From assembly GCA_017506865.1 (NCBI GenBank), contig JAFCMP010000073.1, positions 1 through 64,000 on the forward strand: a stretch of DNA of 64,000 bases, in the 5' to 3' direction. Positions within the stretch are counted from its first letter, which is position 1. Each line of letters begins with the position of its first letter. The position numbers and the translations under genes are program-made. The notes under the pieces are model-generated. The model saw only the letters and a list, made by a program, of their open reading frames with translations, had not been told where the DNA came from and did no database searches. Positions 1-64,000 of this stretch are shown here, piece by piece. Source of the DNA: Tribonema minus. Its lineage: Eukaryota > Sar > Xanthophyceae > Tribonematales > Tribonemataceae.

Positions 1-496
1 AACCCTAACCCTAACCCTAACCCTAACCCTACCCTAACCCTAACCCTAACCCCCTAACCCTAACCCCCTAACCCTAACCCTAACCCTAACCCTAACCCTA
101 ACCCTAACCCTAACCCTAACCCTAACCCTAACCCTAACCCTAACCCTAACCCTAACCCTAACCCTAACCCTAACCCTAACCCTAACCCTAACCCTAACCC
201 TAACCCTAACCCTAACCCTAACCCTAACCCTAACCCTAACCCTAACCCTAACCCTAACCCTAACCCTAACCCTAACCCTAACCCTAACCCTAACCCTAAC
301 CCTAACCCTAACCCTAACCCTAACCCTAACCTAACCCTAACCTAACCCTAACCCTAACCCTAACCCTAACCCTAACCCTAACCCTAACCCCTAACCCTAA
401 CCCTAACCCTAACCCTAACCCTAACCCTAACCCTAACCCTAACCCTAACCCTAACCCTAACCCTAACCCTAACCCTAACCCTAACCCTAACCCTAA
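1..496. repeat. telomeric array, CCCTAA (TTAGGG) type
   Basis: About 80 units of CCCTAA run from the first base to 496, with a few length variants (CCCCTAA, CCTAA, CCCTACCCTAA), mainly at 28-70 and 330-395. The C-rich strand reads 5' to 3' into the chromosome, as expected at a left chromosome end. The TTAGGG unit is shared by many eukaryotes and excludes the TTTAGGG type of most plants and green algae. The open frames in this array are repeat artefacts. Confidence 0.98.
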
Positions 497-620
497 GTGC
501 ACAAGCGGAAGCTCTATGATCACATGCGACCCCACTCATGAAAGAATCCGTACTCCCGCTTGTCACATTTCCCACATTCCCTCATGTAGTCGACCACGTG
601 TGCAAGCCCGCATACTGCAA

Positions 621-700
621 GGCACTTCAACACCTGCAAGCCTAAGGCCAGCCAACTCGTGGCACCTCAACACCTGCAAGCCTGAGGTAAGCCAACGCGT
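621..700. repeat. subtelomeric 2 x 40 bp direct repeat
   Basis: Two adjacent 40-base units (621-660 and 661-700) share the core CAACACCTGCAAGCCT and differ at a handful of sites. This is the only clear tandem repeat in the first 2 kb after the telomere. Confidence 0.75.
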
Positions 701-2036
701 GAGAAAATGTCCGGCATCAGCGCCCAGCCTAAGCCCACCTTCTGTGGTTGATAATGACCCACTTCAAAGGGACTGTGTTTATGAGCAGGGGCAAATGTTT
801 GTTCATGGAACTAGTATGCTTGCTCGTGCAGCCCAGTTGTGAGTTGCAGCAGCCAGCCAAGAACCAAAACCGTCGAAAAATGTACACCATGCGTCACGGT
901 GGCACACAAACATCATTACGCCCAAGTGTCCCGCGCAATTATCTTCAGCAATCAAGATGACAGCACTTAACTTAAGCGCCAGGTACGGGTGGGTAGTAAA
1001 ACGTGTAAAGGTTTCACGCGGTAATTACAGCATGCCAGATTAAGTTGCTCACCCTAAGAACCTTCCCTCCGCCTTCATGTTGTGCCCAAAACTCTGCTGC
1101 AAAAGCTTGATGAACTCGTCGGCAAATGCGCGCTGCACACGTACATCGCAGCATGCAGACAGTCGACGTCCTGTCAGAATCCTTAAGGTGCGTTGGAAGG
1201 GTTCCAACCACTATGCGCAGCAAGTAGGACTCCAACTTGTCACTGACACCGCTCGACAAAAAGACTGGCACCTATGCACCGGCCATCTCAACCTGAGTCT
1301 GGTGCGCACATTGGAGGATGATGGAACAATGAATATGATTGCCAAGTCATCTCAACTCTGATTCGGTGCGCAGGTGACAAACCAGACGCACTTGTTTCAA
1401 CTCATTGGTTTTGACGTCACAAAACGCTCGTGGCAAGCTCCTGTAGGCACGATATCGCGCCAACAAACACCGCGGGATCTAAACGGGCACTCTCGAAGAG
1501 GTATCCTTTGCAGCACCGCCTGTCATTTGCAGCGAGCATGGATGTCATGGAAGGTGTCACTTTCAAAATGCGCTCAAGCCTAGCAGGAGCGTGGTAGTGG
1601 GATACGCGAGATACGCACGCCAATTATGTCAGAATTAGCAATAGTGTTGGAATCCATGATGCAGCGCATCAACCATGCAACGCAGTAACTGGCCTGCCTG
1701 CGGCAGTGCGACAACGTCGAGACGCTCTAAAAGCATCTGTACACCTTCTTGCAGCTGAACACGCGCTTGTGGCATGCTGGCCTGTTTCAACATGTGCTGC
1801 ATACATGTGCAATATTGCCCTGTAGCCTCTGCAGTAAACAAAAATATGCATGGCAGGACTGCGACTCTAACCCATGCATATGCTGGAAGTGACTCACCCC
1901 CTAAGTGAGACCACGAATCCTAACCCTATGCGTCTAGCATGCAAATCGCTGCAGCGTTGAACGAAATTCGACATGGTGTGCTTGAGGTCATGACGCATAA
2001 GCTCTGTGGCAGCCTCTGAGGAACAGAGTCTCAGAC
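701..2036. other. subtelomeric stretch without a secure gene
   Basis: Only short open frames occur here. Two minus-strand frames, at 1,635-1,841 (a helical, Leu/Gln-rich end reading ...QLLRCMVDALHHGF) and 1,014-1,271, could be distal exons of the minus-strand ubiquitin-protease-like gene at 2.0-2.9 kb, because they lie just downstream of it. I could not link them by splice phase. No RNA gene or mobile element was recognised. Confidence 0.3.
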
Positions 2037-2937
2037 CTGCAACATCTCCATCGCGTCCTGCTGCTCTGCAGTCAAGTTGACATTCCAGGTGCTTGCATGA
2101 TCCCTAAAGGTGTTCACGTTCGTCAACAGGCCAGCGAACTCGGATGCGTCAGCTGCTGCATCTCGGACATCCAACCTGCATGGGCAGTGCGGGGTGATCA
2201 CCATAAATAGCATGAAGATACCGCGTGCTTGCTTTTGCAGCCGGTCTGCGCATACATATGACATGTTTAACTGATCCAAATGCCATTGACGTTGGTAGGC
2301 GTGCATGCCTATTAAGTGTGCTCAGGGCTGGTCCAAAGCCCACTACAAGCAGTTCAACAAATACTTTTCAACGCTGCCCTGACTCTTCATATATTCATGT
2401 GATACAGTCCAAGTTTTACTGCTGGCATGGTCTACGAGGCTGGTGCATATACCCCTTCGTCAACCCATTCCAGTCACACAAGTACACAACAACAAAAAAT
2501 ATGCCGTCATCAGCAAATTTGCGCAAAGCACGCATGCTGTGACATTGTGACGCAACAAGCAAGAGGCATTGTCAAAGCCACTACCTTCACAAAGTGTAAA
2601 AAGACACATCTATTCCGGTTTGTGCTGAGCCGACAAATGTTGCTGTGGCAAGAGCAGGATTCGCATATGGCGCGGAACACAACTGCAACAGCTGCAGGCA
2701 GCTCCCATTCACACCAGTGCATACATGGAAGACGCACATGTGAAACAGGCTCCGAAGCTCAGCCACCGCTGCTTGTGCACCCTCATTTGCCTGGACCTCC
2801 CAGGTCAGTGGATCCGTGGCTTCTACAGCTGCGCGACAGAGCGGGTGGTGATACAGCAGCTGGATGACCGCTATGAGCGGACACAGCGTAGCCGCCGTGT
2901 TGTTCTTCAAACCAATGTACCACGTCCGTTGCGCCAC
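2037..2937 (-). CDS. USP-type (C19) ubiquitin hydrolase-like gene, two exons seen
   Basis: Exon 2725-2937 (phase 0 at both ends, acceptor CAG, donor CAT|GTATGC) encodes WYIGLKNNTAATLCPLIAV followed by a hydrophobic helix and an LRSLF-like segment. This resembles the Cys box of ubiquitin-specific proteases (GLKNxGATCYMNSLLQ...LF). Exon 2037-2175 encodes ...LTAEQQDAMEMLQ, like the USP QQDAxEF motif that follows about 80-100 residues later. The family removes ubiquitin from proteins in cytosol and nucleus. The Cys box is atypical: two extra residues precede the Cys, and the usual Asn of the CYMN motif is missing, so activity is doubtful. Phase between the two exons does not match, so at least one exon between them is missing from my model. 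The catalytic His region was not found. An acidic first exon at 4147-4392 may belong to this gene. Confidence 0.5.
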
Positions 2938-4146
2938 CTGTCGATTGGTAGGTTGGGATTGGGCTGGTGTGAGACGAGGTAAATTGTGAGCACCATTCTG
3001 ATGTCACACGGCACACCGTGAAGCGCTCCCTGCAAGCGCATACAGGAGCGACTAGAGATGAGCACTGCCCCCAGTTGAATGTAGACGGGCACAGTGTAGT
3101 ACACGTAGCAACTACTAGTAGCTTGCGAAAGGCATATACTGCATGAGTGGCGGAAAGTTGCAGTCTGCTGTTGAGACATGCAGAGAAGAAAGTGACCCAA
3201 CTCTGGTTGACGCCGCTGAAGCACCATGCCTGATCCGCGAGTCTAGTCTAGGGTTGTGGTCAGGATCTATGGCTTGTCAATATGCTTGTCGTCGACAGTA
3301 CTCGTGAGACACTTGCATGATAGTTCAAGATGTGTAATGAGGCACCCCCAGGTTTATTCAACTCTCGGGCTGCTTGCCAGGCGCAGTGCATTCATGAACG
3401 CACTACAGAATGGTTGCTGAGATAAGGCATGGGGTTGGTGATTGATCGCTGCAATCAAAGCAGTACATGGGTGGACAATGATACCCAGTTCGAAACCACC
3501 TGGTCCACGCAGACTAAGACTAAGCCTGATTGATACAATCCTACCCCTAAATGTGGAAGTCCGACAGCAACTGCTTTTGAAATCAGACACGCCATATGTT
3601 GAAGAAGTATTCAACGTTTCAGGGTATACTTTAAGTCAGTAGTTTCTGTGTTGCTGGTTTCTGTCGTGCTGCTGGCAAAGAGGTAGACTTGCTGTTGGCA
3701 ACGGCACCTGCTTCAAACAGGTGCACAGCCGCTACTGACATGAACATACACAGCAGCGCCTGAAGTCATAACGCAAACGGCGGGCACAGATGGTCGTCAA
3801 ACAAGTCTCCGCAATGAACTCAACGCTAGCAGCGGCATTACGGCAACGATCAAGTTGTAACCTCCATATGTGCGGTGCTGCGATGGTGCGTAAAAGCGTT
3901 TTGTCACATACTGAATTCCAACACTGACCATGGCATGTTGGAAACATCCTGACTGGATTTCTAATCGTGACCCCACCCCTGCAGATGCCAGCGCGTCTTC
4001 AAATCGGTGCATCTATGAGTACTCGAGCATTGTGCAGGCGAAAATGATGCTACAAGAGGAGGACAGGTACGCTGGTGTACGCATGTTTCTAGCTCCGGTC
4101 ACGGTGTCATGATTATATGATGTAACTGTCAGGGACTGCACCTTAC
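2938..4146. other. probable introns of the minus-strand gene, exons unresolved
   Basis: Between the acidic exon and the USP-like exons there are short open frames on both strands. Minus 3797-4012 (VTKRFYAPSQHRTYGGYN) and plus 3442-3642 (SLIDTILPLNVEVRQQLL) look moderately protein-like, but neither can be placed by splice phase or family. No repeat was recognised. Confidence 0.25.
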
Positions 4147-4392
4147 CTCGTTGTCCTGCCCCTCTTCACCACGCTCCTCCTCATCGTCTGAATCGGCGGC
4201 ATCACTGTCCTGCCCCTCTTCTGAATCATCAAGCTCCTCATTGTCCTGCCCCTCTTCCCCAAGCTCCCCCTCTTCACCAAGCTCCCCCTCATCGTCTGAA
4301 CCGGCGCCGTCATCATCTGAACTCGCTCCATCTGAGCCAGTCTCGCTCCCTGAGGCCTCCTCAATCACATAGTCCGAATCCGCAGAGCTCAT
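4147..4392 (-). CDS. acidic Ser/Asp/Glu-rich first exon, 82 codons
   Basis: ATG at 4392 opens an 82-codon frame that ends at a strong donor (GACAACGAG|GTAAGG) in phase 0. It begins MSSADSDYVIEEASGSETGS and continues with repeated GEEGELGEEGQDNEE-like blocks, with almost no hydrophobic residues, so it is an intrinsically disordered acidic N-terminus. Acidic N-termini occur in many nuclear and ubiquitin-pathway proteins, but that does not give a function. The next exons lie at lower coordinates on the same strand, where the USP-like exons start about 1.2 kb on; joining the two is an inference. A 3797-4012 minus frame could be an intervening exon. Confidence 0.5.
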
Positions 4393-7300
4393 GACGCCTA
4401 ACCAGCTGCACTACCGGCGCTGTTCCCGTCTGACAGCTATGGGCACTGCATAACCCCTTCCCACAGGCTGTCTGCCGGTTTAAACCTATTGTGAGTCACA
4501 AAGGAGTTCATCACGATTGTCAGCAAAAGGAAGTCATGCAGGGCACTACAAAATGAGAAGAGCCGCCATCGTTGATGTAAAACATCATGTTGCAGTATTG
4601 GTGTTGGGACACCGGTGTGTCAAGCTGCATGCATCTGTGTACCAGGCTACTGGAGCTCGGTTAACTTACACTTGAATCGTTTGACTTGCACCTGAAGGCA
4701 TCTCTGTACACGCAGACATTGATGCTGCACCCTTAACAATATACAGCAGAATACACGGTGGTGGTGACTAGTTAAATGTTGATCCATTACCAGTGTCTCA
4801 CTCAGGAGCTGGTAATGCTCCAATTGGAATCAACATCCAGGTGCAAGCTGTACATGGTTCACAGACCACGTATGGCAAATTACACAATCCTTCGATCGAC
4901 ACACTGATGCCGTAAATGAGTTCAGATATACTGTCAAGGGCAACATAGCAATCCTGCACAGCGTATGCTGTGAACTGAGTGAATGCACCTGGCTCACGCA
5001 CAGAAAGCAGCCGCATCGCGGGCCCGAAGCACCACGTTCGCAAATTGATCGCACAAGTGCACGACGCTGACGACGTCATATCAGTTCTCTGAGTTGAAAT
5101 GTACCACTGGCTTCATGTAGTACTTTACGACTAGATGCCAATCATCTGGGCTTTTTCGCGCCCTGAGCGAGAATTAATAAAAAGTACTTTACGACCAGCC
5201 GCTATTGCGCGCAGCTTGAACCACGGGCAGCAGAACCACAGCACATACGAACGACAACTTTGCGAGCTGGCACGCGCTGCAGGGCTCGTGAGAGCTGGCC
5301 GCTCAGCGAATTATGGGCCATAGCAGCGGCAGCAGTTATACACGAATGCTCGCAATGCAGGAACGAGCGGTATATAGCCTATATATGTACATGCCGTGGG
5401 CTCTGCTTGCGAAAACACAAAATCATGCAGCACCAGGCCTTCTCCATCAACAAAGCACATCGTACATGTTGCCGCGAGCAGGCCATCGTCATAGCGACTG
5501 CATGTGCACGTACCAAAGTACTTGGCGAATCAAACAACTGCCTGCCCAAGCGGGTGGCTTCTTGTTTGCTCGTGCTGCCAAGCTCAGGAGCATTTTCAAG
5601 TGATGCATTGCAGCACGTGAGGGCGAGAAGAACAGGCTGAAGAACAGGCTGAACAGGTATACATGGAGGAAACTAAACATGGTGTTTCAATGGTTTCTGG
5701 CACCTGGTGGGCGCTGGTGTCCGCACGAGCTATCGCCACCACCCCAGCTCCTGCGATTTTGTGCCAACACCTTCAGAGATGTGGAGGCCGACGCTGATCA
5801 CGCGCGCGCAATGCACCTGTAGGCAGCAGCAGCACCTCCTTCCTGAGCACCTTCGCAACGCTCCCAAGGGCCGCCTCTGTGCGTTGTGTATCAAAGCAGC
5901 CTACCACACGCGATTTTTTAATGCTGCGGCACCGCTCAGCAAAGCTGGTTTGCTCCCGACCCCTCGGCGCCAGGCTCCAAAGGCCTATACTAACCCTAAG
6001 TAGGTGCGTCTCCAGTGCTGCAATTTAGGCGGGGCATCAGTGGTAACGTCAGAGCTGTGGCATGAAACAACAGTACTGCACAGGCGCAGCAGCGCGCAGC
6101 TGTTGGCTCGCAATGACTACGTTTATGCAGGGTACGAAGTTGAGTCCACCGTGGCATCGTTGTCCGGCAGCATCAGCGGCCAGACAACTTGTTGAACGCA
6201 CCTCCTGGTCCTCGGCATCTTGCTCATTTTCCCACGCTTATGAATTCAATAACTTTATCCAGCGCATGAGACACCGCACCAAGATCCACAGGTGCGCCGC
6301 TTCCAGTTTGCTTGCTCTTATCTGATACCTTAAGAATTCCTCATGTCACCCTGCCCACTGGCATCATGATTGAGAAAAGAGGCAGCATTCAATTTGGCGG
6401 CCTGTAGGATCGTGGAGGCATTCTGAATTATTCACAGCTGCCATCATGATTGTGATTGCGGTTAAGATGTGATCGAGCCTCTGAGAAGTGCCGTCCGCAC
6501 CGTCATTCCTAGGCTTGAAAAGCCTAGGTCTTAGCCGCAGGGGCGTCAATACGAGAAAGGTATGTGACACTTTCGCAACTGCTCCTGATGGGCGAGCCAG
6601 GCAGCGATAGGGGGAGCGCGCTCTGCAGACAAAGCCCATGCGAGCTCTAGGGGGAAACTATACGCGCCCGCATAGCTCGCGCGAGTGCCTGTGTGCAGAG
6701 CGACACTAAGGGTTGTCGGCCTTTTATCGGTCGAAGCTGAGGAAGGCAAATGAAGACCCGATAGCCGGCGCGCTGCCGAGACTCCTTCTCGTTGAAATCA
6801 ATGCTCCACTTATCCACGTAGCTGTGCCAAGGCTGGCTTCATCCAGGCCTGACAATTACCGGTGGAGATGCTCTAAGCCAGCCGCGCTCTCGCAACGCAA
6901 CTGGAAGTAGCCGTCATTTGCGCAATTCTGTCGACACAGTTGTGTAGTACCTCCGACGCCCAGCAGTTCCAGGCATGCGCGCCACAACCTTCAAGTTGAC
7001 ATTTCATCTTGAGGTTGTATATTATGTCCTTGAGGTTGTCGCAGACAGTTTTGTGGTAAAACGGCAGGCAGCGCAGGAATGTGAAGGAGGCAAATGTACA
7101 GGAGACAGCCTCAACGCCGGGTGAGCAGACTTGATGCACTACACGAATATCCAATGCCGGCACACGAGAGATCCAGCTTTGGCATTGGCGCTACAGGCTT
7201 TCACTTAATCACGACTTGCTTAATGCACATGCATGGCGTGCTGTGTACCACCAGTGTCGGTGGCCCAAGCTGTCAGAGGCACATTATGTAGTTGCTCCGC

Positions 7301-7929
7301 CGAGCAGTGCTTGTTGCTAGTTCTCTGAAGGAGCTCGTTCGCCGACAAGCAGCGATTTTTGCAGAAGCAGTGCTAGTTCACCCCAATATATGGCTACGCA
7401 GTACAGATCAGGCACCATTCAAAGACCTCACGCAGCAGCAGCAGCAGCAGCAGTAGCAGCGCGTGCTGCCGAACTGACGAGGTGTGTGCTGCCGATTCGG
7501 AACTGACCAGGCGCAGCATCACCTGTTTACAGTATGGCAGGCTCGTAAATTTGTGTTGTCAAATTCTGAATGTCGCCGCCGCCGCCGCCATTAGTTTTGG
7601 TGCTGGTTTTCTCATGCTTTGAATACCTATCAAGAACATCAAGTACGATGTTATGCGAAAATGCGAAAATACTGATACTGTGCCCAAGTTCTTCTGCTGG
7701 GGACGACCCTGCTCTATTTGTATTATTTGCTACTGCCGCATCCGTTCCTGTGACTGCATTGGTCTTATACCACAACTGCCTCTATTGGCATCAAGATTAT
7801 TGTGTGCTTTTCAGTGCCAGCATGCAGGCAACATTTGGCAGTGAGCGGCTCAGTGCCTGAGATTTCTTGTTTCGCTTTGCTGACTTCTGCATAACGTTTT
7901 GCTTGCTGCGCGCTGGCAACCTTCAGGAC
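4393..7929. other. intergenic, no secure gene
   Basis: This holds a 93-codon minus frame (4798-5079, no family recognised), one copy of the R2 hairpin repeat (5122-5197), a telomere-like CTAACCCTAA at 5990-5999, a perfect 9 bp stem-loop CCTAGGCTTgaaAAGCCTAGG near 6513-6533, a CAG trinucleotide tract (about 7434-7452) and a GCC tract (7570-7590). Open frames are short and do not show coding character that I can defend. Confidence 0.4.
5122..5197 (+). repeat. R2 hairpin repeat, copy 1
   Basis: The core TCTGGGCTTTTTCGCGCCC forms a short GGGC/GCCC stem and is followed by TGAGCGAGAATTAAT. The copy is bracketed by two 13-base direct repeats AGTACTTTACGAC (5122-5134 and 5184-5196). Nearly the same core plus flank recurs at 57,575-57,622, and the stem alone at 63,158-63,180. 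Function unknown; it could be a small non-autonomous insertion with a target duplication. Confidence 0.6.
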
Positions 7930-8403
7930 ATGGAGATCTCAACGCCAACAAAGAGATATATACTAGTCGGACCTCGGGCACCGGTCCCAACGCACCCTGC
8001 CAGCGCCCCCATCATACTTGCCGAAGCAGATGACATAGTTGACGTCAGATCTGTGTTTTACGCCAATGTGCGCAGCGTGCCGTTCACAGGGGTCGTGTAC
8101 GACCGCTTGGAAGGCACGCTGCGCAATGAGCACAACAATTTCATAGCGTACACGGTGATAGCGGAAACTGCCATGGTGACCACTTGGATTGTTGTCATAG
8201 GCGCTTTCATGCTGTTAGACATAGCGCTGTTCTACCTGCCTTTCATGGTGTGGGCATGTCTTTGGTCCTGCTTATATGCAGGAGACAAGATCAACGCAGC
8301 ATTTGCGGTAGAAGGACGACTCCGTGCTGCCATCAATTTTGCTGTCAGCTTTCAAATATCAACGCCTGTCCAGGTTGAGGAGGCTACGCAAGCCCTATTG
8401 TAA
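7930..8403 (+). CDS. hypothetical membrane protein, 157 aa, intronless
   Basis: The frame starts at ATG 7930 (MEISTPTKRYILVGPRAPVP) and ends with tandem stops TAATAA at 8401-8406. An upstream extension to 7867 would need a TTG start, so the ATG is preferred. Residues about 1-75 are soluble. Residues about 83-119 form a long hydrophobic stretch (TTWIVVIGAFMLLDIALFYL, then PFMVWACLWSCLYAG) that fits two closely packed membrane helices with a short turn. A short amphipathic tail rich in Ala and Phe follows. No family was recognised and no conserved catalytic motif is visible. Most genes in this window are split, so an intronless gene is the exception here; it could also be the last exon of a longer gene. 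Neighbours give no clue. Confidence 0.5.
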   Translation: MEISTPTKRYILVGPRAPVPTHPASAPIILAEADDIVDVRSVFYANVRSVPFTGVVYDRLEGTLRNEHNNFIAYTVIAETAMVTTWIVVIGAFMLLDIALFYLPFMVWACLWSCLYAGDKINAAFAVEGRLRAAINFAVSFQISTPVQVEEATQALL

Positions 8404-8829
8404 TAAGTATCATGATGTGCACACAGCAAGAGCGAAGAAACGGTGGCGTTGTGGCGTGATGGGCAAGACAGTGAGGGGTGCCAAGTAGGCAAGCTGCTTC
8501 AGATCCAGCGTTTCAAATAATAGCATTGCAGGTAGGGGTTCCATAGCCGCATTTCTTGGAGCATGGTGCAGCTTGTGAACCACCGCAACAGGCCTCCCCG
8601 GAGCCTGAGCTTCAGAGTGAAGAGTGTTGCGCAAAGCACATGCATGTACACATGCAGGTGTCCAGGTCTAAATACACTGTCATACTTGGGAGTACACACT
8701 TTACGCTCACTGACAGGCTTCCAATGTCACTTTCATGTTTCTTTAGAGTCTTAACCTTTCATCATGTTTTTATAAGCGGTTTGCTGCACTGTGGTGGCCG
8801 GCCACTTGCTGCGGCAGCATCACCGTAGC
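8404..8829. other. intergenic, nothing recognised
   Basis: Only short overlapping frames on both strands and no repeat or RNA gene that I can support. Confidence 0.4.
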
Positions 8830-9178
8830 AAGCTGCGTCGCTGCCTTCGTCGCTTGCTGCCGCGTGCAGATGTGTGCCACCACGCGCTGCGTTGTCATGC
8901 GCCGCGCTGCTGCTGCCGCGCCCTGCGCGACGCGCACCTGTGCGCGTCGCCGCTTTCACTAGCTCCGCACACCGCGCTGCTGACGTTGCACGCTGCGCCG
9001 CCGCGAGCATCGCGCGCGTCACACTGCCGCCAGCATTGCGCGCCGCGCTGCTGTCGTACGCGCCGCGCTGCTGTCGTTGCACGCTGCGCTGCTGCGAGGA
9101 CCGCGCGCCGCGCTGCCGCCAACATAGCGCGCCGCGCTGCCGCGGGCATCGCGCGCCGCGCCGCCACCGGGCACTGAA
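8830..9178. repeat. GC-rich degenerate minisatellite (GCGCCGCGCTGCTG units)
   Basis: About 350 bases are built from imperfect units of the form GCGCGCCGCGCTGCTG with GTCGTTGCAC or CCGCCAGCATT inserts. On the minus strand one frame reads as repeated AARRAMPAAARRAMLAAARRA, downstream of a less repetitive stretch (AYQMQSDTVMAEALQNELRK, 9190-9260) that looks more like normal protein. A minus-strand exon covering roughly 8,900-9,370 is therefore possible, but no start or splice site fixes it. Confidence 0.55.
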
Positions 9179-9819
9179 AGTGCTTGCGCAACTCGTTTTG
9201 CAGTGCCTCAGCCATGACCGTATCAGATTGCATCTGGTATGCAATAACAATTGCCACCGCTTGCACCTGGGGCTTCTCCTGTTGCGCTGCAACCTCGGCA
9301 GCCAGTCTTGAAGTTTTGGCAAAAACTGGCTTTGGCTTTGCTTTGGCTTTGGCTTTTGAAGTTTATCAACTTCACAAGCCCGCGCTGGCCTCATGCTGCC
9401 CATGTAAGTGCGTGTTCAGAAGGCACGTTAAGGTCGTCTGCAGTGCAGACTCTGCACGTTTGCGGGCTGCAACCGTGCAATGCGTTGCATCAACTGACCT
9501 GGGGCCCGATTGCCACTCATGGCCTGGATTTGGTGACAAACTTGTGTCAAAGTTGCGGCATTCACAGCATCTGTGGCTACAGCGGTAGCAGTTTGACCTC
9601 TACAGCTATTACTGTAGGTTTGGCTGCTCGATATGCTGCATGTCGCACAGCGTGGCACCACCTGATTGGTGGCAGTGACTGGTGTTAGTGGATTGACAAT
9701 TCAATGCAGAGTGTCATCAACAATGTCAATATTACAGAGGGGGTGAGTGAACCCATGGGCACTGGCACCATCGCCAACGTCACAGCTTTGCCAAGGGCGA
9801 AAGAGTAACTCACAACGCC

Positions 9820-10012
9820 CCATATGGTGTGCTCTCTGCGTGCAATGACACACATGGTGCTCCACATTGTGAACTCTCTGCGTGTGATGACACACATGGC
9901 AGAGTCTACAAGGGGCGGACAGATCAACGAGGAAGTGGTGGGGGGGGATGCCATTTGGCGACATCATTCAGAAGTCATCATCATTGAGACACATGCAGAC
10001 GTTACCTCGGCC
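9820..10012 (+). repeat. R1 dispersed repeat, copy a
   Basis: It contains the family hallmarks in order: TGATGACACACATGGC, a GGGCGGACAGAT segment, a run of G, GATGCCATTTGGCGACAT and a terminal CATTGAGACAC. The 5' part is tandemly duplicated here: the CTCTCTGCGTGxxATGACACACATGG motif appears twice within 60 bases (9835 and 9880). Four more copies occur in this window. Confidence 0.75.
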
Positions 10013-11200
10013 AATAAAGGACCTTGACTTTGAATGTGGGCTTGCCGCTCTGAGGTGGCAGTGCTCAATCTACCATGACCCTCAACAACTGTGAGTGAAA
10101 GCGTCACCTCATGGTCAGCGGTCGCTGACAGGCTGCATGCAATTGATATGCAGGCAAGAGACGGCTAGAAATTATGCTGTAGTGTAGACCTAGCACACTC
10201 AGTGACAAATACTCTTAGCAAAGCATTTGGATGCGGGAAGTCAGAGACACGCATGACACAAGCCAAGCCACGTGAAGCGATGTGACAGCGCAATGCATCA
10301 TGCTGTTCATTGCTTTCATGCACAAGTGTCCCCGGTCCCGTGTGACTGAACGCGCTGAGAAATGCGCTAGGAAATAATACTCGCACGCCGCTGTACTTCA
10401 AGCATGTGCGCTTCACTTCCTGTCGCCCTGTGACGAGAAAGGACTTGGACCCAGACTTGTTGGTGCACCCAAGGACTCACGTGCGTGGAACCTCAGCGCC
10501 CGGTGGCAGCTCTCATTAGAGGGCACATTCTACATGGTCGAGCGGAAGTGGCTGCTGGAGATAGGTATGGTAATGGGCGCCGATAAGTTACGGCTAACAA
10601 CCACGATGGTACTGTAGTGCACATGGTGCGACAATCTCGTGTCAGTCGCTACTCCAGTGTCTTGACGTCATTGACTGTGCCCGGGTTAGCAACTGTCATC
10701 ACCGGCGCCGCAGGATCCTGAGGCAGTGCACATGCGCAAAAGCAGTTTCCAGGGACCCGTCAGTTTATGGTGCACTAGCAGCATTTACACAGGGCGCGCG
10801 GCAGAATGCCTTCATGAATAGAAGTAAGGATTGATGCCTCAATGTGGGCTGAGCACATTGCGCTAACGTGGTGCGATGCATGAGTTTGTTGCAGTTGCTG
10901 CATAGGTTCATGTGCAGGGGCAAACCAAGAAGCAGAGTTTACCAGTTTGCTCAGCAAGTTTGAAGGGAGTGAGGCGCCAAATTCTGCCATACTTCTACGT
11001 TTTAGTGTTCTGATTGCTAAAGCCACGTGATGCAACTCTATAGAGGCAAAACGCTCATTGCAGTCGCAGCAAACGCATTGCCTGAGCACACATGAACTCA
11101 TGCGCCGATCACGCCAGGCACCATTGTGAATGGATGCATTTGAATACGTGCAGTGCGAGGCAGACCCTTCGGCACGCAAAACATTGAAGTGAGATTTGTG
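10013..11200. other. intergenic, downstream of the Tweety-like gene
   Basis: A 134-codon minus frame (10775-11179) lies just past the stop of the Tweety-like gene; it contains a Cys-rich stretch and a Leu-rich segment but matches no family that I know. Otherwise only short frames. Nothing else is supported. Confidence 0.35.
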
Positions 11201-14200
11201 CTAATGCTTTGAAACATGCCAGCTCGCTGACCGCACCTGCATCACCTTGCCGCCGGCGCCACTCTTGAGAGGCATGCCCTCAGTCTTGGCAACCGCTTCC
11301 GCATCGTTCAAGTCTTCCTCTTCTTGATACCGCTTCTCGAGGGCCTCTGCCTGGGCCACCATGAGCCGCCACACGAGGACAGCGAGCATGAGGGGGACCG
11401 ACAGCATCAGGAGCCCCAGGAACAGGAGTCCGATGGAGTTGTTGAGGTCGTCGCACGCGGTCTGCACATTACAGCAGGTGGCAAAAAGTGCAGGTGAGTG
11501 GACCGAGTACACCAGCGCGCAGCCAATGTGTAAGCAAGTTGAGGAATCCCGTATTCTGCACACTTGAAGTTGTGCCACCCAGAATGCGTGCCCCAATTCC
11601 TCTCGTAAACAATTGCGGATTTGAGAGGTTCTGCACATGCGGGGTGTTCAACGATGTGGCAGCACGACACAATTTGCGGTGGTTGGTATCATATCTTAGG
11701 CATGGGCAGTCCGGGCTCATCAATGCATAGAGTGCCGGCGCCACCGCTATCGCGTATTATCTCCATTTTGCTGCCATTTTGAGGTCACTGCTCCGCTTTT
11801 AACGCATTCGTTATTCGTAAACGCCCCAATAAATTCCTACCCAGACTGGAGGGATGCAACTGCTACGTCCCTGTCGAGACTATCAGTACTGAACAAGGAA
11901 AGGCAGCGTGCCAGCTTCCTCGCTGTCAGGCATAATGTCTATCCTGCTGCGTTGTTGAGTGTCATGTATTACTTGCTGCAGCTTGGGCTGCATTTGCGCT
12001 CTGTTTGTAAAGATCAGAATTGCGCAGAGACGAAGGTGCTGGCGACGACACTGGTAATTTTGACGCCAAGCACTCATCAGTAATCGGCGAGCGAATCACT
12101 GGTACCGTACAGGCAGGGTAGACTATGCCATTGCTTGGCAGCGCGCTTGTCAGCAGCGCATGGCGCAGGACCAACACTTCTCCCCGTCTTGTGAAGGCAT
12201 CTTGAGGCAGGAATGCGCATGAGTCACCACAAGAAGCACGCGCTGCGCAGCCCTCATGTATGCTAACGCATTCTGAGCACCGCTATGGATTTGCTGGAGT
12301 CTACTCAGTTCCGCCTGGATTCCAAGCTGCAGCAGCTCAGGACGGCACGTACGTGCGCTGGTGTGTTCTTAAAAAAACAAGAAAGAACATAGTCGGACTG
12401 TGGGACAGGAGAGTACCGTAGGCGATGGCGATTAAGCCCCCACATGGTTTAGGGTAAGGGATGGTGGTTAAGGGAGGGGTTAAAGGCCATGCTACAGGCA
12501 CTAGGCAGAAAACAGACGCTAAGGCGAGGGGTACATGGAATAAGACCCCCCCCCCCCCATGTGTTAACATGCACACAGTGCCCATCATGCGTCACTCACA
12601 CCAAGTGAGACGCCCCAACACCATGTTTCATGCGGGAATGAGTTAGAAAAAATTATCCATTGTGTACCTCAAGTCTAGGCACCTTGGTACACCACAGGTC
12701 TGTGTCAAAGTTCAACCTTGTAACTTCACGTAATTGAACCGTTGAAGTTTGAACAACGTGTGTGTGTGTTTGTGTGTGTGTTGGTCAGAAAGACGTATAG
12801 CGAGAGGCACCATGGCGGTGGCAACGTTACTGCTCAAGAATACGCGGGCTTCTCGCACTGCATGTGTCACTGCTGTTCATCTGCTGCACCGGTCAACTTA
12901 CTGCCAAACCGCAGGAGAACATTCCAAGCACACCATGAGTGACAGCGTGCACAGACCGATCAGTTCTGGCAGGTCCTTTGCTGCTATTCAAATCTAGGCA
13001 TCGTCTGGCGTGAAAGCTTTGGTGCGTTGCATCTTTGGACCCCGGTTGAATGCCCATTACCCGGCGCATGAGACGCATCTCGTCACGCCGGAGAATCTAA
13101 GCCGGGGGGTACTAGACGGGCTTCCCTAGCATTATATGACGCGTTCGGCCCCAAAGTGCTGGACGGGGGGGGCTTAATCGCCATCGCCTACGGTAGTGTG
13201 CTGCCAGCCTGCACGCCAACAACAACTGTAACAGCCGATTCCGCAGTCCAGAAAACAGCACTGATTCTTTGGAGTAGTATGGTATTTGCGCTTGCACCCT
13301 GCAATGCAACAAATTAGGGTATTTTCCATCTATGCAGATCAGGGCATCCGCCTGTGTACTCACTTGGTGCACCGCGTCAACAAAGAGGCCGTTGATCGTC
13401 CTGCAGCTGAGGGCGGTCTGCGCCTCTCCCAGCACATTGAACAGTTGATAGCTCGCGTTGTGGAAGTTGGTGAGGAAGGTGGTCACCAAGGTTTCGCAAG
13501 TTGGCGAAGCCTGCGCACACAAGGCAGGAGCACGGTCTGGTTACTACATCTAGTGACTATGAAATGTGGCAGAATGCAAGAAATAGTCTTGTCGCGGATG
13601 TCCATATAAACAAACATTTGAGGCGTGCGCGCACGCGCGCGTGTCATGTGTGCGCACACGTGTGTGCATGCGTGGACTCCAACATGAGTGTCGAGTGTAG
13701 GGCTAGTTTTGTTCTGCAGGGGTACCGTACCAGAAGCTTCCAGAACTTGCCAGACCTTGCTGGAGAAACCCCTAAGAATGGACCGCCGGTCCTACCCCTA
13801 GGGTATGCACTGAGCTCTGGACCATATCATAGTTCAACAATCAATGTTAGAACAATGCAGGCATGCTCAGTTGGGACACCACTCACCTGAAAGCGTTGGT
13901 ATTTGATGACCATGGTGGCCCAAAGCATTGGCCATGCATCATACTTCGAAGTCTTGTGTTGTGCACGGCGTCATGGTGCGCGGAGATGTCTGTGCTTGGT
14001 GGTTGCTATCAACCACATGACTGTTACATTTGCTGTAGGTGATAGTAACTCTTGTAAGCCCAGCACCTTTGGGCTGGTGAAGCCGCTCAGCCTCCTCTGC
14101 TGCCGCGACAGTACACATGGGTGTATTGTACCCTATTGTCATTTCAGTACATCAATCGAGCATATCCACCAGACTACATACATACCCGCTGCGCCAGCGT

Positions 14201-17200
14201 CTCCAGCTGTGCAGCCTTGGGCGCCAGACTTGTAGCTGCCTGCAGCATTGCCTCCTGTGCAACCTCGAGTGCCGTGTAAACCGCGTTGTCGCCCGTGCAT
14301 GTCTGCAAGGGCAACACAACATTGCACTTGATATAAGTATTTCGAAATAGTTCAGTTGGACAGACACGACAGGCAGACCCTGAGCGCGACAGCTACTGCA
14401 CTGTGCTGTGTGGATTGCATCTGCAGCATAAGTCTGAATTGGACGTAGGGTCAGCTTTGGTCAGCTGGCATGCGCATCTCAGGTGAATCAGAGCTCCATG
14501 TGCTGTTGTGACTTCCGGCATGGGCTATCTGGACAGAGTCGACGGAGTATTCCAGTGCATCGAGAAGCAGAAACAGGTTTTACCAACGGTGCCACAATCC
14601 TATGCAGCAGGACACTGGACGCAACAGCTTACCATGTAGAAGGTGACCAGAGGGTTGTCTTTCACCATGACGAGGACATTCGCGTTGGGGTTCTGCAGCA
14701 AGCAAGAAGAACAGCACGAGGTAATGTTGAGTCGTGACCATAGGCAAACAAGCGCAGCTGACCACCCATTGGCAGAATAACTAGCTCTCATGAGCATCGA
14801 ACGATGAGCTGTTTGCCAATGCCATCATGGTGGCAGGCGGTACTGCATGCACAACAGGTCGATGGGCATGATTTCATAAATAGGAAAAAGCCACAATGAC
14901 TGAACTTCAAGTTGAAGTACCTGACAGAAGTCGCCGTCGAGCATGGCACCTGCTGAAGCAGCAGCCAGCACGCCCCAGCTCCCCACTGCGATGAACATGG
15001 CCAGGGGCACCACAACGCACGTGACGCAGCACTTGGTGCGCTTGCTCATGTCGCTTGTTCTCCCACCTGCAGCTCGCAAGGTGGAGGGAGAGTCGCATAT
15101 AGGTCAGGTTTGGGCGCAACTGTTTGGACCATCGATCGAGTTCATGTTCCTTGCGCATTAAAGGCGTGTGCAAGTCAAGCCGCATGCCACAACAGCCATT
15201 CAACCCCTTTGAACTTGAACTGTGACATTCAGCATCGCAGGGCACCCTGAAGCACCAGATTCCGCAGGCAGTCCCTGGGAGTGAATCGAACAGTGACATC
15301 AGCACAGTATGGTACCGTTGCAATCACCTCTCATCTCAGGGGAGGCTTGTAAGTGAACGCTCTGCGACGCGCAGTAATGCATGCCTTACTGTCACACAGT
15401 ACACTCTGCCAACTTTGACAATGTTGCTGGTGCTGTCAGTGATGCACCTGTGATGGTGGTCTCAGGATCCCTGCTGCTTTTGCTGCTACGCATTGGTGAC
15501 ACCAATGGGGGGAGGGTGCAAGGACTAGGGCCTGGGCTGCATATGCACTGAGCCAACCCTTCATGTCTTTGAGCCTGTTTAGTCATGTGGTGGACATGTC
15601 CAGCTCACTCCGGCACCTAAACAAGGGTCGCCAGATACGCTATGATGTACATCAAGGTACTTCGCTGTACACGTTTCTCAGAGTAGGTAGTCACCGCTCA
15701 TCAATGTGGCATTTGAAGTCACTTAGGCCATTCGCCAGGACGTGAAACCCTAGCAGTGAACGCGCTCCGCAGCTGACCTGATTTGACCACCAGGTAGCCA
15801 AGGGCCGCAAACGCCAGCAGACACGCAAGATCAAATGTGAAGATCACAATGACCAGATTCCGCCGCCACACTACCGTGTTGTCCACTTGCTGATTCACGT
15901 GAAGCAGCTGCGGAAAGGCGGGGCACGCATGCACAAGTCGGCATGTCAGTACCAGCATCTGGGATCTTAGTATTTGGACCAGCAACGAGCTATGAGGTAA
16001 GCATTGGACTGCTTTGTGTCTGCACAAACACCCCAGATCAACCTGATGCTCTTGAAATGCTGCTCATGAGCAGCTGTAACTGGACTTGGAAGCACCTGGC
16101 ATGTGCATTGTAAGATGATTGGTGAAACAGCGCGGCCTGGCTTCATGCATGCCTTGTGAAGCAGGCAGCAAGCTCCGATGCTTCAGGGGCAAGCCCCAGC
16201 GCAGGCAACACCTACTTCAACTTCAACAGCTACACCTTTCCGCTTTGTTCCTTTCTTGCTCCGTATCAGGTTCCTCTGGTTTTTTACATCTGATCAAAAT
16301 CAACTCAAAACATATGCAACACATATGATGTGTGACACGCACATATTATGAGCAGTACTCAGACCGTGGCTTGCGCACGCTGAGGAACAACGCTCCGCAA
16401 AGTGTCACACTAAACCGGCCTGTCCTATGCGCACATACCTTGGTTGAGATGTCCTGTAGAGCGGTCGACTGCTGCACCTGCAACAGCCTGGCGATGATAT
16501 CCTCCAGTTGCGTGCGCAGGTCTGTCAAGTGCTGTACGTCCACCTGAGCAAAAACGCACTGCTGCGCATTTTCCAGCAAATTGTCGATAGTATCAATGAT
16601 TGTAGTCGCTGTCCCGAAAGCTGCATCAAAACAGACATGAACAGACGGGGGACGCGTCAGAGCTCTAATCCTGCTGCAACTCACTTGTTTCACCTTAGGG
16701 CTCATCAGCATTATGGTTCCTGTCACGATTCAACTAGATGACGAACACACAAACTTCATGTGTGACAATACAGACTTGTCTTGGCACCAGCGGCAGGCCG
16801 GCAGTGGCAGTGACAACTGTTGTTGCTGCCTGTGACGCTGCATGGTGTCGTAAGCAAGGGAAGAAACAAGAGTTGAAGTTTGCATGAGGGGAATCAGGGC
16901 TGAGGATTGGGGCTAGGGTTAGGGTTCAGGTGAGCGCTGACGCGTTGACACAATCAATCATCTGCTGCTGCACCCACACACACGTGTGTTTGCACCATTG
17001 GTGGTTGTATGTGCACGTGCAGCCAATAGCATATTGTTCAATATGTCTGCAATACAATGCAAAAACGGTGCCACCCGGTAGTGCTGCAAGACACGCAAAA
17101 GACCATGTTGCCAGCCTTAAAAACTGGCTCAAGTAGAACTGACTCCAACTGGCTTGTCATCGTAACATGCGCACTGAATTTGAAATATCAGCTGTGCATG

Positions 17201-20200
17201 GCCAGCGAGGTCACCGTGGGTGACTGAAAGCGCTTGTGTATTCCTTTATGTTTGAGTACTGCCATTTATCAATTGATTTAACAATAACAAAAGTGCTGTC
17301 ATGGTGGTTGAGTATCGATAACGCACCGTTGTACGCCAGATTCTGCACCCCTGTGACTATGCCTGCTGCCTCCACCATGATGTCACTGGCATCGTTCACC
17401 TGCAGTCACAAGCATTGCACGAACGGCTTCGTCGTGAGTGCAGCACTCACATGTACCTCAAACTACCGAAGGCGCACTTCATCCTATGCAAGCAAGTCTT
17501 CCACTTCGAAGTACATGTATCTTGTGACATTTGTTTCAAGTGCCTCAATGCGCATTTACAAACACTTCTGAACGACAACGCCAAATGGCATCTCCCGCCC
17601 CCATTACGTCCTCCTCCATCTGTTCCACCCCTTTTGGACTCTGCCATGTGTGCCATAACACGCGAAGAGTACGCTGATGTGGAGCGCTTCCAAGAGAGCT
17701 GAGCGTATGCGCGCCAGTGCTATGCCCTTTGAAGCTAGAGGATGGCTGCTTCGGGCACCGACATCCTGCTTGGACAAGTCCATAGTCCATAGCAACAGCC
17801 GCGAGAACCACAACTACTTCAAAACACCACATGGCGCATACAAAGCAGGACATGCACACATTACTAGCGTTAACCAGCAGCAGCAGTCGCAAGCACTAAT
17901 CCCGTATACTTGCTCTGCGTCAGCTCATCACATAGCCAGTAAACCCACTCCAAAATGCGATTCAGGGTGTAAAAGTTCACACAGACAACAGCATGCACTC
18001 GAAATGCCGAAGAATGATTCATCGTAGTGTAGTGGAGAAACGAGCCTTCTTGCAGTTGAGGACAAGCACCTAGTAGAAGTGTTGTGATGGCCTTTATGCC
18101 CCGAAGCGGCACGCGCCACAGCATTCGCATAAGACACTCGTTGAGCACTCCAATTTTACATAGGGTACGCATGAAAGCCTTACCAAACCCCAACCCTCAC
18201 CCCCTGACCCAAATCTAACTTAACCCTCACCGTAGCCCTAACCATAACCCAATCCCACACTCTAATGTTAACAATCACGGCGCCTTTGAGATTAAATGCG
18301 CAGGTACAGCACCTGGTACATGCACCCTTACAATGGTATGAGCAGCTGCCATGCCATGCATGGTGCTGCCATCTGCCAAAACGCTGGTGTACACGAGGAG
18401 TAGCTCGTAAATCAGACTGAGCATTGCTACAGCGTAACATACCACAACAACAGACCACACTTATGTACGGCTGTGGCAACACTTCCAACAGCACTGACAT
18501 ACGTATTAGCAGAAGTCAACAAACTACACAAACAAGAGCACATCACCAGAACACGCTGGTCTTGCGTGCACACATAGACCTCTCAGGGCAAACGGGAGGT
18601 TTAGTACCACAGTATAAGAGGGGAGACCTTGTACGAGAGAGGGGTTTTATACCCCGTGCTTTACGGTAGGTACATGGCAGTGTAACGAGCAGCCCACATC
18701 CCCCTTGCCTGCTGTTGCACTCAAACAGCAACATTTAGAACTGATAAATGTCTAATGGAGATTCCCATGTGCCAGTGCTCAGTATCATCACTATCAGCGG
18801 TGTATACATATAATATTCGTCAACACATGCGCATACTGTGAAGCATACATACCTGCGAATTTAGGTCGATGAACCCGCCCAAACTGACCCCCGCCCCCGC
18901 CGCCGCGATGAGCCACAGTACCCAGAAGCATATCTTTGCGCCATTACCCCCCGGCTCCTTGCGCTTCGCCTTCCTGCAACAGCACGCTGCGTGGCGCATG
19001 CAGTCCAAGCGCATAGGGAAAGGTGGGTTGGTCACCTGCTCACATCACATGAGCAAGTGCTGCACGATGCCCCCTTGGCATGATGTGTAAAAAGTGGAAT
19101 GATTCACCATGTAGCACTTCTACTGTACTTGGCATGCTGCGGGCCGGCCATATTATCGTGGACAAGCGTGCAAAGCCAAACCTGCAGTGCAAGTGCAGTA
19201 TGAAAGGCACGTAAAAGTTACAATTGCAAGTGTACCTCTGTTGAGCCATGGCACGTGACACTCACGTCCTGTGAGAATTGTTGATGATGAACATCAAGGA
19301 AGGTCTCCGCCATGTGGTACAAACCATAAATGCCTTATAAATTGTCTCAATTACTCACCTTTCCGCCCCACAAGGCAGTAGATAAGTGGCGTCAGGAAGC
19401 ACATCAGCACGCCGATCAACAGCATCAGACAAACCCTGCACGCGCACACATTCAGCGCACGAGCATGTGATGAGCATACATCATCTACTGTCAAACGTGA
19501 GCACTCGCGGCATGTGAAAGCAGAATCAATCGTCGAGATTTGGTCATGCGTACAGGCCAGTTGCAGGTGAGCTGCGGGATGACGTAGTGAGGGCGGGCAT
19601 TGGCACATGGCCAAATGGAATGCAGGCATCACAAGGTCACGGCAGTCACCAGTCACAACCATGCATGCATGAACAACGGAATCTGCTTTGTGAACGATGG
19701 GCATGTGGCCTCAAGCTTCCAGTGTAAAGGTTCCAGTTGAGACGAACCTCAGGGAGCTGGCCATGTACAAGGGTACAAGCTTCATCACAGGTTAATTGCA
19801 CTCCCTCTTAACCTTTGGTCTGAAAACTTCCAAGACAGTGACTGCGATGCAATGTAGGTAGCGACTCTCATGTATGCACTTTGCATGGTGCACAAGTCAT
19901 TCTATGTATGCGCTTTGGATGATGCACAAGCCAGAAGTGTCCAGACACAGATGAGAGTGGGTTGCCAGCGCAAATAAGGCAAGCCAAGTGTGCATCTACC
20001 TCAGCAGAGCAGACAGAATCATCAGCAAGGGATGGCCGCCCAGGTGAAAGTGTGTGAGCAAGGTGCCGCATTCCATCGCTCACCCCCAAATGATGCCATC
20101 TGTGTAGTCCTTGTTGCTGGGATCAAACTGGTTTTCGCGTATGCCACTGAATCCATCGTGATTGATTTCAGCCACTGAGTTGGGACTATACACTGGCGCC

Positions 20201-20239
20201 TGATAATCGTCCACTGGCACCACTTGCGCTGATTCCCAC
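11201..20239 (-). CDS. TTYH: Tweety-family (TTYH-like) five-helix membrane protein, 12 exons seen
   Basis: Exons, 5' to 3' on the minus strand: 20239-20084, 19435-19359, 18986-18849 (or 18853), 18426-18332, 17399-17327, 16620-16439, 15907-15778, 15066-14921, 14692-14633, 14302-14186, 13510-13364, 11461-11201 (stop TAG). All internal phases agree. The protein of about 490 aa has an extracellular N-terminus with FDPSNKDY before helix 1, a Cys/Arg/Lys-rich cytosolic loop (ACCCRKAKRK), helix 2, an extracellular loop, helix 3 (NLVIVIFTFDLACLLAFAAL), the loop KRTKCC, helix 4, DFCQNPNANVL, a long helical loop, LSCRTINGLF and CDDLNNSIGLLFLGL in helix 5, then an acidic-basic tail. Order and Cys positions match TTYH proteins (DFCxxP, DCRxLxxxY), proposed anion channels or lipid-handling proteins; Prominin, a related family, is the alternative. 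The first exon (start, signal peptide) was not found. Exon 3/4 boundaries are the least certain. Confidence 0.8.
12414..13195. mobile_element. MITE, 782 bp, 28 bp perfect terminal inverted repeats
   Basis: Bases 12414-12441 (starting TACCGTAGGCGATGGCGATT) are the exact reverse complement of 13168-13195. The outermost TA on each side is the simplest target-site duplication, which points to a Tc1/mariner-like non-autonomous element. The interior has a C-run and a TTAGGG-like GGTTTAGGGTAAGGG, and no transposase frame. It lies in the last intron of the Tweety-like gene (11462-13363). Confidence 0.8.
16912..16929 (+). repeat. interstitial telomere-like block
   Basis: CTAGGGTTAGGGTTCAGG lies in an intron of the Tweety-like gene and contains two exact TTAGGG-type units. 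Confidence 0.7.
17505..17755 (-). repeat. R1 dispersed repeat, copy b
   Basis: This copy is reversed and the longest. Read on the minus strand it begins with CTCTAGCTTCAAAGGGCATA, continues through a CGCATACGCTCAGCTCTC block, CACACATGGCAGAGTCC, GGGGCGGGAGATGCCATTTGG, and ends AATGCGCATTGAGGCACTTG. It aligns with copy e over almost its full length. It lies in an intron of the Tweety-like gene. Confidence 0.75.
18186..18252. repeat. degenerate CCCTAA-like tract in an intron
   Basis: About 65 bases of variant units (CCCCAACCCTCACCCC, AACTTAACCCTCACCG, TAGCCCTAACCATAACCC) resemble a decayed telomere array. It lies in an intron of the Tweety-like gene. Confidence 0.55.
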
Positions 20240-21839
20240 CTGCGCACAAGAAGCGCGCGTAGGGGGGGGGGGGGAGGGAGAAGGGGCGTTGAACAAGTGA
20301 GGGGGGCTGTTGTGTCTGCATTAAAGACAGGTTCTGGGATCCTCCTTCCTGCCAGTCACCGGGTGCTTGAGGGCTTCGCACAACCAAATTGCTCAGGGGG
20401 CCTTGCAAGAGAGCGACATGGCATAGCCTCTACACATAGCATACTGTATGCTGCAGCCTGTAGCACACTCTATACCTACCCTACATGTAAGTTTACACCA
20501 CACATACCGTTTGAGCGGGGCAGGATGAATACGCAAGCATTCCGGCAACGTGGCTGCAAATAAGGATGCAGCTCGCTCGCCGACGCAGCAACAATCACCG
20601 ACTCGGAGATCCTCTTTGAAAGGCGGGTTGGTATATGAAGTATACGGGAGCAACAACAGGCAAACACATACCCTCCACTTTGGTCCTACATGCTGCACTA
20701 TACATCCAGCAGAAGTTGAAGCATCATCCATTTGAGGGGGTAGCAGTTCGTGCTTTTTGCTCTCGGTTGAGACGCCTGCACATTCGACCTTGCCTGTTTG
20801 AAATCGAGCAGGCAACGAAAGAGACCTACCATGGCAGCAGTTATACCTGCTACGAGAGTACTTCAGCTCCACCGGCACATCAAAACCAGCAGAGATGTGC
20901 CGAAACAGAGCACACGCTTGCATAACACACGACTGTGCTCTTCGTCGAGAACACTGGGAACTGAACGAAGTGGCAGAGCCGACTCGGCGCACCGGGCCCA
21001 GTCTCTGTGTGAACAGATCTGCAAATTGAGTGAAATGAAATGGGAAAGTGATATTGGATTTCTGCACGCACCATTGTGCGGGTGCCGCTGAAGACGTGGC
21101 CATGACTAGCTGCGCCGCTCCTGCTGCAATTCTCTGAGGTGCACTCCAACGTCCTGTTCGCTATATAGTCGTTGCGGGGGATTTTCTCCGCGAACCTTTG
21201 GTTGGTACTTCAAGGTTGGAGTTGAACAAGATTTGATCGCCAGCTGGAAGGAAAGCGCAAGCGCGCGCAGCGTGGCGATGCAAGGCAATGCCACAGTACA
21301 ACATGGCCTATGAGGTCATGCAAATGCAGTTCTGCGCTCTACCCCGATTGCCTTGCATCCTTGGGCCTCAAGCTCTACAGGACTGACCTTGTGCATCGCT
21401 GTCTGCGATGCACTGCGTGAAAACGCTGCTGAATTAGTATCAGATTCTGCTGGAGCATGCCACCGCTATGTGCGTGTGCACGCAGCCTCAAAGTGTTGAC
21501 AATGCTGGCTTCAACCACAACTTGTTTGATTCATGCATCATTGGCGACTTCAAGTTTTCTGGACGTTGACATCGTATGCCTAGAAAAGTGTTGTATTACC
21601 GTCTTGATACTGACCGAAAAAGCCGTGTGGCATTAAACAGGGGGGCGTCACCGCAATTTGAGAAGGCCAGTTAGAAGGGTGGCCGATATTTTGAAACAGG
21701 CTGAAAACGCATCCTCAGGCATCATCAGATAGCATACAGGTCTGATGTACTTGTTCCTGTGAAGTTGTGAAGATGAGCGCGTGTAGTACACATCAGCCGA
21801 ACATTCCATTTTGCATCACTGCTCTGATGTACTTTGCAC
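20240..21839. other. 5' side of the Tweety-like gene; first exon not found
   Basis: The missing first exon and promoter of the Tweety-like gene should lie here or a little further right. A 236-codon minus frame (20393-21103) is open but has Cys/Ser-rich composition and no signal peptide or family match, and I do not call it a gene. A G12 run at about 20261-20273 is the only simple repeat. Confidence 0.35.
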
Positions 21840-22418
21840 GTCCCACCGCAGACAATGATGCTGCCGCAGCGGCTGGGTCTTGGCGACACGTCCGTGCTAC
21901 CAGTCATGTTCAACATCGTGCGCACAGCCCTGCGCCTGAGCCAGGTTCCTCCGACAGCCTTGACGTCGACCAGCAGCTGCTGCAAACGCGAAAGCGTCGC
22001 CTGCAGGCACAGTCTGACGGCACCATCGCTGCTGTAGACAGTGTTGCTGCAACAGTGACAGCGCGCCAGACTCTGCACACACATTTGACAACTCCGACGG
22101 CACCTTCCAGATGACGTACACCGGCACTGACACGACACTGCTGAATTTGACGGGTGGCAAAGGTCTCAGAGCGGCAGCACGGCTCTGATCATTGGCGCGG
22201 TTGGGGGCGCTGTGGTGGCCTGATAGCATTTGCGATATCATGTGACAGTGTTTTGTTGCGTGCGGCGAGCCAAGCGCCGGTCGCGGGTCCACGCGGTTGA
22301 TCCCCAGACTGTGTCGCTCGTGGGAGGCCCTATGGCGGCCGCGACGGCGGCGGTGGCGGTGGCGTCGGCGGGCGGGTCTGGTGTGCCTCAGCCGGCAGTG
22401 CTCGTCGCGCAGGCTTAG
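21840..22418 (+). pseudogene. decayed type I membrane protein gene (tentative)
   Basis: Consecutive pieces in different plus frames look like parts of one extracellular-domain protein: VLPVMFNIVRTALRLSQVPP at about 21890-21955, RKRRLQAQSDGTIAAVDSVA at about 21990-22050, FDNSDGTFQMTYTGTDTTLL at about 22084-22145, then a helix STALIIGAVGGAVVA at about 22175-22225 and a basic tail FCCVRRAKRRSRV at about 22252-22290 ending in TAG at 22416. The order (sheet-rich repeat, DGTF segment, glycine-rich membrane helix, basic tail) is that of many large algal surface proteins. At least three frame changes and a TGA-TAG pair after the helix separate the pieces with no intron-sized gaps, so I read it as a broken host gene. 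A set of very short introns is the alternative. Confidence 0.35.
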
Positions 22419-22999
22419 CCCGCGATGTCATGGTGATGTCTCAAAGATATCGTTTGCTAGGTGGTGTGGAGCTGGTGGGTGTTGAGTAATGTTGTTAGAT
22501 TTTTGGTAGAGTTGTTGAATGGTAAGTGAAGTCATCGGGTGGTGCGTGCCTCTGTGAATTTTGAGCTGCGGTGACGCGTTTGCTCACGCGGCACCACTGC
22601 GCCGAGGCGTGGTCAATGCCGTAGCGCTGACAAACCTCGATGAACGACTGCATACTTATGCTTTGCGGATGGAACCAATCGAGTTTGAATTCTCATTTGC
22701 TCTAAAGCTCACAAAGCAACAAGTGCGCAACACTGCAAGCAATAGTGGCAGGTGCGCCTAGCCACAAATTACCTCTGAACTTCTTGAAGTATCTGATGAG
22801 TCATGATGCTGTTTGGGCGCTGAAGTTTCCTGTTCCTTGTTCCTTCCATGATGTTAGTACAGCCCATTACAACACAAAAAAAACGCTAAACAGACTCTAT
22901 ACTCCGGTCACTAAAGTCCATATTGCTACTAACCTGCCACTTTTGGCAATCGGATCATATGGCAGCATCAACATCGGGGCGCATGCTGGGACGGAAGCT
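22419..22999. other. intergenic, nothing recognised
   Basis: No coding stretch or repeat that I can support between the decayed gene and the R1 copy next to the LINE. Confidence 0.4.
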
Positions 23000-23135
23000 G
23001 CTGCAACATGTTGGCGGAGCCCAAAACGGGTGGACAGATAGACAAGGACGTAGTGGGGGGGGGGCAAGTACTATTTGGGCAAATGTAAATAAAAGTTTGT
23101 CAATGCTAAGTGAGACACTTCAAGTTGTCACAAGG
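23000..23135 (+). repeat. R1 dispersed repeat, copy c, next to the LINE 3' end
   Basis: GGGTGGACAGATAGACAAGGACGTAGTGGGG, a poly-G run, ATTTGGGCAAATGTAAATAAAAG and the terminal GTGAGACACTTCAAGTTGTC match the second half of copies b and e. It ends about 80 bases beyond the LINE stop codon, so the LINE 3' end and this repeat nearly touch. Confidence 0.65.
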
Positions 23136-26100
23136 TACGTATGGACTTGTATTTATAAAGGCCCAAGGGAGGCCGGGTTGCCTATGCAATCGAAAAGCTT
23201 GCGTCAACGCAGCAGCCTAGTCTGCGCTGTGCCCTAGGAGTTTGGATACCGGCGCCGCAACACAGCCCAGCATTCGCGCTCCACGTGTGTATGCCATGAC
23301 GCGCTCCGCCAACTCCCGCGCCAGCGATATGCTCAGCTCAATGTGGATCTGACGCTTAGCTAACCCGGCCTTGCGTAACACATCTGCCTTCCCCCCCCCT
23401 GAGCACAGTGCTGAGTGCATTGCCAACTCCTTAACAAAAAGGCTTGTCTGCTTGCCCAGCCGTCCGTACGACTCCTGCACGAATGGCACAAAAGCCCAAG
23501 ATGACGTCAAGGTGCCGGTGTGGTGCTTGACCTTCGCGTCCTCCCCCACCCCAGCAGCATAGCCGTCCGTGTTCGAGGCATTTGTTTTGCCTGTCAGGTA
23601 CGAGCTCGCTGTGGGTGCGCGCACACTTGTGTCTAGCACTATTCCCTTGTTACGGTATGCACTGCTAAAGTGCAGACACCCTGGGTCAATGACTGTGTCC
23701 GCCCGATACCCCGGTACCTTGAAGACGCTAGCGTCCTCATTGCGGACAATAGAGACATGGTGCTGTCTCAAGATGCGCTGTAGGCACCGCTTTTGGGCAG
23801 TGTGTGTCGCGTTGTGCCCCCGTATGTGCTGGCTGGGGCAGCTGATCGCATGCGTGGAGGTGGGGCTCACGTCACTGCACCGCCATGGGCACACCTCGCC
23901 CTGTATGCCCCACCCGTCTATAAAGATCGCAACCATAATCATCGTGGCTGCTGCCATACTGGACATGGGCGCCGCACCCGGGCGGTCATTGGCAGCGGGT
24001 GGCACGCTCATCCACGCCATTGCCCCGGACGCACGCTGGCTGCGCAGCTGCGCCAGGACCCGCGCGCTAGCCTGTTGGCGGCGGCGGCTGGTGTCACGCA
24101 AGTCACCAATAAGTGTAGCCTGCGTCGGCTTGCCCACGGCACCAGCCGAGGCAGCCTCTAGGTCCTCCACCAGGCAGTCCTCGTATTGACGTCGAAGAAC
24201 ATTTGAAAGGCCGGCTTGTAGTCCGTGCGTGAAGTGACCGCGCCGGCGGCGGGGCACTACCTTTCTGCAGATCTCGTCAGCATAGGCCTCCCAGTCGTCG
24301 TCGTCGTCCTCCTGCCCGCCGCTGCAGCTGCTTTCTTCCGCGCTAGTTTGTGTTTTAGCGGGCGTGGAAGAGGCAGCCGCGGCAGCGGCTTGAGGGCCAG
24401 GTACGGTCGCCGCCGCAGCGGCCGCCTCGGCGCCAGGCACAATGCCGTGGGTGTGTGGGGCTGGCTCAGTGGTCCCCGTCTCCGTGACGGCAGTTGCGGC
24501 GTAGATCGCTTGCACCGCAGTGGGGAGCGTCGACGCTGCGGCCGTTGTATCCGCTGCCCACCGTAGCAACGATGCTGGGAGCTGCTCGGCCACAGCTGTG
24601 CGTGATTTTTCGCCGCCATCAGCTGTCAGCGCTCGCGTAGAGCGTCGCACGGCCTCGATGATTGGCGGCAGTCCCTGGTCCTCGCGTATTGCGCATGAGT
24701 GCTGCGCGAACCAGGTGACTGCGCCGTGTTCGTCAGTGCCGAGCCTCAGGGCCCCTGCTGCCACAGTGGCATGAATTATTGCAGGCCGCAGTGTTGTGCA
24801 TGCCTGGGCCGTGTATGCGGCTGGTGCCAGTAGCCCCAAAAGCGGCATGCCCAGACCGCCTCGTCGCTCCGGCAACCGTGACGCCCGCAGTGGCACTGCG
24901 ATGTCCGTGAGTTCTGGCGGGCCCAAGCGCGGCAATACCAGCACGCTGCCACTGCTGGCTACCTCATTGTCACCAGCAGTGCAGGCGGCCAGCAGGTGTG
25001 ACTTCATGACTGCCGCGGTAGCGCAGCCGTGCAGGTGCAGCATGCGTTCAAGCGTCCATGCACAGAACCCGTCAAATGCGTGCAGCCATGTCTCACTCAA
25101 AGCCGTGTCAACGACCCGAGCTAAGAAGCCCATGCGCTTTGTCAGTGACCTGCGCAGAATGAATTGTGCTGCCTGTAGGTGATGCCGCGCCATCCCAGCT
25201 AGCTGCCACGACAATCGCCATGTCCCTGCGTCAACAAGATGCTTGCTCATGGCAGCATGCACATAGGCTGGGTGCCCTACCGGTACCCCGACCGACGTAA
25301 AGCCCTGACTGGATTCTGGCATGGTGGCGTCCACAAACGGTATGTCAAGGGCGCGCAGGCGTGCTCTGGCCGCTTCATCAAACACTGTGCCGCGCATGGC
25401 AATGGCCAGCGACTTGTCTGGTCGAACGCGTAGGCCCCCTGCCGCAAGCCGACGGATCACCTCTGCCACCCCAGCGGCCGCTGCATCGTCGAAGTAGGCA
25501 GCTTGCAGCACGTTGAGGTCATCCAGGAAAGCGCAGTGCGGGGCTGGCGGTTCCGCTGTGCTGTGGCCGTAGGCCGGCATACTGCCGGGCGTCGCACTCA
25601 CTCCATCAGGGTAGAAGAGTAGGAATGCCGCTGCCACTGCAAAGTACAGCGGCCCTAGAGGGTCCCCTTGCTGGCACCCTAGGTGGGAGCAGATAATGCG
25701 AGCTTCACCGTTCACCTCCACTCGCATCTCTGGGGCAGTGTCACCACAGTATACGGACTCAAAGTGCGGGAGCAGCTCCGGACAGAAGAGCATAAGTCCC
25801 CGCACAATGGCGGCGCGATCCACACTGTTAAATGCGTTCTCACAGTCCAGCTGGATTGTGGTGCCATACAGCTCGTGCCACACGCGCGCGCGCGCTGCCA
25901 CATGCTCGACGCCAGACCGGTATCCTACGCCAAACTGCGACATGGAGGCCAGCAGCCCCGATATTTTGCCCTTGACACCCCGTGCCGCTGTGGACCCGAG
26001 GAGTCTGCGCCAGACACTGGAGCAGGCGATCGGACGCCGCTTCTGTCCTATGCCTGAGAGGGCCGCGGCGCGGAGAAGCCGTTGCGATTGCTCCGGCAGC

Positions 26101-29100
26101 AGTTCGGGCTCAACAAGCAGCGTCGTGAACACCTTGGCCAGGTGATGGGCGAATGCCGGTTCCATCACATCCGATTCTGAATCACCAGCTAGTCCTGGCG
26201 AGGCACTGCCCACGGGGCGGGTGGCTGCTTTCACTGGTGCACCAGGCCCAGCGGCCATCAAGAGGTGTTCATAGCGTAGGCCGTCCAGCCCTCCTGCCTT
26301 CCCCGCCCCTGCTGCGGACAAGGTCGACAGTATGTCTGTCGCCTCCACCTCGAGGCGCCGTCCGGCTGCGCTGGCAGCATCCTCAGGCCTATCGCTGCGA
26401 TCATGCGCCTGACCCGATTCGAAGACGGGACTGCCGCTGCCAGCGGGCCCGGCGGTCGTTGCCACCCCTGCGCCGTGCAAGCAGTGCCGCCGGGCGTCGC
26501 GTACCAGGCCGCGCACTTGCTCCATTGGCGTATCGACTACCCCGGGCCGGGTGCCAGTTTCAGGGTGCTTTGCTGCCAGCACCTGTGCCGTGACCTCGTC
26601 TGCTGGGGCGCATGCTTCACGCGCCTCTAGTCGTGCGGCAGCCAGGCCTACCCCCCGTCGCTTGCCTGAGAGGGCAGCGCATGCTGTTTGCTGCCTGGAG
26701 TCAGCCTCCGTCCAGTCGGCATCGAAGTTCGTTTGTGCCGACGCCGTAGCTGCGTTGTTTGGTTTGGGGGCCCGCAGCGCCGCTGCTGCTGACAGCGTCT
26801 TTCTCAGTAGCTCCGCAAAGTCGCCAGACAGCAACGCTGCCAGCCGGGCCGCAGGCGGCATACCGGTTCCCTCCGGTTGCCTACCAAAGGCCATTGCTGC
26901 TAGCAGGTGCAGCAGCCTGTAGCCGCGCTGCACTAGAGTCTGAGAAACCTGATGAGCAAACGCCCCGGCACCATGGTGGAGGCGCACCCGTGCCGCCTCA
27001 CGTGCACTGTCTGTGGCGTCCGCCAGTAGTCGTGTGGCGTGCTCCACTAGCCGTGCCCACTGGGTGCACTGCAGCTGAGTGCGGAAGGGGTTGGCAGTCG
27101 TGGTGAACCGTAGCAGCAGTAGATCCGCCTCATTGGTCTGGTCAAGTGCGTGGACGACCGAGGGCGTCGAGAGGTCCCAAGCCAGGGATGCTCGTGACTG
27201 GGGCTTTGAGGGCCTGCCACTGGTGGTGGTGGTCGGGGGGGGCGGTGACGCGGCATCGTCCGGCGGGTCCAAGTCCATGTCCGCCCATCCCACGGCCGTC
27301 CCGTGGGGGGGGCTGCTGTCCTGCAGCCTTAGGCTGTTAGACTGAGTGCGGCTGCCGGCGCTGCCAGGCGGTGCTGCAGCAGCTGCCGTTCGGCGCCGGC
27401 GTTGCGCGCCGGTTGCCGTGGCCGCCGGGCGTTTCTTGCTGGACTTTGAGTTGGCAGCGCCACTAGCCGGCACCGCCGGTGGCTTTGGAGGTGTCGCTGC
27501 GGCAGCCCCCGCCGCCGCGGCCGCGCCGTCGCTACCCGCACCCCCGCCCTCGGACTGGCCCGGGGGTACTGCCGGGCGTGCGCGCGTGGGGGCGCTTCCA
27601 TTCCGTCGACACGTGTGGCATGGCGAGGTCAGCGCGCATTGCCTCTGCCCCGCGCTGGCTGACATATGGACCAGACCGCAGGCACCTGTGCATGCACTCA
27701 GCTTCCTTACCGCCCGTAGGAAGTCTTCTGCCGTGCAACCATACATGGTGCTCATCTCCTGCACACGCTTGGCATGGTGTGCCCCAGTGTTGCAGGTACT
27801 GCTGCCTGAAGGGGCACGGTCACCGGATGGGTCGTGATCAACCTGCTGCCGGATGCCCTTGGCGTATGCTGCCGCCAGATTTTGCTGACAGTGTGATGTG
27901 CTCGCCTCAGGGTTCAGCATCGACCTCGTGCAGCTACCACCGTTGAAGTGGGCCACTACCGGTGCCATGCGGCTCGCAGCTGACAGTTTGCCTCGCTGTT
28001 TGCTGTCCTCTTTCTGACCAAGCTGCCAAAATGCCAGTGTGCATAAAGGACACCTCAGTGGCTCAGGCTGCTGTGGCAACTGCAGCGCAGTACGGGGCTG
28101 TGTCCGACTCGGAGCCGTGATGTGGGTGCTGTTAGCTTGAGTGGTCGCCGACGCTGTCATAGTGGTTGGCAAGGGCGGAGCTGCCGCAGGGGCGACAAGC
28201 AGTTCAAAGTGTCCCACATTTGTATATAGCCCAGGCGGCGTCCACAGCACATCCAGATGGCAGTCAGGCTGAGCTGGAGTTGCCGGTGCGAATACCGCTG
28301 GCAGCCCCATCAGTTGTGCCAGCACCAGCCCTGTTGATTTTTGCGTGCTGCCAGTGGCCTGAGGCTCGGCCTGCCACACCGTCACCGAGACCGCGTAGAC
28401 CGCTGCAACAATGGCCCACACAGACAAACCGAGGGGCCGTCCCCACACGCCCTCTTCCTGTAGGCGTTGCAGCAGGAGCGTGTGCCCGCTGTCCGCGCTG
28501 TCCGTTTCATTTGTGCCGTACTCGATTGCGAGGCAGCGAGCGCGTGTCCCGTACGTGTCGAATTGTTCACGTGTACACGCAGGTTGGGCTGCTGCATGCG
28601 CGGTCAGTTGACGCATCGATGACATGCTGGCCCCTTGTTTGCCCGCCCCCTGCGTGACGTATGCCACCATCCCGTCCAGCAGTGCCTCTCGCATGGCAAT
28701 CACCAGTGCTGGGGCCGGCAGTCCGTGCTCAACTGCGACGCTGTCTATGCCGTGTAGAGCTGTATGAATCAGGCAGTTGCCGTTGCCCACGTTGCTCACG
28801 GGGCGAAGCTCCCCACCACGTGCTAGCGTCGCTGTGTTTTCCCCAAGCGCCTGTTTGTGGAGTGCCTGCAGGCCCGTGTGCCAAGTGGAAAAACCATAGT
28901 TGGTGGCTTTTGCCAGCGCGTCTTGCTGCTCCTCCACGGTGACTGTATGGCACACGGTTGAGGGTATCCGGGTCGCCACCGTCACGGTGGTGACCTTCGC
29001 CGGCCCGGATATTGGTGCTGAGGGGGCAGAGGCACCGCCCCTCGGCGGTGTGGTGGCTGGTGCCAGGGGTGCACGAGAATTGTCGCACTGGGCCTGTCGC

Positions 29101-30499
29101 TCCTGCGTCCGCCGTCTGTGTTTACCTCTGCGTCGACTGCGCTTTCCACTGGCAACCATAGCCGTGACAGGTGCTGTCTCGGTCATTGTTGCGTGGGTGC
29201 TGTTATCACCAGCCTGCGTTACGTCTGACTCACCACGTTTCCCGGCTGGCTGGCGAGGCGACCTGGCAACGACCGGTTCCCTAAGGGAGAGTTGGTCAAA
29301 CACCGTTGCCAGGTCATTACCTTCTTCTCGGAGGGAGAGCAAGCTGAACGTGACCGTCAGGTCATGCATCTGACTCACCAGCGGTGCGCAGGAAGTCCGG
29401 CCCAGCAGGGTCTGTGTTGCTGGCGCGTCGCTGGGCGCCGGCCGCATATGCAGTCGGCGTGACGTGCGGCAGGGTCCAAGCTTGGTACCCGTCGGCCAAG
29501 CGCAAAGCACCGTGACGCGTGCCCGATTGGGGGCAAGGGCCAGTGCACGTACCCTGCGCGCGAGTGCGCCAGCCGCCCCCAGCAGGCCTTGCCAGTGTGA
29601 TCCCGTCGGGTCCCTGGGGCATTCGCTAGACTGAGCGCCCGCTGCGACAGCAGCTGCGGCACTGCCAGGTGTGCTGGGCACACGATCGTTGCTTGACATC
29701 GTTGCGCCGCTATCGCTAGCACGACTTTCGCCAGGCAGCACACCCATTGTGCTGCTCCGGGTCAGTCTCGGCAGCGGCGCATCTGCCACACCGTCCAACG
29801 TAGATGCATGGGCTTGCCTGGGGTCTACCCCCAGGTGCTCGCATCCGAGGAATTTGCGTATGGGACCACATTTGCTAGCGGCGGCGAGCAGCGCGGCTGT
29901 TGGCTTCAGGCTATTCCCCCCACCAACAGCTGCACCACCCGCTGCCGCCGCGCATGTCGTTGGTCGGGTGTGTATGTCAGCAATGTGATCATGGCCTGAT
30001 GCACGGTCACAGCCTGACAGTGTGCATGCTGTCGCGGCGACCGGGCCTGCGAGGCAGTCGGCGCAGCGCCACACGTCGCACTGGTCCAGGGCCCCTAGAT
30101 CACCAGATGGTGTCGTGGCGCTTGCTGCTGTGCGTCTGATGAAGAGGTTGCCGCACCCGTCGCAGACCTGCTCTAGGCCGCCGTATATTGGTCGGTGGTC
30201 TAGGAAAAGCTGAACATGCAGTTCTGCAAATTGCTTCCCTTTCCCTGTGTGGCGCGTGCGCTGGTGTGCACATGCGTGTGCCGCTGGGCAATTCTTTCCC
30301 GGGGCCCGAGGATTTGCTCGCACTATGAACTTGTCGCACATGCGGCAGTCCAGCCCCGGGATATTGACCTTCCGGTTGGCAGCGGGTGTCTTGGCGGGCG
30401 CCAAAACTGTCATAGCGGTGATGCCGGATATTGGGTGCCCGTTGCGACTGTTACCGTCAGAGGTGACGCTGCCGCCTGACAGAGAGGCGCCGCTGCCAG

Positions 30500-31135
30500 C
30501 TGGCTGCAAAGACCGGGACGTGATTCGTCTCTGGTGACCCGCCGGCCCAGGTTCGCCAACTTCCATCGGTACAGGCATGGTCACGGTGACCGGCTTTGCC
30601 AGCGCACCGCCAGACTGTGGCTCTGGACGGGTGACGCTGCCAGTGCTTTGGGCGCTGGCGCGGCGCCGACCCCGCCGGGGTGCAGCCGCCCCACGTTCGC
30701 CGCCCGGTGCAGCAGCCGCTGCGGCCGCTGGTGCTGTTGTCACCATGTCTGCAGTACATGGGGTTTCCGCTGCGGTGACCTCCATCGGCTGAGGACCGGG
30801 ATGCCACTGGGGAGAGGCGCCGCTGCTAGCTGGCTGCGAAGGCCGCGACGTGATCCGTCTCTGGTGACCCGCTGGCCCACTGGTAGGTTCGCCAACTTCC
30901 ATCGGTACGGGCACGGTCGTGGTGACCGCCTTTGCCAGCGCACTCAGTTTGCCAGACGGCGACTCTGGGCGGTTGATGCTGCCAATGCTTCCGAGGCGTC
31001 CCAGGGGCGGCCCGGCGCTGGCGCCGCGACGCCGACCCCGCCGGGATGCAGCTGCCCCGCGTTGGCCATCTGATGCGGCAGCGCCTGCCGGCGGTTTTGG
31101 CACCATGTCTGCCGCACGTGGCGTTGCCGCCGCCG
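30500..31135 (-). repeat. tandem duplicated module in the LINE N-terminal region
   Basis: Two units of about 110 codons carry the same order of motifs: RGAAA(S/P)RRGRRR, then a Ser/Gly-rich spacer, then VPVPMEVGEP and AGHQRRITSR. They differ at many positions, so the duplication is older than the copy itself or is diverging under relaxed constraint. Confidence 0.8.
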
Positions 31136-31689
31136 TTAAGTCGGAGGTAACCTTGCGACCGCATGCAGCGGCGGCTGTGACAGTCGTCCGTGGCTGTGCA
31201 ACCACCGGGTTGGCCGGTGCGGGCCCCGCCGCTGGTGCGGCAGTGGCAGCCGTCACTAAAGGCGTTTTCCGCCGCGAACGTCGTTTTGGCATTGGCGTTG
31301 TCGCTACTGGTGAATCCGGCGGCAGTGTCGCCCGACGGCGTTTATTTGCCGCTGGTGGCGGTAGTACCACCAAGCTCAGTACAATCATCGCTGCTGGCGG
31401 CAGTGCCTCCCGTAAACTCGCCGCTTGAGACTCCGAGTCACTGGCAGGCTGATGCCGCGGGCGCTTCGTCTGTGAGCATCCCCTGTCACAGTGATTAGCG
31501 GCACCTGGGCTAGACAGATGGCGGCGGCGCTTCTTGACGTGCGCGTGGCTGCCACTGCCCTGAGGCTCGTCCGAGTCGGCTGACGACAAGTGTAGTCTGC
31601 GCATGCTTCTGCACAGCTCTGCAACCTGACTGCACACTGGCACCTCTGGCATCGGCCGCGGTCTAGAGCTCTGGGCCATCAGCTGAGGT

Positions 31690-31880
31690 GGTGGCGGGCC
31701 GGGTATCGGTGGCGGGTCCGGTATCGGCGGCGGGCCCGGTATCGGCGGTGGGCCCGGTATCGGCGGCGGGCCCGGTATCGGCGGGGGGCCCGGTATCGGC
31801 GGCGGGCCCGGGATCGGCGGCGGGCCCGGGATCGGCGGCGGGCCCGGGATTGGCGGCGGGCCCGGGATCGGTGGCGGCGG
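31690..31880 (-). repeat. 18 bp minisatellite encoding PPPIPG repeats
   Basis: About ten units of CCCGGTATCGGCGGCGGG type (plus strand), with GGGATCGGC variants to the right, encode a PPPIPG array inside the LINE ORF. Unit length is a multiple of three, so copy-number change keeps the frame. Confidence 0.9.
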
Positions 31881-32098
31881 CGGTATCACTAGGCGTACCC
31901 AACGGCCAACACCATGGCGGCGTCTGCGGCGTGTGTCAGATTGGCGTGCAGCTTTGACCTGCCACCACCACAAGCCAGTATTCAGCCCGTGGTTGCGCTG
32001 TTCCCGTTTGCGTTTCAGAGGTGACCCCTCCCCACGTGAGGCAGGGCTGGTAAGCCAGTGGAGAGCCATAGCTTTGAAAGGCGACTTTGAGGCGCGAG

Positions 32099-32121
32099 AA
32101 AAAAAAAAAAAAAAAAAAAAA
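32099..32121 (+). repeat. A23 tract at the 5' end of the LINE frame
   Basis: A run of 23 A on the plus strand (T on the LINE sense strand) follows GAGGCGCGAG and precedes GAGCCCAGGCTC, a 5 bp inverted repeat. It may be the tail of an older retrocopy into which, or next to which, the LINE sits, or part of the LINE 5' region. Confidence 0.7.
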
Positions 32122-32156
32122 GAGCCCAGGCTCGGTCTCGAATGCGCGGCTGCCAA

Positions 32157-33259
32157 CCGCGAATACTCCCCTGCACAACTGTACCACTTTCAGTTCAAGA
32201 TCCCGTCCTGCTCTGGTGTATCTGTTGAGGCGCTTCTCCCGCCGTCGTGAAACGAGCGGTGGTGGAACGAGTCGGTGTGCTCAAGCTCTCTGCCTCTGAC
32301 CAACACAAGGCAGCTGGGCTGAATGCAATGCTGTGCAATTCGTGTCCTTGCCGCTGCAGTGTCGTGGTCCTGTCGTGTCTGTGCGTGTGCTGAATGCAGT
32401 CAGTCTCTGCCAGGCGAGGTCCCTTGTGCGGCTGCAAATCAAGCTGGTCAGCAAGCGTTCAAACCTTAATCTGGTGAACTGCTATCTACTGCCCTGCGAT
32501 CCAGTGTGCCCTAGGTTCCCCCTTCCCGATCCGTCGACGGCGATATCGTCTGATGTTTTGTTTTTTTTGTTTGTTTTTTTTTAGTTTGCCCTTCTTGTGC
32601 TTCGGCCGATGTCGCTGTGTGCGTAGGTAGCTTTAGCAATATCAATGCGAGGCTTACTTGCTTACACCGGCGACCCACGCTGCGTGTCTGGCCTTGTTCG
32701 CCTCAGGCCCGCGGTGGAGCGAAAATCCGCTCTCTAGTCCTCGGCTGTAGCCAGGCCGACAGGTTGAGCGTGCGGTGCTGCTGTGCCCTCAGTGTCCCCT
32801 GTGCATCCTCGCCTTCCGCGCCGCCGCTCCGCCAGCGGCTCCTCCTTCGCTGCCTCCTCCTGCCGCTCGCCCGAGCAGCAGGGCGCTAAGCACGGTACTG
32901 AAAGACTCTTGGTGGAAGCTCAAAAGTTCAACCATCCCTTTGCGAGAATCGACAACAAGCACTACCCGCAACAGAAATCATGCCGCCTGCATTCTGCAAT
33001 ATCTGCTTTTACATCGATGCACCCCCTTGCTTTTTCTACGGTCTTGACATGAGCTCCGGAAATCAGCGACTTGAAGTTTAACTTCCAGATATGAAGTTTC
33101 GTTCTGCCAGATCTGGAGAGCTGTGCAGGTGGTTGCCGGTTGATGAGGAAGTGGTAGTGTAGAATAGTGTGGCGTTGCCGATGAGGCCTGTTGCTTCTTG
33201 GCTCTGACCGGCAAGAGCTCGTTTGTGGCGGAGGAGCGGAGCAAACCGGCAGCAGCAGC
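32157..33259. other. LINE 5' flank and upstream region of the protease gene
   Basis: This should hold the LINE 5' UTR and the promoter of the EGY-like gene. Open frames are short on both strands. A T-rich tract lies at 32554-32583. I see no target-site duplication that fixes the LINE 5' end. Confidence 0.4.
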
Positions 33260-36200
33260 ATGGTCTACAGCAAGAGCTTGGCCGTGACTGGCGTTTGTCT
33301 GCTGCCTCCGGCGGCTGCTTTCCGCAGCCCTTCAGTTTTCCGCGGTGTTGTCATCCAGTCTTGGCGAACTGCTCCTACCAGACGCGGGCCTGGTGCCAGA
33401 AGCGGAATCGGTGAGAAACCATATGGAGAGAAGACGCATATGGGTTTGACTTGGACTGCTTGCGAAGCAAGCGGATTGACACAAGTCTTGAGCGTGATGC
33501 GCTCACTTTCGTGGCTCCGCTGCTGTGTACGAATCCCGCACTTGCCTGCTTTCTCGCGCCAGCAACGACGGACCAATAGCAGCAACCGCCTCTGGGTGGG
33601 GGACGTTGTGTTGTGGATTATGCTCGATCAGGGGCTGTCTTGCTGACTAGATAAGAGTGCCCAATGAGATGAATCAATGAGCTGCAGCCACCTTAAGATA
33701 CAACTTGGGCAAATATCGGATCCACATGAACACCTGCCCTAAAAACAAAAGGATCGCAAGCTCAGCTTGGTCTGTGACAGAGCTGTCCATTACGGTGATG
33801 AGCGTTGTCTGGTGGCGTGTGTGTGATGATTTTGAAGTGTGTCGTAGCTAGCATAGCTTCACCCATGCACGAATGGCGCACGCAAGAAGCCTCTGCCCTG
33901 TCCCTTTGGGAAGGATCTTCATGCAGTAGCTACAGCTGTCACCCTGCATTGCAATGCTCACCCCACGATCCTTTGTTATCCACGTTATGACATGTGCTTG
34001 CAGGCCTGTGGTGCACGCCGGACGATGGCAGCAGTGCTGAGTATCAGCGTCAGGTGGAGCGCGCGGAGCAGCTGCGCAGCAAGGCGATGCGTCTTCGGGT
34101 TGAAAGCGCGCAGCAGGAGATGCAGCTCGCAAATGAGCAGGCTGCCAGGCACCAGGCACGAGTAGATGAGCTCTCAAGGCATGGGTCAGCGGATGACGGC
34201 AGTAGTGACAGCCTGGATGATGCTCAGCAGCAGGCAGCAAGGTACCAGGCACGAGCTCAGGCGGCAGCAGAATTCTTAGCTTCCACGCAGCATGGCAGTG
34301 CCACAGACATGGCCCTCGTCACCAGCACCAGCACCAGCACCGCTGCTGCAGGCATGGTCGCTGCCGCCACACCTGCTGCTTCCGCTTCCGCTGCCGCTCC
34401 TGCTGAGCTGGGAGTATATGAAGATTGTTCTGGCGCCAACGACAGCATTCTGCAAGGAGACGCAGCAGACTTGCCTACACCAACGCCCAGTGAGGATGTG
34501 CCGGTCGTCCCTGAAGCAGCGTTACGCACCTTCGCCGACTTCGCAGATCTCGGCCAGAACACCACTGCGGCCATTGCATATTTCAGGAAGTTTGGCGCTG
34601 CTAGCAAGACGAATGCACTGGAGGAGGCAGTTGCAGACCTGCAGCAGATGGAGGCCGAGGTCAACCAGTTACGAGGCGAGGAGGCGCTGAGCACTGACGA
34701 GCAACTTCAAGCAGCTGACCGCTCTCGAGAACTCAAAAAAGCTCTGCTTCATATTCGTGCGTACAGGCAGTTGCAGGAGGTGAAGGAGGCTGTGGAGGAC
34801 GCTTAAGAGTGGGAGCGGATACAGCGCGACTTGGCAGTTAACAGGAAGAACATGGCTAACGTTTGGGCGGACCTGACCTGGACCATCTTCTGGTCTACGC
34901 CGCCTGTGCTTCTGGCCATGGCATCTGGCCACGCGGCAGAGAGCTTGCTGGTCGTTCAATCCATGCAGAGGGTAAGTTCAACTTTGAGCAGCCTGTGTGG
35001 CACGACGTTCTGTTCATGTCGCTGGTCAATAGTGTGCACGTGTGTTTTTAAGGCAGCGATGTCAGAGGGTGCTATCGGATGTGCAGTGCCCTTGTGTCTA
35101 TGGCATTGAGTTAATATTGGCAAGAGCGCTACAAATCCATACATGACACAGTGTGTATGTGTGTGTGCCACCGTACATTGTGTTGAAAGTGGCACATGAG
35201 ATGCTTGCTGCTTGATGCTTGAGCCAATGCTATGACTGGCACTTCCATTTCTGTTGCTCCTTAGCCACCGCTGACCTGAGCTCTTGCGGATGCCCTATCT
35301 ATGTATGTCAAGGCTCACAATCGTGCTTCCTCCATGATATTGTTTCGCTTAACAGAGTCTATGGCGGATGAAGGAGATTGAAGCCAGTCATTTGGAAGTA
35401 GAACACCACTTCGAGGCCGTGACGCGTGGGAACAGGCCCTCTCCGCTATCTGATTGGCTCTTGGCCTCAGCCATGAGCGTCGTAGGTGATGAGGCAGCGT
35501 CACATGATCTGGCGGTGAGTGTGCAGTTTGCAGTTCAACGAAGGGGGGTTGAATAGTTTTCACCTGGTTGCGTGTGACAGCTGCTGCTTTTATGCGACGA
35601 AATCCCTAGCAAGTGTCAAGCTGAAGACTTCTGGATGGTTGCAATGCGTCCCAAGGCAGCTGGTACCCTAATGGTTATGTACAAATCATTGTCTTGAAAA
35701 CAGATACCCTGTGGGCAGCTCATAATGACCAGCATGCCCAAAGCGGCCAGCATAGGCATTACCCCGGCTGGTTCTGCATTTTCCCCGGTGCCTTCGGAGG
35801 CAGGTGACGCACGTCATCATATGCCATCATCACCATTCACTGGCACAAACACTACAAAGTTATGCACTGTCTTGATTGGGTGCCTACTGTGACTTGACCA
35901 TTAGCTGGCGCCAGCACGCATACTAGGGACATCTCTGCGGCTTTGTCCATCAGTTGCAGTTACTTGTATCATGGCGCTTCGTACTCAAGCGCTCCGCGCC
36001 TTGCCAGACAACATGCTTGAGCACAGAGCACGCAAAGCATGAACATAGTGGTCCATCATTGGCCAGCAAGCTCATTGCTTAATAGTTAATGTTGGTCCTC
36101 CATTGGCAATAGCCTGCCTCCAATCTGATACTGAGTGAATCGATAAAAAGAATGACCTCACAACCACTACATACAACATAATAAACATAAGTTGAGCCCC

Positions 36201-39200
36201 ACGTGTTGTGCTGTTTACACGAACGCAATCCATGCACGCATAGGTACGCCTGATAAATAGTATGGTGAGTAGGACACAAGCTCTATTTAGAAACAACAAG
36301 TGGATCAGGCTCACATACTCACACGCTATGCTCATATCATTCCAGTATTAAAAATTTCTTGAATTGTAAGAGTACATCAGGATTCCAAATAGATTATAAA
36401 TGAGCAAAACCTGTTGTCACATCCATATAACTCGGGGCATGCACTGTATACCTAACTTGGTGCCCTGCGTATATGTATGCAGCGTCGCTTCATGCGGTGC
36501 ACCGGACTTGCGCCCATGCAAGACCGCATGCCTCTCAGGCTTCTGTTCTCGGAGTGGCTGAGCGCAGATGCAGTAGAGATTGCAATGGCGCGCCCCATAA
36601 CAATCAAGGAAGCCTCATGGCCAGCATACGTGTTCATGAAAATGCTGAAAGCGTCTATGAAGGTACATATCTGCGTGATGTTGTGCTTGTGCTGTCCCTA
36701 TGAGAGGTCCAGGAGTGTCTCTGAGATGAAGTAGGAACGTCACATGCACCTACGGCTGGCGCCCTCTCGTGCAGTTTAATGCATCTGTGCTGCGTCATCG
36801 TGACATTGAACCTTGCACGCACGCTGCTTGGCTGCCTCATGTGTAGTGAAATGAGATGCTCACAATACTACAGGGTTACATAGCGATGATTGCCATACTC
36901 CATGTCACCTAGAGCTCTACCATCTTTTGATTCATTTACATTAACAGGGTGGCGTGCAGACCCTGAGGCGTGTTCAATCTTGTGATTGGCTTGCACCCCT
37001 GCACTGAGTTTTGCAGCAGTAGACCTTCACATCAATCTCATCCGCAACTGCACCAGCTGCTGTGGTCATCGTTTGCACACTTGCGCTTCTCTCATGGGAT
37101 TAATTGCATCTTCTGCTGTTGCCTCGTGCTCACTTGCGCTACTCTCGTGTTACATACAGCGCAAGCACTACGACGACTCAGGCAAACTGGACCCGCCAGA
37201 GGCTTTTTGGTCCGTTGCCGGGACGCTGACCAATGCCCTCATGGCGCGGCAGTGCTCAGGTGACTGGGTACGTGCTCCGCCTGAGGTGCGTATCACAACA
37301 TGCATGTGTACATTTATAGCATGCACAATAGATGTGTGTGATGCAACGACGGAGTGTACGCAGCTGCTGCGGCGCAAGATCACTGGCTGTGTTTGCCTCT
37401 CCATGCCACCTTCATTACAGTAACATTGGTTTTGGCAGAACGCCAGCTGCTATCTGTATTTCACCTGTCAACACACCACGCAAAAACAGCTGGTTTGCTC
37501 ATCAACAAATCCAGAATGTTCGCAGTTACTTCACCTGCACCATAGTCCTGTAACATTGCAGTATTGGGTTGCCGGATCAACTACGCATCCTAGCATTCTG
37601 CCTCCCCCTGTCTGACTGTCTGCAGCATTCTTCAGCTTTCGTGCAGCACTCAACACATACTTCTTCTCAAACAGCGGCTCTTGACATGCTACTTTGTTTG
37701 TGTTTGAACGCTGACCATGTCAGGGCGCCCTTGACGCAAGCCGCAACACAGCACCCACACCCTACAGCGGCGGCGGCGAGCAGGGGCAACTGATTGCAGA
37801 CGTTCTGCAGCAGTGGCGCCGCGAGATTGGCACAGCGGCATACTTGTCGCATGAGGACGTTGAGCAGCTGCACACACACGTATTCAACCAGGAGATGCTG
37901 GAGGCAGAGTCAGAGAGGAGGCGGCGTGTTCAGCGACTTCAAGCGCAACCGCACATCGGTAAGCCCGTGTCCTAACATCAGTGACACATGACACCTTGCC
38001 TGTGCCTTGTTGCACTGCACAGGGCCCAAGCAAGAAGTTTTATAAAGAATGCATGAAGGTATGTGCAGGCGCGCTAATTTAAGCATGATGAGGCTGGAGA
38101 CAAGTGCCCACATGAGAAGCGTGACTCTCATACAGCCATACAAGTACGTATGTAGGGTAGGGGGAGTGTCGCCTTCACTTCCGCAGTTCCAAAGTATGCA
38201 CACTCAGCATCTAATATTGGTAATTGAAGTAACAATGCAACAGATGTCTGCATGCATCCTCAAACAGTATCATGTCTTGCAGTGCGGTTGGGCACCACAA
38301 CTGAGTCTACTACCAGTGCAATGCAACGCCAGCAGCCAGCAGCATACATGCAGGTGCGGCATGTTATATGTATATTCACAGTGGGACTGGGTGCATAACC
38401 GACACACTTGATGCTGCAACTCAAATCTGTCCGGTGCCCCCCGCACGCTGCGCAGCCCATCGCTGTGCCCAGTTTAGACGTGAAACGAGTACATGAGCAG
38501 AACATGTGCACTGTGATGTCATGCAGCTGACCTACAGCAGCGTGGTCCAAGAGCGTCAGCTGAAAAGTGCGTGTTCAGTGTGTGATCAGCTTAGCTTGCA
38601 GTAAAAGTGATGTGCAGTTGCAGTGCTCATACTGAAGTGCATCCTGACAAGCTTCACTCTGCCCTGCGGCACTTCGGAAAACGGCTCGACTTGTATACAT
38701 TCTGCATATGCTTGATGTATAATCTTGCAAACACCACCGAGAAGGAAACTCTCTCAGCGCCGCGCCTGAACCATATCCTGCTGCTGCCGCGTTACAGGGA
38801 CTCTGTGCAATGTGCGTCTCTCGGACGGGCCTGCGGAAGTGGTGGTTGCAGCAGGGTTCGCTGAACTTTCCATCACAGGCCGTGACCAGGTGCCAAAATG
38901 CGGATTGATTCAACGAGTCATTCACAATATGCGGCGCTTCACAGTGCAGAATGTCACCTCAGCCCAGAGATGGCGCGTAGTGCCATTGTCGAACAGGTCG
39001 CGCGTAGCGCGAGAAATTTTTTGACAAGTACGCGTACGAGTATTAAAATACTGGTGAGAGCGGCTACGGGTACGACCACGGGTACGCGTATACCTGTGGA
39101 ACAGGTCATTGCTGGTCGAACAGGTGTTTTTGCCTGTTTCAATGAGTTTTTGATGGCTTTCACCAGATTCTTCGCAGCAATGTCCTATTTCATGTATCAC

Positions 39201-42200
39201 ACTACAAGACGCTTGAATCTGCCTTGGGGAAATCGTCTGAGGCTTGTTGGCTCGAAAGCCGTGCGTGCCTTACTACTAGGGCACGAAACACGGGTGCAAT
39301 GTACTGATTTAGATGAAAGCGTTGAGTAGCTGGCATGCACAATGTAAATGCACCTTACTGACATGCACATCTCTTTGGCAGTAGCTCGGCCAGCGCAGCG
39401 TGGCGTTGAGTCGGTGAAACGAAGCTAGAGCTCGCTTTGAGAAGCCACTGCGTCCGAGCCGAGCCGCTACGGGGTCAGCTATATAGAAGATACGTTCTCT
39501 CGTCGGTGCTTGCTCGCAATCGCAGTTGCAACGCACGCTCACGCTCCTTCCACTTGTTGTTCCTTGGGAATAAGAATTATTAGAGCCATTCTGTACCCAA
39601 TCTGGTGTGAAATATCATGAAAAACAGTGGCGTCGATCATGAAGGGCCGCTGATCAGGTCATGATTTTCACGACGACCTTTCAGGGTCGATGAAGGAAAC
39701 ATGGCGTGATTAAAGAAGTGCGAGAACATTTCAGCCAATCAGACGGCGCGGCCGAACATAGTGCGTATGCCAGGCACTCGGTGGCGAGGCATAGTGGCTT
39801 GCGCTGCAGTCGTTGCGCGTGCCGTGGCCTGTGGGAATGCTGCTAGTGCCAGCAGCGCTCTGGCGCCGTAGTATGCGCTGCGTCGTCAGCAACCTCTGAC
39901 GCAGGTCACACTGATGAACCACACAAATGCTTCTGTCACGAATGTTGGTACGGAACGCGGCACGTGAATCACGCCAGAATTCATGGCTGCACAAGCCGTA
40001 CAGAATGGCTCTTATCCCCAAGAACTTCGGCCCAACCCAACTTCAACGGATTTATTCTCGAGAAGCTCACGAAAACAAGCACACGCAGTGTGTACGAGAT
40101 TTTCACTCGTACCGCGCGTTATCAGCTGGTTACGCGTACGAGTTATTCCGTGGCCACGGGTACGAGTTAAAACGCGCGTCAAAAACTCGTACCTGTACGC
40201 GTGCCACAGGTGTACGCGCTACCTCTGCCTCAGCCCATGACGAATGGTAGTCATCCGGCCAGAAAATTCAACACATGTTGGAGCATATGACATGGGTAGT
40301 TGTGTGTGTCTGCCAGTGAGTGACGAGCTATAGTCGACACCTGGTTGACTGACGCATCCATGGGAGGTGTTGTTGATGACACCGTGTTCGGTGAGTACTG
40401 CACTTGAAGATGTAAGTTGACACAGTAAGCGCTACAGTTGCTGCCAACATCATTTTTCATCATAAAGAAGGCACAGCCAGATGCAATCAATATGAGCAAG
40501 CCCTGATGCAGTGCGGTGACATGTGCATGAACCAGTGGGCAACCTTGTGTCTACTTAGTCTTAACACCATAATGAACAATGATGCGAGGGCACACGTTTC
40601 ATTTGAGTGGGTCTTGATCACATGGATAGCCGCATATTGGGGTACGGCGGAGGTCAGTAGGGGCTATCACAGTCCTGTACGTCCAAGTCTTGCAAATGTG
40701 CTGTTGATCGCGGGAGTATTTGACACTCAACAGTGTTAAAGGAAGGCAAATCTCATGCCCAACACCATCGACTGCATGTACTTGGCGCGCACCTGCGTAG
40801 GTATGCATGACAGGCAAGATAAGCATATGAGAGGTGTGCACGTGCGACAGTGATTCACAGAGATGCTACCCGGTAGAGTTGTGGTTATGCCCATTTCTTG
40901 CCTCGCAATATTGCTCTATGCCCAACATGTTCTGCTTGTATGCAGCATGTCGCATATGCAGTTATCGCCGAGCTACCTTAAAATATAACCCTTCTTGCCC
41001 CTGCTGTCAGGTAGAGGAGTTGATGGCGAAAGCGCAACAGCGTATTGACGCGTGTGGCCTAAACAAGCGTGTTCGCCTTATGGTGCTCAGAGACCCTACA
41101 GAGGCGCGTGCATTGTGGCGAATGCTATCATAGGTTGATTGTGCGGCTTCAAGGCGCAAGTTACACAAAAAAATGGTATCACAGTGCTCGATGTCACAGT
41201 GCGCTGTGAGGCACGACTGTCACAAGAAGTATGTAGTATAGGTATGCCTGTGCATGACGCTAGCACCAGCTCTCATAAAATTCAGCCCTGTCAGCACTGC
41301 TCCAACTCTTTGTGCCCGTAGTATAGTAGAAGTAGATCCATAGACTGGTATGACTGGAACAATGTATGAGCGTCTGAAAATGAGTACACTTCAAAGCCGT
41401 CGACCCGACGTACTCTCTGCGAGCAAGTGGCTCATGGGGCAGAGCTGAGCAAGGTGGACTCGTAAACAGGGCTGTAGTAGAAGGTAACGCACTACATGGG
41501 CATGACATGTTATTCCTCCGTGAAGTAGTGGGCCTCATTTTTTGTGAAGCGTCATGCATTGCCTGATCCAACGGTCATGTTGGAATGACACAAGACAGTA
41601 GCTGATCGGGCATACCATGCCTTCGATCACTCCTAGCACCGCCTAGCACATTTACATCAAGAGGGCAGCTGAGCGTTGTGCAGCGGTTGACACAGCCTGC
41701 ATGTCTCTGTCCATCGATACAGACTCCGACGCCGGCGGCCGTGCCAGACAACCAACGACCTGCAAGTGGCTGGAACGCAGCTGAAGTCATGGAGTGGCGC
41801 AGGCGTGTGCACAACTATGGCGTAGCGCAGTGCCTGGGCCAGCTCCTCTACCCGCAACTGTTCAATGCCGACTTGCAGCGCTTCCTGGTCGTGGCAGTGC
41901 CCATCGACACTGCCCCAGCATCACCGGCTGGCGGCGCGGTGATATCTATTGATGCAGCAGTGCTCTCCCTGCGCACTGCCGCCGACATTGTGGCAGCATC
42001 GGGCGCCGCTGCCGCCAGCGCCGCTGCCGCAAGCACCGCATCTGTCAGCACGCCTGCTGCTGTTGCTGCTGCCCCGCTGCTCGACGCCTTTGCTGCCGCC
42101 GTCTCTACCGCCGGCACCGGCATGCCTGCGGCGCTGCTGCTGCTGGCGGCGCTGCAAGCGGCGCATGAGGCGGGGCACGCAGCGGCAGCACTTGCGCAGC

Positions 42201-45200
42201 GCATGAATGTGCACTGGCCCCCTCGGCCCTTACCATTGGGACCCTTTGGCGCCTTCGGAACCCTGCTGCGCCCTGCCTCCGTACCGCCGAACGCTAGCGC
42301 GCTGTTTGGCTTTGCGGCAGCGGGACCCACAGCAGGCGCTCTGGCTAGTCTGGTCATGCTCGTTGCAGGACTGCAGGTAAATGTGGCTTGTGCTGGCCTT
42401 GTGTATCTGGCTCATAGTACGCTTGCAATTGCAACAGGCTGCAAAGTTTAGGTTTCCTGTTCGGAGCGGCAGCAATCTTTTCACCATGACTTTGGCAAAA
42501 TGACGTTCTTGAGCTGGAGTCGTGTTTGTGCTAGATGGCAGTTTTCAAACTGACATCTGAGGTTTGCATGCTTGTCTGCACACTTGATGACACCACAACA
42601 AAGCAAGGTTTGCTCTTAGATGAATCAGGCGTCTAGCTCATCAAGGTGTACTTGGATCGTTGTAAGGCGCAGCCACTGTCGCTTGCATTGAAGCTAGCTC
42701 CTTGGGCTTATTTGGAGTTAGGCGCTCGGTCTAACCTCATATAGCAGCAGCTCAATGCTCAGTAGCGGCACCTCAATGCCCAGAAGCTGGAAAAATCCAG
42801 CAAGATGCACCCTGTATTGCAACTCCTCACGCCAGCCTTCCTGCAGGGCACAACACACACTGTGCAGGTGCCTATCACGCTTGCCATCATGAACCTGCTT
42901 AAATTGCCACCTTACGCGGATGATTCACCACATACATGATCACATCATTTCTTTGTTGTTTTGCCGGTTTCGTGTCCAGGCAACGGCAGCAGCTACGCCT
43001 GCAGAAGCAGCACTCTTCCCCTGCATGTCGACACATCTGCTTCAATCCAGTTTCCTGGTTGGCAACATAGTCAACGCCGCACTGCCCAGCCTGGGTTTAC
43101 ATGCATCGGATCTTTCAACGTCAGTCGCGCTGCACCCCATGGCATATGCTGGTGCTGCTGGTCTGCTGCTCAACGCTCTGCAGTGGTGAGTCAACCGGTG
43201 TGGATGTGGCGTCTGCAGTCATGTCATGTTGTACAATTCCGTCCTGCCAGTGAATGGACTGGACTCACCGCTGGCAGAAATTGAGGCGCGCATCCCGATA
43301 CCCTACAAGTTCATTGCAGTTATCCACTGGCAGTCACACAGCCTCTCACCTTCCTGTTGTCAAGGGTCATGGTTAGGGTTAGGAGTCGGCAACTGGTGCC
43401 TTGGTTAGCATATTCAAGCGATCATACCATGCCAAGCGCAGATTCGCCTGAGCTGCGCTTAGTACAAGATATTGTAGACGCCTTGGCAACGATAACATGA
43501 TGTTACATGCAGCATGAAGCAGTTGAAATCGATTGAAGGGCTTGCAAGGTCGCTGATCTGTGCTTCTGATGGTGGCCCCGGCGATCTTTGCACAAGAGCC
43601 ATGGTAGCTTGAGGGTTAGGGTTAGCACGTGTTGCACTGAATACATTACAGTATACTGTGCCTGAAGCGCAGTGAAGACAAGGTTGCTGCATAGATGTGA
43701 ACGTTAGCAGCACACTGGTCATCTGGCCTTCCATGAGGCTTGTAGTACGAGTACAACAAAGACTACAATAAATTCACATCAATCTGAAACGCTACAGTAC
43801 GCATGCAAGCAGAACAGAGCTGCCACCACAGTTCAGCCTGTTCGTGGCCTGCCAAAGTGCAGCTACGGGAGCTGCATGCATTTGGTCTGCATATATTTGC
43901 CTGCATCTGTATGAACCCAAGTCGAACTTTGCAAAGAGTCCAGTGCTTGAATTATTGCTGGCGCGTGATGCATATGATGGCACTACCTAGATTGTGCCAA
44001 AGCTATGTGATAGGTGGCCTGAAGCTTCCTATCAAGAGCAGCAGCCCGTTTGTCATGTGTCCATGAAAAACATTGGAGAACTTGAGCAGTATCTGCCCAG
44101 GGTGCAAGTACTTGTCACATGCTGCCCAAATATCTGAAATGATCGGTAGAGAACACTCTCAACACTTGTTGCACACCAGCAGCGCATGCTGAAGCTCCTG
44201 ATAGAAACTGCGGCACTGACGACTTGTTTTGCTGTCCTACTGCTTCCGCCCTGATTTTCAGCATTCCGCTAGGAGGCACTGATGGGGCGTCTCTTCTTGA
44301 AGCAGTAGGGCCGAGGGTACCCCATACCCCCAGTGAGCTGGTCGGCAGTTTCATCAAGGGCGCCGCAGTTACTACCGCGCTGGTGTGTGTGGCGTCACTC
44401 GCACGTGCCACATTTTTTGGAGATGCGACGCACCTCCTTGGAGGATACTTGCAGGACTCATCTGATGACTATGGGCAGGTACTTGCTCCCGATAGACTTG
44501 TGGTATGCTGTAAAGTTACGCCTTGGAGCACTTTGATGATGGTACAAATTTGAGCACTCCCCTTGGCTTGCAGGATGTGGCATGTAGATCTTATGGTGTG
44601 CATAGGCTGTTGAAGAGTGTGGCTGCAAGTTTCACGCTGTCTGAAAACGTCTCATAAAGCATGTATACGTACGACTTTGAACATCATAAACGTAAGCACT
44701 CTATGTATGTAGGTAGATGCGGGCAATCAAGTTTTCGTCACCAGGCATTAGCGCAGTCAAAATCAATGCCTTCCATTATTGATTGTCAGATAAGAGTGTT
44801 GTCAAGTTGCTTGTCAGTCAGATGGTTTTGAATGCAACCTGTGGCACGACCCAGTCACCTCATGATGGCGTGATTCTTAGGTGGTGGCATTGGTTGGCAA
44901 GACGAGAAGTGTCAGCATTTGATGGAGATTGTCGGCCAAAGCGGTCCTTGTGACTCCAGCAGCACCATATGACACATGGCTGCAGGCATTACTTCCAAGC
45001 TGTAGGGTAGGTTGTAGGTAGGTAGTTCACTTGATGTATATATTTTCGCCCAACGCATTCAAGTGCTCCCGACCGAATATTTGCACTTGCTGCTGCCCCT
45101 TTGCACGCTCTCTCAGGGCTCCATCTTGACTGCGTTTCTGCCAGTGTGGGCATATGTCATGGGCCGCCCCTGGTCGCGCGTTGCAGACGAGCGGTTGTCA

Positions 45201-46399
45201 GCAGGCACCGCACGCATGATCGCTGCGGTTGCTGTACAGGTAATATATGTTAATATCACCAGACAGTAATGATCATTACTACATACTTGCTGTGCAAAAC
45301 TTATGTCCTCCATTTTTCAAAAGTATGTAGCACCGCGTGCATGCCGTCACACTGGGACATGCACAGTGGACTCCTAAGGCAGCTATTGATGCAGGTTCTT
45401 GTAGCACAATGAGTTTCATACGTGGTTCAGACAGCAGTCTAAGACCAGACATTGCACAATAGAGCTGGCAGTGCACCGAGTACTGTGCTCAGAAGGTGAC
45501 GGGGGCCATGTTGCGAATAGTCGCATTTCACAAGCGTCATGTCGTCTTTCCTGCCGCATGAGCTTGCACGGTGCGTCATGCATGCATGTACTTATGATCT
45601 TGTATTTATAGCAGCCCCAAGGTGGGCTTGATGCGTTGGATAAGAATGCAAAAAACTAAAATCGGACGGGCCCTTAGAGCCCTGCGTTGCAGGCTTGTAC
45701 TAGACTCATGGGGGGCAGACACAGCGGCACCCAGTCTGAGCCACACCTATCGTAGCCGATGTCTCCATCTCTTGAGCGAAAACGCCGGAGGACCGCGGTT
45801 ATGCCTCTAGTATACATTTGGGCCAGAGGCGCCCGGTCCTCGATTCCTTGCCTAAGCACGCCGCTGACGTGCCTGGCCGAGGTTCTCTTTCTTGCGTGTT
45901 CAAGCAAACGATCTACAGTGTGCCCTGATGCTATCCGTATCCCCATGTTCCAATATCCCCTGCTGCTGCCCAAAGCCGTATCCTCACCACACGCGACTCC
46001 GCAGCTCCTGCTCACAGCCAGCATCTCCCATCCCCTTGCTGCCTGATGCACCCTCGCCACCATCAGCGCCACCGCGAGTGCTGCCGCACCTCTCGGTGCT
46101 AACGAGCAGTATATATGTACTGGGCAGGAGTGTAGCACAGCCGGTATCATAGCTGTTGAAGTACGCTGCACTCTGACTTACTGCATGCTTGATGAACAGG
46201 GCGATCTTGCGTTGGAAGAAGCGCTTGAATTCTGTCTATAGGTGTCCGTTCTGAGTGCCACCCTTTAATACCGTGCCCTGAGGGGCAAGCTCAGCCGCCA
46301 TGGCGTTCTCACAAAAGTCCACTTTTGTGCCTTCTCTGCACGCAGGTGTTCTGGCTGGGTGTCCTCCTCCCAATGCCACTGCACTCATTCCTGGAGTAG
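33260..46399 (+). CDS. EGY: EGY-like site-2 protease (M50 zinc metalloprotease), plastid-targeted, at least 13 exons
   Basis: Exons: 33260-33410, 34004-34971, 35356-35514, 36483-36662, 37160-37267, 37724-37958, 38023-38058, 38527-38566, 41011-about 41130, about 41666-42376, 42980-43185, 44262-44478, 45117-45239, 46346-46399 (stop TAG). Phases agree except in 37.9-41.7 kb. The start gives a signal peptide MVYSKSLAVTGVCLLPPAAA then FRSP, a bipartite plastid leader. Then come coiled-coil segments and a domain ending KRVRLMVLRDP. The protease core has HEAGH (about 42166-42180), GPFGAFGTLLRP, ALFGFAAAGPTAG, VALHPMAYAGAAGLLLNAL and CIPLGGTDGASLLEA, matching the HExGH, GxFG, GPxAG and (L)DG motifs of EGY proteases. 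EGY proteins cut membrane proteins in thylakoids. Oddities: a TAA lies in frame at 34804-34806 in exon 2, and the usual LDG reads TDG. The exons around 38.0-41.1 kb are the weakest. Confidence 0.85.
35515..36482. other. intron of the EGY-like gene, nothing recognised
   Basis: A 968-base intron, AT-richer than the flanking exons toward its 3' part (36050-36480). No repeat or nested gene seen. Confidence 0.5.
38567..41010. other. long intron (or unresolved exons) of the EGY-like gene
   Basis: About 2.4 kb. Splice phase does not close across it, so one or more exons remain hidden. It contains a CGTACG-rich inverted-repeat region (38990-40245) and a 143-codon plus frame (38898-39329) with no family match. 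Confidence 0.45.
38990..40245. repeat. CGTACG-rich region with imperfect inverted repeats
   Basis: Left block 38998-39110 and right block 40085-40220 are both crowded with ACGCGTACG, GGGTACG and GTACGAG motifs in both orientations. Between them 39560-39600 (AGCCATTCTGTAC) is matched in inverse orientation by 39990-40030 (GTACAGAATGGCTCTTATCC). The whole reads as one nested inverted-repeat unit of about 1.25 kb. No transposase frame is visible. Confidence 0.5.
42377..42979. other. intron of the EGY-like gene
   Basis: About 600 bases between the exon with the HEAGH motif and the LHPMAYAG exon, with good GT and AG ends. Nothing else recognised. Confidence 0.6.
43186..44261. other. intron of the EGY-like gene with two telomere-like blocks
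   Basis: TGGTTAGGGTTAGGAG at about 43371-43386 and GAGGGTTAGGGTTAGC at about 43611-43626 sit within 250 bases of each other. The intron interrupts the (L)DG motif region in phase 2. A plus-strand LPVNGLDS string at 43240-43265 mimics the LDG motif but is not used. Confidence 0.6.
44479..46345. other. last two introns of the EGY-like gene
   Basis: The introns flank the 123-base exon at 45117-45239. A 165-codon minus frame (45674-46171) inside the last intron has no family resemblance and is read as chance. Nothing else supported. Confidence 0.5.
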
Positions 46400-48655
46400 A
46401 ATGTAGGGAGGTAGTCTCAACACTGCTGTGTGACAGCTAGTCCAGCTGACATATGGCAACAGCAGGGCACTATCCCTCCCCCTCCCCCCCCCCCCCGTAT
46501 GAAGAAGCGTCGCTGTTGTGGGTCCTCAAAACATTTGTAGTCCTGAGGATTGGTGTAGTACACAGACCAGGGCGAAAGGCTTGGATCTAATGCCCTGTTT
46601 GTGCTGGAACATGTGCAGCTACGCTGCCATGACCCTGCTCTGGTCACAAAGAGTGTGGGCTTTCTGTCGGGCGCCCCTTCGGTTTGTGTTCTATCAGCGA
46701 AATCTGCAAGGCAGCGAAGAATGTGCTCGCAATGGGGGTGGAAGCCACGTGTCCGTTTCATGTTCCGATCAGCACCCAATTTTTGCAGTGCAAGGCCGGC
46801 ATAGTCCGAGGAAGTTGTGCTACCATGGCTGCAGGCAAGCGTACACCCGCCTCGAGTTTGCTCGAGCAAGTGAAGCCATGCAGCGCTGCCAAAGTGCACT
46901 GCGGCAACGAGCTTGCGGTCACATGATGCACCCCCGCATGCATGTACTTTTATACATACACAAGTGTGTCAGCATGAGAGTTTTGGTTGACGTGTACAAA
47001 TGATGCCTTCTGTTCTCGAATGTATGATTGCGCACAACAACTTGACAATACCATGTCCAAACCACTTGACGTCAAACATATCTTAGAGCTTTCACGCTCA
47101 CTGAGCATCACCAGGCGGCTGCAACAATTAATGCTTTTGTCCATTACACCGGCCTCATTCGTGACTGCTTGGCTGCGCCATCAAGCATTCTCTTCATACT
47201 TTCAAACATTGCATGCAATAAAGCGTCATGTGACTGATGGCCCATGAGTTGTGATGGCTGACACCATGCATATGACTCTCTCAGAATCGTCGGGTGTAGC
47301 AGTCAACAGCGCCATAAGTAGTTGCGACAGCATGCTGATGCTTGATTGAGAGTTTGATACTCTATGGAGTTTCTGTACAGGGTATTGAGGCTTCACACAC
47401 TCGGAGCCCAAAAACCTCACACTTCAAGTGATTGGCGCGTCCTCCGGTAGCGTCCATCACTGCCGCACTGAGCTCGCTCTGTTGGCGGCGCAGCTATGTT
47501 GCTGCTGAAAGTTATGGCGCGTCAGCCGTGGGATCGGCACCGCATAAAACACTGGTGCCTTCCGTCTGCACTGGTACCTTCGGCTCTGCCTGGTGCTTCG
47601 GCCGCCGGGAGCACACAGGCACCCGGCAGGCAGCAACATGGCTGGCAATGCGATGCAGGGCTCTACCACGACAGCACCAGTTGAGTGGAGCTGCGTTGTG
47701 GTGGTGATTCGATGACCAGTACCAACAGAGGGCGCACAAGGAAGCTGCAGCTGCGGCTGGACTTACACACGAGTGCCCAAAGCTTGCTCCATGGTGATAG
47801 CTGCCAAGTAATGCCCTCAGGCGTGAGCTCATCCAGTTGTCTGCACCAGAGTGACGAGGTACATGCCTGCCTCGCGTGCTAGCATAACTATACGCGCCTA
47901 TAATTTCTACATCTCAATCACTCTGAGTCAGAGGTACGACACATTGTCAAAGACGCACAAGTGTTGTTCTCAATGCACCACAGGTCATGCTTGCAGTTTG
48001 TGTTGATCACTCAAGTGTGCCTCTCTGCACTGAAATGAATATTGTGACGACACAGCAAGAGTCACAGAGCGACGATCATTGCTATCACAGAGGCCTTGTA
48101 TCTGCAAAATGTGCGGCACCAAAGTGAGCAGCACACCACCGCAGTAATTCAAGACCATCATGGTGGTAACAGGGACGAGTGCACACTCCCTCAGTCATGA
48201 AACATATTATCAATGAGCTCCTGCGCCCCTATTTTCCTGCGTGCCTGTCAGCACGTAGCTGTGTGATCACCTCAAGACCTCATCACACTCAATGTCCAGG
48301 TGTGTACCACGACCCGTGCTATTGCATCAATAACAACTGGACGCACACAGATTTGCCATCAGACATCAATTTGAGCATGTAGCAGTGTGCAGCAGCTGTT
48401 TTGCGTGCTGCCGAGTCTCTACAGATATGCGTCTTTGTGTTTGTGTGGAGTCTACCACATGAAGTGAGATTTCTACACAATTGAATATATACCCATCATC
48501 TGGCAGGCTAGTAGTCATCCACGTAGCCATTTGAAGAGATGTACAGCATTATCTTCCCCCTGTATACTCAAACTCTACTCCAGCTGTGTTGGTGGTGCTG
48601 CTGGTGCTGCTGCTATACACATCAACTTTGCTGCTGCCTCGGTCTGCCGCCGCAG
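46400..48655. other. region between the EGY-like and cellulose synthase-like genes
   Basis: It must hold the 5' end of the cellulose synthase-like gene, which I could not fix. A C-run is at 46478-46495. Open frames of 60-160 codons on both strands (for example plus 46684-46926, minus 46417-46899, plus 47432-47707) show no motif I recognise. A first exon near 47.4-47.9 kb is possible because the GC content rises there. Confidence 0.35.
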
Positions 48656-51600
48656 CGCCGCCAGCCGCGTCAGGACTTGCAGACAATGCTCGACGTGGGG
48701 AGGATGGCAACAGTCAAATTGGCGCGAATGGTGCTTGACGTGCCGAAGCAGCACGCTGTCAAGCATGCTGCGGCAGGTGACACAAGTCACACAGGGAACA
48801 CCAAGCTTGGCATTTACGCACCCGACCCCGCCCAGGTCACCCTGCACCCCACTGCTGGGTTGATACGTGCGGTATTGTAAGTGTATGTGCTGATGCAGAA
48901 TCTTGAAACTAGGAAAATGCTGCTGACAGTACGCGTTACTGAGTCAGACTTGACCATGGCGCAATCCATGTTCTCTCTCGGCAGCGGTCCATGTGTTCCA
49001 TAACTATAATGGGCTGTTTGGGGGCAAAAGTGTGCCAGTGGCTTTCTTACAGCTGATTGGCTGGCTGTCCTGCTGGAATATTGTGGATTTGCGAGAGGTC
49101 ATGTTGTACCTTGCAGCCTGACCGATACATTGGTCATGTCAATCTGCCGTGGCCGTGGCACTTTGAAAGATCAGAGTACCTGACACGGGTTAGAGATGGA
49201 ATGGACTAGACTTGTCTTTATATTTTCCTCTGGTCAGTAGGCAGGTAAATGTTTGGCTACACGCCATGAATGTAGTCACTACGGTAGCTGTGGTACGGGC
49301 TCTGTAGAGCCGCCCTGCACATACCCCGAGCCCTGGACGGCCAAAGCATGGTGATCATTATAGTCTATACAGCGCGTGCCGCTGATGGACCCGGTCAGCA
49401 CGTTTCTTTTCTGAGCAGCTGAGTAGTAACATATCTTACCCACGTATACCGACACATGAGCAATGCAGACATGCTTGCAGCTCGTGCCCTGTATTGAACC
49501 AGGTGGCATCTGGTCTGTTGCGGGCGATCCATTGAGTCATACACACTTACAGAATGCATACTTTGCGAAGTACAGACGTACATTTGTACAAACAATTTAT
49601 GGGAGTATAGCTCATGCTGATGTGGCGCTCACAGCATCGCACGTCTCCCTGCAACACAGCGCGTGCAACCTGGTGCTTGGCGCGCGCTACCTGCTCTGGC
49701 GCTGCACCAAGTCCCTCCCGCTCGAGGATGGTTCGCCCGCGGCTACCGCCTACGCCTACATCTACCTGCTTTGTGAGGTGCGCAGTTGTACCTAAACCCT
49801 GACTGTGAACCCATTTATCCCAAGCAGCTCTAGCTTCATTCTGTTTATACCTTCTTGAATATAGCTCTCAGATTCAACATGTGCTCACTCATGAACAGAG
49901 TTTTTGGGTCATTGAAGGCACGTTGTCAGCTTTGCACTGCGGGTACCCTGTTTGCAGCGTGCAGTCATTGACTCATGGGCCTTCACTCCTGGCCACTGTC
50001 CTAGCCTCAACACGGCTTCAAGTGGCGGATAAACTTCGCTGTCTGCATGTTGATGCCTGTGTACTTTTTATTAATTCTCGCCTGTGTACTTGTGAGCGTG
50101 TACTGTATGTAGTCAATTGGCGTACGTCCACACGGGTGATGACACACATGGCGAAGCTGTGATGGGGCGTACAGATGGATGAGTATGTACCTTGTGGGAG
50201 GGGGTGCGAATGCCATCTGGCGATGTCATCCAGAGACGTCGTCAATGACGCTTCGAGGCACTCTGTTGTCAGCCTCAGAGCTGGCGTCAGGGCCTGAGTG
50301 GAGTTTGGCCTGGGTAGCAAGGGCAGCGTTAGCGTTTTAGTCGGATCATTGAAGCAGCAGTAAGTTGACGCAAGGGTCAGAATTCATCTTGCAAGACAAC
50401 TGCATTGTGTTGTTGGCCTCTCTTGCCTCATGTGCCTCCTCGCTGCTGCAGCAGCTTCCGCTGCTGATGCTCTTACTGCTGCACCACTGTCGCACGCGGA
50501 TGCACCTGCGCGTGATCCTAGCCCTAATCCTGACCCTGGTTCCTGGTTATGCCTGCCCGTAATCCTGACCCTAACCTTACCTTCATCCTAACCCTTACCC
50601 TAAACCTTCATATCTGTATGCAACTGTCACTTGCAGGCGATCCTAGTGATGAGCATCTGGATGTCGCACTGCACACGCCTCCTGCCCGCAGTGCGCCCCA
50701 TCATCCGCGTCGATGATCTCATCGAGGCTTCAAACGCCCTTGACACGCTGCAGATGGCAAACGCCGCCGATGCAGGAAGCAGGTACATGGGGCATAGGCG
50801 TCAAGTGTATGTTAGTGGATGCTAATGCTCTCGCAACGGTTAATGATGCCGTAGCACCGTCGCGGAAGGCGAACGCCACTGCCCATGCATGCAGCAGTAT
50901 CAGGCATTTATGCGGCATACTTTCATTTTTTGAACTTCAAAGTTTACTCTGACAGTTTAAACCTCATATAAGTGCACTGAAACACTATCATTGCAGATAG
51001 CAGAAGGTGTCACTAGAAGCGGAGTTTAAGTAAGGGGTACCGTCAGGATCCGCCATTACAGGTGCACTGCACTGTGTCGGACCCCCCCCCCCCCCCCCCC
51101 AAGCCATAAGATTCGGCTGCCTGCCGGTGTCACACAGGGATCATTATAAATCCCAGTGGTGTGAAAACATAATCACATATCCCACCTTGGCGACCCACTG
51201 CCATCGTACACTCGACACCGCTTGGGGTACACGCTGGTGACAGAGGATAGTGACGGTGCATGCCTATTCCGAGCAATTGCTAGATATGTGTACAACGACC
51301 GCAACCTACGTCGCGGATGTTACAGCTGCCCATTAAGCTACAGTGGTGTGCCGTGCACATGTTGTCAGCGTGACGATGGAGCCGGCTGCTCCAATTTCCG
51401 TAGAGACGATGAGAAGAAGTGCTTTTACTACCAGGAATAGTGCATCAAAGGAATCCGATTGTGAAATGTACGAAGTGAAGAAGGCAGGCACGCGGACTGC
51501 AAATGATGCACTCACGTCGATACATGCTATGTCTCATCACATCATCAACACATATCATGTGAAGAGGCGGCGTCCTTTTTCTGTGGTGAGCGCTGCGCAC

Positions 51601-54600
51601 ACGCTGCCGCCAGCAGCATCTGACACTGCCGAGCAACAGTCAAGTGATTCAACAAATTCCGCAATGGGCACCACGTGGAACTCATGTGGGCGTTGGCCCA
51701 GCCTGTTGTGTATTTCTTGGTCAAGGCATCCACATATGCCTGGAATGTTGAGTCCTCGGGCGGTATTTTAAGGGAGTTACTGGCCGAGCTTGATCTGCAT
51801 GTGAAGACGTCATGGTACACGCAGGTTCATGACGACAGCTGGTGCTCAGGGCATTTATCAACAAAAAACATGTATGACATGACACGCAGGGATAGTATGC
51901 CATCAAGCAGTACGTTCACATACATTGGTGGTCAAGTGGTCACATGTATGAATGGTGTGATGTACGCACGGTTGATGTTTGTGTATTGATGTGAAGAGAC
52001 ATGGCATGAATCAATGCGAGTGCAGCAGTTACGGACTGCGTGTGCTGTGCTTACCTTCTTCACTCCACACATCTCGCAGTCTGATTCCTTGGATGCACTT
52101 TCCTGATAGTAGTCAAAAAGCACTTCTTCTTGTCGTCTCGACGGGAATTGGAGCAGCCGGCTCTATTTGTCACACTGACAACATGCCCCGTGCGTGGCAC
52201 ACGGTTGTAGCTTAATGGGCTTTTGCCCTAGCCCGAGAGGCGATGAACAAGGACCTCCGTAGGTGAGCCCGTTGCCTTTGACACCAATCACAAGCTCGCA
52301 GTACTGCAACATTTCTGATGGTGCACATCTGTGTTTGCCTGCTCTGATGTGTTGTGCACAGGCATGTGCATTTGCGTCTACGGTGATGGCTTGGGGTCTG
52401 CATCCAGCAGGCTATGCGGTTGCGTCTATCACAACATTGTGCCGTGTTGCTCTCCATTTGTCTGCACTGTCACATGGTCATATGTCTGTCTCACATCGCA
52501 CTCTGTTTGCAACCCTTGCAGCTGTTACAGGAGCTACACTTATACTATGTATATATAGTTATAGGCGTCGCATGTGCAGTTGCGCTGGAACTGCACACAA
52601 AGGGTGGCTGCCTTGAAGCGGGGGTCATTTGGCTCAATGTCGTTGTCACAGCTGCACAAAGAAAAATTGCACAAAACAAAATTGAACAGGTATGAGCATC
52701 AGCACATGAAAGTAAACTAGCTATGAAAGCTGCACACGTTTCCACCATATCACCTAGGTTGCAAAGCTGCATGCTGGCCTTCGTTGTGAGCCTACGTAAC
52801 CCTGATCCCTTTCTAGCTTCAACCATTCAGAGAGCTCTCGGCACACAGCTGTGGCGGGATGCACACACACACCTTGTGAGCACACGTGTCATTGCTGCAA
52901 ACATCGCTCCTCGATACATGCAGCAGCATGAACCCACACCGAGATGGGTTCCTCATTTGATGCTCACCAAGCGCTTCTCTGGCCCGCGCACTTCTTTACG
53001 GCATTCACTGTCAGAGCGCCGTCCGAGCAGCAGCCTGGCTTAATCAGCATAGCGGAAGAGGCGCGTGTGGCCATTTTGCTGCCCACTGCCGGTGAGGGCC
53101 TCCCCGTGCTGCTGCGCGCACTGCTGGGCTGCTTCAGCCAGAAGGTCAGCCAATCTGAACATGGAACTCATTGAGAGTGTTTTGTTCAACCAGCATTTGT
53201 GCAGGCTCACAATTTACCTTCAAACGGGTGTAAATACTCAAACCTTGAAGTGTGAGCGTGTTGCCAGCAGGCATCACGCTGCTGCAATACTGCGGGGCAA
53301 GCCGGGTTCCTTCAGCTGCGTGCCAGTACTTGTCTGCTCCGCTGCTGCTCACATCTCTGGGTACTGTATGCCTGTCATGCTGAGCACTGTGTCTGGTGCC
53401 CACTGAGATTGCTGTGCACTGCCACCAACAAATCATCACACGCATCATACATTCGTCATCGCTGTCATGACATGCGAGCTGACGCGCATCGCGTGCGCTT
53501 TCGTAGCACAACAGTTGTACATGCACAATGCTGACCAATAGAAGTAAACACAAATTTTGTGCTGCGCTGCGCTGCAGCTCTGGGAGCCTCCAACGATTGA
53601 CGGCAAGAGTCTGGGCGAGCGCGAGCAGCTGAGAATTGTGGTGAGAAATTTACATCACCTGTCGTGCCGCTTAGCGTGTGCCATGCTGCGGAAGGGAGCG
53701 CTCAAGCCGTGTCCAATCCTCTTGATTGCCTGAGAAAGTATTGCTAAAGGAAATGCATAGTACAGAGGCACCATGGAAGGGGAGAGCAATGTTTAGGGCA
53801 GCTGCATCACACGTGTTGATGAACTTGCTCCTGATATTGAATAGGGCATGCTGGCGTGTGCGCTTGCACGTGTAAGCGCACAGGGGCGTTCGTCTGCGCC
53901 ACTGGCAAGTGAGCACATGCTACTTGCCTGGTTGCTGTCTGAAAAAAATGGTTGCGCGCTTCCACGCTAACTTCAATCACAACCTCAACCTTCAACCATG
54001 ATTGTTGCGTAAAATCGCATGCCCTGTTTTGTGCCCCCCCTCCCAGGAGGTGCGTTAGCGTACACGCACTTCATGTTCATGTACCTGGTCTAGGCCGCTG
54101 TATGAAGAAATGCAATCGCGCACTTTCGGACTGTTGGGCCAAATCTCAGCCCTGACCCTACTTGTGCACTCTCAGGTCCTTGACGAACGCAGGAGGACTC
54201 AGCTGCTGCAGCTGTGCAAGCTCGTGTATGTGCTTGCGCGCACCTTCAAGGAACTCCAAAGGGTGCTGCAGCAGCACACTGCCGCCGCCGCCACTGCCGC
54301 CACACTTCAGCAAACGGCCCTTGCCAATGCTGCCGGTGCTGCCGGCGCAGCAGGGTAAGTCGCGACCCTGAGCATTGCCTCAACCCTAGCTCTACGACCA
54401 GTGCTACAATAAAGCGCAGTGGCACTGGGCAACGTTCCTGGCCTTCATGCTACACGGGCGATTGCTACCCATTTTCGTTGATCAAACTATGTTTCAGACG
54501 CAGGACATTGCTAATTTGACATACTTTGCAACCCTGGCGTTCCCTCTGCAGAGGCAATAAGTTCAGGGGCAGGCACAACCACTGTATAACTTGGCGCACC

Positions 54601-57600
54601 TAGCATGCTCATTTATTAGTAAGCGATGCTAGTCTTGCATGCCGTGTTGGTTTCTGTTCACTGCAGTGCCAGCTCACTTCCGACTGTAACACCGCTAAAC
54701 ACTGATGAGGCCATTTATAGTACGGCTCAGGAGCGGGGGCGGCTCTTGACTTGAATTTGAGTCAAAACAGCACCACTTCCACATCAACCTTGCAAGAGAG
54801 GGCGACATTTGTGTCTTTGCTGAAGCGGCAGGGACCCCCCACACTGCTCATGTACTTACTTCACACATGAAGAAGTACGTGCTGTGTCTCACAGAGCTCA
54901 ATGAGAGGCCACCACTGGTACGGCTACAGGAGGCATGCATGCCAACTGCATTTTGCTTGCTGGGACATTCTTCCTGTCAGCTGCTGTAGTTCTTGGGTGG
55001 CTACAGTAGACCTTCAGCTAGCACGTGGCTGTCGTCTTTGCTGAGCGCTGACATTGCTGCTGACATCACGCCTCAGGAGGAGAAGATGGCCAGCAGCTCA
55101 ATGATGTCCACGTGGTTGTAACTTCTCATGTCAGCACTGCTGATGTTCTAAAGTAAGCAACTGCCAACTGCTCCGTGCAACTGGTTTGTACGCGCTTCTA
55201 CACTCTGCAGCGCCGACGAGGCCGCTGGCAGCAGTGCTCAGGAGGAGGACACGCCTATCGACATGCACACGGCTCAGGCCGTGGCAGGAAGCTGTCTGCT
55301 GGACGTCTGGGACAAATTTGCACCAGCGCTCAGCACCGACGCGTCAGTGCTCACCAGCGAAATGTCAGTGCTCGGCACCAACACGGCGGTGCTCACCACC
55401 GACGCAACCCACTCTGGTGAGGGCATGGGCATGCAGCAACAAGCTTTTTTGGTTGTGGGCGCTTTAAACATGACACAGGAGCACCCTGCAGCGTTTCTTG
55501 TAGCTGTTGTCGCTGGCACGCGCAAAAATGCGTGCGCAATCTCGCCAGTGTTAATGTTGCATGCGCCAGTCATTTTCAAGTGCCACTTGACCCGGGCCAC
55601 CTCAAGCAACTTGCGCATCTGAACATCCAACAGTACAAGGTGATTGAATGTGGATCTTAGCTATGGTCCTCCCGAGCATTGTGCGCTGACATAGCCAGCT
55701 GCTGTGGTGCGTACCGGTGGCTTGCCGTTATGCTAGCACTCCTCTACCGCGTGTTCGGCCAAAAGCCGCTGCTCATCCTACAATGACGCTGCGGTGGAAT
55801 GGCACCAAGACTTGGGCTGGCACCTTGAGTGCAAGACGCACGCAGTGGCGGACTCCCGTGTTATATGCATTATACATATGCTTGTAGAGCTCCTGACAAC
55901 ATTTGATGGTGGCTGTACAGTAGCTTCAGACTTGCAAGCACGCTTCTCGAAACTGCTGGTGTGCACTGACGGCTCCCATGAAGTATCAAGCCCCCCACAC
56001 CCCACCTGACTCTTGACTTGCGCTCAAAACCTCCTTTGATGAGCAGGACCAGCTGCGGTGGTGCGCGCCTTCAAGGCAATACTGGCCACCATGACTGACG
56101 TTCAGCAGCTGGTAGCCGGCTCCTTGCCGCTCAAAGGCAGGGCTGCATCGCCTTTTGCAAAGGTGAGGGTGCTCTCTTGCTTGATACTACTACTGCCACT
56201 GCCACTGGCGCCAAGCCGATGATGTGCCGATTTGTGTCTTGTCAGTCCGCTCAAAGTACGGGGTGGGTTCAGGTACATCAAAGGTGCTTTCTCTTTCGAT
56301 TAAATTTGCGTCATGTGCGCAACGCCATATTTCAACAGCTTGTCGTCGTCACTAGGCGCCACTGCTCCAAAAGGGTGCGGCGCTGGTGGCATGTAGGTAG
56401 TATGATATACAAAACATACCTATACCATATGGCCTGAGGACCACCACTGCATACTGCTAGGCCAGCTTCCAGGTGTGCCGTCACAGCAAACGGCAGCTGC
56501 ATGTGCTGCTAGGACGGACCAGTAGCAAGTGATGTACGCGATGGCCCGTCAACACGCCTTTGAACAATGGCACACTTGAAGTTGGAAATGTGAAGCGCAC
56601 TCCCACACCATGCAACACCCTAAATGCCTACAGAGAACGTGCCACTACCGCATGTGTGTGAACTTCAACTCTCTGAACTGCAAGCTGCAGCTGCAACAGA
56701 GCAGCACTCGCCTCAACGCATTAGCCGATGGTCACTCCGATTTGAAATTTCTTGGTTTGGTCTTGTGCGCAGATCAAGCCAGGCCACATAGCAGAGTTCA
56801 TGGCACGCTCCGATGTGCCCGCCCTCATCTATCACACGCGCAAGGATGCTGGGCAGCCCACCATCAGCCCCAAGGTGTGTGCGTCGCCATCTCAAACACA
56901 TTGTTTTACACTTGAAGTACTAGTCAATTGTACGGACACCCCACCTTCGTCTCTGATGTTGCATGAACATCTCAAACACATTGTTTCACACTTGAAGTAT
57001 TAGGAAGGCACTCGCGGCTAACCATCCCTTGTCACCTTAGAGCTCAACGTTTTTCATTAGTCAATTGTATGGACACCCCTTCTTCGTCTCTGATGTTGCA
57101 TGAACTTCTGAGGCAGGTGGGCTGTGGTTTTCGACACCAGTGGCAAAGTCACCAAACTGAATGTGTTGCATGTACTCGTTGTGACTCATGGCCAGACCTT
57201 GTAAAGACCACCTTCTGGCGCATGTATGCATTGTGACCATCCCAAACCTCCTTGAAACTGCACAGTTTTGCATACAAGCCATAATCAGGCTGTGCCACTA
57301 CGATCACAGCACATAATTTGGAGCCTATATGTATGTACATCGCAAGAGCACCACCCCACCCCTTGTGTGCGCGTCATGACGCACTGCGCAAGACATTGGC
57401 AGATGTTCTCTATGTCCAAGGGGGGCTGTTGCCGCCGTGACATTGTCTTGCTGTACGCGCATTGCTATTTGTTGCTGGGTCACCGTTTGTAGTGAACTTG
57501 GTATCTTCCCACAACAAGTTTCAAGGTGTTCACAAATTCACATGTAGATTCTTGTTGCGATCTAGATGTCCACCGTCTGGGCTTTTTCGCGCCCTGAACG

Positions 57601-60600
57601 AGAATCAATGAACAGTACTTCTACAAGCACTCGTGTGACAGCATTTCTATTTTGAGCACCTGCAATTCGTAGTGCTTGTTTGCAGACCACAGTGCAGTCT
57701 CAACTAGGCCGCTCTGCTGAGTCGATCGCCTCATTGCAAGGCAGCCTCTTGTTACCGTGTTGATGGGGCCACACAACCCAGAGCAGCAGGGTATAGTGGC
57801 CTGTGCAAACAGCTTTGCTCGCCGGAAACACTGACACTGTTTCCAATCGCATTGCGCAGGCAGGAAACCTGAACGCGGCCATCTACAACCTGTGTTCGAA
57901 TACGGGCTTGCCGCTGACTGGCACGGCCAAGGCAGTGCTCGTCAATGACGCACGCCACTACCTGCTACCTGATTTCCTGCAGGTATTTGCTGGGGGGTCC
58001 GACACATTCATGCCTTGGTGTGAGCAGCCTTCTGGCATTACTGATGCCGTTGCTGAAGTGGGTTGAACAGTCATGGTGGGTATGTGTCATTGTTGAAGTG
58101 CATGAACCCAGGATATTTGAAAACAAAGTACTTTAACACATCAACGGCAGATGACGTGTGCTATGTACAGCTGCCTGATCGTTCAGGTAACTGCCCGAAA
58201 TGTAAGGTTTTGGCGAAGTATTACCAGCCAAATTGTGTCAGTGATGTCGTTCTTGAAACGCCTCAAGAAACCGCCATCATCCATTCGCCAAAATGTCAGT
58301 TTAGACTACCATGTAAGCCTGACAACATTCTTGAAGTGCACCTGGACAAGAAAATGCATCATTATTTTGACCCAATGCCTGCTTTGTGCAGGCGTGCACA
58401 GGTGTTTTGGGAGGGTATAGTACTTCAGCGACCCAAAACACAAGGAGACTATACCTGCTGTACAATGGAATGGCAATGCATGCCTCGCACTGCCAACAGA
58501 GCGGCATTAGGGTGAGGGTCAGGGCTACAACAAAGTTTAGGGCTGCGATCAGGGGTAGTACCGCGTTGAGCGGCAGGGTAATGTGGTCGCCCTCCACGTT
58601 GCTGCTGCACTAAGTGTTCATATAGGCAGCAGTCACAGTTTGACAATCTGCAGCTGTCTGAACGGCTCGGCGCAAAAGGACACACAAACAGCTGATGTCC
58701 ATGCTGGCTGTGCTGATGGGCTACACTGGCATGGCCGATTCAACACTAATCTTAACCCCAAAACATCGCCTGCCACGTGCTGCACTGCTACCCGTCTGCC
58801 CCTGTGTGCAGAGGACTGTGCCGTACTTGTTTGAGCTGACGCCTGACGGCATGGGCTACCAGTGGGGCAAGGTCTGCTTTGTGCAGACGCCACAGAGGTT
58901 CAAGGTGAGGTCAGCCCGGGCTCAATAACCCTAACTCTATTTCTCTTCGCTCGACCTAGTGCTGATGTACTGCAACCCTAGATCTACCTTGATGGCTGCC
59001 GCGCTTTGGGATCACTTGAGCCTCAAGCCTGCGCATCCCGCAAAGCTCAACAAGTGTGTTTGCTCTGAAACTGCTGCTGTGGGTCAAGGTGAGTTTATGA
59101 TTGAAGTTGAGTACCATAAACCATCTGACCTAAGCATTCAGCCACCCTACCTACCTATCTACCTTCAACATATGCTGGAGCTGATAGGTCAGCCACCGCC
59201 AGCATAAACGCCTAGGCCGAAACCTGGTTACTCTCAGCACATTTCCTATTTACCGGCATCCTTTATGACAAGCAAAGTTATTGAGACAATCTGCATTGGC
59301 CTTGCATTTGGCATATCAACTTTATGGGAGGCAGTACGATACTTAGTTGCCTGTGATCACTCAACAACTCATGACGGCCCTTTGCACCACTATTCGAGCC
59401 ATGCTTACTCGGTGATCACGCAACGTGTCTGCGAATATGCAAAGTGGGATGCCCAGACCCCCCCTCCCCCCTCTCCCCTCAAGGACGACGGCATCGGCAA
59501 CCCCCTGGCCAACTGGGGTGCTGTCAAGTTCAACATCACCAATGTCGGCAAGGATGGTGCCGGCGCCGTCACCAGCTGCGGCCAGGGCGCCGTGTGGCGC
59601 GTTGACGCGCTGTCAGAGGAGTGTCACCACCAGCGGAACGTCACCAGCGGAAGTTGCCATGTGGATGCGCTGTCAGAGGGCGCGCATGCGGACACTGTGC
59701 GCTCACTGCGACGCGGTGTTGACGTGAGTTACATCTGACAAGTGTTACAGGAGATGTACCACATGCAACTCTGTGCGGACAGTGACTGTGGCGCATGGAT
59801 GCACTATTAGAAAAGTGTCACCATCAGTGGAGTGTTACCACTGGCAATGAAATGAGTGGCGTGCTATCCACCGCAGCTTGGCCATGACGTGTGAGCGCCT
59901 TCTGACGTGTGCACACATGAAGGGTCCTTGTGTCGTGACTGTCAAGTGAGTACATCTGATCACTCTGTCGTGCAAACAGCTGGTGCGCACTGCACAGCAC
60001 ACATGACACCACTTGTGAGCAATTATGGTGTGCACGTCAAACTTGTAGCTTTTGGCACAGCTAGTACGTAGAAGCAGCCGCATTGCAAGAGCGGTCATGC
60101 CACTCTAAAGGCATTCGCCAGACCCAGTAATCTAACGTTCGCGCACGGAACCTGACAAAGTTGCAGTGTACGAGACCCTGTCTATATGCGCGTCAAACCT
60201 GTAACCGTCAACAGAGGGAGCGTGCGGATGCAGCAGCGCAGTTTCAAAAGAGTGTAGTCGTGCTGCTAGGGTGACGTGTAAGTGATGCCTAGGCAAATGC
60301 CTAGGCAAATACAGGCGTGCCCAATGCAATGCAGTACCGACGTGATGTGATAGTAAATGCCTGCACAGGGGTTAGGGTTAGGGTACGTACACTGAGAACC
60401 ATGTGATGAAGGACGCATGCGGACATGTGAGTCCGCAGTGCATACAGCACAGCGCTGCTGCCAGGGTAGCGGCTTTGAAAATGATAAGCCGCTTAGATTA
60501 TATGGTTAAGCCTCCTGTTGGTTGTGAGTGCTTTTGTCTCGTTCAATGAAGCCACAGTGAAGCTTATGATTGCCTTGGGCCCGCTCTCATACTTCAGTAG

Positions 60601-63600
60601 TCGAAAAATCATGAGGCTTGACCACCTCTTCTGCTGTAATGCTTCACAGCATGTCCACAATTGTCACTTTCCTACGCCTGTTACCTCTTACTTGCTTTAG
60701 TTTGGATTCCGTTCGGACACACCCATCGAGGACATGGTGACCTCACTTGAGCTGTTCAGGCGTGGCTGGAAGAGCGCCTACGTGCTGGAGCCAGATGAGT
60801 TATGAAATGTATGAGCCAGCCAAAGTGTGCAGTTGTTACCAGATGCTGTTTGTACATCATTATGTGCAGGAGGCAGACGAGGTAGAAGGAAAATGTACTT
60901 CTATGAGCCAGACAAGGTAGGCATGTGTGAGCTACAAGAGGCATGCACGTCCGAGCCAGATGAAGCATGTACGTGTGAGTCAAATTAGATACTTCTGTGT
61001 GTGTGCGTATAATCCAGGTGGTGTATGTGCGTATGACCCAGATGCTCGCACGTTGCAAACTGGCTTCATCTGATGCCACCAACCGCATGCTTCATATGAC
61101 ATCAAGAGGCAAATGCCAAGAGTTGCCCTGATACCTGCCCCTTGGCCCATCAGTGGGTAGCGATTTTTGAATGGCCGTGCCGGTCCCTCGCTCCATTGCG
61201 TGTATACATAAATGCCCAGGCACTCGCACGCTGTGTATAGGCTCTTGTATACCCATGCCCAGGCATTTGCATGTTGTTATGTAGGCTCTGTCTTGTAACA
61301 CTCACTCCTGGCACACTCAATATAACAGCAAGAGTCAGATGCCAATGGCTGCTCCCATTCTCTCCAGCCCCTGACAACAATCCATGATTTCTAGACGCCC
61401 GTGCCTGTCCGCTGCTCCGCCAGTGCCTGTCCATGTATGCATGCTCACAGGCACTCACACGCTGTGATCTGGCCCAACTTCACATCACGACACTAAAGGC
61501 ACGCTCAGTGATAAGTCAGAGTCACGCCACAACAGTTTCTCTGACCCCCTCTTGACCCCCCAACAACTTCCAAATGCCTCTGTCTGTCTCTCGGTGCACC
61601 AGTATCTGTCAATGTGCTCGCAGGCGCCCGACACAGTGCAGTGGCGCATGAGGCAGATCTACAGGTGGCACGTCGGCGGCGTCATAACGCTCTTGCAGAG
61701 GGGCCTGCGGTTTCTGCTGGACCCCCGCAGCGGCAGTTGGCCCAACCTGTGGCACAGGGTCTTCCTCTTCAACAGGTGAGCTTGTGCTTTGACCGAACAG
61801 TGACTGCACAATCTCTTGAGTGCACACGGTACCCGTAATTGACCTCATGTGAGGTCGTTGACCGTCGCAAGTGATCGTTGAGTCATATCATGCTTGAAGC
61901 GCACTGCGGTAGTCAGGAACATCTGAGCCATGTGCTGTTGTAGGCATAAAGCGCGGATCGTAAGCAGGGTAAGGGTTGGGGTGAGGGTTAGAATTAGGGT
62001 TAGCTAATGTCAGTATTGGCATTAGTTAACCCTATCCCTACCCCCAATCCTAAGCAGCTGTACTGTAGGCATACTGTGATGAAGATTGTGACCAGAGTGC
62101 ACTTGGGCTGAATGAGAACCGTCACTCAGGTCCGGAATTTGAAAAGACTTTGCACAAGCCTTTCGTTGCATTCACAACTAGTTTCCTGTTGCACAAGGTC
62201 TTTGCATTCACATGCTGTATTCTGCAAGTGTTACAAGGCCTGCGGTATGTATGTATTGTAGAAGTATGTATTATTTGGCTGGCGTCGCATTATGGTGACT
62301 GTCTCACTGAGCTACTTGCAGGGCCTCTTGCTGTACAAGGTCTTCAGGCGCAGTGCAGAGTAGTTGCATAGAATGTAAACCCCTGAACCACACTGGACGC
62401 CCGACCGAACTTGGGGCCTTCATAGTTGGAAGTTCTTGAGTACGACAGTTTTGGGTGCTGGAGGCCGCTACATACTTGCAAGTTTTAGCAGCCCAGGCAT
62501 GTCTGAATTCCTGACATCTGCAGTACTTTAACTTTGATGACCTGTGGGGGTGCCTGAGTTTCTATCCAACACATCTTGCATGTATGTGCTTGTGCATATC
62601 TAAGATTCAGTTAGCGACCGCCGCCCGCCTACTTTTGGCTGTTTCCCTGCAGCCTCATGTACTACTTCAGGAGCTTTGGAGCCCTGGCCATCATGTTCAT
62701 GCCCATTGCCTACGGCGTGTTTGGCGTATTCCCCTTTGAGGTACGTTTGCAAATAGACATTGACACAGTGAACTATACGTGAAGTATCATACGTCTTGAT
62801 CGCGCATACTCCGAAGACAATCGGGTCATTTGGCAGCATCAGGGCGCAGGGGCTGAAGCTGCTGGAGGCTGCCACTACAAAGTACGCACGCAGGGTTCTG
62901 CTGCCTTGAGCAGCCAGCCCTCTAGCTTTCAACGGCATAGCATTGGCGCGCGAACGCTCAGCTCTCCCTGCAGCGCTCCACCAGGCGCACTCTGTGTGGG
63001 TGATGACACACATGGCAGCGTCCAGAGGGGGGGACAGACGGATGATGATGGAGTGGGGGTGAGATGTCGTTCGGTGATATCCTTTAGAAGTGAGTGTGAA
63101 TGCGCATTGAGACACTCTCAAGTTGTCATAGATTCTGGTAGCAAGCTTGACATCCTCATCTGGGCTTTTTGTTGCGCCCAACATACAACTTCGTCCAAGC
63201 ACCTCAGCTGGATATTGAAGTCTGTGTAACAGTGCAACAACACAAGCTCACATGGAAGTTGTCCACTTCCTGTCTTGTCATTGTACTGCCGCAGACCCAC
63301 TGGCTGAAGCTGGCTCATTACCTGGTACCATATGCTGCAACATGCGGCATTGCGACAGCCATAGGTGAGTGGAGAGGCGTGCAAGGTATCACACTTCAAT
63401 GAATGTGGCCCGAAAAGTAATGTGTGCGATATATGCATCTCGTTCTGATACACACGCGCCCAGTTGTCTGCCAGCGTGAGAGTGTACTAAACTGACTGGC
63501 GCCATTCGCGGTGATGCCCCGAAGGCCCATAGGCAAAGCATTTGACAGGCCTGTGCACCCGTGAACTTCAACATGTGATTGTCTTTCAAGCACCCTGATG

Positions 63601-64000
63601 TACTTGACCTATGCACTGGCCATCGCCGCTTGCGTTTTGGCAGTGCAGTAATTGGACCACCTTGATCTCGAAGTTGATCCATGTGTTGCACACGTCAGAC
63701 TTCACTGCAAGCGCTGCAACAAATCTGTGAAGCATCATCTGCAGAAGTCGTGCACGCATGCCACTGAGATGCGCCCTCCGCCACTTCAACTTCGTAGCCA
63801 GCACATGGAAGAAGACCGACCGCAGGCGCGTGTTTACAGAGATGCAGTTCTTCGCCGCCTCCGCGTTTATGGAGGTCTTCAGCATTGTACAGACTGTTGT
63901 GAGCGCCCTTCAGGTATGTGACTATCTGGGTTGTTGTCTCTGTGTGGTGTACTGAAGTGCACTGTGCACACATGGCTGGGATGTTGCCGCCAATGCGCAG
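48656..64000 (+). CDS. CESA: processive GT2 glycosyltransferase, bacterial-type cellulose synthase-like; 3' end outside window
   Basis: Exons seen: 48656-48876, 49635-49777, 50637-50782, about 52522-52689, about 52950-53144, 53578-53640, 54176-54354, 55211-55416, 56047-56162, 56773-56874, 57860-57982, 58812-58904, 59484-59723, 60701-about 60799, 61624-61775, 62653-62740, 63295-63364, about 63745-63913. Motifs in order: membrane entry YLLWRCTKSLPLEDGSP and a first helix pair; GT2 start VAILLPTAGEGLPVLLRALL; RIVVLDERRR (first Asp); PKAGNLNAAIYNL; LVNDARHYLLPDFL (second Asp; the usual DxD reads DAR); VCFVQTPQRF; GNPLANWGAVKFN and TSCGQGAVWRVDAL; IEDMVTSLELFRRGWKSAYV (the TED-like motif); QIYRW (the QxxRW motif); then at least three membrane segments. 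These are the signatures of BcsA/CesA enzymes, which polymerise UDP-glucose and export the glucan through the plasma membrane. The start, one or two linking exons and the C-terminus are missing. Confidence 0.9.
50128..50262 (+). repeat. R1 dispersed repeat, copy d
   Basis: GGTGATGACACACATGGCGA, GGGGCGTACAGATGGATGAG, a GGGAGGGGGTGCGAATGCCA segment and ATCTGGCGATGTCATCCAGA match the other copies. It lies in an intron of the cellulose synthase-like gene. Confidence 0.7.
50505..50612. repeat. degenerate CCCTAA-like tract
   Basis: Variants such as GATCCTAGCCCTAATCCTGA, CCCTAACCTTACC and CTAACCCTTACCCTAAACC run for about 100 bases just before the exon at 50637. It looks like a decayed telomere block used as the polypyrimidine side of an intron. 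Confidence 0.6.
51078..51102. repeat. C-run
   Basis: About 20 consecutive C bases (51082-51101) lie in an intron of the cellulose synthase-like gene just before the OTU-like fragment. Confidence 0.9.
51210..52232. repeat. inverted-repeat block with an OTU-like motif at its left edge
   Basis: Left arm about 51330-51560 and right arm about 51960-52225 are imperfect inverse copies, sharing the segments GAGCCGGCTGCTCCAATT and AGAAGAAGTGCTTTT. Both arms can encode the same short Cys-containing peptide (YYQES/ASKESDCEM and VKK). Just left of the arm a plus frame reads LVTEDSDGACLFRAIARYVY (about 51230-51290), which is the Cys loop of OTU-type cysteine proteases. The centre (51590-51880) carries a protein-like stretch ELMWALAQPVVYFLVKASTY. 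I read the block as a relic of a mobile element, family unknown, folded into an inverted duplication inside an intron of the cellulose synthase-like gene. Confidence 0.55.
56878..57115. repeat. nested direct duplications in an intron
   Basis: CTCAAACACATTGTTTTACA (56892) recurs as CTCAAACACATTGTTTCACA (56972), and TAGTCAATTGTACGGACACC (56922) recurs as TAGTCAATTGTATGGACACC (57058) followed by the same TTCGTCTCTGATGTTGCATG. Two overlapping local duplications explain it. Confidence 0.75.
57575..57622 (+). repeat. R2 hairpin repeat, copy 2
   Basis: GTCTGGGCTTTTTCGCGCCC, then TGAACGAGAATCAATGAACA and GTACTTCTAC, matches copy 1 (5146-5190) at nearly every base. It lies in an intron of the cellulose synthase-like gene. 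Confidence 0.7.
59590..59700 (+). repeat. internal duplication in the exon 59484-59723
   Basis: GACGCGCTGTCAGAGGAGTG is followed 72 bases later by GATGCGCTGTCAGAGGGCG, with an intervening CACCAGCGGAACGTCACCAG self-repeat. The protein therefore reads VDALSEE... twice right after the conserved GQGAVWRVDAL, a small family-specific insertion before the IEDM motif. It could instead mean that the true donor is the GAGGA|GTGTCA site upstream. Confidence 0.55.
60367..60386 (+). repeat. interstitial telomere-like block
   Basis: GGGGTTAGGGTTAGGGTACG with two exact TTAGGG units lies in an intron of the cellulose synthase-like gene. Confidence 0.7.
60785..61050. repeat. degenerate repeats derived from an exon end
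   Basis: GAGCCAGATGAG at the end of the exon 60701-60799 recurs downstream as GAGCCAGCCAAAG, GAGCCAGACAAGG, GAGCCAGATGAAGC and GACCCAGATGC, each near a TGTATGTG or TGTGTGAG string. Several of these copies carry GT donors while the exon end itself has only the weak GA|GTTATG. Confidence 0.5.
61965..62052. repeat. telomere-like block with inverted partner
   Basis: AGGGTAAGGGTTGGGGTGAG, GGTTAGAATTAGGGTTAGC and then AACCCTATCCCTACCCCCAA run in opposite orientation within 90 bases, so the block could fold back on itself. It is in an intron of the cellulose synthase-like gene. Confidence 0.6.
62915..63135 (+). repeat. R1 dispersed repeat, copy e
   Basis: CTCTAGCTTTCAACGGCATA, GCGCGAACGCTCAGCTCTCC, GGTGATGACACACATGGCAG, GGGGGGGACAGACGGATGATG, GAGATGTCGTTCGGTGATAT and TGCGCATTGAGACACTCTC match copy b over about 220 bases. 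A partial R2 core (CATCTGGGCTTTTTGTTGCG) follows at 63154-63176. It lies in an intron of the cellulose synthase-like gene. Confidence 0.75.

Follow-up and report, generated by a model that had tools for sequence, protein, structure and literature searches.

Structure of the element and its open frame

A retrotransposon was found on the minus strand of the window (the whole stretch of 64,000 nucleotides that was analysed). Its features, all read on the minus strand, are listed below.

23139..32900, minus strand: whole retrotransposon, 9,762 bp, with its 5' end at 32900 and its 3' end (..GTCCATAC) at 23139
32070..32900, minus strand: putative 5' UTR, if translation starts at residue 30
23217..32156, minus strand: open frame of 2,979 codons from a TTG, with the first in-frame ATG at 32069 (residue 30)
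31693..31877, minus strand: 18-bp tandem array, a repeat seen in the sequence, encoding a Pro-rich IPGPPP repeat
30482..31136, minus strand: low-complexity N-terminal module present as two tandem copies (30812-31136 and 30482-30776)
29952..30347, minus strand: finger-like N-terminal Cys/His cluster, residues 604-735, with no meaningful profile match
28167..28829, minus strand: putative OTU-like cysteine protease region, residues 1110-1330 (C1128 in GNGNCL, WG at 1238, H1316 in GHFELL)
27609..28055, minus strand: second Cys/His cluster, residues 1368-1516, between the OTU-like region and the reverse transcriptase, recognised by eye
24807..26366, minus strand: reverse transcriptase (RT) region, residues 1931-2450 (RVT_1, R2-type PDB matches, alignment with a sister family)
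23811..23891, minus strand: CCHC zinc knuckle and GHN, residues 2756-2782 (pattern also in the sister)
23427..23810, minus strand: predicted restriction-like endonuclease (RLE) region, residues 2783-2910 (D2820, D2842, K2875)
23139..23216, minus strand: short 3' UTR without poly(A), placed by the 3' ends of copies
23135..23138, minus strand: target sequence GTAC adjoining the 3' end, placed by 3' junctions and target-site duplications (TSDs), of which the window copy has none

The frame claimed by an earlier sequence-only reading, which gave no strand for it, was open over all 2,979 codons, and the remaining five reading frames across 23217-32156 contained 47-91 stops each. The element extends beyond this frame on both sides. 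Its 3' end was set from five further copies and its 5' end from copies C119 and C62; the 5' junction was visible in 7 of 12 additional 5' regions, three of these at 32900. Because the first in-frame ATG is residue 30, the Phe run upstream of it is probably untranslated.

The duplication of the N-terminal module is real: the two copies were 73.7% identical over 331 nt and had the peptides MEVGEP and GHQRRITSR in common. The "fingers" of the same reading did not hold as such, being Cys/His clusters with no meaningful Pfam match; the cluster at residues 1368-1516 had no Pfam match at all.

The catalytic C-terminal part

The RT motifs LDCENAF (D2104), QQGDPLGP and FLDD (D2212/D2213) were present. 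RVT_1 scored 27.8 bits on the whole protein, slightly below the cut-off of 29.6, and 31.1 bits on the RT piece alone. A PDB search with a two-sequence RT profile (A1) gave R2 chains at 1.3e-5 and 1.7e-5, against 0.15 for the best LINE-1 chain. Three of its top five chains were named R2 and two "Reverse transcriptase-like protein", which we take to be the R2 of silk moth. RT chains appeared only with this profile; the window RT sequence alone matched no RT chain in the PDB. Motifs and matches together point to a LINE-type reverse transcriptase.

A CCHC knuckle, CX3CX8HX3C, lies at residues 2756-2773. This pattern occurred in 1 of 20,000 shuffles, and a like pattern was present in the sister family. 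The published spacing is CX2-3CX7-8HX4C in the available part of PMC5678591, so that the HX3C of the element is one position off the HX4C of R2. Downstream, D2820, D2842 and K2875 stand in an RLE-like order, and the knuckle and RLE pattern taken together was absent from 20,000 shuffles and present in the sister. Only the first Lys of the R2-type KX2KY motif is kept (KVKHH), the second Lys and the Tyr not being retained. The RLE region gained no profile support from Pfam and no structural support from AlphaFold, whose model (pLDDT 32.1) was too poor for fold searches. Between subfamilies, pN/pS of residues 2741-2979 was 0.18-0.23.

Scanned against Pfam, the whole protein and five pieces of it returned RVT_1 only, apart from an irrelevant weak RPB9 ribbon, and a whole-protein PDB search gave chance matches or none. 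APE, RNase H and Ulp1 had no Pfam match up to E 5 on the whole protein, in agreement with the noted absence of APE and RNase H; this is a weak negative, because the same scan misses the RLE and OTU-like regions. The key residues had also been described as in place: the RT Asp residues, the knuckle, the D...D...K series and the OTU Cys/His patterns are indeed present, but KX2KY is partial, and neither the OTU-like nor the RLE region matched a profile.

The sister family

A sister family (L065, C35:1325800-1330900) encodes a protein of 1,399 aa with RT, knuckle and RLE motif and no OTU motif. It was 29% identical to the element over 611 aa spanning the RT region (E 4e-38); C-terminally the two families gave no significant alignment. 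It too has many identical copies in this genome, and a short word beside its 3' end, which is CAA instead of GTAC: CAA followed the 3' end at 14 of the 19 junctions read (20 were taken and L079 was left out).

Copies in the genome and selection

The search for further copies in the same genome, which the sequence-only reading had proposed, returned many that were near-identical. All 68 scored RT matches, a subset of 1,629 first-look candidates, were 100% identical over 651 aa and had no stops, and 17 of these 68 copies had full-length frames (2,977 or more). The element is thus a high-copy one that has recently spread. With the R2-type PDB matches and the knuckle and RLE motif shared with the sister, these copies make its identification as an intact RLE-class LINE well supported.

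The 5' side was viewed in 18 copies, and a junction was seen in 12. Truncation at the 5' end was seen in C61 (at window position 27238), C71 (27155) and C93 (27924), and slightly in C38 (32816). Among the copies with no junction, L043, L071 and L072 were still inside the element, L074 and L077 matched nothing, and L076 was uninformative. L074 and L077 fit truncation closer to the 3' end. In three of nine shorter-frame copies inspected (C223, C168 and C107) the stretch at the 5' side was still element sequence, so their frames were broken by something other than truncation.

Amino-acid changes were rarer than silent changes between subfamilies. In comparison with two copies of another subfamily, which are close to one another and hence not independent, pN/pS was 0.30 and 0.28 for the whole frame and 0.17 and 0.13 for the RT.

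A telomere-specific element was considered, the window copy being 23 kb away from a telomere, but the idea was dropped as copies occurred in many contigs (no null comparison). Scans of viral contigs with the RT, the OTU-like region and profile A1 showed no relatives. The strongest RVT_1 hits of the genome were also rejected as relatives, since the three frames read, out of fourteen stretches, were unrelated Ty3/gypsy-like polyproteins.

GTAC target and target-site duplications

Insertion sites were then read, another check that had been proposed. GTAC or a one-base variant followed the 3' end at all 26 junctions. GTAC stood at 16 of 20 junctions in comparison with 238 of 53,635 positions of the background; a simple binomial, for a motif chosen after the data were seen, gives a P of about 1e-34.

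TSDs of 6-13 bp, starting with the motif, were found in 8 of the 12 copies with junctions and were absent in the window copy, C76, one C112 copy and C71. TSDs of at least 8 bp occurred in 7 of 12 true pairs against 0 of 132 mismatched pairs, and those of at least 6 bp in 8 of 12 against 11 of 132. The 6-bp TSD of C38 falls within the range of the mismatched pairs. An exact GTAC at 21 of the 26 junctions and a one-base variant at the remaining five would also be expected if the word were the element's own 3' terminus and not target. We consider that highly improbable, because in all eight copies with a TSD the motif also precedes the 5' end, as GTAC or, at C38, as GCAC matching on both sides. 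Being repeated in the TSDs, GTAC is part of the target. When compared with each other, the flanks of the 26 copies differed and had only GTAC in common, unlike the single 28S rDNA target of R2. The precise 3' ends, the 5' truncation and the TSDs are those of target-primed insertion.

The OTU-like region

A G(D/N)GNC Cys motif, a downstream Trp-Gly and a C-terminal His, as in OTU proteases, were all recognisable in residues 1110-1330. The complete pattern (C1128, W1238, H1316) occurred in 0 of 20,000 shuffles and the Cys motif alone in 11 of 20,000; the pattern was written after the sequence had been seen and was drawn partly from host OTUs.

The sequence-only reading had named failure to match OTU profiles as the result that would speak against its claim, and no match was obtained: none of the Pfam OTU profiles reached threshold on the whole protein or its pieces. 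A phmmer search of the region against the PDB returned no chain up to E 10. With a home-made profile of five host OTUs the region scored 6.4 bits and the highest of 300 shuffles 5.3, so that this profile hardly separates the two. A single-sequence AlphaFold model (pLDDT 40.7) was too poor for fold searches.

The region was well conserved. Residues 1075-1335 were 98.9% identical in amino acids between subfamilies in both comparisons, the highest of nine regions compared. Silent divergence was also low there, and pN/pS was 0.35 and 0.28, from 4-5 synonymous and 4 nonsynonymous changes. All 146 scored copies of the region, a subset of 390 candidates, matched at 99-100% with no stops. In a whole-protein tblastn against host loci, many of them chosen for carrying an OTU, the best match joined this region to the OTU of locus L015, at an E of only 0.07-0.19.

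The residues might instead form a different papain-like fold, or the region might be a dead remnant or a spacer in which GNGNC arose by chance, within an otherwise genuine RLE-class LINE. The failed profile, PDB and fold searches and the weak home-made profile favour such an alternative; the post hoc three-part pattern, the amino-acid identity (with low silent divergence) and the L015 match argue against it, and on balance we find it rather unlikely. Thus, of the noted OTU-like protease, motif pattern and conservation stood, but profile, PDB and AlphaFold support was not obtained. Because the OTU profiles fail to match, OTU identity rests on motif pattern and conservation, and the label is plausible, not proven.

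Elsewhere in the host genome, 13 places gave OTU hits, and none of them coincided with the window or with a listed copy of the element. The nine host OTU frames that were read (11 loci covered at least partly) appeared by eye to be Helitron-type, host-like or virus-like.

Comparison with known elements and interpretation

The RT profile had its best PDB matches among R2-type chains, and the order of RT, CCHC knuckle and RLE is that given for R2 in the part of PMC5678591 available. However, R2 chains are 1,114-1,390 aa long, and the protein of the element is more than twice that length and carries the OTU-like region. R2 targets 28S rDNA, whereas the element lies at dispersed GTAC sites.

NeSL/Utopia elements are RLE LINEs with N-terminal fingers, and according to the available part of PMC4640811, nematode NeSL and Utopia-1_TSP bear an N-terminal cysteine protease. 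That protease is Ulp1-like, and these elements insert into spliced leader or U2 genes (PMC4640811, same part). In contrast, Ulp1 had no Pfam match in the element, again a weak negative, and no spliced leader or U2 target was evident, since copy flanks vary and GTAC alone is common.

Dualen/RandI carries RNase H besides APE and RLE, and the 2005 Dualen paper reportedly described a cysteine protease. The element has a predicted RLE in common with Dualen/RandI and no Pfam match to its APE or RNase H. It could be a derived member that lost both and kept the cysteine protease, which would then be shared and not separately gained. That reported protease favours this, as does the expansion of LINE/Dualen in all compared cryptophyte genomes except Guillardia theta, from which Dualen-type elements occur in algae of the same plastid type (PMC12747079, available part). 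Dualen/RandI is also mentioned in the portions of PMC4640811 and PMC3636483 consulted. Such a derivation nevertheless seems unlikely, given the missing APE and RNase H matches (a weak negative), a sister with knuckle and RLE motif only, and an RT profile that fits R2-type chains best, although no Dualen chain was noticed in the PDB.

OTU domains are described in other mobile elements, Ginger1 (OTU or Ulp1; PMC2836005) and Helentrons (PMC6431247), as far as the available parts of these papers go. The uptake would be alike, but these are DNA transposons and the element is a LINE. Among the matches listed from the open-licence literature, Repbase reports excluded, the accessible text described no OTU domain in an RLE LINE.

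Our favoured reading, which we judge likely, is a young RLE-class LINE, probably still able to move, with an OTU-like region, in an alga whose plastid is of the chlorophyll a/c type. Its RNA would encode a single protein of about 2,950 aa. The C-terminal RLE would recognise GTAC and nick the first strand, leaving a 3' OH beside the motif; the RT would prime there on the 3' end of the RNA, and the TSD would result from a second nick at a distance of 6-13 bp. Less surely, residues 1110-1330 may act as an OTU-type cysteine protease (C1128, H1316), a deubiquitinase that could shield the LINE protein from turnover or trim ubiquitin off host factors at the insertion site.

Because the sister spreads without the motif, the OTU-like region would be an accessory gain and not part of the copying machinery. 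It could also be a polyprotein protease releasing the N-terminal part from RT-RLE, given that it sits after a long N-terminus, mostly of low complexity, and before the catalytic part, and given the precedent of the TYMV OTU-like protein, both polyprotein protease and deubiquitinase in the accessible text of PMC5695851. This is decidedly unlikely, as the sister does without the motif and the available NeSL/Utopia protease accounts in PMC4640811 do not mention processing. As to the separate protease acquisition noted earlier, an OTU-less sister fits a gain in the element lineage or a loss in the sister.

We tentatively propose, as a possibility short of our favoured reading, an RLE LINE lineage of a chlorophyll-c type alga in which each family uses its own short restriction-enzyme-like word (the palindrome GTAC; CAA-type in the sister), one family having independently gained an OTU deubiquitinase and now expanding with near-identical copies. 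RLE LINEs, in the partial accounts available, insert into repeats (rDNA, spliced leader, U2 genes, microsatellites) or show no clear specificity, and a LINE keyed to a four-base palindrome would offer a simple way to study how an RLE recognises DNA. If the OTU assignment is true, a LINE would join the OTU-bearing mobile elements described, Ginger1 and Helentrons. With OTU-bearing and OTU-less families sharing one genome, the part that proteases play in LINE spread becomes directly testable.

Frame, ends and copies of the element

The sequence-only reading had claimed an uninterrupted frame for the element, and this was borne out.

23217-32156, minus strand: element frame, open across 2,979 codons without a stop
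23139-32900, minus strand: whole element, running from 32900 (5' end) to 23139 (3' end)

The other five frames of the same stretch held 47 to 91 stops, the first in-frame ATG was residue 30, and the two ends of the element were placed by comparison with other copies. By eye, a long run of A/T adjoins a tRNA-like stretch at 32099-32190, within the element's 5' portion; ARAGORN found no tRNA in the window.

The search of the same genome (158 Mb, 554 contigs) for further copies and their insertion sites, which that reading had proposed, found many near-identical copies, with GTAC beside most of the 3' ends read. With the reverse transcriptase (RT, 651 aa) as the query, 68 of 1,629 candidates were scored, and all 68 were 100% identical and free of stops. 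For the OTU-like region (residues 1110-1330), the 146 candidates scored out of 390 were without exception 99-100% identical and stop-free. The first finger-like cluster, an N-terminal Cys/His cluster at residues 604-735, gave 150 scored of 254, with a stop in three, and its identity range of 93-100% showed at least one further subfamily. These were the best matches only, so older copies are understated. In DNA comparisons with the window copy, three copies showed 99.1-99.6% identity in their 5' regions, and five copies 99.4-100% over the final 166 bases, a stretch that includes the target word.

Of the 68 copies, 17 had a frame length of at least 2,977 and the other 51 fell below it; 44 different lengths occurred. 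The upstream side was analyzed for nine shorter-frame copies, among which C93:267340 was uninformative. Three of the nine (on contigs C61 and C71, and C93:223302) ended inside the element, and in two (C92 and C76:152891) the upstream stretch matched nothing where a complete copy would. In the other three (C223, C168 and C107) the upstream stretch was still within the element, so these frames were broken otherwise than by 5' truncation. Some of the shorter-frame copies are true 5' truncations.

Target sequence of the element

GTAC followed the 3' end at 21 of 26 junctions. In a set of 20 copies the word was GTAC in 16, GTGC in two, GCAC in one and GTTC in one; in a second set, it was GTAC in the window copy and in four of five further copies, and GCAC in the remaining one. 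The background of GTAC in the window outside the element was 238 of 53,635 positions. Both junctions were read for 12 copies, and a target site duplication (TSD), counted from the 3' junction and hence containing the motif by construction, was present in eight of them (9, 12, 6, 11, 13, 12, 11 and 8 bp). No TSD was found at the other four, namely the window copy, C76:197273, C112:781837 and the C71 copy. Mismatched junction pairs shared at most 7 bp, and 11 of 132 reached 6 bp, so the 6-bp TSD of the C38 copy alone was not significant. However, the C38 copy carried the variant GCAC on both sides of the element. Because of this and the TSDs with the motif, GTAC belongs to the target sequence.

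Reverse transcriptase, knuckle and RLE

Pfam gave RVT_1 as the sole match in the element protein (27.8 bits for the whole protein and 31.1 bits for the RT piece, cut-off 29.6). A PDB search with the window RT alone returned no RT chain. A profile of two sequences, the window RT and that of the sister family, an OTU-less LINE of the same genome, was also searched against PDB, and the top matches were R2 (9nl3, 1.3e-5) and R2Tg (9dou, 1.7e-5). These were followed by 8gh6 (4.7e-4) and 8ibw (0.0039), whose labels read reverse transcriptase-like protein and which we take to be R2 of the silk moth, then by R2 again (9nl2, 0.012), an irrelevant oxidoreductase (0.071), LINE-1 (0.15) and an RNA-directed DNA polymerase (0.17).

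The sister family, represented by L065 (C35:1325800-1330900), encoded a 1,399-aa protein that has an RT, a knuckle and an RLE motif but lacks the OTU pattern; it was 29% identical to the window protein over 611 aa (E 4e-38). Its C-terminal 505 aa had at least 85 identical copies (85 scored of 3,353 candidates), and 94 of 880 candidates scored with its N-terminal 447 aa were 90-100% identical. Its 3' ends (20 loci, L078-L097) were followed by CAA at 14 of the 19 junctions read, a short word unlike GTAC. By eye, L065 also held an inverted second copy of the sister 3' part at about 4775-5101, beyond the stop codon and short 3' end of the first and tail to tail with it, with a few bases between.

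Downstream of the RT, the following motifs were present.

Residues 2756-2782: knuckle, CX3CX8HX3C followed by GHN
D2820, D2842 and K2875, C-terminal to the knuckle: RLE-like residues

The sequence-only reading had seen the knuckle and RLE residues all in place. The motifs stood in that order, and the two families shared the knuckle pattern as well as a corresponding D...D(V/T)(T/S)(V/I)R order. PMC5678591 gives CX2-3CX7-8HX4C for the R2-type knuckle and the first Lys of KX2KY as the catalytic lysine of the R2-type RLE, whereas the element knuckle was spaced HX3C and its lysine motif was KVKHH, a partial agreement. The C-termini of the two families gave no significant sequence alignment, so it is motif and position that speak for the putative RLE, while profile and fold lend it no support.

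OTU-like region

The region claimed to be an OTU-like protease gave no match in the OTU profile search, and neither PDB nor fold evidence for OTU was obtained. A home-made profile of five host OTUs scored 6.4 bits on it, versus 5.3 bits for the best of 300 shuffles. What stood was the pattern G(D/N)G(N/D/S/A)C(L/F/M/Y) ... WG ... (G/N/S)H(F/Y/W), which occurred once in the element protein, at 1124-1317. The three-part pattern was found in 0 of 20,000 shuffles and its Cys part alone in 11 of 20,000, counts to be read in light of the pattern having been drawn up after the sequence was known.

We also compared the window copy with L099 and L100, full-length copies of another subfamily. Residues 1075-1335 were 98.9% identical, the top of nine regions both times, but silent divergence was also low there, so the pN/pS of 0.35 and 0.28 (4-5 synonymous and 4 nonsynonymous changes) was no better than the frame average (0.30 and 0.28). 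The ratios were 0.17 and 0.13 in the RT, 0.18 and 0.23 in knuckle plus RLE, and 0.94 and 0.55 in the first finger-like cluster. Between L099 and L100 themselves there were 23 synonymous and 24 nonsynonymous changes (ratio 0.38); being this closely alike, they do not give independent comparisons. The OTU-like region is thus conserved about equally to the remainder of a working protein, and the first finger-like cluster shows no clear constraint. The region may act as an OTU-type deubiquitinase, an accessory activity of the element protein; the main rival function would be polyprotein processing by the same region.

Relation to known systems

Fixed 3' ends, a short target word and TSDs of 6-13 bp were all seen, together with conservation and with near-identical copies, complete as well as truncated. 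The element works like an R2-group LINE, and would move by target-primed reverse transcription with its RLE reading GTAC. The flanks of the read junctions ruled out, by target, membership in R2 and in NeSL/Utopia. Pfam found neither APE and RNase H, features of Dualen, nor Ulp1, a feature of NeSL, in the element protein, in a scan that also misses the RLE and is therefore a weak test. A cysteine protease is also a feature of Dualen. Ginger1 transposons carry OTU or Ulp1, one or the other (PMC2836005), and OTU-like proteases occur in some Helentrons (PMC6431247), a choice that parallels NeSL with Ulp1 versus the element with an OTU-like domain. Searches of the open literature, some of them covering only the first papers listed, turned up no description of an OTU in an RLE LINE.

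Host genome and other loci

An (AACCCT)n telomere array with a few variant units occupied 1-496 at the contig start, which makes the window a eukaryotic chromosome end. A genome search for chlorophyll-binding proteins gave 92 matches. Part of the strongest one had its best PDB matches among fucoxanthin chlorophyll a/c proteins (3.8e-29), so the host is an alga whose plastid is of the red-lineage, chlorophyll a/c type. A 257-aa frame at 41678-42451 (plus strand) had a weak Peptidase_M50 match below the cut-off (19.6 versus 27.2 bits).

Two Ty3/gypsy-like elements with long polyproteins (L018 and L019) both contained a cytosine DNA methyltransferase-like segment, recognized by eye (VVDLGAGIGSS or VVDLGGGIGSS, IENVPE or IENAPE). 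At L013 and L014, an OTU domain (profile match) lay near the N-terminus of proteins that looked Helitron-like by eye. At L031 and L032, on two contigs, OTU-like exon-sized frames stood beside clamp-loader-like and ankyrin-like frames (by eye), which may reflect an insertion that came from a large DNA virus.
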